Of a stretch of DNA of 64,000 nucleotides, positions 1 to 64,000 are shown one piece after another (positions within the stretch are counted from its first letter, which is position 1; each line of letters opens with the position of its first letter). Origin of the DNA: Arenimonas daejeonensis (lineage in GTDB: Bacteria > Pseudomonadota > Gammaproteobacteria > Xanthomonadales > Xanthomonadaceae); contig NZ_CP042453.1 of assembly GCF_007993735.1 (NCBI RefSeq), forward strand, positions 2,356,001 through 2,420,000. The letters are read 5' to 3'. The notes beneath the pieces were generated by a model. It worked only from the letters and a program-made list of their open reading frames with translations, did not search any database and was not told the DNA's origin. The translations under genes were made by a program, and so were the position numbers.

Positions 1-312
1 TCGCGCTGGGCGAACGCGATCCGCGCGCGGATGCTGCGCGACAACGCCCCGGACACCGGCTGCGGCATCAAGCTGTTCGAACGCGAGGCCTACCTCGATC
101 TTCCCTACTTCGATCACATGCACCGCTACCTGCCGGCGCTGATGCAGCGGGCGGGATGGACCACCGTCAGCATTCCCGTGCACCACCGGCCGCGCTCGTC
201 CGGCGTCTCGAAATACAACAACCTCCAGCGCGCCCTGGTCGGCATCCGCGACCTGGTCGGCGTTGCCTGGCTGATCAAGCGCAGCAGGATCACGCGGATC
301 CAGGAGCTCTGA
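1..312 (+). CDS. Glycosyltransferase family 2, C-terminal part (truncated by window edge)
   Basis: The frame is open from base 1, so the start lies outside the window and only about 103 C-terminal residues are seen. The motifs DTGCGIKLF, HRYLPALMQRAGW and RPRSSGVSKYNN match the end of GT-A fold family 2 transferases of the dolichyl-phosphate-mannose synthase / undecaprenyl-phosphate sugar transferase type, where a G-x-SKYN stretch follows the catalytic core. Such enzymes move a nucleotide sugar onto a polyprenyl phosphate at the inner membrane. No C-terminal membrane helices follow. The next gene starts one base after the stop, so the two are probably co-transcribed. The family is clear; the sugar and acceptor are not. 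Confidence 0.8.
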   Translation, partial: SRWANAIRARMLRDNAPDTGCGIKLFEREAYLDLPYFDHMHRYLPALMQRAGWTTVSIPVHHRPRSSGVSKYNNLQRALVGIRDLVGVAWLIKRSRITRIQEL

Positions 313-313
313 G

Positions 314-655
314 ATGCCTTTCGACTTCATGAACTCGCCGATCGCCAGCCTGGAATGGACCGGCATCCACATGTCGCCGTGGAAGCTGATCGGCCTGACG
401 GGCGCACTGATGTTCGGGGGCCGCTGGCTGGTCCAGTTCCTGGTCTCCCGCAAGCACGGAAAACCGGTCATCCCGCGCGCATTCTGGTACATGAGCCTGG
501 CCGGCAGCGCGATGACCCTGAGCTATTTCGTCTTTTCACAGAAGCAGGACGCGGTCGGCGTGGTGCAGAACCTGTTCCCGGCCTTCACCGCCGCCTACAG
601 CCTGTGGCTGGACATCCGTCATCGCGGCTGGAACAGGCAGCGATCCACGCACTAG
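314..655 (+). CDS. Lipid A biosynthesis N-terminal (LAB_N) domain membrane protein
   Basis: A 113-residue protein with three hydrophobic stretches at about residues 24-45, 56-75 and 85-102. The pattern GGRWLVQFLVSRKHGKPVIP followed by FWYMSLAGSAMTLSYF is characteristic of the LAB_N domain, found alone or at the N-terminus of lipid A-related proteins. Stand-alone copies are usually encoded beside a family 2 glycosyltransferase, as here, and are thought to help modify or move lipid-linked sugars in the inner membrane. The ATG at 314 is one base beyond the upstream stop, which suggests translational coupling. The biochemical role of stand-alone LAB_N proteins is not established. Confidence 0.8.
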   Translation: MPFDFMNSPIASLEWTGIHMSPWKLIGLTGALMFGGRWLVQFLVSRKHGKPVIPRAFWYMSLAGSAMTLSYFVFSQKQDAVGVVQNLFPAFTAAYSLWLDIRHRGWNRQRSTH

Positions 656-693
656 GTACCCGTCACCACCCCTCTGCCGCGCCACGCCTGCCG

Positions 694-1905
694 TCAACGG
701 ATGCCGAGGTGCAGCGTCAGCGCGCCCTGTTCGGATATCCGCTGTTCGAGGCGCCAGCCCAGGCCGCGGCAAAGGCGGTCGACGAACATCAGGTTCAGGC
801 CCAGGTCGCTTCGCTGCACCCGATCGCCGGCGACCTGGCCATTATCCGGCTGAAGCACGTCGAGCCCGGCATCGGTCACGACGACCTGCCATGCCGTACC
901 GGGCGCCTTGTTCAACACGCGCTGCAACAGCACCGAAAGGATGCAGTCGGTCCACCGACGTGGCGCCGTCACGGTCAGCGGCGAACGCAGGTCGAGCGTG
1001 ATGCGTCGGGCCGCGTCGGGTTCGACGGCGACGATGCGGGCCAGCGCCTCCTCGATGGTCGCCGCGATGTCGATCTGCTCCGAGTCCGCCGGCACGCCAC
1101 GAGCCGACAGCAGCAGGGCCTCGAGCAACCACCCGAGTTCCAGGATGGCCCGATCGATGCGGCCGATTCGCACCCGCTGCCCGGACGTCATGGCGGGATC
1201 GTCGCAGAGCACTTCGACGGCGCCCTGGATGACCGCGATCGGTGTCCGCAGTTCATGGCTGGCGTTGCTGAAGAACACCTTCTCTGCAGCGTCAACCTCG
1301 ACCAGACGTTGCTGGTAGCCGTCAATCGAGGAAGCCAGCCGGCGGATCTCGTCGTTGGCAATGAAGTCTTCGGCCATGTTCGTCGCGACGGGACGTGCGG
1401 GCAAAGCGCTCACCCGGTCGGCCAGGTGCACGACGGGCTGGATGGCGCGGTTGGCGAGCAGCCAGCCGAGCCAACCGGCCAGCAGGGAGCCGCAGATCAC
1501 GATCACGAACATCGCGCGGGCCAGGTAGCGCTCCAGAATTTCGATGGGCCCGACCTCGATGGCGAAGACCCACCGGTCGCTCCCCTCGCCGTAGACCGCG
1601 GCGTGCAACCCGTCGCGCCCTTCGGCCTCGACTTCGTGCAACCCGTTCGGCAGCGCCCGGAAAATCTCCGGTGCATCGCTTTGGCGGTAACTTGAGAAAT
1701 GTTCGGAGTTGACCAGCACGGCCTGCGGATCGGACCGAAGTTGCTCCATCACCTCTCTGGCCTGGCCATCCAGCACCGCCTGGATCACGATGTGTTCGTA
1801 CTCTTCGGCGACGATGGTCGTCGCGACCGCGAAGCACAGGCTCAGCACGAACCCGATGACCCCGCAGGTCAGCGCGATCCGGTTCCTCAACGGCCTTCTG
1901 AACAT
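694..1905 (-). CDS. Membrane sensor histidine kinase with degenerate ATP-binding domain
   Basis: A 403-residue protein. Hydrophobic segments at about residues 9-31 and 132-151 flank a periplasmic sensor region; a HAMP linker follows, then the phosphoacceptor motif SNASHELRTP with His217. The DHp domain is normal. The catalytic domain is short and atypical: where an N box (N-L-L-x-N-A) is expected there is SVLLQRVLNKAP, and the region expected to carry the G1 box (D-x-G-x-G) reads TDAGLDVLQPDNG. ATP binding may be weak or unusual. The ATG at 1905 shares its A with the response regulator's TGA, so the pair is translationally coupled. An alternative upstream start would overlap the regulator and is not used. 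Confidence 0.85.
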   Translation of the reverse strand: MFRRPLRNRIALTCGVIGFVLSLCFAVATTIVAEEYEHIVIQAVLDGQAREVMEQLRSDPQAVLVNSEHFSSYRQSDAPEIFRALPNGLHEVEAEGRDGLHAAVYGEGSDRWVFAIEVGPIEILERYLARAMFVIVICGSLLAGWLGWLLANRAIQPVVHLADRVSALPARPVATNMAEDFIANDEIRRLASSIDGYQQRLVEVDAAEKVFFSNASHELRTPIAVIQGAVEVLCDDPAMTSGQRVRIGRIDRAILELGWLLEALLLSARGVPADSEQIDIAATIEEALARIVAVEPDAARRITLDLRSPLTVTAPRRWTDCILSVLLQRVLNKAPGTAWQVVVTDAGLDVLQPDNGQVAGDRVQRSDLGLNLMFVDRLCRGLGWRLEQRISEQGALTLHLGIR

Positions 1906-2584
1906 CAGGTGTCTCTCCCGAAGCGATAACCGATGCCGTGCACGGTGTGGATCAGCGGCGTGTCGAACGGCTTGTCCACCAGGCCGCGCAGCAGGTAGAT
2001 GTGCGTATGCAAGGCCGCGGCGTCCGCGTCGCCTTCGCCCCACATTGCACGCATCAGCCGGGCGCGGTCCACGATCCGCGGCGACTCCCTCATCAGGCAT
2101 TCCAGGGCATGGGTCTGGGTGCGGGTCAGCACGATGACCTTGCCGTCGCGGCGGGCCAGGTGCGCCTTGGGGTCGAGTTCAAGCCCAGCGACCGTCAGCG
2201 GCTGGTCCGGGTCGGCGGCACGCAATCGGGTCAGGACGCCGATCCGCGCTTCCAGCTCGCGCAGCGCGAACGGTTTCACCAGGTAGTCGTCCGCCCCTTC
2301 CGCGAACCCCTTCAGTTTGTCGTCAAGCTGGTCGCGGGCCGTCAGCATGATCACCGCCACGCCGCGGCCGGCCTCGCGCAGCCGGCGGCACAGCACCAGG
2401 CCGTCCAGGCGGGGCAAGCCCAGGTCGAGGATGATCACGTCGTAGGCGCCGGTCATCGCCATCCGCAGGCCGGCCTGGCCGTCGGCGGCGTGGTCGAGGT
2501 GTGGCCGCGGCGCGAAAAGTAGTCCCAGAGGTTGGCCGCGAGGTCGGACTGGTCTTCGACGATTAGGATGTTCAGCGAACGCAT
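1905..2584 (-). CDS. OmpR/PhoB-family response regulator (frameshifted near 2500)
   Basis: Partner of the downstream kinase. The receiver domain begins MRSLNILIVEDQSDL (acidic pocket residues E10 and D11), carries the phospho-acceptor in DVIILDLGLPRLDG and the conserved lysine in VKPF. The C-terminal winged helix ends HTVHGIGYRF, typical of OmpR/PhoB DNA-binding domains. The conserved start at 2584 and the rest of the gene lie in different frames; one base is missing around 2498-2505, between RRGH and LDHAADG. A start at 2621 in the downstream frame gives an N-terminus unlike any receiver domain and is rejected. The target genes cannot be read from the sequence. Confidence 0.85.
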
Positions 2585-2690
2585 CGGGGCTGGCTCGGGG
2601 TGGCGCCCCGCAGCATCTCACGCGCTTCTCAACCTGCCGTTAAGCGCCTCCGGGACCGGCGCGGACACTTGCATGGCGTTGGGGCCGGCA

Positions 2691-3247
2691 TCAACCCGCC
2701 TCGTCGTAGGCCACCCGGATCGCCGCCAACAACGCCGCATCCACCTCATCCACACCGGCGATCCGGCGCTTGAACTGGCACATGCCGCCGGGCGGCAACC
2801 GGGTGAAGCCTGCCCCAGTTCGTCACGTTTGGCGTTGAGGCCGATTTCGAGCAGAGTCTTGGTGCCCGGCCCCAGCATGGCGAACTGCTTCTTGCGGCGC
2901 AGACTGACATAGCCCTTCTTCGGCGCGATCTCGAAGGGGCCGAAGGCCGTGATGCCCTTCATCAGGCGCTCATGGATCGGGCGCAGGGCCGCGCTGGCAC
3001 CGGTGTAGATCGCGTCCAGCGGATCGGCACCGGCCGCGGGCGCCGGGGTGGCGGCCTGCTTCACCGTGTGCACCACGGTGTTGGCGTCACCGTGCCCGAG
3101 GCCGAGGTCGGCCTTCAGCATCGCCACCAGCTCGCCATGTTTGCTCAGCCCGCTGCCGGCGATGATCGCCGCCAGTTCGGCCAGCGACTTGCCGCTGCGC
3201 TTCTCGATGTTGGCCAGTTGCGTGGCCAGTGCCTTGTCAACGTCCAT
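2691..3247 (-). CDS. DUF4287 / DUF5655 protein (frameshifted near 2815)
   Basis: About 185 residues once repaired. The N-terminal 65 residues (MDVDKALATQLANIEKRSGK and on) match DUF4287, a small helical domain. After a short Ala/Pro linker comes a DUF5655-like domain with YTGASAALRPIHERLMKGI and GYVSLRRKKQFAMLGP. One base is missing around 2812-2816: the C-terminal GGMCQFKRRIAGVDEVDAA, which ends at a TGA at 2691, continues in the next frame. DUF5655 is usually discussed as a nucleic-acid or transport-associated domain of unknown function. It is divergently oriented from the SPFH gene, with 215 bp between the two starts. Confidence 0.7.
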
Positions 3248-3462
3248 CGCGGTTCTCCGCCAGGGGCCCCTGGGCGGCATCGTACCGCTTGGGCAGCGCG
3301 AATTCCCTTCGGTCGAACAGCGCGCACATCAAGGCCGATCCGAAGCCGGCCATGGCAAAAGCCCCCTGCCAAGAGTCACCTGTCCGAACCGCGGCCCCCG
3401 CCCCGATATATATTCGTCAGGCCGACCGGTGCCCTACCGGTCACGAAACACGGAGAGCAGTC

Positions 3463-4601
3463 ATGGGTCTTGTGCAGGCGGTGGTGGGTGCGGTCGGTGG
3501 CGTGCTGGCCGACCAGTGGAAGGACTTCTACACGGTGCCGGCCGGGCTGCCGGCGACGGCCGCGCTGTTCGCCGCCGTGCCCGGGGCACCAATGCCGGGC
3601 GCGGGTCGAACACGAAGGGTTCCACCAACATCATCAGCAACGGCTCGAAGATCGTCGTGCCCGAAGGTTATGGCCTGCTGCTGATGCAGGACGGCAAGGT
3701 CACCGGCTTCGCCGCCGAAGCGGGTGGCTACGAATGGCGCTCGGACGACATCAACTCCAAGTCGATCTTCGCCGGCGACGGCATCGTCAGCCCGCTGATC
3801 AAGCAGAGCTGGGAGCGCTTCAAGTTCGGCGGCCAGCCGGGCGGCCAGCAGCTGGCCTTCTTCGTCTCGCTGAAGGAACTGCCGGACAACCGCTTCGGCA
3901 CCCAGTCGGAAATCTACTGGGACGACGGTTTCCTCAACACCCAGGTCGGCGCGGTGACGCGCGGCTCGTACACGCTCAAGATCATCGACCCGATCCTGTT
4001 CGTGAAGAATTTCGTGCCGGCGAAGTACCTGGCGCCAGGCCAGGTGTTCGATTTCACCGACATCGACAATGCCGCGGCCAGCCAGCTGTTCAACGAAGTG
4101 GTGGGTTCGCTGGCGCCGGCCTTCAGCCTGTACTCCAACGATCCGTCCAAGGGCAACCGCATCACCAAGCTGCAGCAGGATTCGATCGGGTTCGCCAAGA
4201 GCCTGTCGGCGGCCGTCGAGCAGGGTTACCAGTGGAGCACCGACCGCGGCCTGGCCATCGTCAAGACCGCCATCGTCTCGATCGAGTACGACGCGAACAC
4301 GAAGGAACTGCTCAAGACCGTGCAGCGCGCCGATGCGCTGGCCGGCAGCCGCGGCAATTCCAACCTGCAGGCCAGCGTGGCCGCGGGCATCCAGTCGGCC
4401 GGCGAAACCGGCGGCGCGGCGGGCCTGGTGGGCGTGGGCATGGCGACCGGCATGCTCGGCGTCGGCGGCATGCAGCAGCCGGTGGCACCGGCGGCCGACG
4501 ACCCGATCGCCAAGCTGAAGAAGGCCAAGGAGATGCTGGACCTGGGGCTGATCAGCCAGGCCGACTACGACGCGGTCAAGGCCAAGCCCCTGGGCCTGTA
4601 A
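3463..4601 (+). CDS. SPFH-domain protein with C-terminal SHOCT motif, YdjI-like (frameshifted near 3582)
   Basis: About 380 residues. It starts MGLVQAVVGAVGGVLADQWK, continues through a stretch rich in beta strands (KIVVPEGYGLLLMQDGKVTG) and a long SPFH/band-7 type core, has a Gly/Ala-rich hinge at about residues 310-345, and ends with a SHOCT-like helix pair (DPIAKLKKAKEMLDLGLISQ). This is the layout of Bacillus YdjI-type proteins, soluble SPFH proteins linked to membrane stress. One C is missing in the CCC-GGGG run near 3582; the rest is conserved. It is followed within 10 bp by a zinc-ribbon membrane protein gene and then a small membrane protein gene. An inverted repeat (3424-3442) lies in its leader. 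Confidence 0.8.
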
Positions 4602-4610
4602 GCCGACCCC

Positions 4611-5924
4611 ATGGCCAATACGCCCCCGCCCCTCCCGCCCCCGCTGCCACCCGGCATCGGGCCGGGTTCGCCGCAGGAAGTGCCGCCGTTGCCGGGCACG
4701 TTCCCGGTGGATCCGGCCACTCTGCCCAAGCCCATCCGCGACGAAGTGCTGGCGCCCGACCCGGTCGCCATCGACACGGCGTCGGAGGAACTCAAGGACG
4801 GCCAGAACCACTGCCCGAAATGCGGCGCCACCGACATCAAGCAGCGGCCCGGCACCGACGTGCTGATCTGCCTGTACTGCCGCAATGAATGGCATGGCGA
4901 ACGGGTCGAGGAAGCGTTCGGGTTCGGCGAAGGCCTGGACGACCTGGAGGGAACGATCATCTCGTCCGGCGCGCAGAACATCGCGGCCGACGTGTCCCAC
5001 CTGATGTCCTACAAGTGCACCGGCTGCGGCGCCGAGGTCACCGTCAACACCGACAGCACGATGACGGCCCGCTGCCATTGGTGCCGCCACGTCTTCGGCG
5101 TGAACGAGCAGATAGCGAACGGCGCGGTGCCCGATGCGGTGCTGCCGTTCCGCATCAAGAAGGAGGATGCGATCGAGCGCATCCGCCAGTTCGTGGGCAA
5201 GCGCAAGATGTTCGCGTTGAAGGAGTTCAAGGCGCAGTTCTCGCCCGAGAACGTAGTGGGCGTGTACCTGCCCTACATGATCGTGGACGGCAAGTGCAGC
5301 GCCGACGTGGCCGGCCAGGGCGAGATCAAGACGCGCGAATACACGAAGGGCTCCGGCAAGGACAAGAAGACCTACTACGACGCCGACGTGTACGCGATCC
5401 AGCGTCACGTGGACTTCACCGTGGACGACCTGCCGCTGGAGTCCTCGGCCAAACGCGCCAAGCTCGACGCCAAGGCCAACACCCACAACATCATCAACAC
5501 CGTGCTGCCCTTCGACACCAAGAACGCGGTGAAGTGGAACGCGAGCTACCTGGCCGGTTACACCTCGGAACGGCGCGACGTGGACGTGGAGGCGCTGCGC
5601 CCGCGCCTGGAAGACCAGCTGCTGTCGATCGCCCGACACCGGGTGGAATCCTCGGTGGACCGCTACGACCGCGGCGTGCGCTGGGAAGAAGAAAGCCTGG
5701 ACGTGCACGGCACCCGCTGGGTGGCGATGTACCTGCCGGTGTGGCTGTACTCCTACCACCAGCCCGGCGCCAACGGCGGCATGCTGCACTACATCGCCGT
5801 GAACGGCCGCACCGGCGAAACCATGGGCAGCATCCCGATCCAGCAGTGGAAGCTGCTGCTGGCGGCACTCACCACCGGCACCTTCATCGAAGCTGTGGTG
5901 CTAGTCATCCTGGGGAGCCAGTAA
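4611..5924 (+). CDS. Double zinc-ribbon membrane protein, YdjG-like
   Basis: A 437-residue protein with a Pro-rich N-terminus (residues 1-60), then two zinc ribbons: CPKCG with CLYC at about 64-87 and CTGCG with CHWC at about 137-160. A large mixed alpha/beta region follows and a hydrophobic segment at about 415-435 forms a membrane anchor. Similar proteins are annotated as TFIIB-type zinc-ribbon proteins; Bacillus YdjG has a comparable zinc-ribbon-plus-membrane design and works with an SPFH partner in PspA recruitment. That parallel is inference from architecture and neighbours. The stop codon overlaps the next start by one base. Confidence 0.7.
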   Translation: MANTPPPLPPPLPPGIGPGSPQEVPPLPGTFPVDPATLPKPIRDEVLAPDPVAIDTASEELKDGQNHCPKCGATDIKQRPGTDVLICLYCRNEWHGERVEEAFGFGEGLDDLEGTIISSGAQNIAADVSHLMSYKCTGCGAEVTVNTDSTMTARCHWCRHVFGVNEQIANGAVPDAVLPFRIKKEDAIERIRQFVGKRKMFALKEFKAQFSPENVVGVYLPYMIVDGKCSADVAGQGEIKTREYTKGSGKDKKTYYDADVYAIQRHVDFTVDDLPLESSAKRAKLDAKANTHNIINTVLPFDTKNAVKWNASYLAGYTSERRDVDVEALRPRLEDQLLSIARHRVESSVDRYDRGVRWEEESLDVHGTRWVAMYLPVWLYSYHQPGANGGMLHYIAVNGRTGETMGSIPIQQWKLLLAALTTGTFIEAVVLVILGSQ

Positions 5925-6172
5925 TGAGCGACGACGGTGGCATCTGGCTGCTCGCCCTCGGCCCGGCCGGCGGCACGGCCCTGTACTGGGCCATCTACCG
6001 GTACTACCGCAACACCGACAAGTCGCATGCGTTCGAGCGCGAGACGAAAGTCGACGCCAAACCCGTGACGGGGTCGGACCGCAAGGTGGACACGGTGACG
6101 GGGACGCGGAAGACGCGGATTGATGGGGATAATGTGGGGGCGTATCGGGAGCGGGTGAAGCGCGGCCGGTAG
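5924..6172 (+). CDS. Small single-pass membrane protein of the SPFH/zinc-ribbon cassette
   Basis: An 82-residue protein. One hydrophobic segment at about residues 7-26 (IWLLALGPAGGTALYW) is followed by a highly charged cytoplasmic-type tail rich in Lys, Arg and Asp. The start ATG at 5924 shares its A with the TAA of the zinc-ribbon gene, so expression is coupled. No family is recognised with confidence. Its position as third gene of the cassette makes it a probable accessory or anchor for the SPFH/zinc-ribbon pair. Confidence 0.65.
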   Translation: MSDDGGIWLLALGPAGGTALYWAIYRYYRNTDKSHAFERETKVDAKPVTGSDRKVDTVTGTRKTRIDGDNVGAYRERVKRGR

Positions 6173-6179
6173 CGGCGAC

Positions 6180-6467
6180 TCAGGCCGCACGGATCTTCAG
6201 GCTGAGCTGCAGGCCTAGCGCGGTAGCGATATTCACCAGTGCGTCCAGCGAGAAGCGCGAAATGTGGCCGCGCAGCAGGTCGCTGACGCGGGGCTGGGTG
6301 AGGCCGCAGTGGGTCGCGGCAATGGACTGGGTCCAGCCCTTTCGTTTCACGTGCTCGGCGATGGCGATCATCAGGGCAGAGCGGAGTTTGAGGTTCGCGG
6401 CCTGGATGGGATCCTGTTCGAGGGCATCCCAGACGCTGGCGTAGCTTGTTTCGCTGATCTTGCTCAT
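6180..6467 (-). CDS. HigA/XRE-type helix-turn-helix antitoxin
   Basis: A 95-residue protein. The C-terminal half is a helix-turn-helix domain (GWTQSIAATHCGLTQPRVSDL) of the HTH_37/XRE type commonly encoded with RelE-like toxins. It would neutralise the toxin and, with it, repress the pair by binding DNA in front of the toxin gene. Its ATG at 6467 overlaps the toxin's TGA by four bases (ATGA). The order toxin-then-antitoxin is the HigBA arrangement. It abuts the SPFH cassette tail to tail, with only 7 bp between stops. Confidence 0.85.
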   Translation of the reverse strand: MSKISETSYASVWDALEQDPIQAANLKLRSALMIAIAEHVKRKGWTQSIAATHCGLTQPRVSDLLRGHISRFSLDALVNIATALGLQLSLKIRAA

Positions 6468-6799
6468 GGCTGCTCTCCTTTCAGCGATGCGAACCGGCGC
6501 CTGGCCAGTTCGAGGTCCAGCATCGCGGTGCGCTCGGTCTTCTTCTGGAACGCATGCAGTACGTAAACCGCCTCTTGCCGCCGTGCGGTGTAGATGACGC
6601 GATAGGCGCCGGAATCGTCCCGCACCCGGATTTCCTCGACGCCAGGCCCGATGCTGGGCATGGGCTTGAAGTCCTGTGGCTGCTCGCCGTTCTGCAGACG
6701 ATCCAGTTGGTAGCCCGCGTCTTGCCGGGCATTGGCTGGAAACGCACGTAGCCGCTTTAAGGAGTCTCCTAGGAACTTGACCGGTTTCGCGGCGATCAT
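6464..6799 (-). CDS. RelE/HigB-like toxin (phage Gp49-like family)
   Basis: A 111-residue protein with the RelE-fold pattern: N-terminal helices (SLKRLRAFPANARQDAGYQL), GVEEIRVRDDSGAYRVIYTA across the core strands, then a C-terminal AFQKKTERTA stretch followed by a basic helix. This matches the phage-derived Gp49-like/HigB family, ribosome-dependent mRNA interferases. The conserved Arg in EEIRV and YRVIY and the Lys pair in AFQKKT are present, so the toxin looks intact. It is the first gene of the pair; a perfect inverted repeat sits directly over its start. Confidence 0.85.
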   Translation of the reverse strand: MIAAKPVKFLGDSLKRLRAFPANARQDAGYQLDRLQNGEQPQDFKPMPSIGPGVEEIRVRDDSGAYRVIYTARRQEAVYVLHAFQKKTERTAMLDLELARRRFASLKGEQP

Positions 6800-6816
6800 A
6801 TATCCGATTTGATATA
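6799..6816. promoter_or_regulatory. Inverted repeat at the toxin-antitoxin start, candidate autoregulatory operator
   Basis: The sequence TATATC, six bases, GATATA is a perfect 6+6 inverted repeat that begins at the first base of the toxin start codon. AT-rich palindromes in this position are typical binding sites for HigA-type repressors. The function is inferred from position and symmetry only. Confidence 0.5.
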
Positions 6817-6966
6817 GACGGCAATTGCCTCGGCCTACACTTCTCGGACATCTCGGGATGGTCGTCTGTCGGAATTTGACGTGCCCGGCGCCGAGATAAC
6901 TGCTGGAATCGAGGTCGAGCCGGCTTACGGGTTAACCTGGTGAACAGTTGGCTGTCGGAGCATCCG

Positions 6967-8248
6967 ATGAAACGTTTCCGAATGGGCGAATTGTGCCGCT
7001 ACCCGAAACCCGCAACTCCGGGAATCCCGACGATCGACGGAATCCCCAATTTCCACTTTGTCGTCGCTATTGAAGGAATGCCGACGCTGCAGTTGGAAAA
7101 GGGAATAAATGCACCGAGCCCAACGCGAGCATCTGATGGCGAACGCCTTGCGGTAATTCTCCTCTCCAGCAATGAAAACAAACTCGGCTCGGCTGAGAAC
7201 CCATGGCACGACACCATTGCGCCGGACGAGGGCTTCGCCCGCTACTTCGGTGACAACAAGACACCCGGAGTCGACCCAGGTACCGCACCAGGGGAATAGA
7301 ACCTTGTTGCGACAGTTCGAGCTGCACACATCGCCCGAGAAAGCGAAACGTGAGCTCGCCGCTCCGGTCCTGCTGTTCAGGTCATCGAAAAAGGGATTCA
7401 AAGAGTTCTCTGGCCTTGCACTGATAACCGGCGCAAGGCGGGTTACTCAGTATTCCGAGAAGAACGGTGGATTCTTCACGAACTACCTTTTCGACCTGGC
7501 CGTGCTCTCGCTGACTGAAGAGGACGAAAGCCTAGCGATGATTTGGATTCAAGACCGTCGAGATCACGCACGCGAAGCGAAGATAGCCAATGCCATGGCG
7601 CCCAAGTCATGGCAACAGTGGGTCAAATACGGCAGCCCGGAGATTGAACGCGTCAAACGACGAGTAGCTCGGTACCACATCCTTTCCAAAAGCAACCAAG
7701 TTGCGTCGACGAATTCAGGGAGCGGAAAGACCCTGGAGGCAATCTATCGCTTTTACGAACCGCGACGTCACCGTTTTGAGGCGCTGGCCAGCTTGGCGTG
7801 CGAATCCATGGTTCGCGGCACCGGCGCAAGCTACCACCGCGGCTGGCTCACTCGCGGCACCGGTGACGGAGGGTTGGATTTCGTCGGCCGGATCGATATC
7901 GGTGAAGGTCTTTCCAGCACCAAACTCGTGGTGCTGGGCCAAGCGAAGTGCGAAAAAATCGATTCGCCCACTGGGGGCGTACATATCGCGCGAACCGTAG
8001 CTCGGCTGCGCCGAGGCTGGGTCGGCGCTTACGTGACGACTTCGTTCTTCTCCGAACCCGTCCAGCGAGAGGTCTATGAAGACCAGTACCCGGTACTACT
8101 TCTGAACGGACTAAGCCTGGCCAATGAAGTGACAAAGTTGAAACTGGCCTCTGGATTGGCCAGCACGGAGGACTTCCTGGAGCATGTCGATGCAGGGTAT
8201 GAAGAGCAGATCAGCAATCGAAGGCCCGAAGAAGTCCTGTGGGATTGA
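6967..8248 (+). CDS. AspBHI-like modification-dependent restriction endonuclease (frameshifted near 7293)
   Basis: About 427 residues after repair. The N-terminal part (MKRFRMGELCRYPKPATPGI, then YFGDNKTPGVDP) and the middle part (LLRQFELHTSP) match the recognition region of AspBHI-type nucleases, which read modified cytosine through an SRA-like fold. The C-terminal Mrr-like PD-(D/E)xK nuclease shows GDGGLDFVGR and, after a strand, VVLGQAKCEK, giving the D...Q-x-K catalytic set. One extra G in a GGGG run near 7292-7295 splits the frame. A GGAG lies six bases before the ATG at 6967; a GTG at 6940 is an alternative. No partner methylase is adjacent, as expected for this class. The gene is more A/T-rich than its surroundings, which suggests transfer. 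Confidence 0.82.
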
Positions 8249-8396
8249 TTCTCTGCAGAGCCCCGATGAATCAATCTGATTTTGCAGGGTATCTCTCGGA
8301 CAGCACGTGGGCGATGCGGCGCTTCGTGGACTCACCTAGCCTGGCGCCGAAGCCGACGCGCACCAGCCGCCCTGAGGATCAGCTCTCGCGATCCCT

Positions 8397-9301
8397 TCAA
8401 CTGGTGCGCGTGAAATCCCGATACGCCGCCAACACCTCCCCGGCGCCTCCACCTGCGGGTAATGCCCCACGCCCGGCAGTTCGTACACCGGCGCCTGCGG
8501 CAGCAGCTCGCGCCAGCGGGCGACGATGCTGCGGCCGGAGATGGGGTCTTCCAGGCCGTTGATCAGGGCGATGGGCACGGTGGCGTGCTGCAGGGCGCCG
8601 ACCCAGCGGTCGCGATGCTGGTGGCGTTCGGCGATGTAGCGCAGCAGCTTGGGCATCACCGCCTTGCCGCCGTCGCGGGTGAGCTGCTTCCAGGCTTCGG
8701 CCAGCTCGCCGGCGGGCCAGGGCCGCGTGCAGATGCGCTGCAGGCTGGCGGTAAAGGTGCGCTCGCTGACGAAGCGCGCCAGCAGCGGCCCCAGCGGCCC
8801 GGCCAGCAGGCGCTGGATACGCAGCGGCCGCGTGGCCTCGGGGAACAGCCCGCCATTGAGGAAGGCAACCGACGTGATGCGGAACCCCAGCCGGCCCTCG
8901 CGCTGCCGCGCCAGCAGTTCCTGCGCCACGGTATTGCCGTAGTCGTGCGCCAGTACCGCCACCTCGCGCACGCCCGTGGCCTCGGCCAGCGCCACCCACT
9001 GGTCGGCCGAGGCGGCGATGGAATAGTCGAAGTTTCGCGGCTTGGCCGAGGCGCCGAAGCCGAGCATGTCGAGGGCGAAGAGTTCGTGGTGTGTCGACAG
9101 CTCGGGCCACACCTCGCGCCAGTCACGGCTCGAGGTCGGGAACCCGTGGATAAGCCATAGCGCCGGCCCCTGCCCGTCCCGGCTCGCCTGCAGGCGGTGG
9201 CCCTGAAACGTGAGCGTGAACTTGGCGGCCTGTTCGTAACGGGTCACGCGAACCTCAGCCTGTAGGCCCTGCATCCATGCGGCGGCCGTCTGGTGCGCCA
9301 T
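8397..9301 (-). CDS. Alpha/beta hydrolase, haloalkane dehalogenase/epoxide hydrolase-like (frameshifted near 8447)
   Basis: About 301 residues. It shows the oxyanion HGFPTSSRDW motif, the nucleophile elbow region VAVLAHDYGNTVAQ (Asp nucleophile in H-D-Y-G, as in dehalogenase-like and epoxide hydrolase-like members), the acidic candidate in INGLEDPISG and the catalytic His in GVGHYPQVEAPG. One G is missing from a G run at about 8445; the repaired C-terminus reads EVLAAYRDF and stops at 8397. Codon use is GC-rich like the host chromosome, unlike the two A/T-richer genes on either side. The substrate cannot be stated. Confidence 0.8.
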
Positions 9302-9375
9302 CTGGCGCTCGGCCGGGCTTTGGCGCCACGTCTGACACGAGATTGGGAGCGCCGCCCTGAGCGCGAGTAAGACTT

Positions 9376-11366
9376 CTATGCCCCGTCAATGGCAACCACC
9401 ATGGCTTCATATTGCTTTCCAGCGACTGAACCATGCTTCGCAAGCATTTCATAAACGTGCAAGTTTCTTCGACCCTCTGCCACGCGAGTACCAATTAGCT
9501 TTAGTGGAAAACCAGCCAACGACTCAATCCCGAACGAACAACACAAGATTCCTCCTTCGGTCGAATCACCGATCCAGTAGACCTCTCTATCATCAAAGAC
9601 GCGCCGGACAGCCGTCTCGTTTGACAAGTAAATCTCACTCTCCCAGATGGTAATTACCTCTTCAAGGGAAGGAAGTCGCTTCCCGCCCGCGACCCTCATT
9701 ATTGAACTGTACTTCTCGCGAAAGATTCCGCGGTCCGAGGCATCCTCAATTTGGGACGTGTCATTTACAAACCAACGAAGTCCGTGCGTCCCATCATCAA
9801 TGATGTAAGCCAAAGATTGGAGGGACTTTCCATTTGTCATTACCCGGTACTGGCAGTTCCTCCATGCAACAGGAATCGTCCGAGCATGCCTCCGAGAGAT
9901 ATCCCGCTTTCTCAACACATCACGAACACTTGCGGCAGATCTCAACGAGGGGATCGGCAACGGGCTTGCAAGCGAATACAACCGCTCTCGTGTCGCGCTA
10001 TCGCTTCCAATCATTTGTGCCAAGAGCGTGGAGTTAGATGCATTCAGCTGACCCCAACTTACCAGCAGGTCCTTAATCAAGTCCGTCCAATCGAGAGCGA
10101 AACACCTTCGATCTCCCTGAATGATCCCTCGGACAATAAAGAACTCAAGCACAGATCGATGCGCGAACTTGTAGTGGCCTGCAATGTCACGATTCAATAA
10201 TGACCGAGACTTTAGTTTCCACTCATCCAGTGGATGACTGTGCTGTGAGGCAATCTTCCCCAGTTCATCTGGAGAGAGCCTGTCTCCACCGCCCGCCTGC
10301 TGCTTCTCCAAGAGAACGATTGCCAGTTCAGTTGAAATGCCAAGCAAATGCTCTGGCTCGATCCAGCCCTTCTCCCTAAGCACCCACTTATCGACCAAGA
10401 AAGAGTAGAGCTCAAAGAGCTCCGAAACTTTGCGGCCCTCTCGAACCAAATCTGGAAGCAACTCCAAGAGCATCGGCCTAACACTCAACTCTGGAATTGC
10501 TTCAACAAGACCTCTTGCTTTTCTTCTTAGTGCACCATTACTAATCGAGAAGAACGGAAAATTCCGTCGTATAAATATCTCGATCTGTTCGCGTGAGAAT
10601 GGCGCAAGAAATATCTTATACAGAGGGAGCTCTCTCGGAACGCCGGCCCTGCGCGGTCCTGCGTACATCACGCCAGACCCTTTTGGAATCGAATCATCGT
10701 TGTCGAAAAACTGGGTCCGACAGGTCACGACAATGTTCCGAAAATCTGCTGCAGCATTCATCAGATCCGCCAGGCGCTGCGCTTTGTTGCCAATTGCCCC
10801 AGGGTCCTCATCGAAAGCGTCGAGGAAAGCTATCGTTTCTCGTTTATTCTTGACCGCCGAAATTTGCGTGAATGCATCCCCCGACCCAGCGGAATGATCA
10901 CTATTGGCGATCCTTTGCCACCCTTTCCAGCCTCTTTGACGAAGTAATTTATGCAAAAACTTGTCTTCCCCATCCCTGAGTCTGCCAGCACCAGTAAATG
11001 CCGCTTCTCTCCTCCGGACTGAAAGTAGCTTTCTACCGTCTTAAACAGTGGGGCCAAAGCGACCACATTCCGAAGATCCTTCTCATCAGAAGGATCCGTT
11101 TGTGTGCAGTTTGGTTCCACGTAGAAGCGTACTGCCGCGGAAACGTCCTCAGCCGAGAGAGACTGAATTCCAGCATTTGAGGCCAACACCGCCGCAAATT
11201 GCCTGCTTTTTGAGCGATCACGGTACTCACGAACTGCATTTATGAGACGCAAAACTACCGCAACCGCACCGATGAAGCTTCCAATGCCGATGAAAAGCCG
11301 CCCATATGGGCTATTTACAGCATCCAGCAGCAGATCGACTAGAAGGTAACTTTTGCTTTCAACCAC
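9376..11366 (-). CDS. Membrane-anchored NACHT/STAND NTPase with Lcl/DUF1566-like C-terminus (frameshifted near 10875)
   Basis: About 663 residues. A membrane helix at residues 23-45 is followed by a linker, Walker A LADSGMGKTS (127-136) and Walker B IAFLDAFDED (about 179-187); the paired acidic residues are typical of NACHT-type STAND ATPases. A sensor-1-like VVTCRTQFF and a helical region (about 250-470) come next. The last ~150 residues contain IIDDGTHGLRWF, GKRLPSLEEVITIW and YWIGDST, an order reminiscent of the Lcl/DUF1566 domain. One G is missing from a G run near 10875. The start is GTG at 11366, preceded by AAGGA. Base composition is much more A/T-rich than flanking genes. A defence role is inferred from family and context. 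Confidence 0.72.
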
Positions 11367-11419
11367 AGGTAGTTCCTTCTGAATCGACTGGAATTTTCAA
11401 CAACTATGAAGGGCCCTAC

Positions 11420-14400
11420 TTACATATTCCGGCGGTACTCCCCACCCACCTCATAAAGCGCGTGACTGATCTGCCCCAACGAATGCGTCTTCACCGCCTC
11501 CATCAACGCCGCGAAGATGTTTTTGCGGTCACGGGCGGTGGTTTGTAGGTAGCTGAGTGGGTTCGCGCTTCGGGTTCCACCCCCTCGGGCGGCTTCGCCG
11601 CCCTCTCCCCCTGCCAGCAGGGGGAGGGAGTTGCGGGCGGCCTGGAAGGTGCGGACGTTGGCGATTTGGGCGTCTTTTTCGGGTTCGGTGCTGCGGATCA
11701 GCTCGATGGTGGTGGCCACTTCGCCGGCGTGGTCCTTGGGCAGGAAGGTGTTCACGCCCACCAGGGGCAGGCTGCCGTCGTGTTTTTTGTGTTCGTAGTA
11801 CAGGCTTTCTTCCTGGATCTTGCCGCGCTGGTACATGGTGTCCATGGCGCCCAGTACGCCGCCGCGTTCGCTCAGGGCTTCGAATTCCTTGTACACGGCC
11901 TCTTCCACCAGGTCGGTCAGGTGGTCCACGGCGAAGCTGCCCTGCCAGGGGTTCTCGTTGAAGTTGAGCCCCAGTTCCTTGTTGATGATCATCTGGATGG
12001 CCACGGCGCGGCGCACGCTTTCTTCGGTCGGCGTGGTGATGGCTTCGTCGTAGGCGTTGGTATGCAGGCTGTTGCAGTTGTCGAACAGCGCGTACAGGGC
12101 CTGCAGCGTGGTGCGGATGTCGTTGAACTGGATCTCCTGCGCGTGCAGGCTGCGGCCGCTGGTCTGGATGTGGTACTTCAGCATCTGGCTGCGTTCGTTG
12201 GCGCCGTAACGTTCGCGCATGGCGCGGGCCCAGATGCGGCGGGCCACGCGGCCGATCACCGTGTATTCCGGGTCCATGCCGTTGCTGAAGAAGAAGCTCA
12301 GGTTCGGCGCGAAGTCGTCGATGTGCATGCCGCGCGCGAGGTAGTACTCGACGATGGTGAAGCCGTTGCTCAGCGTGAAGGCCAATTGGGAGATCGGGTT
12401 GGCCCCGGCTTCCGCGATGTGGTACCCGCTGATCGAGACCGAATAGAAGTTGCGCACCTTTCGGTCGACGAAGAACTGCTGGATGTCGCCCATCATGCGC
12501 AGGGCGAATTCGGTGCTGAAGATGCAGGTGTTTTGGGCCTGGTCTTCCTTCAGGATGTCGGCCTGCACGGTGCCGCGCACGGTGCTTAGGGTTTTGGCCT
12601 TGATCTGTTCGTAGATTTCCGGCTCGACCAACTGGTCGCCGGTGATGCCCAGCAAGCCCAGGCCGAGGCCGTCGTTCGTGGGCGGAAGCTCGCCGTGGTA
12701 CTCGGGGCGCTTCTTGCCTTCGAAGAAGGCCTCGATCTTCGCGTGCGCCTCGTCCCAGCGCTTCTGGTCCTCACGCAGGTACTTCTCGACCTGCTGGTCG
12801 ATAGCCGTGTTCATGAACATCGCCAGGATCATCGGCGCCGGGCCGTTGATCGTCATGGAAACCGAGGTCGAGGGCGCACAGAGGTCGAAGCCGGAATACA
12901 GCTTCTTCATGTCGTCCAGGGTGGCGATGGACACGCCGCTGTTGCCGATCTTGCCGTAGATGTCCGGGCGTTCGGCCGGGTCCTCGCCGTACAGGGTGAC
13001 GCTGTCGAAGGCGGTGGACAGGCGCGCGGCCGGCTGGCCGACGCTGAGGTAATGGAAACGCCGGTTGGTGCGTTCGGGCGTGCCCTCGCCCGCGAACATG
13101 CGGATGGGGTCTTCGCCGGTGCGGCGGTAGGGGTATACGCCGCCGGTGTACGGGTAGGCGCCCGGCAGGTTTTCCTTGCTCAGGAAGGTCAGCAGTTCGC
13201 CCCAGCTGGTGTACTTGGGCGCGGCGATCTTCGGGATCTTCTGGTGGCTCAGGGATTCGCGGTAGTTCTCTACGCGCAGCACCTTGTCGCGGACCTTGTA
13301 CTCGCCCACTTCGTCGGTGATGGATTTCAGGCGCTCGGGCCATTCGCGCAGCAGGGTGATGGCTTCGGCGCTCAGCGCCTTCACCGCGTCGTTGTAACGC
13401 TGGCGCAGGGTGACCAGGCTGCGGTCCACCGTGGCGGCGACGCGGCGTTCTTCCTGCACCGGGCGGCTGCCGTCGGCGCGTTCGCCCAGGGCCTGCTGCC
13501 ACTTGAACACGACCTTGCGGCGGTCGCCGCCGGTGCGGCGTTCGCCGCAGGCGGGGTATTCGTTCGGGCTGCCGCCGGGGTGGCCGGGGCGCGCTGCAGC
13601 ATCAGGTGGTGCGGGTCGTAGAGGTCGAGCTGGCGCGGCAGGTCCGGGTCTTCCAGGTCGCGCAGGCTCTGCCAGTAGCTCTGGGCGCGGTCGGCGGCTT
13701 CGGCCTGGCGCTCGATGGCGGTGTTGATGTGGCGGCCCTGTTCGGCGATCTCGGCCAGGTAACGCGTGCGGGCGCCGGGGATCAGCACGGTGGCGCGCGG
13801 TTCCTTCAGGGCGGTGTCGACGTTCGGCGCGAAGTCACAGTGCGCGCTGTTGGGCTGCAGCTTGGCCTTCACCAAACGACACAGGTTCGCGAACATCCAG
13901 CTCACGCCCGGGTCGTTGAACTGCGAGGCGATGGTCGGATAGACCGGCACGTCCTCGTCCTTCATCGTGAAGGCGGTGCGGTTGCGCTTCCACTGCTTGC
14001 GCACGTCGCGCAGGGCGTCTTCGGCGCCGCGTTTGTCGAACTTGTTCAGCACCACCAGCTCGGCGTAGTCGATCATGTCGATCTTCTCGAGCTGGCTGGG
14101 CGCGCCGAAGTCGCTGGTCATCACGTAGACCGGGAAGTCCACCAGGTCCACGATTTCCGAATCGCTCTGGCCAATGCCGGCGGTTTCCACCATCACCAGG
14201 TCGTAGCCCTGGCCACGCAGGAAGGCCACGCAGTCCTTCAGCACCAGGTTGATGGCGGCGTTCTGGCGGCGGGTGGCCATGGAGCGCATGAACACGCGCG
14301 GGCTGCGCAGGCTGTTCATTCGGATGCGGTCGCCCAGCAGGGCGCCGCCGGTGCGGCGGCGGGTCGGGTCGACGCTGATCACCGCGATGCGCATTTCCGG

Positions 14401-15140
14401 GAAGTGCTGCAGGAAGCGGTTCATCAGCTCGTCGGTGACGGACGACTTGCCCGCGCCGCCGGTGCCGGTGAGGCCGATGACCGGGGTCTTGCCGCCGGCC
14501 AGCTGCCATTCCTTGCGCAGGGTGGCCAGCTGGGTTTCGTCGAGTTCGCCTTCTTCGATGGCGGTCAGCATTTTGCCGATGCTGATCTCGTCGTTGATGT
14601 CGAGCTTGGCGGGGAATGTGGATTCGGCGTCCTTATTGCCCTTCTTGCCCTTGGCGGCGGGGCGGCGCTGCGCGCCTGGCGGGCCACCTCGGTGCGGCGG
14701 ACCAGGTCTTCGATCATCGCCACCAGGCCCATCTGCATGCCGTCGTTGGGGTGGTAGATGCGCTCGACGCCGTAGTCCTGCAGTTCCTTGATTTCTTCCG
14801 GGGTGATGGTGCCGCCGCCGCCGCCGAAGACGCGGATGTGTTCGGCGCCGCGTTCCTTCAGCATGTCCACCATGTACTTGAAGTATTCGGTGTGGCCGCC
14901 CTGGTAGCTGCTGAGGGCGATGCCGTCGGCGTCTTCCTGCAGGGCGGCGCGCACCACGTCTTCGACGCTTCGGTTGTGGCCCAGGTGCACCACTTCCACG
15001 CCTTGCGCCTGGATCAGGCGGCGCATGATGTTGATGGCGGCGTCGTGGCCGTCGAACAGGCTGGCCGCGGTGACGAAGCGCAGGGGCTGGCGTTCGGTCT
15101 GGGTGTCGGCGGTGGGGAGGTGGGAGGCGGGGGTGCTCAT
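11420..15140 (-). CDS. icmF: Fused isobutyryl-CoA mutase IcmF (frameshifted near 13585 and 14665)
   Basis: About 1240 residues after adding two missing bases. An N-terminal B12-binding domain ([16 protein letters not shown], with the cobalt-ligating His) is followed by a MeaI/ArgK-type G-protein chaperone (Walker [27 protein letters not shown]) and a C-terminal CoA mutase barrel. This order defines IcmF, which interconverts isobutyryl- and n-butyryl-CoA and repairs its own cofactor loading. Breaks: a C run near 14665 in the linker after the B12 domain, and near 13585 between the G domain and the mutase. The reading frame also carries a GC-rich palindromic repeat encoding about 17 extra residues (11587-11630). 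It fits the branched-chain acyl-CoA genes downstream. Confidence 0.92.
11587..11630. repeat. REP-like palindromic repeat inserted in frame within icmF
   Basis: Two adjacent hairpins: GGGCGGC/GCCGCCC at 11587-11603 and CTCCCCCTG/CAGGGGGAG at 11605-11626. The second resembles the repeat unit at about 35509-35522. It lies inside the icmF coding sequence near its 3' end and is translated as [18 protein letters not shown], a Gly/Ala-rich insert just before [19 protein letters not shown]. Confidence 0.65.
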
Positions 15141-15201
15141 GGGGCGCGCTCGGACAGCTAAGGCGGGGATGGCCCGATTGTAACTGCCTCGCGAGGTTGT
15201 G

Positions 15202-15240
15202 CCCCCTCCCCGGCCCTCCCCCGCTGCGCGAGGGAGGGAG
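15202..15240. repeat. GC-rich extragenic palindromic repeat
   Basis: The CCCCCTCCCCGGCCCTCCCC unit is followed by a GGGAGGG arm, so it can form a stem-loop. The same 20-base unit recurs at 34764-34783. It lies between icmF and the sulfotransferase gene, both on the minus strand, and could reduce read-through between them. Confidence 0.6.
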
Positions 15241-15263
15241 AAGTGATGTGCCGCGGCGAAGGC

Positions 15264-16810
15264 CTAATCGCCCAGTGCGGCCTTCAGGGGCTGCAGGTGG
15301 GATTCGTAGCGGCGCCATTGGCCGAGGAAGCGGCGGTGGATGGGTTCGCGGACCTGGGCGGCGCTGGCGGTGGCGACGGTGCCGGTGCGGGATTCGATGG
15401 CGGACAGGCCGATGGCGGGGGCAGGCCGCAGTGGGCCAGCACGGCGTGGGCGGTGGTTTCGGGGTCGGAGACCAGGGCGTCGTAGGCCACGTCCAGCAGG
15501 CGGCCGGGGAACTGCGTGTGCCAGTGCGCCATCAGCTTCCGGTAGCGCAGGAAATGCGCGGCCATCTCGCCCTGGTCGTAGCTGTGCGGGTAGGCGTCGC
15601 CGAACAGTTCCTTGAGGTTGGAGAAGCACACGTCCATCGGGTCGCGCACCAGGTGCAGGAAGCGCGCCTGCGGCAGCACGTTGGCGAGGTAGCCGACGTT
15701 GAGGAAGTTGGCCGGCATCTTGTCGGTGTAGAACGCCCTGCCCTGCGCATGCCACTGCGTGTGGTCCAGGTAACGGCGGCCCAGCGTGGACAGGTCGGTG
15801 CGGGCGGCGGCGCGGGCCAAGGCGGCGTCGGGCTGGGGGCCGCCGAAGACTTCGGTGCACCAGCGCAGCTGCACGGTGAAGTCGCGCAGTTCGCCGGCGT
15901 CGGTCACGTCGGGGTGGCCGCCGACGATGCGCTCCAGCAGGGTCGTGCCCGAGCGCGGCATGCCGACGATGAAGATCGGTACTGGGCCGGGTTCCACCGG
16001 CGGCGGCGTGGCGGTGGCGCGCACCTGCATCAGCTGTTCGAACAGTGCCGCATCGGCGGCAGGGTCGTAGCGCAGCTGCAGCCGGCGCAGGCGCATGCCG
16101 GTTTCCAGGGCTGGCCAGGCGGCGGCGGTGTCGCCCAGGTCGTCGAGTTCCTTGAACAGGGCGTAGTGCAGCAGCGGGGTGTCGGGGTGTTGTTCGGGAA
16201 CGCGCGCGATGGCGGCGCGCAGGCGGTCCACGTGGTTGCGGGCCGGGGTGGCGCGGCGCAGTTTCGCCAGCGTGCGGAAGGCAGGCGCGTGGTCGGGCGC
16301 GCGGGCCAGGCAGGCCTCGAGTTCGGTTTCGGCCGCGTCGTCGTGCCCGGCGTAACTTTCGGCGTAACCCAGCTGGTAATGCAGGTCGGCGCTGTCGGCA
16401 CCCAGCGAACGCGCGCGGCGCAGCAGGGCGATGGCGCGTTCGGGCACGCCCTGGTCGGCCATCATGCGGCCCAGGCCGGCCAGCACGGCGGCGTCGGTGC
16501 AGGTGGCGATGCTCGGGTCGTCCACGCAGGCCAGCGCGTGGCGCAGTTCGCCGACGTTCAACAGCAGCCGGCACAGCGCTTCCAGCAGCACCGGGTCGGG
16601 TTCGCGGGTGTCGAAGGCGGCCAGGGCGTGGTCCACGGCCGCGCGCAGTTGAGCGGTTTCCAGGGCGATGGCGCCCAGGCGCAGGCGCGCGGGCAGGATC
16701 CAGTCCGGGTCGGCCAGCAGTTCCAGGTACAGGTCGCGGGCCGGTTCGAGTTGCCGTGCGGCCAGCAGGGCTTCCGCGCGCTGCCAGCGCGGCAGGGACG
16801 GATTGGTCAT
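15264..16810 (-). CDS. TPR-containing sulfotransferase (frameshifted near 15418)
   Basis: About 515 residues. The first ~250 residues are TPR-like helical repeats (for example DSADLHYQLGYAESYAGHDD). The second half is a sulfotransferase domain with the 5'-phosphosulfate loop PIFIVGMPRSGTTLLERI and the downstream FLHLVRDPMDVCFSN motif that contacts the PAPS 3'-phosphate. One C is missing from a C run near 15418, after AHCGLPP; the repaired end is REPIHRRFLGQWRRYESHL, a typical C-terminus of this family, stopping at 15264. The start ATG at 16810 shares a base with the stop of the upstream gene. The acceptor substrate is unknown. Confidence 0.85.
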
Positions 16811-17453
16811 CAGCCGCCCAGGGTCTGGCAGAAGGACTTGGCGAAGGCCGTGCAGCGGGCTTCGACCGCCGGGCGGCCGGCGGCGTCCACCAGGTTGAGG
16901 CTGGCGCCGCGCAGGCGGTCGATCTCGGCGCCGCGGCGGAAGGCGACTTCGCGCTGCAGGCGGGCGCGGCTGTGGTCGTCCAGGCCGGATTCGAAGGTGA
17001 CGCGGTTGTCGGCCAGGGCGCGCCAGGGCACGAAGATGGCGTGCAGTTCGCCGTCGGTAAGGGCAAAGAAACCGGCACCGAACAGGTCGGCGCTGGCGGT
17101 GTGGGCGAACAGCGTCCACTCGCCGCCGTCGCGGTACTTCAGGGTGCTGGTGACCGAGCCCGGCGGCGCCACGGCGCGGCCTTCGGTGTCGGCGCTGAGC
17201 AGTATGCCGCGCAGGTCGCCGATGGGATTGAATGGGTTTCCTCGCCGGCGCGCAGGATGACGTTGCCGCCTTCCCAGTCCAGGCCGGTGAGGTGGCCGAA
17301 CAGCAGGTCGCCGGAATCGAGCAGCAGGATGACCTTCTGCAGGTCGGGGTTGACCTGCCCCATCCAGCGCGGCGGCTGCGGCAGGCCGTACAGCACGCCC
17401 GAGCCGTAGCCGAAGCTGCCCGGAAGGTCGTCAACACGTTGCAGGTCGCCCAT
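16810..17453 (-). CDS. Protein of unknown function coupled to the sulfotransferase (frameshifted near 17230)
   Basis: About 214 residues once one base is restored near 17228-17233. I do not recognise the family. The N-terminal third is hydrophobic and beta-rich (WMGQVNPDLQKVILLLDSGD), the middle reads GEWTLFAHTASADLFGAGFF, and the C-terminal end has an alternating charged helix (RARLQREVAFRRGAEIDRLR) then CTAFAKSFCQTLGG. There is no signal peptide. Its TGA overlaps the ATG of the TPR-sulfotransferase, so the two are co-translated, and it lies 46 bp from the pilU stop. The real start is taken as ATG 17453 (MGDLQRV). Confidence 0.6.
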
Positions 17454-17499
17454 GGCGGCGAGTCTAGAAGTTTCAGGCGGGCTTTTCATCGCCCCGACC

Positions 17500-18669
17500 C
17501 TACGCGGCCGCCCCGGAACCGCGGATGAAACGCTCAGCTGGCTTTTTCTCGTCTTCTTCCGGCAGCGTGTCCAGGCTGAAGCCGGCCTGGTCCAGCACGC
17601 CCTGCCCGCCCTTCAGCCGCACCCGCAGGGCCAGGTCGGTGCGCGAGTCGGCATGTTCCATGATGTCGGCGTAGGACACCCGGCCTTCCGAATACAACTG
17701 GAACAGCGCCTCATCGAAGGTCTGCATGCCATTGCCCGAATCCAGGCGCATGGTGTCCTTCAGATTGCCGACTTCGCCCTTCTCGATCAGGTTGCGCACA
17801 TAGGGCGTGCTCACCAGCACTTCCACCGCCGGCACCCGGCCGCCGCCGATCGCCGGCAACAGGCGCTGGCTGACCACGGCCTGCAGGTTCTGCGACAGGT
17901 CGGCCAGCAACTGGTCGCGGGCCGCTTCCGGGAAGAAGTTCAGGATCCGGTCCAGGGTCTGGTTGGCGTTGTTGGCGTGCAGGGTGGACAGGCAAAGGTG
18001 GCCGGTTTCGGCATAGGCGATCGCGGCCTGCATGGTTTCGCGGTCGCGGATCTCGCCGATCATGATCACGTCGGGTGCTTCGCGCATGGCGTTTTTCAGG
18101 GCATTGGCGTAGCTCTTGGTGTCCAGGCCGACCTCGCGCTGGTCCACCACGCTCAAACGGTGCCGGTGCACGTATTCGATCGGTTCCTCGATGGTGAGGA
18201 TGTGGTCGGTGCGGCTGCGGTTGCGGTGGTCGATCAGCGCCGCCAGCGTGGTGGACTTGCCGGCGCCGGTGGAACCGACCACCAGCACCAGGCCGCGCGG
18301 CAGCATCACCAGGTCCTTGAGCACGGGCGGCAGGTTCAGGCTGTCGAAGGACGGGATGTCGTCGGTGATGTAGCGCACCACCATCGCCACCTCGCCGCGC
18401 TGGCGGTACAGGTTGACGCGGAAGCGGCCGATGCCGGGACGGGTGATGCCGAGGTTCATTTCCCACTCGGCTTCGAACTCGGCGCGCTCGCGCTCGTTCA
18501 TCACCGACATGGCCATGGCCTGGATGTGCTCACCCGCCAGCGGCTCGTCGTTGAGGCGGCGGATGCGGCCGTCATCCTTCAGGCAGGCGGGCGCGCCGGC
18601 ACTGAGGAACAGGTCGGAGGCGTCCTCGTCCACCATCTGGCGGAGGTACTGGTCGAGCTCGAGAGGCAT
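17500..18669 (-). CDS. pilU: Type IV pilus retraction ATPase PilU
   Basis: A 389-residue hexameric ATPase of the PilT/PilU family that powers pilus retraction from the cytoplasmic face of the inner membrane. Walker A is VGSTGAGKSTT; the Asp box is HILTIEEPIEYVH; Walker B is VIMIGEIRDRETM; the His box is TGHLCLSTLHANN. The extended C-terminus after the ATPase core and the N-terminus (LDQYLRQMVDEDASDLFLS) fit PilU better than PilT. No pilT lies next to it in this window, whereas the two are adjacent in many genomes. The start at 18669 is preceded by a terminator-like hairpin at 18751-18781. Confidence 0.9.
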   Translation of the reverse strand: MPLELDQYLRQMVDEDASDLFLSAGAPACLKDDGRIRRLNDEPLAGEHIQAMAMSVMNERERAEFEAEWEMNLGITRPGIGRFRVNLYRQRGEVAMVVRYITDDIPSFDSLNLPPVLKDLVMLPRGLVLVVGSTGAGKSTTLAALIDHRNRSRTDHILTIEEPIEYVHRHRLSVVDQREVGLDTKSYANALKNAMREAPDVIMIGEIRDRETMQAAIAYAETGHLCLSTLHANNANQTLDRILNFFPEAARDQLLADLSQNLQAVVSQRLLPAIGGGRVPAVEVLVSTPYVRNLIEKGEVGNLKDTMRLDSGNGMQTFDEALFQLYSEGRVSYADIMEHADSRTDLALRVRLKGGQGVLDQAGFSLDTLPEEDEKKPAERFIRGSGAAA

Positions 18670-18750
18670 GGGGGATTCCTGTCTGGCAAGCAATAGAAAC
18701 GTGCCACGGACGGGGGCTCGGTCATGTGACGGCCGATGGCGTCGCGAAGC

Positions 18751-18781
18751 AAAAAAAAGGGCGACCGCGTGGCGGTCGCCC
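18751..18781 (-). terminator. Intrinsic terminator on the minus strand upstream of pilU
   Basis: Perfect 10-bp stem GGGCGACCGC/GCGGTCGCCC with a 3-base loop, followed on the minus strand by TTTTTTTT. Confidence 0.8.
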
Positions 18782-18926
18782 AATGAACCCTGCTCTAAGG
18801 GTTGGAGGCTGGCGGTTCTCCGGGGAGAGACAAAACCGCCAAGCTCTTCTAGGAACGACCGCCACCGGAATTACCGGCCAGCCTTTTGGCCAGGCCCGCC
18901 CAACGGTCGAAATGGACCGATGGGCG
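18751..18926 (-). ncRNA. Candidate structured small RNA or pilU leader
   Basis: Read on the minus strand, the stretch 18926 to 18751 contains four consecutive stem-loops: CGCCCA..CGGTC/GACCG..TGGGCG (18926-18897), GGCGGTT/AACCGCC (18840-18811), AACCCT/AGGGTT (18803-18786), and a 10-bp GC-rich stem followed by eight T (18781-18751). The last is a classic intrinsic terminator with no upstream protein gene on that strand to serve. Either it ends an independent RNA or it is an attenuator in the leader of pilU, which starts 82 bases further on. I could not fit 6S RNA or a c-di-GMP-I riboswitch. No strong promoter was identified. Confidence 0.45.
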
Positions 18927-19126
18927 CATGCAGGCGACCCGCGACGCCGCCTCCTGTCCGTCTAGAGCGTTTGCTTTACACTACGGCGCGCCTCGGCCCG
19001 GGACAGCCCCTGCTGTCCAGGGATAGGCCGAACCAAATCAATCACTTGCGGAACACTCTTCGAGTAAAGACGCACGCCCGCATCCGCGCAGGCGGCCGCG
19101 TTTTCCGCCGGACCCCGGAGCTTTCC

Positions 19127-20226
19127 ATGATCTTCGAAACCATCTCGACCTCGAACCACGAGGAAGTGGTGTTCTGCCACAACAAGGACGCGGGCCTGAA
19201 GGCCATCATCGCGATCCACAACACCGTGCTGGGCCCCGCGCTGGGCGGCACGCGCATGTGGCCGTACGCCAGCGAGGCCGAGGCCTTGAACGACGTGCTG
19301 CGCCTGAGCCGCGGCATGACCTACAAGGCGGCGGTGTCGGGCCTGAACCTGGGCGGCGGCAAGGCGGTGATCTGGGGCGACCCGAACAAGGACAAGTCCG
19401 AAGCGCTGTTCCGCGCCTTCGGCCGTTTCGTCAACTCGCTGGGCGGCCGCTACATCACCGCCGAAGACGTGGGCATCGACGTCAACGACATGGAATACGT
19501 GCTGCGCGAGACCGAATACGTCACCGGCGTGCACCAGGTGCACGGCGGCTCGGGCGACCCGTCGCCGTTCACCGCCTACGGCACCCTGCAGGGCCTGATG
19601 GCCGCGCTGCAGGTCAAGTTCGGCAACGAGGAAGTGGGCAACTACTCCTACGCCGTGCAGGGCGTGGGCCACGTGGGCATGGAGTTCGTGAAGCTGCTGC
19701 GCGAGCGCGGCGCCAAGGTCTTCGTCACCGACATCAACAAGGACGCCGTGCAGCGCGCCGTGGACGAGTTCGGCTGCGAGGCCGTGGCCCTGGACGACAT
19801 CTACGACGTGGACGCCGATGTGTACTCGCCGACCGCGCTGGGCGGCACCATCAACGAAAAGACCCTGCCGCGCCTGAAGTGCAAGGTCATCTGCGGCGCC
19901 GCCAACAACCAGCTGGCCAACGACCAGATGGGCGTGGAAGTGGCGGCCAAGGGCATGCTGTACGCGCCCGACTACGCCGTGAACGCCGGCGGCCTGATGA
20001 ACGTCTCGCTGGAAATCGACGGCTACAACCGCGAGCGCGCCATGCGCATGATGCGGACGATCTACTACAACCTGGGCCGCATCTTCGAGATCAGCAAGCG
20101 CGACGGCATCCCGACCAACCAGGCGGCCGACCGCATGGCCGAGGAGCGCATCACCGCCATCGGCAAGCTGCGCCTGCCGCATCTCGGCGCCCCGGCCCCC
20201 GCTTCCAGGGCCGCCGCGGCAACTGA
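19127..20226 (+). CDS. ldh: Leucine (branched-chain amino acid) dehydrogenase (C-terminus probably frameshifted near 20195)
   Basis: NAD-dependent oxidative deamination of Leu/Val/Ile, first step of the catabolic genes that follow. Substrate-side motifs include GGTRMWPYAS and the catalytic GLNLGGGKAV (Lys). The Rossmann segment is YAVQGVGHVGMEFVKLL and the metal/hinge part CGAANNQLAN. GGAG lies six bases before ATG 19127. As read, the frame runs on to a TGA at 20282-20284 and gives 385 residues; the family is about 365. A one-base deletion near 20190-20200 would give the end RFQGRRGN and a stop at 20226, about 366 residues, immediately before a strong hairpin. I take 20226 as the true end. 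Confidence 0.85.
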
Positions 20227-20232
20227 TCCACC

Positions 20233-20267
20233 GTCTGCACCGGGCCTGCACGCAGGCCCGGTCAGAC
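20233..20267 (+). terminator. Hairpin after leucine dehydrogenase
   Basis: GTCTG, bulged C, ACCGGGCCTG, loop CACG, CAGGCCCGGT, CAGAC form a 15-bp stem with one bulge. No T run follows, so it may be a processing or attenuating hairpin instead of a full terminator. Its position supports a gene end at 20226. Confidence 0.55.
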
Positions 20268-20296
20268 TGGCTATCCATTCCTGACACGGAGTCGTC

Positions 20297-21454
20297 ATGC
20301 GTACGTTCCCCCTTGGTGAAGACCTCGACGCCCTGCGCGACGCCGTGCGGCGCTTCGCCGAGAGCGAGATCGCGCCGCGGGCCGCGCAGATCGACCACGA
20401 CAACCTCTTCCCCGCCGACCTGTGGACCAAGCTGGGCGACCTGGGCCTGCTGGGCATGACCGTGCCCGCCGAGTTCGGCGGCAGCGACATGGGTTACCTG
20501 GCCCACCTGGTGGCGATGGAGGAAATCTCCCGCGCCTCCGGTTCGGTCGGCCTGAGCTACGGTGCGCATTCGAACCTGTGCGTGGCCAACCTCTACGCCA
20601 ACGGCAACGACGCCCAGCGCCGCAAGTACCTGCCCAAGCTGTGCAGCGGCGAATGGAAAGGCGCGCTGGCGATGAGCGAACCGGGCGCGGGTTCGGACGT
20701 GGTCGGCTCGATGAGCTGCCGCGCCGAGCTGCGCGACGGCCAGTGGATCGCCAACGGCAGCAAGATGTGGATCACCAACGGCCCCGAGGCCGATGTGCTG
20801 GTGGTCTACATGCGCACCGCCGGCAAGGACAGCGGCAGCCGCTGCATGACCGCCTTCATCGTCGAAAAAGGCATGAAGGGTTTCAGCACCGCGCAGAAGC
20901 TGGACAAGCTGGGCATGCGTGGCTCCAACACCTGCGAGCTGGTGTTCGAGAACTGCGCCATCCCGGCCGAGAACGTGCTGGGTGAGGTGAACCAGGGCGT
21001 GAAAGTCCTGATGAGCGGGTTGAACACGGAGCGGCTGGTGCTGACCGGTGGTCCCATTGGCCTGATGCAGGCCGCGATGGACATCGCCCTGCCCTACGTG
21101 CGCGAACGGAAACAGTTCGACCAGGCCATCGGCACCTTCGGCCTGATGCAGGGCAAGATCGCCGACATGTACACCGCGCTGCAGTCGTCCCGCGCCTTCG
21201 CCTACCAGGTGGCGCGCGATTTCGACGCCGGTCGCGCCAGCCGCATTGATTCGGCCAGCTGCCTGCTGCACGCCAGCGAAGCCGCCGTGCAGGTGGCGCT
21301 GGAAGGCATCCAGGCCCTGGGCGGCAACGGCTACATCAATGAGTACGACACCGGCCGGATCCTGCGCGACGCCAAGCTTTATGCGATCGGCGCCGGCACC
21401 AACGAGATCCGCCGCATGCTGATCGGCCGCGAGCTGTTCGAAGACCGCGGCTGA
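20297..21454 (+). CDS. ivd: Isovaleryl-CoA dehydrogenase
   Basis: A 385-residue acyl-CoA dehydrogenase. FAD-binding signatures are [13 protein letters not shown] and [12 protein letters not shown]; the C-terminal signature is [19 protein letters not shown]. The catalytic glutamate in isovaleryl-CoA dehydrogenases sits in a helix like [16 protein letters not shown], present here, which points to the branched substrate. It oxidises isovaleryl-CoA to 3-methylcrotonyl-CoA and passes electrons to ETF. Upstream ldh supplies the oxo-acid; mccAB and HMG-CoA lyase downstream complete the path. The frame is intact. Confidence 0.9.
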
Positions 21455-21475
21455 GCCGCATTTTCCGGAAAACAC

Positions 21476-21505
21476 GAAGGGCGGAGCCGCGAGGCTCCGC
21501 CCTTC
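21476..21505. terminator. Bidirectional terminator between ivd and the TPR gene
   Basis: GAAGGGCGGAGCC, loop GCGA, GGCTCCGCCCTTC form a perfect 13-bp stem between convergent genes. It is flanked by TCTACTTT on the plus side and TGTTTTCC on the minus strand. Confidence 0.75.
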
Positions 21506-21520
21506 TACTTTCCGCTGACC

Positions 21521-22858
21521 TCAGGCCGCCTGCGCCACCGGCGAAGCCGCCAGCGCCCGGCGCAGCATCGCGGCCGTGCTGGCGCGTTCGGGCTTGGTGG
21601 CGGCGCGTTCGCCCACCAGGCCTTCGGCCAGGCCGCGGTCGCCGCTGCGGATGGCCGCTTCGATCAGGCTCAGGTCGATCAGGTCGCGCTGGGCATGGCT
21701 GCCGCCGAACCGGTGCGCGACCGGCCGCACCCAGCGCAGGCCACGCGCCGCCTGGCGGTGGTCGCCTTCGGCCAGCGCCACCAGGGACTCCAGCAGCGGC
21801 GCACCCACTTCGGCGGTGAACAGGGCGTTGTCGCCGGCTCCGGAACTGGCGCGGCGCTGGGCCTCGCGGACTTCGGCCAGCAGGTCGCGGCGGCCGGCGA
21901 ACACGAAGGCCATGGCCGCATGCACGTCGTTGAAGGCGTACCAGCCATCACGGGCCAGCGGCGCCCAGGCTTCGGCCACCGCGCGCCAGCGGTCACCCAC
22001 GTCCACGCCGCGCAGCTGCAGGCGCCAGAGCATGGCCGAGGCGTCCACCAGCTCCATCGCCGTGGCCGGCTTGTGCCCGAAGATCGGGCCGTCGAACAGC
22101 GCCAGCACTTCCGGTATCTCGTCGCGCTCCAGGTGGTACAGCGCCAGGTGCCACCAGTTGTGCACAGCGAAGAAGCTGTCCTTCGACCAGGCTTCGCTGT
22201 CCTCGTGCAGCCAGGCGATGCCCTCGTCCACCCGGTCCTGCATCTCCATCACGTGGGCGACGGCATGCCAGGCCCAGCCGTCGCGGCGGTCCAGCTCCAG
22301 GGCGCGGTGGCCGACGAACTCGGCCTGGGCGTACTGGCCGCACTCCTCCAGCCCGAAGGCGTGCATGCCGAGGATGGCGTGGTAACCCGGCTGCTCCGCC
22401 GACCAGGCCGGCAGCGCACGGCTGATGCGGTCGCGCAGCATGCGCGCGTCGCCGGTGAAGAAATCGAGCAGGTGGCCGACCTGCAGGGCCAGCGCATCAC
22501 GCGGGTGGGCGATGCTGATGTCCTCCAGGCCACGCGCGGCCAGGCGCCAGCGGCCTTCGGCCCAGGCGGTGGCGGCGCGCAGGTGCGCCTGCTCGCGCGG
22601 AGTGGCGCTCAGGCCTTCGGCGGCCTTGAGCGTGGTGGCGGCCAGGCCGGCCGGGCCGGCTTCGGACGCGGTGAGAAACAGCCAGGCAAGCATGGCGTGG
22701 CCCATGACGAAGCGCGGGCTGTCGGCCACGGCCTGCTGCAGGGTGGCGACCGGGTCGCCGGAATAACACTGGAACTGGCGCAGCGCCTGGTCGTAGAGGG
22801 AGGCGGCCTGGGCGCTGGCGCCGCTCAGGGGGTGGCCGTGGGCATCGGTGTGGATCAT
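21521..22858 (-). CDS. TPR protein of the TTC38-like family
   Basis: A 445-residue, Ala-rich, all-helical protein with no signal peptide or membrane segment. Repeating helix pairs such as GHAMLAWLFLTASEAG, CGQYAQAEFVGHRALELDRR and WAWHAVAHVMEMQDRVDEGI, together with the motif HNWWHLALYHLERD, match bacterial relatives of tetratricopeptide repeat protein 38. The function of the family in bacteria is unknown. It is transcribed against the catabolic genes. The start is ATG 22858 (MIHTDAHGH). Confidence 0.75.
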   Translation of the reverse strand: MIHTDAHGHPLSGASAQAASLYDQALRQFQCYSGDPVATLQQAVADSPRFVMGHAMLAWLFLTASEAGPAGLAATTLKAAEGLSATPREQAHLRAATAWAEGRWRLAARGLEDISIAHPRDALALQVGHLLDFFTGDARMLRDRISRALPAWSAEQPGYHAILGMHAFGLEECGQYAQAEFVGHRALELDRRDGWAWHAVAHVMEMQDRVDEGIAWLHEDSEAWSKDSFFAVHNWWHLALYHLERDEIPEVLALFDGPIFGHKPATAMELVDASAMLWRLQLRGVDVGDRWRAVAEAWAPLARDGWYAFNDVHAAMAFVFAGRRDLLAEVREAQRRASSGAGDNALFTAEVGAPLLESLVALAEGDHRQAARGLRWVRPVAHRFGGSHAQRDLIDLSLIEAAIRSGDRGLAEGLVGERAATKPERASTAAMLRRALAASPVAQAA

Positions 22859-23065
22859 CAGCGTTCTCACAGGTGGTGGGGGGATGGGATGGTTAGCGTC
22901 CCAAACACTGATACGCCCGACCAATGTGGTTCCCGCCAGTTTCCGGCGGTTCCGGCCATGGCGCCGGCGTTGCCCGGGAAGGGACAATACGTCGCCTGAA
23001 CAAGCCTGCGGCCGGCTGGCCGGCTCGGGCATAATTGCCGTTTCCACGTTTCCTCCGGAGCCAAC

Positions 23066-24240
23066 ATGTCCAAGGTCATCATCGCCGGTGCCAAGCGCAC
23101 CGCCCTCGGCGCGCTGCTGGGCCAGTTCACCGGCGTGCCCGCCACCGTGCTCGGCACCACCGCCATCAAAGCCGCGTTGGATCAGGCCGGTGTGTCCGGC
23201 GACAAGGTCGATGAGGTGATCATGGGCTGCGTGCTGCCGGCCGGCCTGGGCCAGGCCCCGGCCCGCCAGGCGGCGCTGGGCGCCGGCCTGCCGACCGCGG
23301 CGGGCTGCACCACCATCAACAAGGTGTGCGGTTCGGGCATGAAGGCGATCATGATGGGCCACGACCTGATCAAGGCCGGTTCGGCCGCGGTCGTGGTGGC
23401 CGGCGGCATGGAGTCGATGACCAATGCCCCGCACCTGCTGATGGGCTCGCGCACCGGCACCAAGTACGGCAGCACCGAGATGCTGGACCACATGGCCTGG
23501 GACGGCCTGACCAACCCCTACGACAAGCAGGCCATGGGCGTGTTCGGCGAACTGTGCGCCGGCAAGTACAGCTTCACCCGCGAGGAACAGGACGCCTTTG
23601 CCTCCGAGTCCGTGCGCCGCGCGCAGGCCGCGGTGGCCTCGGGTGCCTTCAAGGACGAGATCGCCCCCGTCACCGTCGCCGGCCGCAAGGGCGACGTGGT
23701 GGTGGACACCGACGAACAGCCGGGCCGCTGCGACATCGGCAAGATCCCGACCCTGCGCCCGGCCTTCAAGAAGGACGGCACCATCACCGCTGCCAGCTCA
23801 TCCAGCATCAACGACGGCGCCGCCGCCGTGGTGCTGGCCTCCGAGGAGGCCGCCAAGGCTGGGGCCTGACCCCGCTGGCCACCATCGTGGCCCATGCCGG
23901 CCATGCCCAGGCGCCGGAGTGGTTCACCACGGCCCCGGTCGGCGCGATCCAGAAGGTGCTGGCCAAGGCCGGCTGGTCGGTGGCCGACGTGGACCTGTTC
24001 GAGGTCAACGAAGCCTTCGCCGCCGTGGCCATGGCCCCGATCCGCGAGCTGGGCATCAGCCACGACAAGCTGAACGTCAACGGCGGCGCCTGCGCACTGG
24101 GCCACCCGATCGGCGCTTCCGGCGCCCGTCTGGTGGTCACCCTGATCCACGCCCTGCAGCGCCGGGGCGGCAAGCGTGGCGTCGCCGCGCTGTGCATCGG
24201 TGGTGGCGAAGCGACCGCCATTGCGATCGAATTGGCCTGA
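23066..24240 (+). CDS. Acetyl-CoA C-acetyltransferase / thiolase (frameshifted near 23864)
   Basis: About 391 residues. It has the acyl-enzyme Cys88 in NKVCGSGMKA, the His in NVNGGACALGHPIGASGAR and the second catalytic Cys in AALCIGGGEA, with SSSINDGAAAV between the domains, so all thiolase residues are present. One G is missing from a G run near 23864 (KAG-GLTPLATI). It would cleave acetoacetyl-CoA, the end product of leucine degradation after CoA activation, or condense acetyl-CoA. SD-like GGAG lies upstream of ATG 23066. Confidence 0.9.
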
Positions 24241-24312
24241 TCGGCCAACGGGGCATTGCCGGGATATCGAGCGACCGCAAGAAGTATATTTTTCGTAAAA
24301 GCGGGATACCGC

Positions 24313-24340
24313 TTGACTCCCGGCTAGTTCTTGTCATGAT
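24313..24340 (+). promoter_or_regulatory. Candidate sigma-70 promoter for the Ala-rich lipoprotein
   Basis: TTGACT, 16 bases, CATGAT: five of six and four of six consensus matches. It lies 64 bases before the start codon at 24405 in a stretch that is locally A/T-rich. Confidence 0.45.
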
Positions 24341-24404
24341 TTTGAACGCGTGTGCCGCGGGCGCACGTCCTGTTACTAAAAACGTCTAGACGAGGAAACA
24401 ACCC

Positions 24405-24791
24405 ATGTCCCTGAACAAGACCCTGCTCGCCATGGCCCTGGGCCTGGCCCTGGCGGCCTGCTCGAACCAGGCTGAGCAGGCGGCTGACGCGGCTACCGAT
24501 GCCGCTGCTGCTGCCGATGCTGCCGCCACCGAGGCCGCCGACGCCGCTGCTGCCGCCACCGACGCCGCGTCTGAAGTCGCTGCCGACGCCGCCGATGCTT
24601 CCGCCGAAGCTGCTACCGACGCTGCCGAAGTCGCCACGGACGCCGCGGCTGACGCCGCTGCTGCCGCCGAGGCTGGCGCCGAAGGTGCGGCCGAAGCCGC
24701 TGCCGATATGGCCGATGACGCTGCCGAAGTGGCTGAAGACGCCGCTGACGCCGCCGAAGAGGCTGCCGACGCTGCTGAAGGCGGCAACTAA
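24405..24791 (+). CDS. Alanine-rich low-complexity lipoprotein
   Basis: A 128-residue protein. A short signal peptide (MSLNKTLLAMALGLALAAC) ends in lipobox LAAC with the lipidated Cys19. Everything after SNQAEQ is a run of AADAA/ATDAA/AAEAA-type heptad-like units, with Ala over half of all residues and acidic Asp/Glu next. This should form a long, very acidic alpha-helix tethered to the outer membrane, reminiscent of Lpp-like or coiled-coil spacer lipoproteins, but no family can be named. AGGAAAC precedes the ATG, a candidate promoter is at 24313 and a strong terminator at 24815, so it is a single-gene unit. Confidence 0.75.
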   Translation: MSLNKTLLAMALGLALAACSNQAEQAADAATDAAAAADAAATEAADAAAAATDAASEVAADAADASAEAATDAAEVATDAAADAAAAAEAGAEGAAEAAADMADDAAEVAEDAADAAEEAADAAEGGN

Positions 24792-24814
24792 GCCCCAGCT
24801 GCAAGTTTCGAGTG

Positions 24815-24845
24815 AACGGGCGCGACGCGAGTCGCGCCCGTTTTC
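24815..24845 (+). terminator. Intrinsic terminator after the Ala-rich lipoprotein
   Basis: AACGGGCGCGAC, loop GCGA, GTCGCGCCCGTT is a 12-bp stem followed by TTCTTT. Confidence 0.8.
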
Positions 24846-24934
24846 TTTGGGCCACCGCCAGCCCCCGACCGGGCGGCTAGGCTGGACCGGGCGTGGCCCG
24901 TAAACTCGACGGGTTTTCCATCGAGTGGCCGCGC

Positions 24935-26541
24935 ATGCCCATCCTCACCAGCCAGATCGATCCGCGCTCCCCCGAGTTCCAGGACAACGCCACGCAACTG
25001 CGCGCCGCCGTCGCCGATTTCGAGGCCCAGCTGGCGAAGGCCGCCCTGGGCGGCGGCGACAAGGCCCGCGCCAGACACACCGAACGCGGCAAGCTGCTGC
25101 CGCGCGAGCGCGTGACCGCCCTGCTCGATCCAGGCTCTCCCTTCCTCGAACTGTCGGCATTGGCCGCCGGCGGCATGTACGACGACGCGGCGCCCGCCGC
25201 CGGCGTGATCACCGGCATCGGCCGCATCCATGGCATCGAAGTGGTGGTGGTGGCCAACGACGCCACGGTCAAGGGCGGCACCTACTTCCCGATGACCGTG
25301 AAGAAACACCTGCGCGCGCAGGAAGTGGCGCTGGAGAACCACCTGCCCTGCGTCTATCTGGTGGACTCGGGCGGCGCCTTCCTGCCGCTGCAGGACGAAG
25401 TCTTCCCGGACAAGGAACACTTCGGCCGCATCTTCTACAACCAGGCCCGGCTGAGCGCGAAGAACATCCCGCAGGTCGCCGTGGTGATGGGCAGTTGCAC
25501 CGCGGGCGGCGCCTACGTGCCGGCGATGTGCGACGAAAGCATCATCGTCAAGGAACAGGGCACGATTTTCCTGGGCGGCCCGCCGCTGGTGAAGGCCGCG
25601 ACCGGCGAGGTCGTGGACGCCGAATCCTGGGCGGCGCGGATGTGCACACTTCCATTTCCGGCGTGGCCGACCATTTCGCCGAGAACGACCGCCACGCGCT
25701 CGAGATCGCCCGCGACATCGTCAAGCACCTCAACCGCAAGAAGCAGCTGGCCGTGGCCGTGCAGCCGCCGCGTGACCCGCTGTACGCGCCGGAAGAACTT
25801 TATGGCGTGATCCCGAAGGACACGCGCCGGCCGTTCGACATCCGCGAAGTCATCGCCCGTGTCGTGGACGGCTCGGAGTTCCAGGAATTCAAGGCGCGCT
25901 ACGGCAAGACTCTGGTCTGCGGCTTCGCCCATATCCACGGCTACCCCGTGGGCATCATCGCCAACAACGGCATCCTGTTCGCCGAGAGCGCCCTCAAGGG
26001 CGCGCACTTCATCGAGCTGTGCAACCAGCGCGACATCCCGCTGGTGTTCCTGCAGAACATCACCGGCTTCATGGTCGGCAAGAAGTACGAAAACGCCGGC
26101 ATCGCCAAGGACGGCGCCAAGATGGTGACGGCCGTGGCCTGCTCGCACGTTCCCAAGTTCACCGTCGTCATCGGCGGCTCGTTCGGCGCCGGCAATTACG
26201 CGATGTGCGGCCGCGCCTATGGCGCCCGTTTCCTGTGGACCTGGCCGAACGCACGCATCAGCGTGATGGGCGGCGAACAGGCGTCCAGCGTGCTGGCCAC
26301 CGTGAAGCGCGACGGCATCGAAGCCAGCGGCAAAACCTGGAGCAAGGACGAGGAGGAAGCCTTCAAGGCGCCGATCCGCGACCAGTACGAACGCCAGGGC
26401 CACCCGTATTACGCCACCGCCCGCCTCTGGGATGACGGCATCATCGACCCCGCCGACACCCGGCGCGTGCTGGGCCTGGCGCTGTCGGCCAGCCTGAACG
26501 CACCGATCGAGAAGGACCGCTTCGGCGTGTTCCGGATGTGA
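24935..26541 (+). CDS. liuB: Methylcrotonyl-CoA carboxylase, carboxyltransferase (beta) subunit (frameshifted near 25629)
   Basis: About 535 residues. It transfers CO2 from biotin to 3-methylcrotonyl-CoA. It has the crotonase-fold pair of carboxyltransferase domains, with [14 protein letters not shown] and [16 protein letters not shown] in the N half and [30 protein letters not shown] and [13 protein letters not shown] in the C half, typical of MCC rather than propionyl-CoA carboxylase. One base is missing near 25629 before [12 protein letters not shown]. Start ATG 24935 is chosen; a GTG in frame at 24893 is possible. It is followed 4 bp later by the hydratase gene. Confidence 0.92.
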
Positions 26542-26545
26542 CCAC

Positions 26546-27289
26546 ATGACCAGCATCCGTCTCGACCGCCAACACCACACCGCCACGCTGACACTCGCGC
26601 GCGGCAAGGTCCACAATGCCTTCGACGACACGCTGATCGCCGAACTCACCGCAGCGCTCGAACAGCTCGACACCGATGATTCTGTGCGCGCCGTCGTGCT
26701 CACCGGCGAAGGCAGCACCTTCTCCGCCGGTGCCGACCTGGGCTGGATGCGGCGCATGGCCAAGGCCAGCGAGGCGGAGAACCGGGAGGACTCGCTGAAG
26801 CTCGCGAAGCTGATGCGCACGCTGAACTTCCTGTCCAAGCCGACCATCGCGCGGGTGAACGGTTCGGCCTACGGCGGCGGCGTGGGCCTGATTGCCTGCT
26901 GCGACTACGCCATCGGCGCCGAGGGCGCGAAGTTCTCGCTGTCGGAAGTGAAGCTGGGCCTGGTGCCCGCCGTGATCTCGCCCTACGTGGTCGCCGCCAT
27001 CGGACCGCGGCACGCGCGCCGCCTGTTCACTGGCGCGGAGGTGATCGAAGCACCGGAAGCGATGGCCATCGGCCTGCTGCATTCACTGTCGCCGGTCGCC
27101 GAACTCGACGAGGCCGTGGACCGCGCCCTGCACTTCTGGGCCAAGGGCGGCCCCGTTGCCCAGCGTGAAGCCAAACAACTCGCCCTGCGCATGAGCGGCA
27201 TGACCCGCGAATCGGCCGAACGCACCGACGCCGAAAACGCCGCCCTGATCGCCCGCCTGCGCGTTTCCCCGAAGGCCAGGAAGGCCTGA
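26546..27289 (+). CDS. liuC: Methylglutaconyl-CoA hydratase / enoyl-CoA hydratase family
   Basis: A 247-residue crotonase. The oxyanion-hole segments are [14 protein letters not shown] and [19 protein letters not shown]; the downstream acid region is [19 protein letters not shown]. Its position between the two methylcrotonyl-CoA carboxylase subunits is the classic liu order and indicates hydration of 3-methylglutaconyl-CoA to HMG-CoA. The frame is intact and the ATG is 4 bp after the liuB stop. Substrate assignment rests on gene order; the sequence alone gives only the crotonase family. Confidence 0.88.
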
Positions 27290-27332
27290 CCGCCTTCCTC
27301 GACAAGCGCCCGCCGAACTGGATTCCATCCTG

Positions 27333-29327
<1,995 letters not shown>

Positions 29328-29328
<1 letters not shown>

Positions 29329-29891
29329 TGAACAAGTTGCCGCTGCTGCTGGCCACCGGCCTGCTGGCCGCCTGCCAGGCCACCAGCTTCGAACAGGCGC
29401 CGCTGCAGGCGCTGTCCTGCGATTCCGCGCTGGCCGGTGACTGGTCGTCGCTGGACGAGGAAGGCAAGGCCGACGGCGAGGTCGTGCTGCACGTCGGCAA
29501 GGACTGCACGCTGGAAGTGACCGAACGCAAACCCGCCGGCCCGCAGACCGGCGAGGCCACCCGCTTCCACCTCGGCCGCCACGGCGGACACACCTACGCC
29601 TGGGTGGACGCGAACTGGCTGATGCGCCGCTTCGACGAAGAGCATCGCATGCCCGAGGGCGATGTCTATGTAATGCGCTACCGCGTGCAGGGCGACCAGC
29701 TGGAACTCTGGTCCACCGAGGACAAGCCGATCGCGCACGCGATCATCGATGACGAGCTCGAGGGCGAAGTGATCGCCCGCGACGAACGCCTGTTCAACCG
29801 CCTGACCGGCACGCAGGACCCGGAGGTGCTGGACCGCGCCGGTTTCTTCGATGCCGATCCCGGCCGCTTCCAGCGCGTGCGCAGTGACTGA
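29328..29891 (+). CDS. Small lipoprotein of unknown function within the leucine-degradation cluster
   Basis: A 187-residue protein from ATG 29328 (a GTG at 29325 is also in frame). The signal peptide MNKLPLLLATGLLAAC ends in a lipobox LLAAC. The mature part has Cys in LSCDSALAGDW and KDCTLEV, and a charged C-terminal half with many Asp/Glu. No family is recognised. It overlaps the stop of the biotin carboxylase gene and its own end overlaps the start of the HMG-CoA lyase gene, so it is translated as part of the operon although its role in leucine breakdown is not evident. Confidence 0.65.
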
Positions 29892-30786
29892 GGTGCGCAC
29901 GCCCGCCCAGGTCCGCATCGTCGAGGTCGGTCCACGCGACGGCCTGCAGAACGAAAAGACCCTCATCCCCACCGCGGCCAAGATCGAGCTGATCGACCGC
30001 CTGTCCGCCACCGGCCTGCGCACGGTCGAAGCCACCAGCTTCGTCAGCCCCAAGTGGGTGCCGCAGCTGGCCGACGCGGCCGAGGTCTACACCGGCATCA
30101 GCCGCAAACCTACGGTCGCCTATCCGGTGCTGGTGCCCAATATGCAGGGCTACGAGCGCGCGCGTGCGGTTGGCGTCGAGGAAGTGGCGGTGTTCGGCGC
30201 CGCCTCGGAAGCCTTCAGCCGCAACAACATCAATGCCTCGATCGACGAAAGCCTCGAACGGTTCCGTCCCGTGCTGGAACGCGCCCTCGCTGACGGCGTG
30301 AAGGTGCGCGGTTACGTCTCCACCGTGCTCGGCTGCCCCTTCCAGGGCGAGGTGCCGCTGTCGGACGTCGTGCGCGTCGCCCGAAGCCTGCATACGATGG
30401 GCTGCTACGAAATCTCGCTCGGCGACACCATCGGCATCGGCACGCCGGGCAAGGCGCGGGCGATGCTCAAGGCCGTCGCGGCGGAAGTACCGATGCCGGC
30501 CCTGGCCATCCATTTCCACGACACCCGCGGCCAGGCCCTGGCCAACATCCTGGCCTGCCTGGAAGAAGGCGTGGCCGTGGTGGATGCCGCGGTCTCGGGC
30601 ACCGGCGGCTGCCCCTACGCGCCCGGCGCCAGCGGCAATGTCGCCAGCGAGGACGTGGTCTACATGCTCGACGGCATGGGCATCCGCACCGGCGTGGACC
30701 TGCCGAAGCTGGTGGAGACCGGCCGCTGGCTGGCCGCCCTGCTCGGCCGCGGCTCCGGCAGCAAGGTCAACCTGGCCAGCGCCTGA
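29884..30786 (+). CDS. mvaB: Hydroxymethylglutaryl-CoA lyase
   Basis: A 300-residue TIM-barrel lyase that splits HMG-CoA into acetyl-CoA and acetoacetate. VRIVEVGPRDGLQNE at the N-terminus carries the metal-binding Asp; HFHDTRGQALAN carries the two metal His; GCPYAPGASGNVASED carries the catalytic Cys signature. The start is GTG 29884, eight bases inside the preceding gene, and the conserved core begins 11 residues later. It ends the liu block. A longer start upstream would add residues not seen in the family. Confidence 0.92.
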   Translation: MTEVRTPAQVRIVEVGPRDGLQNEKTLIPTAAKIELIDRLSATGLRTVEATSFVSPKWVPQLADAAEVYTGISRKPTVAYPVLVPNMQGYERARAVGVEEVAVFGAASEAFSRNNINASIDESLERFRPVLERALADGVKVRGYVSTVLGCPFQGEVPLSDVVRVARSLHTMGCYEISLGDTIGIGTPGKARAMLKAVAAEVPMPALAIHFHDTRGQALANILACLEEGVAVVDAAVSGTGGCPYAPGASGNVASEDVVYMLDGMGIRTGVDLPKLVETGRWLAALLGRGSGSKVNLASA

Positions 30787-30851
30787 GCACGGGACCCGCG
30801 GGGCCCCGGTGTATGCTCGGGACGCCCCCGCCTGCCCGTGACGACCTCGGC

Positions 30852-33436
30852 ATGGATCAAAAGAACCCGCCCAGCGATGCCCAGGACGCCACCGGCACGA
30901 CTGCGCCGCGCGATGGCGACGAGGCCCTGATCGCGCGGCTGGAACAACTGATCACTGCGGGTGGCAGCGCCGATCCGGTGCTGCTGTCGGAACTGCTGGC
31001 CAGCCTGCGCGGCCTGCAGCGTGAATCCGAAAGCCTGCGCCTGCGTTACGACAGCCTGTTCAACGCGGTGCCCGACCCGGTCAGCATCATCAGCCCGGAA
31101 GGTCGCATCCTTGACCTCAATCGCGCCGGCGAAAAAGCCTACCGGCTGCCGCGCGAAGAACTGGTGGGCCGCCTGGTGCACGCCATCAACCCCGACCTGC
31201 CGCGCGACCACATGGGTCCGGTGATGGACGCCCTCTCGCGAGACGAGACCTACGTGGTCGAAGTCAACAACATGCGCGGCGACGGCACCCGCTTCCCGGT
31301 CGAAGTGCATTCGGCCAGTTTTTTCGACGGGCCGCACCGCAACGTCATCGCGGTGGCCCGCGACCTGACCCGCCGGCGCGAGGCCGAGCTCAACTACCAC
31401 GCGCTGCTGGTGGCGATCGACAAGGGCGTGCTGTTCCAGGGCGATGACGGCCACATCCTGTCCGGCAATGCCGCCGCCTTCCGCATCCAGGGATAGACGA
31501 AGGCCTGGACATCGTCTCGGGCCTGCGTTGGGAAGACTGGCTGGTGATCGACCACCGCGGTTACCCGATCGGCTTCCGCGACATGCCGCCGATGCGTGCG
31601 CTGGCCACGGGCAAGATCGTCGAGAGCACCCTGCTGGGCCTGTACCACCACCGGCGCAAGCAGCTGACCTGGGTGTCGGCCACGTCGGTGCCGCAGTTCA
31701 GGCCAGGCGCCGACCGGCCGCACCAGGTGATCTCGCTGTTCTCCGACGTCACCGAGCTCAAGCGCGACAGCGCGCTGTTCCTGCGCGCCCAGGCCCTGGC
31801 CCGGGTCGGCGGCTGGGAATGGGACGGCGGCCGCCACCGCCTGTACCTCACCGACGAAGCCCTGCGCATCATCGGTCGCCGCGACGACCCGCCGCGTACG
31901 CTGGCCGGCGTGCTGGCCCAGGTGGCGCCGAGCGACCGGCCCCAGGTCGAGGACGCGATCGAAAGCGTGATCCGCGATGGCGGCGCCTTCGACCTGGAAA
32001 TCCAGGTCGTGCGTCCCGACGGCGAAAGCCACTGGGCGCGCCTGATCGGCCAGGCCGAAGGCCGCGCACCGATGAATGCGCGACTGACCGGCACGCTGCA
32101 GGACATCACCCAGCGCCGGCAGATCGAGGAAGCGCTGCGCAGCCAGGCGCGCACCGATCCGTTGACCGGCCTGTTCAACCGCGACGGCATCCTGAGCGAA
32201 CTCGAACGGCGGCTGGGCAGCGACCACCCCGGCACCACGGTCGTGTACATCGACCTGGACCGCTTCAAACTGGTCAACGACCTGCTGGGCCACAGCGCCG
32301 GCGACCATCTGCTGGTGAACGCCGCGCGCCGGCTGGAGCGCTGCGTCGGCGAGTCCGGCGTGCTGGCGCGTTTCGGCGGCGACGAATTCCTGGTGCTGGC
32401 CGACACCGAACACGACCCGGGCGAGGCCGAAGCCCTGGCCGAGCGCATCACCCGCGCCTTCGGCGACAGCTTCCGCTACGCCGGCGAGGAATTCACCATC
32501 ACCACCAGCGTGGGGTTGGCGCGGCATCCGGAACACGGCAAGAGCGTGCAGCAGCTGGTCAACAACGCCGATGCGGCCATGTACGACGCCAAGCGCCGCG
32601 GCCGCAACAACTGGCAGGTGTTCACGCCGGAACTGGCGCGCCAGCAGCACGACCGCGTGCAGGTCGAGGCACAGCTGCGGCGGGCGCTGGACAACGAGGA
32701 ATTCCGGCTGGTCTATCAGCCGCTGGTGGCGCTGGCCGACGGCAAGGTGCGCAGTGCCGAGGCGCTGATCCGCTGGCGCAGCCCGGTGCTGGGCGAGATG
32801 CGCCCGGACCACTTCATCAGCCATGCCGAAACCACCGGCGACATCGTGCGCATCGGCGCCTGGGTGATCGAGGCCGCCTGCAAGCAGATGGCCGCCTGGC
32901 GCGCCGAGGGATTCGCGCTGGAACGGGTGGCGGTGAACATCTCCTACCGCCAGTTCCTCACCGAGGACCTGCCGCAGATCATCAGCGACGCCTTGAACGA
33001 GTACGGCCTGCCCGGCTCGGCGCTGGAACTGGAGTTCACCGAACGTGTGCTGATCGAGGACGCACCCGACACTCTGCACACCTTCGAAACCCTGCGCGGC
33101 CTGGGCGTGGTGCTGACCATCGACGATTTTGGCGAGGGCTACAGCGCCTTGAACTACCTGCGCCGGCTGCCGATCCACGGCCTCAAGCTCAGCCACAGCT
33201 TCCTGCAGGGCGTACCCGGCAACGAATCGGACGTGGCGATCTGCCAGGCGGTGGCCGGCATCGCCCGCAGCCTGGGCCTGGACGTGGTGGCCGAGGGCGT
33301 GGAAAGCCCGGCCCAGCGCGATTTCCTGCTGGGCCTGGGCATCCGCACCGGCCAGGGTTTTCTTTTCAGCCAGGCGCTGGAGCCGGATAATTTCACCGCC
33401 TTCCTGCGCCAGACCGGACTGCATACACCGCAATGA
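30852..33436 (+). CDS. PAS-GGDEF-EAL cyclic di-GMP enzyme (frameshifted near 31492)
   Basis: About 861 residues, soluble. A charged N-terminus is followed by a PAS/PAC unit (YDSLFNAVPDPVSIISPEGR), a second PAS-like segment across the break, a third PAS/PAC (ARVGGWEWDGGRHRLYL), then GGDEF (RFGGDEFLVLAD, intact active site; TDPLTGLFNRDG lead-in) and EAL (SAEALIRWRSP). The EAL domain keeps NISYRQF, the glutamate in ELEFTERVL, DDFGEGYSALNYL and VVAEGVES, but the usual K-[IL]-D is KLS (LKLSHSFL), so phosphodiesterase activity may be altered. One G is missing at CCAGGG near 31492. It overlaps the next gene by 4 bp. Confidence 0.88.
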
Positions 33437-33922
33437 CCGATCCCGATCTGCACATCCGCCCGATCCGGCCCACCGACGACGCCGCGGTCGCCGACATCAT
33501 CCGCAGCGTGATGCCCGAGTTCGGCGCCAGCGGCCGGGTTTCGCCATCCACGACCCCGAGGTCTCGGCCATGTGCGCGGCCTACGACCGCCCCGGGGCCG
33601 CCTACTTCGTGGTCGAGGTGGATGGCCGGGTGCTGGGCGGTGGTGGCGTGGCGCCGCTGGACGGCGGGCCCGAGGGCGTGTGCGAGCTGCGCAAGATGTA
33701 TTTCCTGCCGGAACTGCGCGGCCGCGGCGCCGGCGCCACGCTGATGGCCCACTGCCTGGACGCGGCCCGGACCTGGGCCACCGCCAGTGTTACCTGGAGA
33801 CCCTGCGCGGCATGGATTCGGCCCAGAAACTCTACGAACGCACCGGTTTCCGGCGCCTGGACGGGCCGATGGGCGCCACCGGGCATTTCGGCTGCAACCG
33901 CTTCTACCTGCTGGACCTGTAG
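33433..33922 (+). CDS. GNAT-family N-acetyltransferase (frameshifted near 33536 and 33775)
   Basis: About 163 residues after restoring two bases. It starts LHIRPIRPTDDAAVADIIR, continues AYFVVEVDGRVLGGGGVAPL and ELRKMYFLPELRGRGAGATL (acetyl-CoA pyrophosphate loop R-G-R-G-A-G), and ends YLETLRGMDSAQKLYERTGF. All elements of the GNAT fold are present, but in three frames. Breaks: a missing C near 33536 and a missing C near 33775 in the ACC-TGG context. It overlaps the c-di-GMP enzyme gene by 4 bp. Substrate unknown. Confidence 0.82.
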
Positions 33923-33984
33923 CCCGGCTGCCGGCCCGGGGGCGATGCATTAGAATTGCCGCCTTTCCCGTTGCAGGAATCCCC

Positions 33985-34754
33985 ATGCAGATCCAGGACA
34001 TCCGCGCCGTCGTCACCGGCGGCGTTTCCGGCCTCGGCCTGGCCGTGGCCCAGCGCATCGTCGCCGGCGGCGGCAAGGTCGCGCTGTTCGACATCAACGA
34101 CGACAAGGGCGCCGCCGCCGTCGCTGAACTGGGCGCCGACCAGGCCCGCTACTTCCGCACCGACGTCACCGACGAAGCCAACGTGGCCGGCAATATCGCT
34201 GCCGCGAAGGACTTATGGGCGGACTGAACGCCGCGATCAACTGCGCCGGCATCCTCGGGGCCGGCCGCGTGCTGGGCAAGGAAGCGCCGATGCCGCTGAA
34301 GAACTTCAGCGCCACGGTGATGGTGAACCTGGTCGGCAGCTTCAACGTCGCCAAGGCCGCCGCCGACGTGATGCAGCACAACGCCGCCGGCGAAGACGGC
34401 GAGCGTGGCGTGATCGTCAACACCGCGTCCGTCGCCGCCTACGAGGGCCAGATCGGCCAGGCCGCGTATTCGGCGTCCAAGGGCGGCGTGGTCGCCATGA
34501 CCCTGCCGATGGCGCGCGAGCTGTCGCGTTTCGGCATCCGCGTGAACACCGTGGCGCCGGGCATCTTCTGGACGCCGATGGTGGACGGCATGCCCGAAGC
34601 CGTGCAGCAGTCGCTGAGTGCTTCGATTCCGTTCCCGTCGCGCCTGGGCCGGCCCGAGGAATTCGCCGACCTGGTGGCCTACATCCTGGGCAACCGGTAT
34701 CTCAATGGCGAGACGATCCGGTTGGATGGCGCCGTTCGGCTGGCTCCCAAGTAA
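33985..34754 (+). CDS. Short-chain dehydrogenase, 3-hydroxyacyl-CoA dehydrogenase type 2-like (frameshifted near 34213)
   Basis: About 256 residues. The NAD loop is [14 protein letters not shown], followed by NCAGI; the catalytic Ser is in [14 protein letters not shown] and the YSASKGG motif is complete. Sequence order and the C-terminal [15 protein letters not shown] match HSD10-type 3-hydroxyacyl-CoA dehydrogenases, which act on 2-methyl-3-hydroxybutyryl-CoA in isoleucine degradation. One base is missing in TTATGG near 34213, the same context as in liuD. A palindromic repeat follows the stop. The role in branched-chain catabolism is inferred. Confidence 0.85.
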
Positions 34755-34763
34755 TCCCGAGCA

Positions 34764-34833
34764 CCCCCTCCCCGGCCCTCCCCACGAGTGGGGGAGGGAG
34801 AAAAGACAGCCCTCTCCCGCGCGCGGGAGAGGG
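34764..34833. repeat. Two palindromic repeats between the SDR and efpL genes
   Basis: The first unit starts with the 20-base CCCCCTCCCCGGCCCTCCCC shared with 15202-15240 and folds on GGGGGAGGG. The second, 34810-34833, is a perfect 12+12 palindrome CCCTCTCCCGCG/CGCGGGAGAGGG. They may act as a terminator or mRNA stabiliser for the SDR gene. Confidence 0.65.
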
Positions 34834-34858
34834 AGAAAAACATGAAAAGAGAACGCAG

Positions 34859-35422
34859 ATGAAAGCTGGCGAGATCAAGAAAGGCAACGTCATCGAACAC
34901 AACGGCACCGTGTACCAGGTGCGCGACATCGAACGCAGCTCGCCGCAGGGCCGCGGCGGCAACGTCAAGTTCCGCTTCACCCTGTACAGCGTGCCGGGCG
35001 GCGTGAAGTTCGACCTGAGCTGCGGCGCCGACGACGAACTGCGCGAAGTCGAGCTCAGCCGACGCGCCAGCACCTACAGCTACAAGGACGGCGAGGCCTT
35101 CGTGTTCATGGACGACGAGGACTTCACGCCCTACCAGCTCGACGCCGACGTGGTCGGCGACGCCGCAGGTTACATCACCGACGGCCTGGCCGGCTGCTAC
35201 GTGCAGCTGATCGAGGACGCGCCGGTGGCCGTGCAGTTGCCGCCCACCGTGGTGCTGGAAGTGGTCGAGACGCCGCCGGAACTCAAGGGCGGCACCGCCA
35301 CCAAGCGCCCGAAGCCGGCCAAGCTCAACACCGGCATCGAGATCATGGTGCCGGAGTACATCGTCAACGGCGAGAAGATCCACGTCAGCACCCTGACCGG
35401 CGAATTCAACGGCCGGGCCTGA
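34859..35422 (+). CDS. yeiP: Elongation factor P-like protein (YeiP/EfpL)
   Basis: A 187-residue three-domain EF-P paralogue. The KOW-like N domain starts [20 protein letters not shown]. Where EF-P carries its modified Lys, this protein has the loop [10 protein letters not shown], characteristic of the YeiP/EfpL subgroup. The C-terminal domain has [20 protein letters not shown]. EfpL helps ribosomes through proline-containing stalls. ATG 34859 is chosen because the conserved start is MKAGEI. Canonical efp is not in this window. REP-like repeats flank both ends. Confidence 0.9.
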
Positions 35423-35431
35423 CGCTTTGCC

Positions 35432-35573
35432 CCCTCCCCTGTTTACAGGGGAGGGTTGGGGAGGGGTGAGTCCTTGCTCGAAGTTCCCCCCCTCCCGACC
35501 TCCCCCTGCAGGCAGGGGGAGGAGCTGATGACTCCCTCCCCTGTTTACAGGGGAGGGCTGGGGAGGGGTGAGT
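35432..35573. repeat. Array of three GC-rich palindromes (REP-like) after efpL
   Basis: CCCTCCCCTG-TTTA-CAGGGGAGGG occurs twice (35432-35455 and 35534-35557). With its flank, each copy spans about 40 bases and the two differ at one base. Between them lies CTCCCCCTGCAGGCAGGGGGAGG, the same type of unit as found inside icmF. The array separates convergent efpL and the NUDIX gene. Confidence 0.75.
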
Positions 35574-35574
35574 A

Positions 35575-36126
35575 CTAGCCTCGAACCCGCAACCACTTCG
35601 CCGCCATCCGTCGCATCGATTCGTCGGCCGACGGATCCGCGGCGATCTCAACGACCGGCTTCCACGCCAGCTCCAGCGACTCCTCGCTGATCGCGAATTC
35701 CTCGCTGCCGGTCGCGCGCACCACGAAGCGCACATCGTAATGCCAGTGCTCCGGATCCGCGCCGCGGGCCGGGATCGCATGCCGGTCGAGATCGAATATC
35801 CCGCCCTCCACCACCAGATCGACCAGCCCGGATTCTTCCTCGGCTTCCCGCAAGGCCACCCGCGCCAGGTCGGAATCGCCATCGGCATGCCCACCCAGCT
35901 GCAGCCAGCGGCCCAGCTTGCGGTGATGGGTCAGCAGCACGCGCTGTCCGTCGGCACTGACCAGCCACGCCGAGCCGGTGAAATGGCCCGGTGGGTGCCG
36001 GCGCTCGAACACGTCTGGCGACGAGGCCAGGAAATCCGCGAACAAACGGGCCTCGGCGGCCTGCTCCGGCGCCTGCCGGCCGTAGGCCTGCAGGACGGCG
36101 GCAAGGGCGGCGTGGTCGGTCGGCAT
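35575..36126 (-). CDS. NUDIX hydrolase
   Basis: A 183-residue protein. The NUDIX box is GHADGDSDLARVALREAEEES (21 residues with R-E-A-x-E-E present), followed by GL; it binds Mg2+ and cleaves X-linked nucleoside diphosphates. The core strands read FTGSAWLVSADGQRVLLTHHRKLGRWLQLG before the box and HWHYDVRFVVRA after it. An N-terminal helical extension of about 45 residues precedes the domain. Substrate unknown. The frame is intact and convergent with efpL. Confidence 0.88.
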   Translation of the reverse strand: MPTDHAALAAVLQAYGRQAPEQAAEARLFADFLASSPDVFERRHPPGHFTGSAWLVSADGQRVLLTHHRKLGRWLQLGGHADGDSDLARVALREAEEESGLVDLVVEGGIFDLDRHAIPARGADPEHWHYDVRFVVRATGSEEFAISEESLELAWKPVVEIAADPSADESMRRMAAKWLRVRG

Positions 36127-36309
36127 TCGGGACTCCGGTATCGCGGCGGGGCGCCATTATCAACGCTTTCAGGGCCGCCGCCGGTCCCTTGCCGGGCTCT
36201 CCCGGCCCGGGTTATGGTGGCCCGCCGTCGCGCCCGGCGCGATGTCCAAGTTTCCGCTTGCCGCCACCAAGAGCGGCAGAACGAATAACACGCAGGGGAG
36301 TTCGTCCGA

Positions 36310-37773
36310 ATGCTCAAGAACCTTTTCGCCATCAAGCCGGTGGGACCGGCGCCGCACGTCGACGCCGGCGAACCTGTCGAAGGCAGCCTGGAGGGCGAGC
36401 CGACACTCAAGCGCACCCTCACGGCCCGGCAGCTGGTGTTCCTGGGCATCGGCGCGGTCATCGGCGCGGGCATCTTCGTGCTGACCGGCCAGGCGGCCGC
36501 GGTGCACGCCGGCCCGGCGATCATGCTGAGCTTCGTGCTGGCCGGCATCGCCTGCGCCTTCGCCGGCCTGTGTTACGCCGAGTTCGCGGCGATGATGCCG
36601 GTCTCGGGCAGCGCCTACTCCTATTCCTACGCCACCTTGGGCGAGTTCGTGGCCTGGTTCATCGGCTGGAACCTGGTGCTCGAATACATGTTCGCGGCCT
36701 CCACCGTCGCGGTGGGCTGGTCGGGCTATTTCAACAGCCTGCTCACCAGCATGGGCATCGGCCTGCCGGCCGCCTTCGCGGCGGCGCCGCTGAACGTGGT
36801 GGACGGCAGCATCGTCTACACCGGCGGCATCATCAACCTGCCGGCGGTGGCGATCATCGCCGCCATCAGCGGCCTGTGCTACGTCGGCATCACCCAGTCG
36901 GCCTTCGTCAACTCGATCATCGTCGCCATCAAGGTGGTCGTGATCCTGATGTTCGTGGCCTTCGGCCTGCAGTACGTCAACCCGGAAAACTGGGTGCCCT
37001 TCATCCCCGAAAACGTCGGCCCCGGCCAGTTCGGCATGGACGGCGTGGTGCGCGGCGCGGCCGTGGTGTTCTTCGCCTACATCGGCTTCGACGCGGTCTC
37101 GACCGCGGCAGGCGAAGCCAAGAACCCGCAGCGCGACATGCCGATCGGCATCCTGGGTTCGCTGTTCTTCTGCACCATCATCTACATCATCGTCTCGGCC
37201 GTGCTGACCGGCATGCTGCCCTACACCCAGCTGGGCACGCCCAAGCCGGTGGCCACCGCGCTGGAGGCCTACCCGGCCCTGGCCTGGCTCAAGACCGTGA
37301 TCGAGATCGGCGCCATCGCCGGCCTGAGCTCGGTGATCCTGGTGATGCTGATGGGCCAGCCGCGCATCTTCTATTCGATGTCCAAGGACGGCTTGCTGCC
37401 GAAGTTCTTCGCCAAGGTCCATCCCAAGCACCAGACCCCATACATCGGCACCATCCTGGTCGGCATCTTCGCCGCCTCGCTGGCCGGCTTCCTGCCGATC
37501 GGCCTGCTGGGCGAACTGGTGTCCATGGGCACCCTGCTCGCCTTCGCCACCGTCTGCGCCGGCGTGCTGATCCTGCGCCGCACCCGTCCGGACCTGCCGC
37601 GCCCGTTCAAGGTGCCGATGGCGGCCATCATCTGCCCGCTGGGCGTGGTCGCCTGCCTGTACCTGTTCTGGCAGCCGTTCAAGGAGCACTACACGCTGAT
37701 GCTGGGCTGGACCGCGCTCGGCATGCTGATCTACTTCTTCTACGGTTACAGCCACAGCAAGCTGCGGAAGTAA
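36310..37773 (+). CDS. APC-family amino acid permease, YfnA-like
   Basis: A 487-residue integral membrane protein with about 12 hydrophobic segments. The APC signature in helix 1 is FLGIGAVIGAGIFVLTGQAA; helix 6 has VVFFAYIGFDAVSTAAGEAKNPQRDM, a strong hallmark of the cationic amino acid transporter/YfnA group. Amino acid uptake by proton symport or exchange is inferred from the family. A weak SD-like GGGGAG lies 12 bases upstream of ATG 36310. A second APC gene follows 6 bp after its stop. Confidence 0.88.
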   Translation: MLKNLFAIKPVGPAPHVDAGEPVEGSLEGEPTLKRTLTARQLVFLGIGAVIGAGIFVLTGQAAAVHAGPAIMLSFVLAGIACAFAGLCYAEFAAMMPVSGSAYSYSYATLGEFVAWFIGWNLVLEYMFAASTVAVGWSGYFNSLLTSMGIGLPAAFAAAPLNVVDGSIVYTGGIINLPAVAIIAAISGLCYVGITQSAFVNSIIVAIKVVVILMFVAFGLQYVNPENWVPFIPENVGPGQFGMDGVVRGAAVVFFAYIGFDAVSTAAGEAKNPQRDMPIGILGSLFFCTIIYIIVSAVLTGMLPYTQLGTPKPVATALEAYPALAWLKTVIEIGAIAGLSSVILVMLMGQPRIFYSMSKDGLLPKFFAKVHPKHQTPYIGTILVGIFAASLAGFLPIGLLGELVSMGTLLAFATVCAGVLILRRTRPDLPRPFKVPMAAIICPLGVVACLYLFWQPFKEHYTLMLGWTALGMLIYFFYGYSHSKLRK

Positions 37774-37779
37774 TGTTCC

Positions 37780-39065
37780 GTGAGCACGGCTAAAAGATCG
37801 GCCCGTTGTTGGCCACCTTCGTGGTGGCCAACAACATGATCGGCTCCGGGTTTTTCCTGCTGCCGGCCTCGCTGGCCAGCCAGGGCGGCGTGACCGCGCT
37901 GAGCTGGCTGCTGGGCACGGTGATCGCCGTGATCCTGGGCGGCGCCTTCGCCCGGCTGGCGCGCGACTACCCGCAGCTGGACTGCCCCGACGACTATGTG
38001 CGGCCCTCGCTGGGCCGCGACATGGGCTTCCTGGCCACCACGCTGTACTGGGCCTCGTCCTGGATCGGCAACAACGCGATCGCAGTGGCGGCCTTCGGTT
38101 ACCTGGTCACGCTGATGCCGCTGGACGGCACCGACACCTCGGTGCGCATCGCCGGCCAGGTGTCGCTGATCTGGCTGATGTTCGGCATCAACCTGATGGG
38201 GCCGCGCAAGGTCGCCACCTTCCAGTCCTTCTGCGTGGTGTTCGGCCTGCTGCCGGTGGCGGTGGTGCTGATCGGCGGCTGGGGCCATTTCGACGCCGAC
38301 CTGTACCGTGAAGCCTGGAACGTCACCGGCGAATCCGACGCCTCGGTGGTGATCGCCAACCTGGCGCCGATCTTCTGGGCCTTCGTCGGCCTGGAAACCG
38401 GCGCGATGGTGGCCGGCATCGTGCGCGACCCGGACAAGAACGTGCCGCGCGCCACCCTGGCCGGCATCCTGCTGGCGGGCGTGGTCTACCTGCTGTCTTC
38501 GGTGCTGGTGATGGGCATCGTGCCGGCGGCCGAGCTCGCGGCCTCCAGCGCGCCGTTTGCGCTCGTGGCCGGCAGCATCTTCGGTCCCTGGGCGATCCCG
38601 GTGATCGCGGCGGCCGCGGCCCTGAAGGCCACCGGCACGCTGGGCGGCTGGATGCTGGTGTCGGGCGAATCCGGCGCACGCGCCGCGATGCGCGGTTACC
38701 TGCCGGCGATCTTCGGCCGGCTGTTCGCCAACGGCGCGGCCGGCTGGGGCCTGATGTTCGTCGCGCTGGCAATGACCGCCATCGCCTTCGTGACGCTGGC
38801 GCCGACCGTGGCCGGGCAGTTCGAAACCATCATCGGCATGGTGGTGCTGCTGGTCGTGCTGGCTTATGTGGCCGCGGGCCTCAGCCTGCTGGTGGGCACG
38901 CCGCAGCGGCCTTCGGGCCTCAAGGAAAAGCTGCTGGGCATCGGCGCCCTGCTGGCCTGCTCGCTGCTGATCTTCTCGTCGCCGCTGAACCTGATCGGCG
39001 GTGCGGCCGGCGTGGCCCTGGTGGCCTGGATCCTGTTCCGGGTGTTCGGCCGCAAGACGGCCTGA
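37780..39065 (+). CDS. APC-family amino acid transporter (frameshifted near 37795)
   Basis: About 428 residues. Helix 1 carries ATFVVANNMIGSGFFLLPAS, the G-S-G-F type motif of arginine/agmatine or lysine/cadaverine antiporters (AdiC/CadB group), and helix 6 PIFWAFVGLETGAMVAGIVRDPDKN. The natural start is GTG 37780 (residues MSTAK-KIGPLL); one A is missing in the AAAA run near 37795, so the frame as read would begin only at 37806, inside helix 1. Six bases separate it from the preceding permease. The substrate is inferred at group level only. Confidence 0.82.
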
Positions 39066-39080
39066 CCCTTCACGGCAACC

Positions 39081-39115
39081 ACGACGACGGCGCGGTCATT
39101 CCGCGCCGTCGTCGT
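39081..39115. terminator. Bidirectional terminator overlapping the end of rmuC
   Basis: ACGACGACGGCGCGG, loop TCATT, CCGCGCCGTCGTCGT forms a perfect 15-bp stem. Its loop contains the rmuC stop codon (39096-39098), so one arm is rmuC coding sequence. It serves the convergent permease and rmuC. Confidence 0.75.
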
Positions 39116-40379
39116 TTCCGGTGTCGGTGAGATCCTGCAGCGAAGCCGGCAGCTTCTTCGACGGCGCCACGCCCAGCTTGCGCAGCATCTCGGCCTGGCG
39201 CACGAGGTTGCCGCGGCCCTGCGAGAGTTTGTCCAGCGCGCCGGCGTGCATGTCCTGGGCGCGCTTGATCGCCTCGCCGACCTTCAGCAGGTCGTCGGTG
39301 AAACCGACGAACTTGTCGTACAGCGCCGAGGCGCGGTCGGAGATCGCCTTGGCATTGGCGTTCTGGTGTTCGGTGCGCCAGATCTGCGCCACCAGCTTCA
39401 GCGAGGCCAGCAGGTTGCTGGGCCCGACCAGGATGATCTTGCGGTCGAAGGCATAGCCGTAGAGCTGAGGGTCGCGGCGCAGCGCCTCGAGGAAGGCCGC
39501 TTCCACCGGCACGAACATCAACACCAGCTCCGGACTGGTGAGGCCTTCCAGCCGGCTGTAGTCCTTCTCGCCCAATTGTTTGACGTGGTTGCGCAGCGCC
39601 ACCACGTGGCGGCCAAAGTGCGCCTCGCGCTCGGCCTCGTCGCTGGCCTCGCAGGCGCGCTGGTAGTCGAGCAGCACCATCTTGGCGTCGATGATGATGG
39701 ACTTGTCTTCGGGCAGGCGCAGCACGGCGTCGGGACGGTAACGGTCGCCGTCGCCGTCCTTGAAACTTTCCTGGGTAAAGTAGTCGCGGCCCTTCTCCAG
39801 CGCCGCGGTTTCCAACAGGCGCTCGAGCTTGAGCTCGCCCCAGTAACCCTGGCTGCGGTTGTCGCTGCTGAGCGCGCGGCTCAGGGTCTGCGCTTCCTGG
39901 CCCAGGGTCTGGTTCAGGCGCACCAGGTCGTCCAGCCGGGTCTGCAGGGCGACCCGCGAGTTGTTTTCCTTCTCGTAGGAATCGCTGACGACCTTGCGGA
40001 AGCCGTCGATCTGTTCCTTCAGCGGGTTGAGCAGCTGGCCGATCTGGGTGGCGTTCTGTTCGCCGAAACGTCTGGACTTGTCTTCCAGTATCTCGGCGGC
40101 CAGGGCCTGGAATTCGGCCTTCATGCGCTCGCGCGAGCCTTCGAGGTCGCGGTAGCGCTGCTCGGCGGCCTGCTGCTGTTCCTGCAGCCGGGCCTCGAGG
40201 CCGGCGGCGCGGGTTTCAGCGGCTTCGCGGCCGTCGCGCACCTGGCGGAACTCGGCGTCGAGCGCGGCCAGGCGGCCGCGGGCGATCCAGAACGAGGCGG
40301 CGCCGGCGATCACCAGGCCCGCGAGCAGGCCCAGCAACAGGAAGGTGGTTTCGGAAGCGGACAAGGCGGTCCCCGGCAT
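39096..40379 (-). CDS. rmuC: DNA recombination protein RmuC
   Basis: A 427-residue protein. An N-terminal membrane helix (FLLLGLLAGLVIAGAASFWI) is followed by a long coiled coil (about residues 30-130, rich in Glu, Arg, Gln), and then the RmuC nuclease-like domain with QGYWGELKLERLLE and the PD-(D/E)xK-type DAVLRLPEDKSIIIDAKM. It is predicted to limit inversions and rearrangements of repeats. ATG 40379 (MPGTALSASET) is chosen; an in-frame start at 40415 would add 12 residues without conservation. The frame is intact. Confidence 0.9.
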   Translation of the reverse strand: MPGTALSASETTFLLLGLLAGLVIAGAASFWIARGRLAALDAEFRQVRDGREAAETRAAGLEARLQEQQQAAEQRYRDLEGSRERMKAEFQALAAEILEDKSRRFGEQNATQIGQLLNPLKEQIDGFRKVVSDSYEKENNSRVALQTRLDDLVRLNQTLGQEAQTLSRALSSDNRSQGYWGELKLERLLETAALEKGRDYFTQESFKDGDGDRYRPDAVLRLPEDKSIIIDAKMVLLDYQRACEASDEAEREAHFGRHVVALRNHVKQLGEKDYSRLEGLTSPELVLMFVPVEAAFLEALRRDPQLYGYAFDRKIILVGPSNLLASLKLVAQIWRTEHQNANAKAISDRASALYDKFVGFTDDLLKVGEAIKRAQDMHAGALDKLSQGRGNLVRQAEMLRKLGVAPSKKLPASLQDLTDTGNDDGAE

Positions 40380-40445
40380 CAGCGATGCGGGGATTCTAGC
40401 CGCCAAGGGTCTCACCGGCCGAGACGGCCGGCGATTACGATGGGA

Positions 40446-40763
40446 TCAGGCCTTCTTGGCCCAGGCGCTGCACCAGGCCGCGGCCGGCACGCTGAAGCCC
40501 GGGAACAGGGTGCAGGCACCCGTGGCCGCCGTGAAGAACTGGCAGTTCGCGCAGCTGCTGCCCGGCTTGAAGCTGGCGTGTTTGGTGGACTTGGCGTCGG
40601 CCACGTAAGCCAGGGCGATCGCGGTGGCGTTGTCGGCCGGCAATGGCTTCAGGGCCTGGGCGGCGGCGCTGCCCACCAGGGCCGGAGCGACGAAGGGAAC
40701 GGCGGCGGCCAGGACGGCGGCGCGGACCAGGAAGCGGCGGCGGGACGGGGATTGGGCGTTCAT
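40446..40763 (-). CDS. High-potential iron-sulfur protein (HiPIP), Tat-exported
   Basis: A 105-residue protein. A twin-arginine signal (SRRRFLVRA, then a hydrophobic Ala/Val stretch to about residue 36) precedes a mature domain of about 70 residues. Four Cys (CANC, then ACTLF and WCSAW) bind a [4Fe-4S] cluster in the HiPIP pattern C-x2-C-x13-C-x15-C or close to it. It carries electrons in the periplasm to cytochrome oxidases or reaction centres. It is divergent from mtnB with 115 bp between. Confidence 0.88.
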   Translation of the reverse strand: MNAQSPSRRRFLVRAAVLAAAVPFVAPALVGSAAAQALKPLPADNATAIALAYVADAKSTKHASFKPGSSCANCQFFTAATGACTLFPGFSVPAAAWCSAWAKKA

Positions 40764-40878
40764 GGGTGGCTCGCTGGCTACGGAGGGATTCCGATGGCTG
40801 CGCGCAGTGTAGTCCCGGCGGGTGAACAAAACGTTGACGCCGGTCAAGCCGGCGCCGGCTTCGGCTAAACTTCCGCGC

Positions 40879-41517
40879 ATGGAAACCCTGCCCTACGACC
40901 CGGCCCGGCTGGCCCAGCGCGCCGCGGAAATCGTCGCCAACACCCGCGAACTGTCGGCCCTGGGCTGGACCCCGGCCACCAGCAGCAACTTCTCGATGCG
41001 GCTGGACGACCGGCACGCGGCCATCACCGTCTCCGGCCGCGACAAGGGCCGGCTGACCGAGGCCGACATCATGGTGGTGGATTTCGCCGGGCAGCCGGTG
41101 GCGACGGCGCACCGCCCTTCGGCCGAGACCCTGCTGCACACCCAGCTCTATGCCCGTTACCCGGACATCGGCTGCGTGCTGCACACGCATTCGCGCACCC
41201 AGACGGTGAGCTCGCGCCTGTTCGCCGGCCAGGGCCATGTGCGCCTGGAAGGCTATGAACTGCTGAAGGCCTTCGCCGGCAACCAGACCCACGAGATGGC
41301 CATCGACGTGCCGGTGCTGCCCAACACCTGACAGGACATGCCGGCCCTGGCCGCGCAGGTCGAAGGCCTGCTCGACGCCGGTCCGTTCTGGGGCTACCTG
41401 ATCGACGGCCACGGCCTGTACGCATGGGGCAAGGACATGGCCGAGGCGCGCCGCCACCTGGAAGCTTTCGAATTCCTGTTCGCCTGCGAACTCGACCTGA
41501 GGAGACTGCAATCATGA
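40879..41517 (+). CDS. mtnB: Methylthioribulose-1-phosphate dehydratase (in-frame TGA at 41329)
   Basis: About 212 residues plus an internal stop. Class II aldolase fold: zinc ligands in [13 protein letters not shown] (H-x-H) and the later His in DGHGLYAWG. It acts in the methionine salvage pathway, removing water from methylthioribulose-1-phosphate. The sequence VPVLPNT[13 protein letters not shown] aligns with the family as [11 protein letters not shown], so the TGA at 41329-41331 is an extra codon, not a replaced one; the frame on both sides is the same. The end overlaps mtnD by four bases (ATGA). It may be a three-base insertion error, a real inactivating insertion, or rarely read through. 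Confidence 0.85.
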
Positions 41518-42071
41518 GCCGCCTTCGGATCTTCAAGGACACCGACCCGTCCACCCCGCTGTCCTCCACCGAGGACCTGGCCACGATCGCCGAACGCCTG
41601 AAGCCCATCGGCGTGCGCTTCGAGCAGTGGCAGGCCGCGCAGCCGGTGCAGCCGGGCGCCACGCCTGAAGAAGTGATGGCCGCCTACCGCGCCGACATCG
41701 ACCGGCTGATCGCCGAGAACGGGTTCAAGACCGTGGACGTGGTCTCGATCGCGCCCGACAACCCGAACAAGGACGCGATGCGCGCCAAGTTCCTGGACGA
41801 ACACTTCCACAAGGAAGACGAGGTGCGGTTCTTCGTCGCCGGCTCGGGCCTGTTCACCCTGCACGTGGGCGACACCGTGTACGAGATCCGCTGCGAACAG
41901 GGCGACCTGATCGGCGTGCCGGACTCGACCACGCACTGGTTCGACATGGGGCCGGAGCCGAGTTTCGTCGCCATCCGCTTCTTCACCGAGCCCGATGGCT
42001 GGGTCGGCCATTTCACCGGCACCGACATCGCGCAGAAATTCCCGCGCTACGAAAAAGGCCAGGCGGGCTGA
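41514..42071 (+). CDS. mtnD: Acireductone dioxygenase
   Basis: A 185-residue cupin. The metal ligands are H-x-H and E in [12 protein letters not shown] and the distal His in DSTTHWFDM. With Fe2+ it oxidises acireductone to the keto-acid precursor of methionine; with Ni2+ it takes the off-pathway route. The start ATG 41514 overlaps the mtnB stop. The frame is intact. The third step, mtnC, starts 2 bp after its stop. Confidence 0.92.
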
Positions 42072-42073
42072 GC

Positions 42074-42772
42074 TTGAAGACGATCCTGACCGACATCGAG
42101 GGCACCACCAGCAGCATTTCCTTCGTCAAGGACGTGCTGTTTCCGTATGCGCGCCGCGCCCTGCCCGGCTTCGTCGCCGCACACGGGAACGACCCGGAAG
42201 TGCGCCGCTGGCTTGATGCCGTGGCGGCCGAAAACGGCGGGCTGTGCCAGGATGAAATGATCGTCGAGACCCTGCAGGGCTGGATCGACCAGGACCGCAA
42301 GCACACGGCGCTGAAGGCGTTGCAGGGCCTGGTGTGGAAGGACGGGTATGTGCGCGGGGACTATGCCGCGCACATGTATCCCGATGCGGCCGAGGCCTTG
42401 CGGGCCTGGCATGCGCAGGGGCATGGCATCAATGTGTATTCCTCGGGATCGGTGGCGGCGCAGAAGCTGTTCTTCGGCTACAGCGCGGCGGGCGACCTGA
42501 CGGCCCTGGTTTCGAACTGGTACGACACCGAAGTGGGCGGCAAGCGCGAAGCCGGAAGCTATCGCCGCATCGTCGGGTCGCTGGGCGTGCCGGCGGCCGA
42601 GGTGCTGTTCCTGTCCGATGTGGTCGAGGAGCTCGATGCCGCGCGCGAGGCGGGCCTGGACACCGTGCTGCTGGACCGCCGCGAAGACTATCCGCAACCG
42701 CGCCACGGCGAGGCGACCCACGGTCATCGCCGGGTCGAATCCTTCGCCGACGTCGCGCCGGAGCGCGCCTGA
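42074..42772 (+). CDS. mtnC: Enolase-phosphatase E1
   Basis: A 232-residue HAD-family enzyme. The nucleophile motif is [12 protein letters not shown]; motif II is [14 protein letters not shown]; the third and fourth motifs include GGKREAGSY and [13 protein letters not shown]. It enolises and dephosphorylates 2,3-diketo-5-methylthiopentyl-1-phosphate to acireductone, the substrate of MtnD. The start is TTG 42074, since the protein begins KTILTDIEG immediately after. Together with mtnB and mtnD it forms a three-gene salvage operon; mtnA and mtnP-type genes are not in the window. Confidence 0.9.
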
Positions 42773-42798
42773 CCCGCCCGCATCCGCACCGGACCCGG

Positions 42799-43751
42799 AT
42801 GCGCGGGCTGCTGGCCCTCGCACTGCTGCTCTCGTTCGCGGCCTGGAGCAGCGCCAAGGATCTCGCCAAATCCGAGTCGCAACTTCCGAAGCAGGATCCG
42901 GCCCTCGCGGCGAACGCTGCGCTGGATCGTGACCTGGCGGCCCTGGCCCCGCAGCGGCCCGGACACATCGACCTCTACGTGCTCGGTGTCGCCGGCGACG
43001 GCAGCGAAGAGGTCTTCCGCAACGAAGTGCTGCACCTGGAAAACCTGGCCGCCCGCCGCCTCGATGCCGCGGGGCGCGTGCTGGTGCTGGCCAACCACGA
43101 CAACCTGCCGGTGCAACGCCCGCTGCCGCTGGCCAGCGAGGCCAGCCTGCGCCGCGCTCTCGCCGGCATCGGCGCGACCATGGACCCCGATGAGGACGTG
43201 CTGCTGCTCTACCTCAGCAGCCACGGCACCGAGGATCATGAATTCCTGCTGCGCCGCGGCGACCAACCCGACGGACTGCTGACGCCGAAACGGCTGCGCG
43301 CCGCCTGGACGATGCCGGCATCCGGCATCGCGTGGTGGTGATCTCGGCCTGTTATTCCGGCGGCTTCGCCCGTGCGCTCGGCAACCGCGACAGCCTGCTG
43401 TTGATGGCGGCCCGGCGCGACCGCCCGTCCTTCGGCTGCGGCAACGATTCGGTGGCGACCTACTTCGGCCGCGCCTGGCTGGTGGATGGATTGAACGACA
43501 CGGTGGATTTCGTGCAGGCCTTCGAACAGGCCAGGCTGGCGATCGAACGTCGCGAGATCGCCGAAGGCCTGCTGCCCTCGCTGCCGCAGATCAACCGCGG
43601 CGCACGCATCGACACCACGCTCGCGGCCTGGCGGGCAGGTTTCACGCCCGGCCCGGCCCTGCCCTATCCGCACGCCGAGCCAGAGCCCGAAGACGTGCCG
43701 GAAAAGATCATTCCGCCGCGTCTTCCAACCGGTAAGTCAGGCTCGCGCTGA
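42799..43751 (+). CDS. Secreted C13 (legumain-like) cysteine peptidase (frameshifted near 43306)
   Basis: About 317 residues. A signal peptide (MRGLLALALLLSFAAWSSA) precedes a caspase-fold domain: the catalytic His in LLLYLSSHGTEDHE and the Cys in VVVISACYSGGF, spaced as in peptidase family C13. TYFGRAWLVDGL and a C-terminal Pro-rich tail follow. One C is missing in CGCCGC-CTGG near 43306 (RAA-LDDAGIRHR). The last 44 bases overlap the end of the convergent phosphoesterase gene. The substrate is unknown; bacterial C13 members are little studied. Confidence 0.8.
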
Positions 43752-45347
43752 GTTCGCCACGCCAGCGGTCGAAGGCGCGCACCTCGACCCGGTGTTCGCC
43801 GGACGCCAGGGCGGTGGGCAGGCTGCCGCGCCACAGGTGGCTGGAATCCGCGGCCTCGGGCGAACGGTCGTAACCGCGCAGGCTGTCGGCACGATCATCG
43901 AGCACGTTCTCCACCAGCAGGCGAGGGTCGGCCCGCTCCACCTTGCGCATCGGCAGCCAGTCGCTGCCGTCCACCCGAACTCGACCCGGGTGTCGGTATC
44001 GGCCATGAACACGTTGGCGAACACGCCGAAGGCCGGGTAGGCGCCGCGCCGCAGCACCTTCGGCGCATGCAGGGCCATGCCGGAACGGTCGAAGGCCGGA
44101 TCGGGCGTGCGCCAGCGCAGTCCGTAGCGGCCGTCCTGCCGCACCGACAGTTCCGACCAGCCCTTGGGCGTGCCGTCGGCCATGGTGGCGTCGGGGATGC
44201 CGGCCGCATCGGCCACGCCGCTCCAGAACGAACCGCAGGTGGCACCGACGTTGTACTCGTGCAGCGGCGACCTGCCCTGCCAGCCGTCCGCCGGGCCATG
44301 CCAGTAGTGGCGCTGCACGTGACCGTGCGCGGTGAGAAGCAGCAGCTTCGGGAAATCCTCCAGCAGTGCGAACAGGCGCTCGCGGTCGGCGCGGCGGAAG
44401 CTTTCGCGGCCAGGCACCGGGTCGAAGAACGGGATGTGCGCCGAGACCACCAGCAGGCGGTCGTGCGGCAAGGTCGGCAGGTAGGCCTCGAGGAAGGCGA
44501 ACTGGTCCTCGCGCAGGCCGCCGATGTAGTCCGGCGACTGGCCAGGCCGGTACACGACATCATCGAGCAGCACGAAGCTGGCCTCGTGCTCCTCCCAGGC
44601 CAGGGTGTCGGGGCCGTAGTTCGCGCGGTAGGTGCGCAGCGAGTCCTCGTCGCGGGCCGCGTCGAAGTCGAGGTCGTGATTGCCGGCCAGGTGCAGCCAG
44701 GGCAAACCGAGGCGAACGGTGGCGCGTTTCATCGCCGGATACAGCGACAGGTCGTCGTGCACCACGTCTCCCAGCGTCAGGCCCAGGTCGCCTGCAGCGC
44801 CGGGGGAATATTCCGGTTCGCCCTCGGCCGACGTCGGCACCGAGTGGGCGATGCGCACCGCCTCGACGATGCCCCGGTCGAAGTGCTGCACGTTCCGCGC
44901 CGTCTGCGGTTGTGGATCGCCGAATACCAGTACGTCGAGCTGGCCCGGCCCGCGTGTGTCCTTCTGCAGGGCGAAGTCCCGGCAGGCGGGGAATTCCGCC
45001 GCAATGCCGCCGTACTTGAGCACCGGCCCCGGCGTGTTCTGCACCTGGCGCCAGAAATCCGGCAGGCCATCGGGCCGCGACGGGAAACGATAGCCCGCGG
45101 GTTTGACCACGAATACCGTGCGGCCATCCAGCACCGGCAGCGAATACGCACCACGTGCATCCGTGCGTACGACCGTCTCGCCATCGGACACCGCCACGCC
45201 GGCCAAGGCTTGATCTCCTTCGCCGAACCGGCCGTCACCGTCGCGGTCTTCATAGACATGGCCGCTGTTGCAAGGCGGCGACAAGGCCAGGGCCGGCATG
45301 GACGCCAGGCTCGCGGAGAGCAGCAGGAAGGGCAGACTCGGGCGCAT
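43708..45347 (-). CDS. Secreted calcineurin-like phosphoesterase (frameshifted near 43980)
   Basis: About 546 residues. A signal peptide (MRPSLPFLLLSASLASMPALA) is followed by a short SdrD/B-like beta domain (GHVYEDRDGDGRFGEGDQAL), then the metallophosphatase core: VFGDPQPQ, GDVVHDD, LAGNHDLDFD, VSAHIPFFD and TAHGHVQRHYW, all metal-binding motifs present. The C-terminal beta domain continues in the next frame (VDGSDWLPMRKVE), because one base is missing near 43980. This layout matches the MetallophosN-Metallophos-MetallophosC architecture, probably periplasmic. Its 3' end overlaps that of the C13 peptidase gene. Confidence 0.85.
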
Positions 45348-45389
45348 CGATTTCTCCGGGCTGAGCCGGGATTATGCCCAAGCCCGCAC

Positions 45390-46004
45390 TCAGCGCGCTG
45401 CCGCCGCGTGCCGGTCGCGCAACACGGCCACCATATCGGCCAGGCCCAGGCCGCGGGCGCGCAGCAGCACGGTCAGGTGGAACACCAGGTCGGCGGCTTC
45501 GCCCAGCAGAGCCTCGTCGTCCTGCGTGACGGCCGCCAGTGCGGTTTCCACGCCCTCCTCGCCCACTTTCTGGGCGATGCGGTGGGCACCGCTTTCGAAC
45601 AGGCGGGTGCTGTAGCTGCCCTCAGGCCGTTCGCGTTCGCGGCGTGCGACCAGGGCATCGAGCTCGGCCAGGAAATCCGCGGGCGCCTCCGCGAAGCAGC
45701 TGGCGCGGCCGAGGTGGCAGGTCGGGCCCTGCGGGCGGGCCTGCACCAGCAGGGTGTCGCCGTCGCAGTCGGCCTCCAGCGACACCAGTTCGAGGATGTC
45801 GCCGCTGGTCTCGCCCTTCATCCACAGGCGCTGCCGGCTTCGGCTGTAGAAGGTGATGCGGCACGTGGCCAAGGTGGCCGCGAGCGCGGCGCGGTCCATG
45901 TAGCCGAGCATCAGCACGCGGCCACCGGTGGCGTCCTGGACGATGGCGGGCAACAGGCCGCCCTGCTTGTCCCAGGCCAGGGCTTCGATCTGTTCAGGCG
46001 ACAT
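45390..46004 (-). CDS. hisIE: Bifunctional phosphoribosyl-AMP cyclohydrolase / phosphoribosyl-ATP pyrophosphatase
   Basis: A 204-residue fusion for the second and third steps of histidine synthesis. The HisI half has [29 protein letters not shown] and [10 protein letters not shown] with zinc ligand Cys in [11 protein letters not shown]. The HisE half has [20 protein letters not shown] and EGVETALAA followed by [13 protein letters not shown]. It is the last gene of the his operon; its start lies 11 bases inside hisF. The frame is intact. Confidence 0.92.
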
Positions 46005-46770
46005 CGCGCACCTCGAAGCCCTGCGCTTGCAGGAAGGTCTTGAGTCCGGGAATCGGGATCGCGCCGGAATGGAAGACGCTGGCCGCGAGCGCGGCATCGA
46101 CGTCGGCTTCGGCGAAGACGGCGGCGAAGTGTTCCGGCACACCGGCGCCGCCGGAGGCCACCAGCGGCACGCGGCAGATGGGGCGTGCGGCCTTGAGCTG
46201 TTCGAGGTCGTAACCGGCGCGCACGCCGTCGGCGCCCATGCAGTTGAGCACGATCTCGCCGGCGCCCAGCGCCTGCGCCTCGGCCACCCAGTCGAGCGTG
46301 CGTTTGCGCAGTGTCTGCGTCCGTTCCGGATCGCCGGTGTAGGCGCGCACGCGCCATTCGCCGTCGCCGTCGCGTTGGCTGTCGATGCCGACCACCACGC
46401 ATTGCACACCGAACGCGTCCGCCAGTTCGCCGATCAGGGCCGGCCGTTCCAGTGCCGGCGTGTTGACCGAGATCTTGTCGGCACCCGCATGCAGGATCGT
46501 CCGCGCCTGCGCGACCGAGCGGATGCCACCAGCCACGCAGAACGGGATGTCGATCAGGCGCGCCACCCGCTCCACCCAGGCCACATCGACCGCACGGCCC
46601 TCGGGGCTGGCACTGATGTCGTAGAACACCAGTTCGTCGGCGCCTTCGTCGCGGTAGCGCAGCGCCAGGTCCTCGATGGCGCCCATCACGACGTGGTCGC
46701 GGAAACGCACGCCCTTCACGACTTGGCCGTGCTTCACGTCGAGGCAGGGAATCAGGCGCCGGCTCAACAT
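45994..46770 (-). CDS. hisF: Imidazole glycerol phosphate synthase, cyclase subunit
   Basis: A 258-residue TIM barrel. It starts [20 protein letters not shown] with the catalytic Asp, has [28 protein letters not shown], and the second catalytic Asp in [17 protein letters not shown], then [12 protein letters not shown]. With HisH it makes imidazole glycerol phosphate and AICAR. Its ATG is inside the last bases of hisA. The frame is intact. Confidence 0.93.
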
Positions 46771-47510
46771 GTGGCGCGTCCTTCCATCAGCTCCGGGAGC
46801 TTGAGCCGGCCTTCCAGCAGCGACTTGCCCAGCACGATGCCGGCGCAGCCCGCCTCGCGCGCGGCGGCGAGGTCGGCCGCTTCGCGCACGCCGCCCGAAG
46901 CCTGCACCGCCAGGCGCGGGAAACGGGCGCACAGGTGCCGGTACAGCTCGATATTCGGGCCCGAGCATGCCGTCGCGGGCGATGTCGGTGCACAGCAGGT
47001 GGCGCAGGCCGACGTCGACGTAGGCCGCCGCGAGTGCATCCAGTTCCTTGCCGCCCTCCTCGGTCCAGCCATGCACCGGCAGGTGCCAGCGTCCGTCGTC
47101 GTCGCGGCGGGTGTCGAGCGCCACGGTGATGCGTTCGGCGCCGTAGCGCGCGATCCAGGCAGCCACGCGGCCCGGTTCGCGCACTGCGAGCGAACCGATC
47201 ACGACGCGGTCGGCGCCGGCTGCCAGCAAGGCCTCGACCTCGGCATCCGAACGCACGCCGCCGCCGGTCTGGACCCGCAGGCGGGTTTCCGATTTCAGTC
47301 GCGCCAGCAGTGGGGTCAGGGTGTAACCGCCGGCGCGCGCCGCATCCAGGTCGACCAGGTGCAGCCATTCGGCACCGGCTTCGAGTAGGCCTGGGCCAAC
47401 GCAAAAGGATCGTCGGCATAGCGGGTCTCGCGGGCGTAGTCGCCCTGCGCCAGGCGCACCACGCGGCCTTCGCGCACATCGATGGCCGGATAGAGCACCA
47501 GGCCGCTCAT
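46764..47510 (-). CDS. hisA: ProFAR isomerase (two compensating frameshifts near 47390 and 46962)
   Basis: A 248-residue TIM barrel. It starts [20 protein letters not shown] (catalytic Asp in AIDVREG), has [16 protein letters not shown], the second catalytic Asp in [12 protein letters not shown] and [14 protein letters not shown]. One C is missing near 47390 (AQAY-LEAGAEW) and one extra C is present in CCC near 46962 ([13 protein letters not shown]), so the total length is unaffected. It overlaps hisF by 7 bp and hisH by 4 bp. Confidence 0.9.
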
Positions 47511-48105
47511 GTTCGCCCCGCGCGCAGGAAGTTCTCCAGCAGCCGCGCGCCGACCGCGCCGGAACGTTCCGGATGGAACTGGGCGCCGGCGACATTGCCG
47601 CGTGCCACCACCGCGGCGAACCGGCCGCCATGTTCGGTCGTCGCCAGGCAGTCTTCCGTGACGGGCACCGCGTAGCTGTGCACGAAATAGGCCTGGGCGC
47701 CGTCGGCGATACCGTCGAGCAGGGCGGATCCGCGCGACGGCTCCAGGCGATTCCAGCCCATGTGCGGCACCCGCACGCCGGGCGCGCCGGCCAGCTTGCC
47801 GACCCGGCCGGGCAGCAAACCGGGGTTTCGACCTCGCCCTCTTCCGAGGATTCGAACAGCAGTTGCATGCCCAGGCAGATGCCCAGCAACGGCTGGCGCA
47901 GGTCGCGCAGCGTGTCCACCAGGCCGAGTTCACGCAGCCGCGCCATGCCGGGGCCGGCTGCGCCGACACCCGGCAGGATCACGCGGTCGGCGGCCCGGAT
48001 CTCGGCGGCGTCCGCGCTCATCCGGCTCTCGACGCCGAGCCGCTGCAGCGCGTAACGCACCGAACCGAGGTTGGCCCCGCCCGAGTCCACCAGCACCAGG
48101 TTCAC
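47507..48105 (-). CDS. hisH: Imidazole glycerol phosphate synthase, glutaminase subunit (frameshifted near 47822)
   Basis: About 199 residues, class I glutamine amidotransferase. It starts [20 protein letters not shown], has the nucleophile Cys in [17 protein letters not shown], then [17 protein letters not shown] and the His-Glu pair in AQFHPERSG. One base is missing near 47822 in the CCCC-GG context ([13 protein letters not shown]). It overlaps hisA and hisB by 4 bp each. Confidence 0.9.
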
Positions 48106-49190
48106 AAGGCCCCCTTGGTGCTGGGCAGTTCGCTGCCCTGCCGGCGCACGGCCTGGCGCAGCGCGCGCGCCACGGCCTTGAAGCAGGCTTCGACCAGGTG
48201 GTGGGTGTTGTCGCCGCGCACCTGCAGGTGCAGGTTCAGGCCGGCGGTTTCGCAGAGCGAGCGGAAGAAGTGCGGGACGAGCTCAGTGGCCAGGCCACCG
48301 ACCTCGGCGCGCGGGAAACTTCCCTCGAACACGAAATACGGGCGGCCGGAAAAATCCACCGCGGCCGCAGCCAGGGTTTCGTCCATCGGCAGCGTGACTG
48401 CGGCGAGGCCGGTCGAGTCGCCGTAACGGGCGATGCCGCGTTTGTCGCCCAGCGCCTCTTTCAGCGCCTGGCCGAGCGCCAGGGCACTGTCCTCGACCGT
48501 GTGGTGTTCATCGATGTGCAGGTCGCCGGCGCAGCTCAGCTGCAGGGCGAAACCACCGTGTTTTCCGAGTTGTTCCAGCATGTGGTCGAAGAAGCCCAGG
48601 CCGGTGCTGACCTCGGGATCCGCGGCACGATCCAGATCGATCCGGACTCTGACCCGGGTTTCCTTCGTCGTGCGTTCGACGCTGGCCACGCGTGGTGCGT
48701 CGGCCAGTTCGTGCGCGATGCCGTCCCAGGTGTCCGGACCCGGCGCCAGCCGGAAACCGCGGCAGCCGAGGTTGGCCGCCAGTTGCAGGTCGGTCTCGCG
48801 GTCGCCGACCACGGCGGAGTTCGCCAGGTCGATGCCGCGGTCGCGCAGGTAGGGCAGCAGCAGGCCGATCCCCGGCTTGCGGGTCGGCTTGCCCTCGTGT
48901 TCGAAGCTCTCGTCGATCAATTGCTCGCGGAAGCTGATGCCCTGCGATTCGAGCACCTGCAGCATCAGCGCATGCGGGCCCTCGAAATCCTCGCGCGGGA
49001 AGCTGGCCGTGCCCAGCCCATCCTGGTTGCTGACCAGCACGAACTGGAAGCCGGCATCGCGCAGCTTCAGCAGTGCCGGGATCACGCCGCGCACGAAGCG
49101 CAGCTTGGCGTAGCTGTCGATCTGGAAGTCCGCGGGCTCCTCGATGATCGTGCCGTCGCGGTCCACGAACAGGATGCGCTGGCCGCTCAT
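48102..49190 (-). CDS. hisB: Bifunctional histidinol-phosphatase / imidazoleglycerol-phosphate dehydratase
   Basis: A 362-residue fusion found in gammaproteobacteria. The N-terminal HAD phosphatase has [23 protein letters not shown] and [13 protein letters not shown]. The C-terminal dehydratase has the metal-binding His sets [37 protein letters not shown] and [20 protein letters not shown]. The frame is intact; it overlaps hisC and hisH by 4 bp. Confidence 0.94.
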
Positions 49191-50269
49191 GCCGCCGCCC
49201 TCCCCGCCTGCAGCGCCGCCAGCAGCGCGTCGTTCTCCGCCGGACTGCCGATGCTGATGCGCAGCGCGTCGCCCAGTTGCGGCGAGGCGCGCATGTCGCG
49301 CACCACCACGCCGGCCGCCAGTAGCCGCTGGAAGACCGCTTCGGCATCGCTGAAACGCACCAGCAGGTAGTTTCCCTGCGAGGCGTACACGCGGCGGATG
49401 CCGGCACAGGCTTCCAGTTCGTGCCGCAGCCGCTCGCGTTCGGCGCGCACCGTCAGCACCCGGGATCGGGTCTGCGCCAGCGCCGCGTCCGACAATCCGT
49501 CCAGCGCCAGTTGCACGCAGGGCGAAGGCAGCGGATACGGCGCCTGGCAGTTGCGCAGCACCTCGACCAGCTCGGGTGCCGCCAGCAGGCAGCCGATACG
49601 GGCGGCGGCCAGCGCATGCGCCTTGGACAGGGTGCGCAGCACGGCCAAATTCGGTTGTTCACTGATCCACGATGCCATCGACGGCTGGTCGCTGTATTCG
49701 CCGTAGGCTTCGTCGACCACCAGCAGGCAGCGTCCGGCCAGGCGCCGCGCCAGCGCCAGCAGGTCGGCGGCCGGCACGGCCTGCCCGGTCGGATTGGCCG
49801 GCGAACAGAGGAAGACGAGCTTGGCTCCCGACGCGACGGCCTTGTCGGCGACGGCATCCAGGTCGAGCCCGAAGCCCGCCTCGCCGTCGCGCAACGGCAC
49901 CTCGCGCACCGGCGCGCCCTGCAGCCGCGCGCTCACCGCGTACATGCCGAACACCGGCGGCGCGATCACCACCGGATCCTGGCCGGGACGGCAGAGCGCA
50001 CGCACCAGCAGGTCGATGGCCTCGTCGCTGCCGCGGCCGACCAGCACCTGGGCGGCGCGCACGCCGTACAACGCCGCCAGGCGTTCGCGCAAGGCGGCCG
50101 GCTGCGGATCGGGATAGCGGTTCGCGCCGAAGCCCAGGTCGGCGGGGTTGCGCCAGGCGCTTTCGTTGGCGTTCAACCAGATCGAACCCGTGGACCCAGT
50201 CTTCCGTGCCGAGCTGTAGCCGAAGAAATCACGCAGGTCGGGTCGCACCAGATCGAGCAACGCGCTCAT
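49187..50269 (-). CDS. hisC: Histidinol-phosphate aminotransferase
   Basis: A 360-residue fold-type I PLP enzyme. [15 protein letters not shown] and [15 protein letters not shown] are family signatures; the Asn/Asp pair is in [14 protein letters not shown] and VVDEAYGEY; the PLP Lys is in [16 protein letters not shown]. The C-terminal Arg that holds the substrate phosphate/carboxylate is in [15 protein letters not shown]. The frame is intact and overlaps hisD by 4 bp. Confidence 0.93.
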
Positions 50270-51564
50270 GACGCCGCCTCCAGCCGCCGCAGAACAGACT
50301 GCGCATGCGCCTCCAGTCCTTCCGCCCGCGCGATCTCGACCGCACAGGGCCCGATCGCCGCCAGCCCGTCGCGATTGACCTCCTGCACACTGATCGAAGT
50401 CTGGAAGCTGGCCACGCCGACGCCGCTCCAGGCGCGCGCGGCGCCATTGGTCGGCAGCACGTGGTTGGTGCCCGAACAGTAGTCGCCCAGCGATTCCGGC
50501 GCATGGTCGCCGAGGAACACCGAGCCCGCCGAGGCCACCTTCCCCAGCCACGCGCGCGGCTCGCGCAAGGCCAAGATCAGGTGCTCGGGCGCATACCGGT
50601 TGCTGATCCCGAACGCCTCGTCCAGATCGTCGACAAGAACCAGCCGTGCGTATTCGAGCGCCCGTTGCGCGATGCCTTCGCGCGGCAGGCTCGCGAGCTG
50701 GCGCTGCACCTCCGCCGACACCGCCTCGATCAGCTCCGGGGAATCGGTGAGCAGGATCACCTGCGAATCGGGGCCGTGTTCGGCCTGCGACAGCAGATCC
50801 GAGGCGACGAAGGCAGGCACCGCGCCCGCGTCGGCGATGACCAGCACTTCGGAAGGTCCGGCCGGCATATCGATGGCCGGCCCACCCGCCGTCATCGCCG
50901 CCAATTGTTTGGCAGCGGTGACATAACGATTGCCGGGCCCGAACAGCTTGTCGCAGCGCGGTACGGTCCCGGTGCCGAAGGCCATCGCCGCGATGGCCTG
51001 GGCACCGCCGAGCTTGAAGATGCGGGTGATGCCGCACAGGCCCGCAGCCATCAGCACCGCCGGATCAGCGGTGCCATCCACGCGTGGCGGCGTGCACAGC
51101 ACCACCTCGGCACAGCCGGCGAGCAAGGCGGGCACGCCCAGCATCAGGGCGGTGGACGGCAGCGGCGCGGTGCCGGCCGGTACGTACAGGCCCACGCGCT
51201 GGATCGGACGCACGAGGCGGCCGCAGCGCACCCCCGGCGCGGTCTCGACCTCGAACTCCGTCGTCATGCCGGCGCGATGCCAGGTCAGCAGCCGGTCGCG
51301 GGCCTGCTCGAGCGCGGCACGCAATGATGGCGCCACCATCTGCTCCGCCGCCGCGATTTCCTCGGCGCCGACCAGGAACCGCGCCAGTTCCACGCCATCG
51401 AAACGGCGCGTCAACGCGCGCAGGGCCGTGTCGCCGTCGGCGCGGACCTGGTCGAACACGCGGCGCACGGCGTGTTCGACCTCCTTCCAGTCGCCGGCCC
51501 CCGGCCGCGCGAGGCAGGCGTCGTGGGCCGCGGCATCGAGTCGATTCCAGACGATGCGCTTCAT
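50266..51564 (-). CDS. hisD: Histidinol dehydrogenase
   Basis: A 432-residue zinc enzyme for the last two oxidations. Motifs: [59 protein letters not shown] (zinc-binding Gln/His) and [18 protein letters not shown] with the catalytic Glu/His in [12 protein letters not shown] 51564 (MKRIVWNRL) is chosen; it overlaps hisG by 4 bp. The frame is intact. Confidence 0.94.
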
Positions 51565-52460
51565 GCCAGCATCTGCTCCACCGGTAGCACCAGCAGGCCC
51601 GTGGCGCCGGCGCGTTTCATGTCCTCCAGGCGCTGCCAGGTCATGGCGCTGCGGCACAGGGCCTGCAACGCGACCTGGTCGTCCTGGCCCTCGATCGCCA
51701 TCACGGTCGGCGGTTCGGCGTCGGGCAGCAGCTTGAGCAGGCCCGGCACCGCCCCGCGCGAGGCCTGGAACAGCACCAGCTTGCTGGCGCGCACGCTCAG
51801 CACCGCATCGAGCCGGCGCAGCAGCATCGCCGCAAGATCGGTGCGCGCATCGCCGAAGGGCGCCGACGGCGCCACCAGCACCGCCTGGCTTTCGAACACC
51901 ACCGCGGTTTCCTTGAGCTGGTTGGCCAGCAAGGTGGCGCCGGTCGAGACCAGGTCGCAGATCGCCTCGGCCTTGCCCAGGCGCGGCGCGATCTCGACCG
52001 ACCCCGACAGCACCACCGGCTGCGCGTCCACGCCCTGCCCGCGCAGCCAGCGCGCCAGCAGCCGCGGATAGCTGGTGGCGATGCGCAGGCCGGCCAGGCG
52101 CTGCGGACCGGGCCAGTCCCAGTCGTTGGGCACGGCTATCGACAGCCGGCAGCGGCCGAAACCGAGTTCGCGGATGGCATGGAAGGCTTCGCCGCGGCCG
52201 TCGGCCAGGCGTTCGTCGGCCTGTTCCTCCAGCACGTTCTGGCCGACCACGCCCAGGTCGCAGGTGCCTTCGGCGATCAGGCCGGGAATGTCGTCGTCGC
52301 GCACCAGCAGCAGGTCGATCGGCAGGGATTCGCCATAACAGAACAGGCGGTCGCGGCTTTCCCGGAACACCAGCCCGGCCCGCGCGAGCAGGTCCCGGGC
52401 CGGGTCCGACAACCGGCCGGATTTCTGGATGGCAATGCGCAAACGGTCGTGCGTCCTCAT
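51561..52460 (-). CDS. hisG: ATP phosphoribosyltransferase, long form
   Basis: A 299-residue enzyme for the committed step. It begins [20 protein letters not shown], has [32 protein letters not shown] and the PRPP-loop-type motif [19 protein letters not shown]. Length and the C-terminal ACT-like part show the long, histidine-inhibited form, which needs no HisZ. It starts 30 bp after the TrpR-like repressor gene. The frame is intact. Confidence 0.93.
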
Positions 52461-52490
52461 GACGCTCTCCGGGTTCTCAAGCAGGTGGGG

Positions 52491-52814
52491 TCAGTGCGAA
52501 GCGTCGTGGGCGGATTCGCCCAGGCGCTCGACGGCGATGCGGTAGCCGCCCGCGCCCAGGTCCAGGCAACGGGCGACTCGGCCGATGGTGGTGACGCTGA
52601 CGCCGGTCAGGTCGTGGATCTCGCGGTAGGGCACGTCCGCCACCAGCAGCGGCACCACCCGCCAGCGGTCGGCCATGGCCTCCAACTCGGCGGGGGTACA
52701 CAGGTCTTCGAGGAATGCCCGCGCCTCGCCGGCCGAACGCAGGCTCAGCAGGGCCTCGATCAGGCCTTCCAGGGCGGGCGGGGTTTCGAGGTTGGCGGGG
52801 TCGCGTCGTTTCAT
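52491..52814 (-). CDS. TrpR-like/YerC-family repressor at the head of the his operon
   Basis: A 107-residue helical protein of the TrpR/YerC-YecD superfamily. The DNA-binding helix-turn-helix is YREIHDLTGVSVTTIGRVAR, preceded by LCTPAELEAMADRWRVVPLL, as in TrpR. First gene of the operon; a perfect 7+7 inverted repeat directly precedes its ATG and is a plausible autoregulatory site sensing histidine or a related ligand. ATG 52814 is chosen over 52850, since the operator overlaps the longer reading. The ligand is inferred, not shown. Confidence 0.82.
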   Translation of the reverse strand: MKRRDPANLETPPALEGLIEALLSLRSAGEARAFLEDLCTPAELEAMADRWRVVPLLVADVPYREIHDLTGVSVTTIGRVARCLDLGAGGYRIAVERLGESAHDASH

Positions 52815-52834
52815 CGCGCTAATGTAATAGCGCG
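52815..52834. promoter_or_regulatory. Inverted repeat before the his-operon repressor, candidate operator
   Basis: CGCGCTA, six bases, TAGCGCG is a perfect 7+7 palindrome ending one base before the start codon. On the minus strand TTGCAA (52850-52845), 15 bases and TATTAC form a possible promoter whose -10 lies in the palindrome, so the transcript may have little or no leader. Confidence 0.55.
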
Positions 52835-52919
52835 TTAGTACAAATTGCAAGCCTGACCGGGATCATGGCCTTGGCCCGTAGCCCCGCATACAGTGGACAC
52901 CCCCGGGGAGGGAAAGCAC

Positions 52920-54749
52920 TTGTCCATCAAGACAGCCTGGTTCGCACTGCTGGCCCTTTGGCTGGCCCTGGCCGCTTCCCCGGCCCGGGCGGCCGGACCG
53001 GCCGTGCTCGATACCGGCAACGAGGCGCTGCCGCTGGCGCCCTACCTGAGCATGAAATCCGACCCGGAGGGCCGGACCGACGCCGCGGCCATGTTCTCGC
53101 AGGCGGCGCAAGGCAACTTCAGTCCCCTGCCCGGTGACAGCACCGCGTTCGGCTTCACCCGGGGCGCCACCTGGTTCCATGGCCGGCTGTACAACCAGAA
53201 CAGCCGCGAACAGCGCTGGCTGCTGGTGCTGCACTACCCGTTGCTGGACAACGTGGACGTGTACCTGCGCTACCCCGATGGCCGGGTCGAACACATGGCC
53301 TCGGGCGACACCCTGCCCTTCAGCGCGCGCAGCATCCGCTACCGCCACCCCAACTTCTGGGTCGAACTGCCGCAGCGCACGGAAGTGGAGCTGCTGGTGC
53401 GCGTGGCCAGCCGCAGTTCACTGCAGGTGCCGCTGGCGGTGTACACCCCAGGGGCCTTCGCCGAACTCGAACGTGACTCGCAGTTCGGCATCGGCGTGTT
53501 CTACGGCGGCATCCTGGTCGCCCTGCTCTGCTACAACCTGGTGCTCTGGCTGTCGCTCAGGGACGCCAGCCACTTCTGGTACATGTGCCATGTCGCCGGC
53601 TTCGGCCTGGTGATGTTCTGCCTCAACGGACTGGCCTTCGAATACCTGTGGCCGAACTCGCCGTGGTGGGCCAACCAGGCCATCCCGGTGTCCATGGCGA
53701 TCTCGCAGATCGCCATGCACCAGTTCTGCCGCGTGTTCCTGGAGCTTGAAGACCGCCAGCCGCGCGCCGACAAGGTGTCGCAGGCACTGATCCTGTTCTT
53801 CGTGCTGATGGGCGTCGCGTCGTTCTTCGTCGAGTACCGCACCGTGGTGCGGCCGATGACCCTTGCGGTGTTCCCTGGCGCGCTGTTCATCCTGTACCTG
53901 GCCATCAACTCGATCCGGCTGGGCTACGCGCCGGCCCGCGTGTTCCTGCTGGCCTGGGCCTTCCTGCTGCTGGGCACGGCGCTGTACGCCTCGGTGTCGT
54001 TCGGCCTGCTGCCGAAGAATTTCTTCACCGAATACGGCATCCAGATCGGGTCGGCCATGGAGATCATCCTGCTGTCCTTCGCCCTGGCCTATCGCTATGC
54101 CCGCCTGCGCGGCGAGAACGAACGCCTGGTGCACGAACACAACGAACAGCTGGAACGCCACGTCGCCCGCCGCACCTCGGAACTGAGCACGGCGCTGGAA
54201 CAACTGGCCGAAGCCAACCAGCGCCTGCGCGAATCCAACCGCCGCGACGCGCTGACCGGGCTGTTCAACCGCAAGCACTTCCGCGAGGTGTTCGAACACC
54301 AGCTGCACCATGCCAACGAACACCGGCAGTCGCTGGGCGTACTGCTGATCGACCTCGACCATTTCAAGGACGTCAACGACACCCACGGCCACCTGGCCGG
54401 CGACGAATGCCTGCGCTGGCTGGGCCGCTGCCTGCACGACAGCCTGGTCGAACACGGGGCGCTGATGGCGCGCTTCGGCGGCGAGGAATTCGTGGCGGTG
54501 CTGCCCGACACCGAAGGCGAACGCCTGCTCAATGTCGCCGAGGTGCTGCGCCTGCGCATCTGCGGCGAACCGGTGCGTTATGCCGGCAACAGCATCACGC
54601 TCAGCGCCAGCATCGGTGTGTACGTGCTGCGACCGGGCAGTGGCATCGGGGTGGATGACGCGCTGCACCGGGCCGACGACGCGCTGTACGTGGCCAAGAG
54701 CCGCGGCCGCAACTGCGTACAGGCCGCGGAAGGCGTGATCCCGGACTGA
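52920..54749 (+). CDS. 7TM-DISM receptor diguanylate cyclase
   Basis: About 609 residues from TTG 52920, which has GGAGGG upstream and gives a clean signal peptide (MSIKTAWFALLALWLALAAS); a GTG at 52893 is in frame but adds a poor start. The periplasmic 7TMR-DISM extracellular domain (about residues 30-170) has TWFHGRLYNQNSREQRWLLV; seven hydrophobic helices follow (about 185-390), then a coiled coil and GGDEF domain with RFGGEEFVAVLPD and RRDALTGLFNRKHF. The active site is intact; no RxxD inhibitory site is evident before GGEEF. Makes c-di-GMP in response to an unknown extracytoplasmic ligand. Confidence 0.9.
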   Translation: MSIKTAWFALLALWLALAASPARAAGPAVLDTGNEALPLAPYLSMKSDPEGRTDAAAMFSQAAQGNFSPLPGDSTAFGFTRGATWFHGRLYNQNSREQRWLLVLHYPLLDNVDVYLRYPDGRVEHMASGDTLPFSARSIRYRHPNFWVELPQRTEVELLVRVASRSSLQVPLAVYTPGAFAELERDSQFGIGVFYGGILVALLCYNLVLWLSLRDASHFWYMCHVAGFGLVMFCLNGLAFEYLWPNSPWWANQAIPVSMAISQIAMHQFCRVFLELEDRQPRADKVSQALILFFVLMGVASFFVEYRTVVRPMTLAVFPGALFILYLAINSIRLGYAPARVFLLAWAFLLLGTALYASVSFGLLPKNFFTEYGIQIGSAMEIILLSFALAYRYARLRGENERLVHEHNEQLERHVARRTSELSTALEQLAEANQRLRESNRRDALTGLFNRKHFREVFEHQLHHANEHRQSLGVLLIDLDHFKDVNDTHGHLAGDECLRWLGRCLHDSLVEHGALMARFGGEEFVAVLPDTEGERLLNVAEVLRLRICGEPVRYAGNSITLSASIGVYVLRPGSGIGVDDALHRADDALYVAKSRGRNCVQAAEGVIPD

Positions 54750-54752
54750 GGC

Positions 54753-56651
54753 TCAGCCCCGCGTGCCGCGCGCGGCCGACAGCAGCCGGCCTTCCTGGAC
54801 CAGGCGCACCGCGGCGGCGACGTCGCCGTCCATCGCCCGGTCGCGACCCATGAAGGGAATGGCTTCGCGCAGGGCGCTCCAGGCGGCGCCGACGGCGACG
54901 CCCGGATGGAATTCCTCCGACTCGGCCAGTTCGCGGCGCAGGGCCTCGACCTCGGCCAGGAAACCGGCACGGTCGGCATGGCCTGCCGGCGGCGCGCCCT
55001 GCACCTTGCCGGCCAGCGCTTCGGCATCCGACCCACGGGCCAGGGCACGGGCGGCGTTGATCATGTCGCGACGGTAGTCGAGCGCCTGCGCGGCGGTGTA
55101 CAGCTCCAGCGCCAGTACATGGCCCAGGTCCTCGGTCATCTCGAGCACGTGGCGGCCTTCGTTGGCGCCCATCGAGACGTGGTCCTCGGCATTGGCGCTG
55201 GTCGGGATCGAATACACGCTGGCCGGGTGCGCGCGGCTGGCCAGGTCGTTCACCAGGGCGGCGGCGGTGTATTGCACGATCATGAAGCCGCTTTCGGTAC
55301 CGTCCTCGTTGCCAATCAGGAACGGCGGCAGGCCGTCGTTGGTGGCGGGGTCCACCAGCTTGTTGAGGCGGCGCTCCGAAATCGACGCCAGGGTCGGGAT
55401 CGCCGCCTTCAGGTAACTCAGCACCAGCGCCAGCGGCATGCCGTGGAAATGGCCGGCGGATACCACCATGTCCTCGACTTCCTTGGCACCTTCGAGTCCC
55501 GGGAACAGCAGCGGGTTGTCGGTGACGGCGTTGAGTTCGATGTCGATCACGCGCTTGGCCTGTTCCAGCGCGTCGCGCACGGCGCCGTGCACCTGCGGGA
55601 TGCAGCGCAGCGAATAGCTGTCCTGCGGCTGGTGCTTCTTGCCGCCGCGGAACGGCCGGAACCGCTGGTAGAACTTCTCGCGACCGTGGCGCTGGGTGAA
55701 CGGCACCCAGTCCCAGCCGATGTCGAAACCCAGCGCCTGCTGCGCCGGGTCCTGCCAGCTTTCCGGCTGCCACTGCCGGAAACGCGGCACCAGGTGGTAG
55801 GCGATGTCGGACAGGGTCGAACCCTGCAGCAGCTCGCGCAGGTGCCCGGCCACGTGCACCTGGCCCGGATGCGGGCGCAGGGCGTGCACATGCGGCGCGA
55901 ATGCGCCCAGGCGACCGGCGAAGGCGTCGAGCGTCATCGCGGCGGCGAGGTCGGCGGTGTCGCACAGCTCTTCCAGGCGTTCGATCGCCAGCACGGCGGT
56001 GGCCAGCATCTGCGCGGTGCCGTTGTTCAGGGCCAGGCCTTCCTTGTGCGACAGCTTCACCGGCGACAGGCCGGCGCGTTTGAGCGCCTCGGCGCCGGGC
56101 AGGCGTTCACCGTCGAAAAAGGCTTCGCCGCCGCCCAGCAGCACGATGGCCAGGTGCGACAGCGGGGCCAGGTCGCCGCTGGCGCCGACCGAACCCTTGC
56201 GCGGCACCACCGGCACCACGCCGGCGTTGAGCAGGGCGACCAGCGCCTCCAGCACCGCGGGACGGATGCCGGAGTGGCCCATCATCAGGGTGTTGATGCG
56301 GATCGCCAGCATCGCCCGCACGACCGAAGGCGGGAACGGTTCGCCCACGCACACGGCATGGGTGACGATCAGGTTGTGCTGCAGCTCCTCGAGCACGCTG
56401 TCGCCCGACTTCGAGGCGCCGGGCAGGCCCTCGCGCAGCCGGTGCGCGCCGAGCAGCTTGTCGGCATTGCTGCCGAAGCCGGTGGAGACGCCATAAATGG
56501 GCTCCTGCCTGCGTACCTGCTCGGCCAGGAAGTCGGCGGCGCGCTGCACGGCCTGCATCTGCTGCGGGTCCAGGCTGACCGGTGCGCCATGGGCGATTTC
56601 GGCGACTTGCGCGCGGTTGAGGCTGCGGCCGTCGAGGCGGATCGGTTTCAT
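54753..56651 (-). CDS. HAL/PAL/TAL-family ammonia-lyase, unusually long
   Basis: A 632-residue protein against about 510 for HutH. MIO-forming triad GSVGASGDLAPLSH; the N-terminal YGVSTGFGSNAD and substrate-pocket VTHAVCVGE (His retained; HutH usually has S-H); QDSYSLRCIPQVHGA and ELNAVTDNPLLFPG complete the core. Compared with HutH, about 65 extra residues lie between HVAGHLRELLQGS and QDSYSLRC, and the C-terminus is extended. It is either a histidine ammonia-lyase or an aromatic amino acid lyase; substrate cannot be decided. It lies 1 bp from the hisS stop and is probably co-transcribed with it. The frame is intact. Confidence 0.82.
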   Translation of the reverse strand: MKPIRLDGRSLNRAQVAEIAHGAPVSLDPQQMQAVQRAADFLAEQVRRQEPIYGVSTGFGSNADKLLGAHRLREGLPGASKSGDSVLEELQHNLIVTHAVCVGEPFPPSVVRAMLAIRINTLMMGHSGIRPAVLEALVALLNAGVVPVVPRKGSVGASGDLAPLSHLAIVLLGGGEAFFDGERLPGAEALKRAGLSPVKLSHKEGLALNNGTAQMLATAVLAIERLEELCDTADLAAAMTLDAFAGRLGAFAPHVHALRPHPGQVHVAGHLRELLQGSTLSDIAYHLVPRFRQWQPESWQDPAQQALGFDIGWDWVPFTQRHGREKFYQRFRPFRGGKKHQPQDSYSLRCIPQVHGAVRDALEQAKRVIDIELNAVTDNPLLFPGLEGAKEVEDMVVSAGHFHGMPLALVLSYLKAAIPTLASISERRLNKLVDPATNDGLPPFLIGNEDGTESGFMIVQYTAAALVNDLASRAHPASVYSIPTSANAEDHVSMGANEGRHVLEMTEDLGHVLALELYTAAQALDYRRDMINAARALARGSDAEALAGKVQGAPPAGHADRAGFLAEVEALRRELAESEEFHPGVAVGAAWSALREAIPFMGRDRAMDGDVAAAVRLVQEGRLLSAARGTRG

Positions 56652-56652
56652 C

Positions 56653-58026
56653 TCAACGGGCTCCCATCGCGCGCTGTTGCTCCAGCTCCACTTTCAGGGC
56701 GGCGGCGAGTTCCTCGCGCCCCACTTCGAATTGTTCCTGCGACTTCAGGTCCTTGACCTTGACCACGTCGCGCGTGGCCTCGTCGTCGCCGTACAGCACC
56801 ACGAAGCGGATGCCGGCACGGTCGGCGTACTGGAACTGCTTGGCCAGCTTCTTCGCCTCCAGCTGCACTTCGGCATTGATGCCGCCGGCGCGCAGTCGCC
56901 GGGCGATGTCCAGCGAGTCGGAAAGACGGGCCTCGTCCATCAGGCCCACCATCACCTCGACCGAACTTTCGGCGGTGGAAATGATGCCGGCCTCGCGCAG
57001 CTGCCAGAACAGGCGGGTGGCGCCGATCGAGATGCCGACGCCCGGCAGCTTCGACTTGGTGTAGCTGCTGGCCAGGTTCTCGTAACGGCCGCCCGAGCAG
57101 ACCGAGCCGATCTGCGGGTGGTCGTTGAGCGTGGTCTCGTAGACCGTGCCGGTGTAGTAGTCCAGGCCACGGGCGATCGAGAAGTTGAGCGCGTAGTTGG
57201 CTTCGGGCACGCCGTGGGCCTTGAGCAGCTCCAGGACTTCGCGCAGTTCGGCGACGCCTTCGTTGAGGATTCCGCTTCCCTGCCCCAGCGCGACGAGTTT
57301 CGCCAGCGCATCGGCATGCGAGGTCGATCGCACCTGCACGAAGGCCAGGATGCGGTCGGCGACGTCATCGGACAGGCCGAAGTCTCCGCCCACCAGTGTC
57401 GCGCGCACGGCTACGGCGCCGCGCTTGTCGATCTTGTCGATCTCGCGCAGCACCAGCGCCTGGCGCTCGCCCTCGGCGATGCCCAGGCCCTCGAAGAAGC
57501 CGCGCAGCAGCTTGCGGTTGTTGAGCTGGATGGTGAACGGGCCGACACCCAGTTCGGTGAACACGGCGTGGATCACCGCCGGCATCTCGGCGTCGTGGCG
57601 CACGCTGAGCGTGTCCTTGCCGATCACGTCGATATCGCACTGGTAGAACTCGCGGAAACGGCCGCGCTGGGCGCGTTCGCCGCGGTAAACGCGCTGGATC
57701 TGGTAACGCCGGAACGGGAAGGCCAGGTCGTGCTCGTGCTCGGCGACGTAGCGCGCCAGCGGCACGGTCAGGTCGAACCGCAGCGCCAGTTCCGGCTGGC
57801 CACCCTGTTCCAGTGAACCCGTGGACTGCACGAAATACACCTGCCGTTCGGTCTCGCCGCCGGTCTTGGTCAGCAGGACCTCGGACAGTTCGAACACCGG
57901 CGTTTCCACCGGCAGGAAACCGAAGCGCTCGTAGTTGCGGCGGATCACGTCCAGCATGCGCTGGAAGGCAATCTGGTCACGGGGCAGCAGCTCCATGACA
58001 CCGGGCGGGGTGCGGGGCTTGATCAA
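56653..58026 (-). CDS. hisS: Histidyl-tRNA synthetase
   Basis: A 457-residue class II synthetase. Motif 1 region [18 protein letters not shown]; the motif 2 arginine is in [20 protein letters not shown]; the histidine-specific [18 protein letters not shown] is present; motif 3 has [15 protein letters not shown]. The C-terminal anticodon-binding domain carries [18 protein letters not shown]. The frame is intact. It directly precedes the ammonia-lyase gene. Confidence 0.93.
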
Positions 58027-58107
58027 GGTGGACTCTCCATCGGACGGCGCATTCTAGCGGCTGGGCCCGCCCGGGGCCGCTCCGGCCGGGCCGGGGGCTC
58101 TCCGGGC

Positions 58108-58136
58108 TTGCCGATACCGCGCCGGATCACTAGAAT
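58108..58136 (+). promoter_or_regulatory. Promoter of tRNA-Pro
   Basis: TTGCCG, exactly 17 bases, TAGAAT: four of six and five of six consensus matches, placed 17 bases before the tRNA 5' end. Confidence 0.7.
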
Positions 58137-58153
58137 AGCCGGCTCGAATCCCT

Positions 58154-58230
58154 CGGGGTGTAGCTCAGCCTGGTAGAGCGCTACGTTCGGGACGTAGAAG
58201 TCGCAGGTTCAAATCCTGTCTCCCCGACCA
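58154..58230 (+). tRNA. proK: tRNA-Pro (anticodon CGG)
   Basis: Cloverleaf by eye: acceptor CGGGGTG with CTCCCCG plus encoded ACCA; anticodon arm CTACG-TTCGGGA-CGTAG, anticodon CGG; T arm GCAGG-TTCAAAT-CCTGT. C1-G72 is typical of bacterial tRNA-Pro. Pair 6-67 is T-T, a mismatch (usually C-G or T-A), otherwise regular. Confidence 0.93.
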
Positions 58231-58246
58231 ATTCGACGATTTCCGG

Positions 58247-58270
58247 AAGGCCGCCCCAGGGCGGCCTTTT
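58247..58270 (+). terminator. Intrinsic terminator after tRNA-Pro
   Basis: AAGGCCGCC(C) and (G)GGCGGCCTT form a 9-10 bp stem followed by TT; it starts 17 bases beyond the tRNA 3' end. Confidence 0.75.
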
Positions 58271-58281
58271 GCGTTCCTGGC

Positions 58282-59933
58282 CTACTCGATCCGCGCGATC
58301 AGGGCCTCGAAACGTGGATGGCCGTGCAGCGGGTCGAGGTCGCTGTCGTGTTTCATCCAGGCCAGGTCGCCCCAGCCCAGCTCCACCGCCCGTTCCAGCA
58401 GGCCGATGGCCCGCTCGTGGTCGCCTGGATCGCGCAGAAGCAGGCGATGTTGTAGAGCACCACCGGTTCGTTCTGGTCCTGGCGCAGGGCCTGTTCGGCC
58501 AGGGCGATGGCGCGCTCGTGCTCGCCGACCCGGTAGAGGTTCTGGGCGCCCAGGTACAGGGCCCGGGTGTCGTGCGGGTTCAGGCTGACGTGGCGCTCGA
58601 CCGTGCCCAGCGCGCTGAGCCGGACCTTCATCTCTTCCTGCTTGCGGCCCAGCGACGCCAGGGTCTGGGCCAGGAACAGCGGCACCTGGTAGTCGGCCGG
58701 ATTGACCTCGGCCGCCTTGCTGTAGAGCCGCGCCGCCTTCTCGTGGTCGCCGCGCGAGGAACAGGCCAGGCCGTAGTAGTGCCAGGCGTCGAACAGGTTC
58801 GGGTTGAGGCTGATCGCAGTCTCGAACTCCTCTTCGGCCTGGTCGTACTTTTCGCTGATCACCAGGGCCAGCCCGCGCGAGGCATGGGCTTCGGCCGAGC
58901 CCGGGTCCAGGGCCACCGCCTGTTCGCTGGCGCGGTTGGCGCGTTCGACGTTTTCCCGGCTGGCCTCGACGTAGCGGTACAGGTGCGAACAGGCGTCGGC
59001 GATGCCGGCATAGGCCAGCGCGTATTTCGAATCCACCGCGATCGCCTTCTGGAACATGCGGATCGCGTGTTCGTAGTCGCGCCGCGCCATCGAATACATG
59101 TAGCCGCGACCACGCAGGTAGTAGTCGTAGGCGACCGGGTCGGAGGTGGCCACCGACACGATTGAACGGCGCTCCTGCGGCGTCAGTGTCACCTGCAGGG
59201 CCTTGACGATGCTGTGGGCGATGTCGTCCTGGATGGCGAACACGTCCTTGAGCTCGCGGTCGTAGGTCTCCGACCAGAGATGGGAATCCGTGCCCGCCTC
59301 GATCAGCTGCGCGGTGATGCGCACCCGGTCGCCGGCCCGGCGCACGCTGCCCTCGAGCACGATGCCGACGCCCAGCTCGCGCGCCACGGTCGGGATGCTG
59401 GCTTCCTTGCCCTTGAACAGGAAGGACGAGGTGCGCGAGGCGACCTTGAGCTTGGGCAGTTTGGTCAGCAGGTTGAGGATCTCTTCCGAGATGCCGTCGC
59501 TGAAGTATTCGTTCTCGGCCTCGCCGCTCATGTTGACGAAGGGCAGCACGGCGATGGTGCGGCGGCCCTGGTCGTCGAGTCCCGAATCGGGCGTGGCCGG
59601 GGCGGCTGCCGGTTTCGATTCCGCCGGTGTCGCCGCAGGCAGCGCAACGGGCTCCGGTTCGGCGGCAGGCAGCGGCGCGGTGCGCACCACCCCATCCTCG
59701 CCGGCATCGAACATCCAGCCCATGGTCACCGCGATCGGGAAACCGAGCACGACCAGCACGATCACCAGGGTCACGCTCCAGTGCGGCAACTGCAGGGCGG
59801 GCAGCACGGTGTCCGCGACCTGGATCACCGCCCAGCCGGCCAGGGCATAGACGACGGCGACACGGATCACCCGGCGCCGCTTGAGCTCGGCGAACAGGCG
59901 TTGCATGCGCGATCCGTCGTGCGGCCCGGCCAT
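58282..59933 (-). CDS. TolB-like/FlgO domain TPR membrane protein (frameshifted near 58432)
   Basis: About 550 residues. The N-terminal MQRLFAELKRRRVIRVAVVY with two hydrophobic segments (about 27-45 and 53-80) gives the membrane anchor often seen in proteins annotated as adenylate-cyclase-like TPR regulators. The next ~130 residues, IAVLPFVNMSGEAENEYFSD and SRTSSFLFKGK, are the TolB N-terminal-like (FlgO) domain; then come about seven TPR units such as AGIADACSHLYRYVEASREN. One base is missing near 58432 in a CCTGG context; the repaired end is GDHERAIGLLERAVELGWGD. No cyclase domain is present; the function is unknown. Confidence 0.82.
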
Positions 59934-60046
59934 GGCATCCCCTAGTGCTCCGCGCATGGTGGACCCGTCCGATACCCGCGGCAAGCCGCCGCGACCGGCA
60001 TGTCCCGCGTCGGGCCGACCCGGCTACACTCGGCCCGACGTCGACC

Positions 60047-62762
60047 ATGGGGATGGGAATGGGCTGGATCCTGGGGATCATCGGGGCTGTGTTGGGCGCG
60101 TTTTTCGGCGCCGTGGGCGAAGAAGTGCTGGGCTTCATGGGGGCGCCCTGGTCGGCGCCGTGCTGGGCATGGCCTTGGGCCAACGGAGTCGCCTGGCCGC
60201 ACTGGAACAACGCCTGACCCGCATCGAAGCCCTGTCGCGGCGTCCGGGCGAAGCCGCGGCGGCCCCCGCGCCACAGCCCGCGCCACCCCGGAAACCCCGC
60301 AGGTTGCCGCTGCCGCGCCGATTCCGGGCAGTGCCGGCCCGGTGCCAGCCCCCGACGCCGCTGCTGCCCCGCGTGCGGAACCGCCACCGATGCCCGCGGC
60401 AGCGGCACGCACGGAAATACCGACCGCCTGGACCCGCACGGAACCCGACACGCAGGAACCCGCCGAGCCCACCGGACCCGACGCGCTTGAACGCGCCGTG
60501 GCTGTCGTGCGCGGCTGGCTGTTCGAAGGCAACGTGCCGGTGAAGCTGGGCGTGCTGGTGCTGATGTTCGGCATCGCCGCCGCCATCAAGTACGCCGCCG
60601 ATGCCGGCTGGCTGACGATGCCGATCGAGTTCCGCCTCGCCGGCATCGCCGCCGGCGCCATCGCCGGCCTGGTCTGGGGCCTGCGCAGCGCCGCCGAACG
60701 ACCGGCCTTCGGCCTTAGCCTGCAGGGCGGCGCCATCGGCATCCTGCTGCTGGTGGTGTTCGCGGCCTTCCGCAACTACGGCGTGCTGGACGCCATGCCG
60801 GCCTTCGCCCTGATCGTGATCCTGGTCGCCGGCGCCAGCGTGCTGGCGGTGAAACAGGACGCACCCGCACTCGCCGTGCTGGGCTTCATCGGCGGCTACC
60901 TGGCGCCGGTGCTGCTGTCCACCGGCAGCGGCAACCACGTGGCTTTGTTTTCGTATTACGCGGTACTCAACGCCGCCGTGTTCGCCATCGCCTGGAAGCG
61001 GCCGTGGCGGGCGCTGAACCTGGTGGGTTTCGTCTTCACCTTCGCCATCGGCGGCCTGTGGGGCGCGAAGTACTACCAGCCCGACAAGTTCGCCACCGTC
61101 GAACCCTTCCTGATCCTGTTCTTCCTGTTCTACGTCGCCATCCCGGTGCTGTACGCGCTGGCCGGCCGGCAGAAGAACGGCAAGGTGGACGGCACCCTGC
61201 TGTTCGGCACGCCGCTGCTGGCCTTCCCGATGCAGGTCGGGCTGCTGGGCGACGACCGCTTCGGGCTGGCGGCGAGCGCGGTGTTCGTGGCCGGCATCTT
61301 CGCCGGGCTGGCGTTGTGGGCGCAGCGCAACCAGCGCCTGCGCGACCTGGCGCAGAGCGCGGCCGGCATGGGCGTGGTGTTCGCCACGCTGGCGGTCCCG
61401 CTGGCCTTGACCGCACGCTGGACCTCGGCCGCCTGGACGCTGCAGGGCGCGGGCATGGTCTGGCTGGGCCTGCGGCAGGAACGCCGCCTGGTGCGCTGGA
61501 CCGGCCTGGTGCTGCTGGTGCTGGCCAGCTTCGCCTGGATGGTGAGCCTGTTCGACTGGAACATGGGCATCGAGGACCGCTTCCTGGTCAACGGCCACGC
61601 CATGAACCTGGGCCTGCTGACGCTGGGCTGGATGGCCGCGAGCTGGTTCTACCAGCGCGCCGGCCGGGCGGTGGCGCTGCAGGTCCTGCTGTTCCTGGGC
61701 GGCCTGTTCTGGTGGAGCCTGCTGGGCATCCGCGAGATCGACATCAATCTGTCGCCGCGGTTCGATGCGCTGTATTACGGCGGCTTCGCCCTGGTGACTG
61801 CGGCGCTGGCGGCACTGCTGCGCAAGCCCCTGGCCTGGCCGCGCCTGTCTTGGCCGCTGGCCGCTTCGGTGGCGTTGATGCTGCCGCTGTCGTTCGCCTC
61901 GCAGGAACACGACCTCATTACCCTGTTCGACGCCCCGCTGGCGCTGTGGTGGGTGCTGCTGGCGCTGGCCCTGCCCACCCTGGCCGCGCTGCGCGAGCCG
62001 CGCTCGCGTTTGCTGCCGGTGGCGCACATCGCCTGGCTGATGGCAGTGGCTTCGGCGGCCGGCATCACGCTGATGCGCGTGCTGCACGATCGCAGCGCCC
62101 TGGCCGATGGCTGGCTGTTGCCGGCGGTGATGGCACCGCTGGCCTTGCTGTTCTATCTGGCATGGAAGCAGCCGGCACTGGCCGGCTGGCCAGTCGCCGG
62201 CGAGTTCCCGCGCTGGCGCCGCGTGTGGCTGGCGATCGCCGGAGCCGGCCTTGGCCTGGCCTGGCTGCTGGGCAATTTCCTGCCGGGCGACAGCGACCCC
62301 CTGCCCTGGCTGCCGCTGCTCAATCCGCTGGAAATGTCGCTGCTGCTGGGCCTGGTGGTGGCCGCGGCCGCGCTGCGTTCGCACGCCGATCCACACCGCC
62401 TGGGCAGTCTGGCCTGGGCCGGCGCGGCGCTGTTCCTGCTGACGATGTCGGTGCTGCGCGCCTGCCACCAGCTGGGCGATCTGCCCTGGTCGGCCGACCT
62501 GCTGTCCGAAACACTGGCCCAGACCAGCCTCACCGTGGCCTGGTGCGTAGCCGGCGTCACCGCCTGGATCCTCGGCTCGCGCCGCCGCGACCGCCCGCTG
62601 TGGTGGCTGGGTGCGGCCCTGCTGGGCGTGGTGCTGCTGAAGCTGCTGATCGTCGACCGCCAGTTCGTCGGCAACATCACCGGCATCGTGTCCTTCGTCG
62701 TCGTGGGCCTGCTGCTGATCGTGGTCGGCCGCATCGCCCCCACCCCACCCCGTTCGGAGTAA
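60047..62762 (+). CDS. DUF2339 polytopic membrane protein (frameshifted near 60140 and 60287)
   Basis: About 905 residues. An N-terminal hydrophobic segment (GWILGIIGAVLGAFFGAVG) is followed by ALVGAVLGMALGQRSRLAALEQRL, a Pro/Ala-rich linker and then about 20 predicted membrane helices, e.g. PVKLGVLVLMFGIAAAIKYA. This is the DUF2339 layout. Two bases are missing: one G in a G run near 60140 and one C in CCCC near 60287. The start is ATG 60047; two more in-frame ATG follow at 60053 and 60059. A DUF3999 gene follows 4 bp after the stop, the usual partner. Confidence 0.82.
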
Positions 62763-62766
62763 ACGC

Positions 62767-64000
62767 ATGCGCTCGATGTTGATGCTGGGTCTGCTGGCAA
62801 CCGGTTTCGCGCAGGCCGCGACGCCGAACGATTACGCCTGGCAATGGCCGATCCAGGCCGATGGCGATGCCGCCGCCTACGTGCTTGAACTCGATGCCGA
62901 AGTACTGGCCGACGTACAGCGCAGCGACCTGCGCGACCTGGCGGTGTTCAACGCCCGGGGCGAGGCCGTGCCCTTCGCGTCCTGGCCGCCGAAACCCCAG
63001 GACGAGGCCGTGCGCGAACCGCTGGCCTGGCTGCGCGTGCCCCTGCCCGCCCCCGGCCAGCCCGAAAGCCTGGCGCTGCGGCTGGAGCGCGACAGTGATG
63101 GCCGCCTGCGCGGCCTGGACCTGCGCACCAGCGAAAACACGCCGCCGCCTGCCGAACGCCACGACCTGCTGGTGGACCGCGGCGAAGAAGAGCCGCCCGC
63201 CTTGTCGCGCCTGCATGTGCAGCTTGGCGAAGGCGCCGCGCTGCCGGTGAACCTGCGCGTGCGGATCAGCGCCTCCGACGACCTGGCCGACTGGCAACTG
63301 CTCGGCAGCGGCCTGCCCCTGGTCGCGCTGGACGACAACGGCCTGCGCATCGAACGCCTGCAGCTGGACATCGGCAGCACGCAGGCACGCTACCTGCGTT
63401 TGAGCATCGAAAACGATGGCCACTGGCCCGTGATCGCCGCGCTGCAGGCCGAACGCCGCGTGGCCGGCGGCGACGAGCGCGCCTGGAAGTCGCTCGAACT
63501 CACCGGCACGCCCGTCGCCGACCAGCCCGGCACGTTCACCTACACCAGCCCCGCGCCGGTGGCCGTCGAACGGGTGGACCTGCGCCTGGCCGCCGGCAAT
63601 TCCGTGTCCGCCGTGCAGCTGACCGCCCGCGACCCCGGCACCGACTGGTGGCGCGGCGTCGCCGGTTTCACCGCTTTCCGCCTCGGTAGCGGCAGCGACG
63701 AAGTGCGCCACGTGGCGCCCGTCATCAGCCCGCTTCGCGACCGCGAATGGCAGGTCAGCACCCGGCCTGCGCTGGCCCAGGCGCCAAGCCTGGTGTTGTC
63801 CTACCGCCCCGAACGGTTCGTGATGCTGGCCCAGGGCGAAGGCCCCTACGTGCTGGTGGCCGGCAGCGTGCGTGCCAGCCGTGAGGACTATCCGGTGCAG
63901 GCCGCCCTGGCGGCATCGAGCACGCCGCCGCAACCGGCGACGCTGGGCGCGAGGAGCGAAGCCGGTGGCCAGGCAGCGCTGGAGCCGGAACGTGGCGAGG
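62767..64000 (+). CDS. DUF3999 protein, N-terminal part (runs off the window)
   Basis: 411 residues visible, no stop. The signal peptide MRSMLMLGLLATGFAQAA is followed by a beta-rich extracytoplasmic domain (DYAWQWPIQADGDAAAYVLE and LDIGSTQARYLRLSIEN), matching DUF3999. It is encoded 4 bp after the DUF2339 gene. A C-terminal membrane helix expected for the family would lie beyond the window. The function of the pair is unknown; an envelope role is inferred from topology. Confidence 0.78.
   Translation, partial: MRSMLMLGLLATGFAQAATPNDYAWQWPIQADGDAAAYVLELDAEVLADVQRSDLRDLAVFNARGEAVPFASWPPKPQDEAVREPLAWLRVPLPAPGQPESLALRLERDSDGRLRGLDLRTSENTPPPAERHDLLVDRGEEEPPALSRLHVQLGEGAALPVNLRVRISASDDLADWQLLGSGLPLVALDDNGLRIERLQLDIGSTQARYLRLSIENDGHWPVIAALQAERRVAGGDERAWKSLELTGTPVADQPGTFTYTSPAPVAVERVDLRLAAGNSVSAVQLTARDPGTDWWRGVAGFTAFRLGSGSDEVRHVAPVISPLRDREWQVSTRPALAQAPSLVLSYRPERFVMLAQGEGPYVLVAGSVRASREDYPVQAALAASSTPPQPATLGARSEAGGQAALEPERGE

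What the first reader, a model, noticed from the sequence alone, without database searches (positions are those of the whole stretch)
9376..11366. Membrane-anchored NACHT ATPase with a possible Lcl/DUF1566 sensor: candidate new defence architecture
The gene joins an N-terminal membrane helix, a clean NACHT core (GMGKTS, LDAFDED) and a C-terminal domain whose order of motifs (D-D-G-T-x-G-L-x-W, R-L-P-S-L-E-E, Y-W-I) recalls Lcl/DUF1566 domains. Lectin-like sensor domains fused to STAND ATPases are known in bacterial conflict systems, but a single-protein, membrane-tethered version next to a type IV nuclease is not one I recognise. The frame is interrupted by one missing G near 10875.
Basis: partly seen in the sequence, partly recalled or inferred. 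Interest (0 to 1): 0.75.

Follow-up and report, generated by a model that had tools for sequence, protein, structure and literature searches.

The report
Membrane-anchored NACHT defence receptor, swappable sensor
A bacterial relative of animal inflammasome proteins, tied to the cell membrane and carrying an exchangeable sensor end, sits in a chromosomal slot that related species fill with other anti-phage-like genes, so it is probably an undescribed kind of phage alarm; its copy here is split by what is probably a sequencing error.

Summary
In detail: two overlapping minus-strand ORFs (10830-11366, 9376-10956) carry one hydrophobic N-terminal helix, a STAND/NACHT-type ATPase core and a C-terminal region with the DxTxGLxW / RLPSxEE / YW series. 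The frame break is probably an assembly error: conserved IcmF next door lies in three frames, the restriction gene in two, and intact relatives of all three exist.

Seven genes share the core; six have the N-terminal helix. Their C-termini fall into three classes without similarity to each other (window type, a second unknown, pentapeptide repeats): a constant membrane ATPase with swapped sensors. The gene is rare (4 of 395 family genomes), AT-rich (50% GC in a 68% window) and hit by no PADLOC model.

Context is the strongest evidence. Its slot, directly 3' of IcmF, holds defence-like cargo in 8 of 15 species examined, each different. Elsewhere the gene lies downstream of a BREX operon, or beside the same methyl-directed restriction enzyme; 2 of 7 loci are among housekeeping genes.

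The Lcl sensor claim is unproven: Lcl and cyclophilin-like domains both score above controls, neither decisively, and structure models failed (pLDDT 37 and 45).

Verdict: probable membrane-acting STAND defence receptor, a new variant of a known kind.

The parts
9376..11366 (-). TM-NACHT gene, in two overlapping frames in this assembly
   Evidence: intact relatives of 663-678 aa
10830..11366 (-). N-terminal ORF: membrane helix, conserved YVEPxCxQTDP region, P-loop
11241..11297 (-). predicted transmembrane helix (residues 24-42), basic residues after it
   Evidence: hydropathy only; such a helix is present in 6 of 7 family members
10959..10982 (-). Walker A, DSGMGKTS
9376..10956 (-). C-terminal ORF: Walker B, sensor 1, helical part, C-terminal sensor region
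10804..10827 (-). Walker B, FLDAFDED
10141..10170 (-). KFAHRSVLEF, end of the shared core
9379..9939 (-). C-terminal putative sensor domain (fold unresolved: Lcl-like, cyclophilin-like or other)
9309..11419 (.). variable slot 3' of IcmF that holds the gene; the closest relative examined, G003, has other cargo there
6940..8248 (+). methyl-directed restriction endonuclease (mREase_II), in two frames; neighbour, possible partner
   Evidence: homologue beside the TM-NACHT of G466
8336..9301 (-). alpha/beta hydrolase, conserved anchor between two variable slots; not part of the system
11420..15140 (-). IcmF-type methylmalonyl-CoA mutase fusion (name recalled; Pfam MM_CoA_mutase), conserved anchor; in three frames in this assembly

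Best explanation
The gene encodes a STAND (NACHT-type) receptor of a horizontally moving anti-phage defence family. One N-terminal helix holds it in the inner membrane with ATPase and C-terminal domain in the cytosol (predicted from hydropathy and charge). The C-terminal domain senses something made or changed by an invader (inferred); binding would let the ATPase exchange nucleotide and oligomerise (inferred from the STAND class), and the gathered membrane helices, with no other effector recognisable, would damage the membrane and stop growth or kill the cell (inferred, least certain step). The C-terminal sensor is exchangeable within the family. It probably works alone, as cargo of a defence slot 3' of IcmF, next to but not necessarily with the restriction enzyme.
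For: STAND motifs kept in 7 of 7 core members; best Foldseek hit of the intact relative's low-confidence model is NLRP9, E 6.9e-5, TM-score only 0.16; N-terminal helix in 6 of 7, with net charge more positive on its C-side in those 6. All 21 core pairs similar, but only 7 of 21 C-terminal pairs, forming three classes. IcmF-3' slot: defence-like cargo in 8 of 15 species examined, including the window. P. sabiae plasmid copy starts about 100 bp after the small gene that follows brxL of a BREX-1 operon. Same restriction enzyme family beside the G466 copy. Sporadic presence: 4 of 395 family genomes, 1 of 20, 1 of 52. Lowest-GC 2-kb stretch of the window.
Against: No experiment. No match in the phage collection or by pattern scan in viral contigs. 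Two of 7 loci (Luteimonas sp. 9C, G806) lie among housekeeping genes. G896 has the core without the helix, so the helix is not essential to the core family. PADLOC hits none of the window pieces or four relatives at E 0.001, and Pfam gives only sub-cut-off P-loop/STAND hits. Seven of the 15 IcmF slots show no defence-like gene. A single helix could be a tether, not an effector.
Confidence: 0.6

Rival explanations
1. Same receptor, but the helix is only a tether that places it at the membrane, and the killing or cutting is done by a partner (the adjacent methyl-directed nuclease, BREX or another neighbour).
For: The same mREase_II family lies next to the core gene in two loci (window and G466); BREX lies next to it in P. 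sabiae.
Against: In Luteimonas sp. 9C and G806 no such neighbour was recognised on reading the ORFs of the 17.5 and 19 kb fetched (no family search was run on their neighbours apart from one small ORF of L009), so no obligate partner; the two mREases are 70-81% identical while the NACHT cores are 40% identical, i.e. different histories; orientation differs (convergent here, divergent in G466).
Confidence: 0.2
2. C-terminal domain is a C-type-lectin-like Lcl/DUF1566 sensor.
For: Motif series in order, met by none of 200,000 shuffles of the window sequence (pattern written after seeing it); a looser pattern fits 9 of 15 Lcl domains and 0 of 4 cyclophilin-like ones. hhalign score 28.9, above 100 permuted templates (max 21.9) and 31 decoy families (max 19.1), and 27.5-29.3 on leaving one row out; an alignment forced over the whole domain keeps the three motifs in register. 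STAND-FGS/CLec fusions are known (PMC8195603, PMC10907252, passages).
Against: The confident part is only 17 columns, and the global-mode score is low (12.4, probability 1%); Pfam Lcl_C hits none of 4 members with the limit at E 10; the only PDB family found by the profile is TM1367.
Confidence: 0.4
3. C-terminal domain is cyclophilin-like (TM1367 / Cyclophil_like, PF04126), unusual for a STAND sensor.
For: Only PDB family hit by the four-row profile with the limit at E 10: TM1367, E 0.0099 and 0.012, also top hit of the window piece, E 0.051; hhalign 31.8 over 65 columns against permuted maximum 23.4.
Against: Falls to 22.4 without the window row and 26.8 without the P. sabiae row; single-sequence PDB searches of the other three members do not find it; Pfam model silent; only 4 template sequences.
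Confidence: 0.25
4. A decaying pseudogene: the frame break is real and the gene is dead here.
For: The reading frame is broken in the assembly.
Against: IcmF beside it is broken twice and the restriction gene once, whereas IcmF has an open frame of at least 1,173 aa in 15 of the 19 other genus genomes with a match (G020, G022, G008 and G025 shorter or in pieces); genome completeness 86% on one contig fits indel errors.
Confidence: 0.15

Closest known systems
bNACHT proteins (bacterial NLR-related, e.g. bNACHT25; PMC12169576, passages read)
   Same: single-gene NACHT-type STAND protein, N-terminal effector position, C-terminal part, defence
   Different: bNACHT25 has an N-terminal PD-(D/E)XK nuclease and an NCH1 helical C-terminal domain; here a single membrane helix and a C-terminus that does not look helical; no experiment here
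STAND NTPase-FGS / DGR-diversified CLec sensors (PMC8195603 and PMC10907252, passages read)
   Same: STAND NTPase with C-terminal lectin-fold sensor; for one NACHT-CLec target a periplasmic placement is predicted there
   Different: those carry FGS/CLec, often with EAD adaptors and a DGR reverse transcriptase; none was recognised among the ORFs read beside the window gene; Lcl identity here unproven
AVAST / Avs antiviral STAND NTPases
   Same: STAND ATPase that senses phage proteins (recalled)
   Different: Avs proteins are large, with repeat sensors and nuclease or SIR2 effectors (recalled); no PADLOC Avs model among the hits at E 1
NACHT-pentapeptide and NACHT-WD40 proteins
   Same: the core is shared with G806 and G896, which end in pentapeptide repeats; distant NACHT hits in Nostoc, one of them a WD40 protein
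   Different: window gene has neither repeat

Membership tests
STAND/NACHT NTPases | Walker A P-loop | tested here: met
   DSGMGKTS; equivalent in 7 of 7 members
STAND/NACHT NTPases | Walker B with small residue after the D and further acidic residues (hhhD[AG]xDE; recalled hallmark) | tested here: met
   FLDAFDED; D-A in 7 of 7
STAND/NACHT NTPases | FxHxSxxE-type motif at the end of the helical part (recalled) | tested here: met
   KFAHRSVLEF and equivalents in 7 of 7
STAND/NACHT NTPases | match to Pfam PF05729 over cut-off | tested here: not met
   no hit for window pieces, for L009, L015, L016 and P. sabiae or G806; only G896, E 0.0011, under the cut-off
Lcl/DUF1566 (PF07603) | match to the Pfam model | tested here: not met
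   0 of 4 members with the limit at E 10 (HMMER filters apply)
Lcl/DUF1566 (PF07603) | DxxTGLxW, RLPxxxEL, [FY]WSS, vRLVR motif order | tested here: inconclusive
   first three present in modified form, low-stringency alignment in register; last not clear
Lcl/DUF1566 (PF07603) | C-type-lectin fold | tested here: inconclusive
   models pLDDT 37 and 45; Foldseek without a match under E 0.001 for the C-terminal model
Cyclophil_like (PF04126) | sequence profile similarity over the domain | tested here: inconclusive
known defence systems of PADLOC 2.0 | hit to a system model | tested here: not met
   (best E 0.008, P-loop part of GajB, for L009)
DGR-diversified sensors | reverse transcriptase and template repeat nearby | not tested
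   no repeat or RT model search was run; no such gene recognised in the ORFs of 90 aa or more read at 4000-18000
anti-phage defence | protects against phage | not testable with these tools
   -

The most novel reading that the evidence does not exclude
A previously unnamed family of single-gene, membrane-anchored NLR-like phage receptors: a constant membrane-helix plus NACHT module onto which at least three unrelated C-terminal sensors have been exchanged, whose helices form the killing assembly on activation, shuttled through a genus-wide defence slot downstream of IcmF.
Probability: 0.4. Interest if true: 0.7.

Novelty: new variant of a known kind. Interest (0 to 1): 0.5.

Why it matters
If true, bacteria use a compact NLR-like receptor that acts at the membrane itself, as animal and plant NLRs do at the end of their pathways (recalled), and swap its sensor while keeping the rest. 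It would add a small, testable single-gene system, and the slot 3' of IcmF gives a place to look for further defence genes in this bacterial family.

Tried and rejected
Structure prediction: two jobs, both low confidence; only window and the search for related loci sequences may be used, which gave two or three rows. Foldseek on the C-terminal model gave nothing under E 0.001. Pfam, PADLOC, NCBIfam on the C-terminal piece: nothing (the last with one MelC1 match at E 0.11 for one of four members). Phages, viral contigs: nothing. The C-terminal domain profile over 299 order genomes: only the window's own, so no intermediates towards Lcl or cyclophilin-like domains. The genome-contig scan gave one relative; its two short patterns make it insensitive. 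G271, G078 and G899, matched by the first searches, were checked and not counted as family: 23-28% identity over the NACHT part; G271 is a NACHT-pentapeptide-WD40 protein without a membrane helix. I considered and dropped: a fixed two-gene system with the restriction enzyme (not recognised in other loci); a real pseudogene (neighbouring genes broken too); ordinary helical-repeat C-terminus (not seen in either model, weak evidence).

Controls: 100 column-permuted templates each, 31 decoy families, leave-one-out, 10 hand-picked non-slot genes in PADLOC (1 of 10 with a weak hit, E 6.4e-5). The shuffle test used a pattern written after seeing the sequence.

Bias to note: the slot cargos scanned with PADLOC were those I judged defence-like from their ORFs; the 7 slots counted as without defence cargo were judged by reading ORFs (one gene, of G001, scanned with Pfam), not by PADLOC, and two of those stretches are short (G001 2.1 kb, G023 4.5 kb). 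Five of the 20 genus genomes with an IcmF match were not examined: in G018, G026, G009 and G008 the contig ends within about 2 kb of the match; G025 was not fetched.

Full report
1. Is it there? Yes. The gene lies in two overlapping minus-strand ORFs, 10830-11366 and 9376-10956. Against the intact Luteimonas sp. 9C relative (L009, 663 aa) the first matches the N-terminal part and the second the rest, with the frame passing around 10878-10881.

The frame break is probably an assembly error. IcmF, an open frame of at least 1,173 aa in 15 of the 19 other genus genomes with a match, lies in three frames in the window; the restriction gene lies in two frames, while its relative in G466 is a single 426-aa ORF. 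The genome is one contig with 86% completeness. No reads were available, so this is inference.

2. Anatomy. One hydrophobic helix at residues 24-42 followed by basic residues; a conserved stretch (YVEPxCxQTDP) before the P-loop; Walker A, Walker B, sensor 1 and the KFAHRS motif that closes the core; then about 255 residues of C-terminal region. Pfam's NACHT model does not hit the window pieces; the assignment rests on motifs, on weak similarity to annotated NACHT proteins of Nostoc (E 4e-4 and 5e-4), and on the best Foldseek match of the relative's low-confidence model, NLRP9, E 6.9e-5 but TM-score 0.16.

3. The family. Full-length relatives: Luteimonas sp. 9C (L009), G627 (L015, 666 aa), Paraburkholderia sabiae plasmid pPs24235_2 (L003, 678 aa when the start is taken upstream of the annotated one, which includes the helix), G466 (L016, 678 aa). 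With the profile, G806 (808 aa) and G896 (949 aa) share the core too. Split at KFAH[RY]S, 21 of 21 core pairs are similar at E 1e-3, while the C-termini give 7 of 21 pairs: {window, L009, L015, P. sabiae}, {G466 alone} and {G806, G896: pentapeptide repeats,} (for the window the second ORF alone was used). The helix is in 6 of 7; G896 lacks it. This is a constant module with exchanged C-termini, as expected of sensors.

4. Frequency. Bacterial family: 5 of 395 genomes matched, of which 4 with the core gene and 1 (G626) a short NACHT match. Genus of the window: 1 of 27 genomes, its own. Sample of 100 relatives: 2 matched, the own and a NACHT stretch in G078. Genus of G627: 1 of 20; genus of Luteimonas 9C: 1 of 52. 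Phylum sample: 14 of 398 matched, of which 3 (window, G806, G896) reach over the N-terminal core. Class sample: 4 of 369, besides the window only NACHT stretches in G239, G271 and G329 (G271 checked). Plasmids: 6 of 72,556 records, 1 over 80% of the query. Phages: none of 50,697. Viral contigs: none by pattern scan. The gene is 50.4% GC in a 67.7% window and marks its lowest 2-kb stretch; five relatives' genes are 47-57%, below their loci.

5. Context. Against the closest relative examined, G003, the order is: conserved 3388-6189, variable 6190-8410, conserved hydrolase 8411-9308, variable 9309-11419, conserved IcmF. The TM-NACHT starts 53 bp after the IcmF stop, same strand. I examined the IcmF 3' side in 15 species including the window. 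Eight hold defence-like cargo, in the direction of IcmF and beginning within about 115 bp of its end: window TM-NACHT; G003 FRG (PDC-S15, E 1.9e-48) + GmrSD_N (NsnA 3.1e-26); G020 PDC-M71A/B (1.1e-99, 2.8e-87); G002 RelA/SpoT-type PDC-S33 (1.5e-26); G015 a weakly AbiZ-like gene (4.8e-5), then an OLD-like one (4.7e-51); G011 PD-Lambda-4_A-like (5.9e-15); G022 PDC-M31A/B (5.3e-160, 4.7e-37); G005 adenine methylase (7.1e-93), a membrane protein and a DndB/DpdB-like gene (4.9e-23). Seven do not (G001, G004, G007, G012, G021, G023, G024), by reading ORFs. Of 10 hand-picked genes elsewhere in the same stretches 1 had a PADLOC hit, E 6.4e-5. The choice of cargos was not blind.

Other family loci: P. 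sabiae, downstream of DUF1819-DUF1788-brxC-pglX-pglZ-brxL (the first two are brxA and brxB, recalled) and a small gene; G466, between a PD-(D/E)XK-like gene (weak, E 0.23) and the same mREase_II family as in the window; G627, behind an XRE-type regulator and near a PDC-S33 gene (a family also found in the G002 slot) and an HNH gene (PDC-M68A, 3.5e-27); G896, near a toxin-antitoxin-like pair; Luteimonas sp. 9C and G806, among housekeeping genes. So 4 of 7 have recognised defence genes nearby, 1 a toxin-antitoxin-like pair, 2 none recognised.

6. The C-terminal domain. For Lcl: motif order, hhalign 28.9 against permuted maximum 21.9 and decoy maximum 19.1, stable on leaving out any row, but confident over only 17 columns and weak in global mode. 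For cyclophilin-like: the only PDB family found by the profile, E 0.0099, hhalign 31.8 over 65 columns, but dependent on the window row (22.4 without it), and not found by the other three members singly. Structure predictions had mean pLDDT 37.3 and 45.2: both show mixed strands and helices rather than helical repeats, which I count as weak evidence. I put Lcl-like at 0.4, cyclophilin-like at 0.25, something else at 0.35.

7. How it works. Shown by sequence: ATPase motifs, hydrophobic helix, exchangeable C-terminus, defence-like neighbourhood. Inferred: sensing by the C-terminus, ATP-driven oligomerisation, membrane damage by gathered helices. The tether-plus-partner reading remains open.

8. 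What is known. STAND NTPases with C-terminal lectin-fold sensors are described as conflict systems (PMC8195603, passages; PMC10907252, passages, which also predicts one NACHT-CLec target with periplasmic domains). bNACHT proteins protect against phages and carry N-terminal nucleases in clade 6 (PMC12169576, passages). DS-8, a NACHT with metallophosphatase, is a further validated variant (PMC13092281, passages). A search for DUF1566 with NACHT gave no paper. The other searches listed nothing that describes this family in title or start of abstract; other papers were seen as listings only. The library lacks most subscription papers, so absence is not shown.

9. Verdict. Observation confirmed; interpretation partly supported; a new variant of a known kind. 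Interest 0.5.

Noticed in passing
window 9309-11419 and the IcmF 3' side of 14 other species (L081, L083, L086-L097): The position directly 3' of IcmF appears to be a genus-wide slot for single defence modules (8 of 15 species examined), in the direction of IcmF in all 8.
   Followed up: partly
window 6190-8410; L081:6088-8708: A second variable slot on the other side of the conserved hydrolase: Gp49/HTH toxin-antitoxin-like pair + mREase in the window, HigB/HTH pair + HNH + Mrr in G003.
   Followed up: partly
L003:9497-11533 (WP_201659270.1, P. sabiae): Annotated start lies downstream of the membrane helix; an in-frame ATG upstream adds it.
   Followed up: yes
L015:13999-16455: Zeta-toxin domain protein with an XVIPCD tail (Pfam X-Tfes), i.e. 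probably a type IV secretion effector against other bacteria (recalled), near the TM-NACHT of G627.
   Followed up: no
window 11420-15140, 6940-8248: Frame breaks in other genes suggest an indel-rich assembly; other apparently broken genes of this window should be read with care.
   Followed up: partly
L090:560-4177: 1205-aa protein distantly like PD-Lambda-4_A behind IcmF in G011, no Pfam hit at E 0.001.
   Followed up: no
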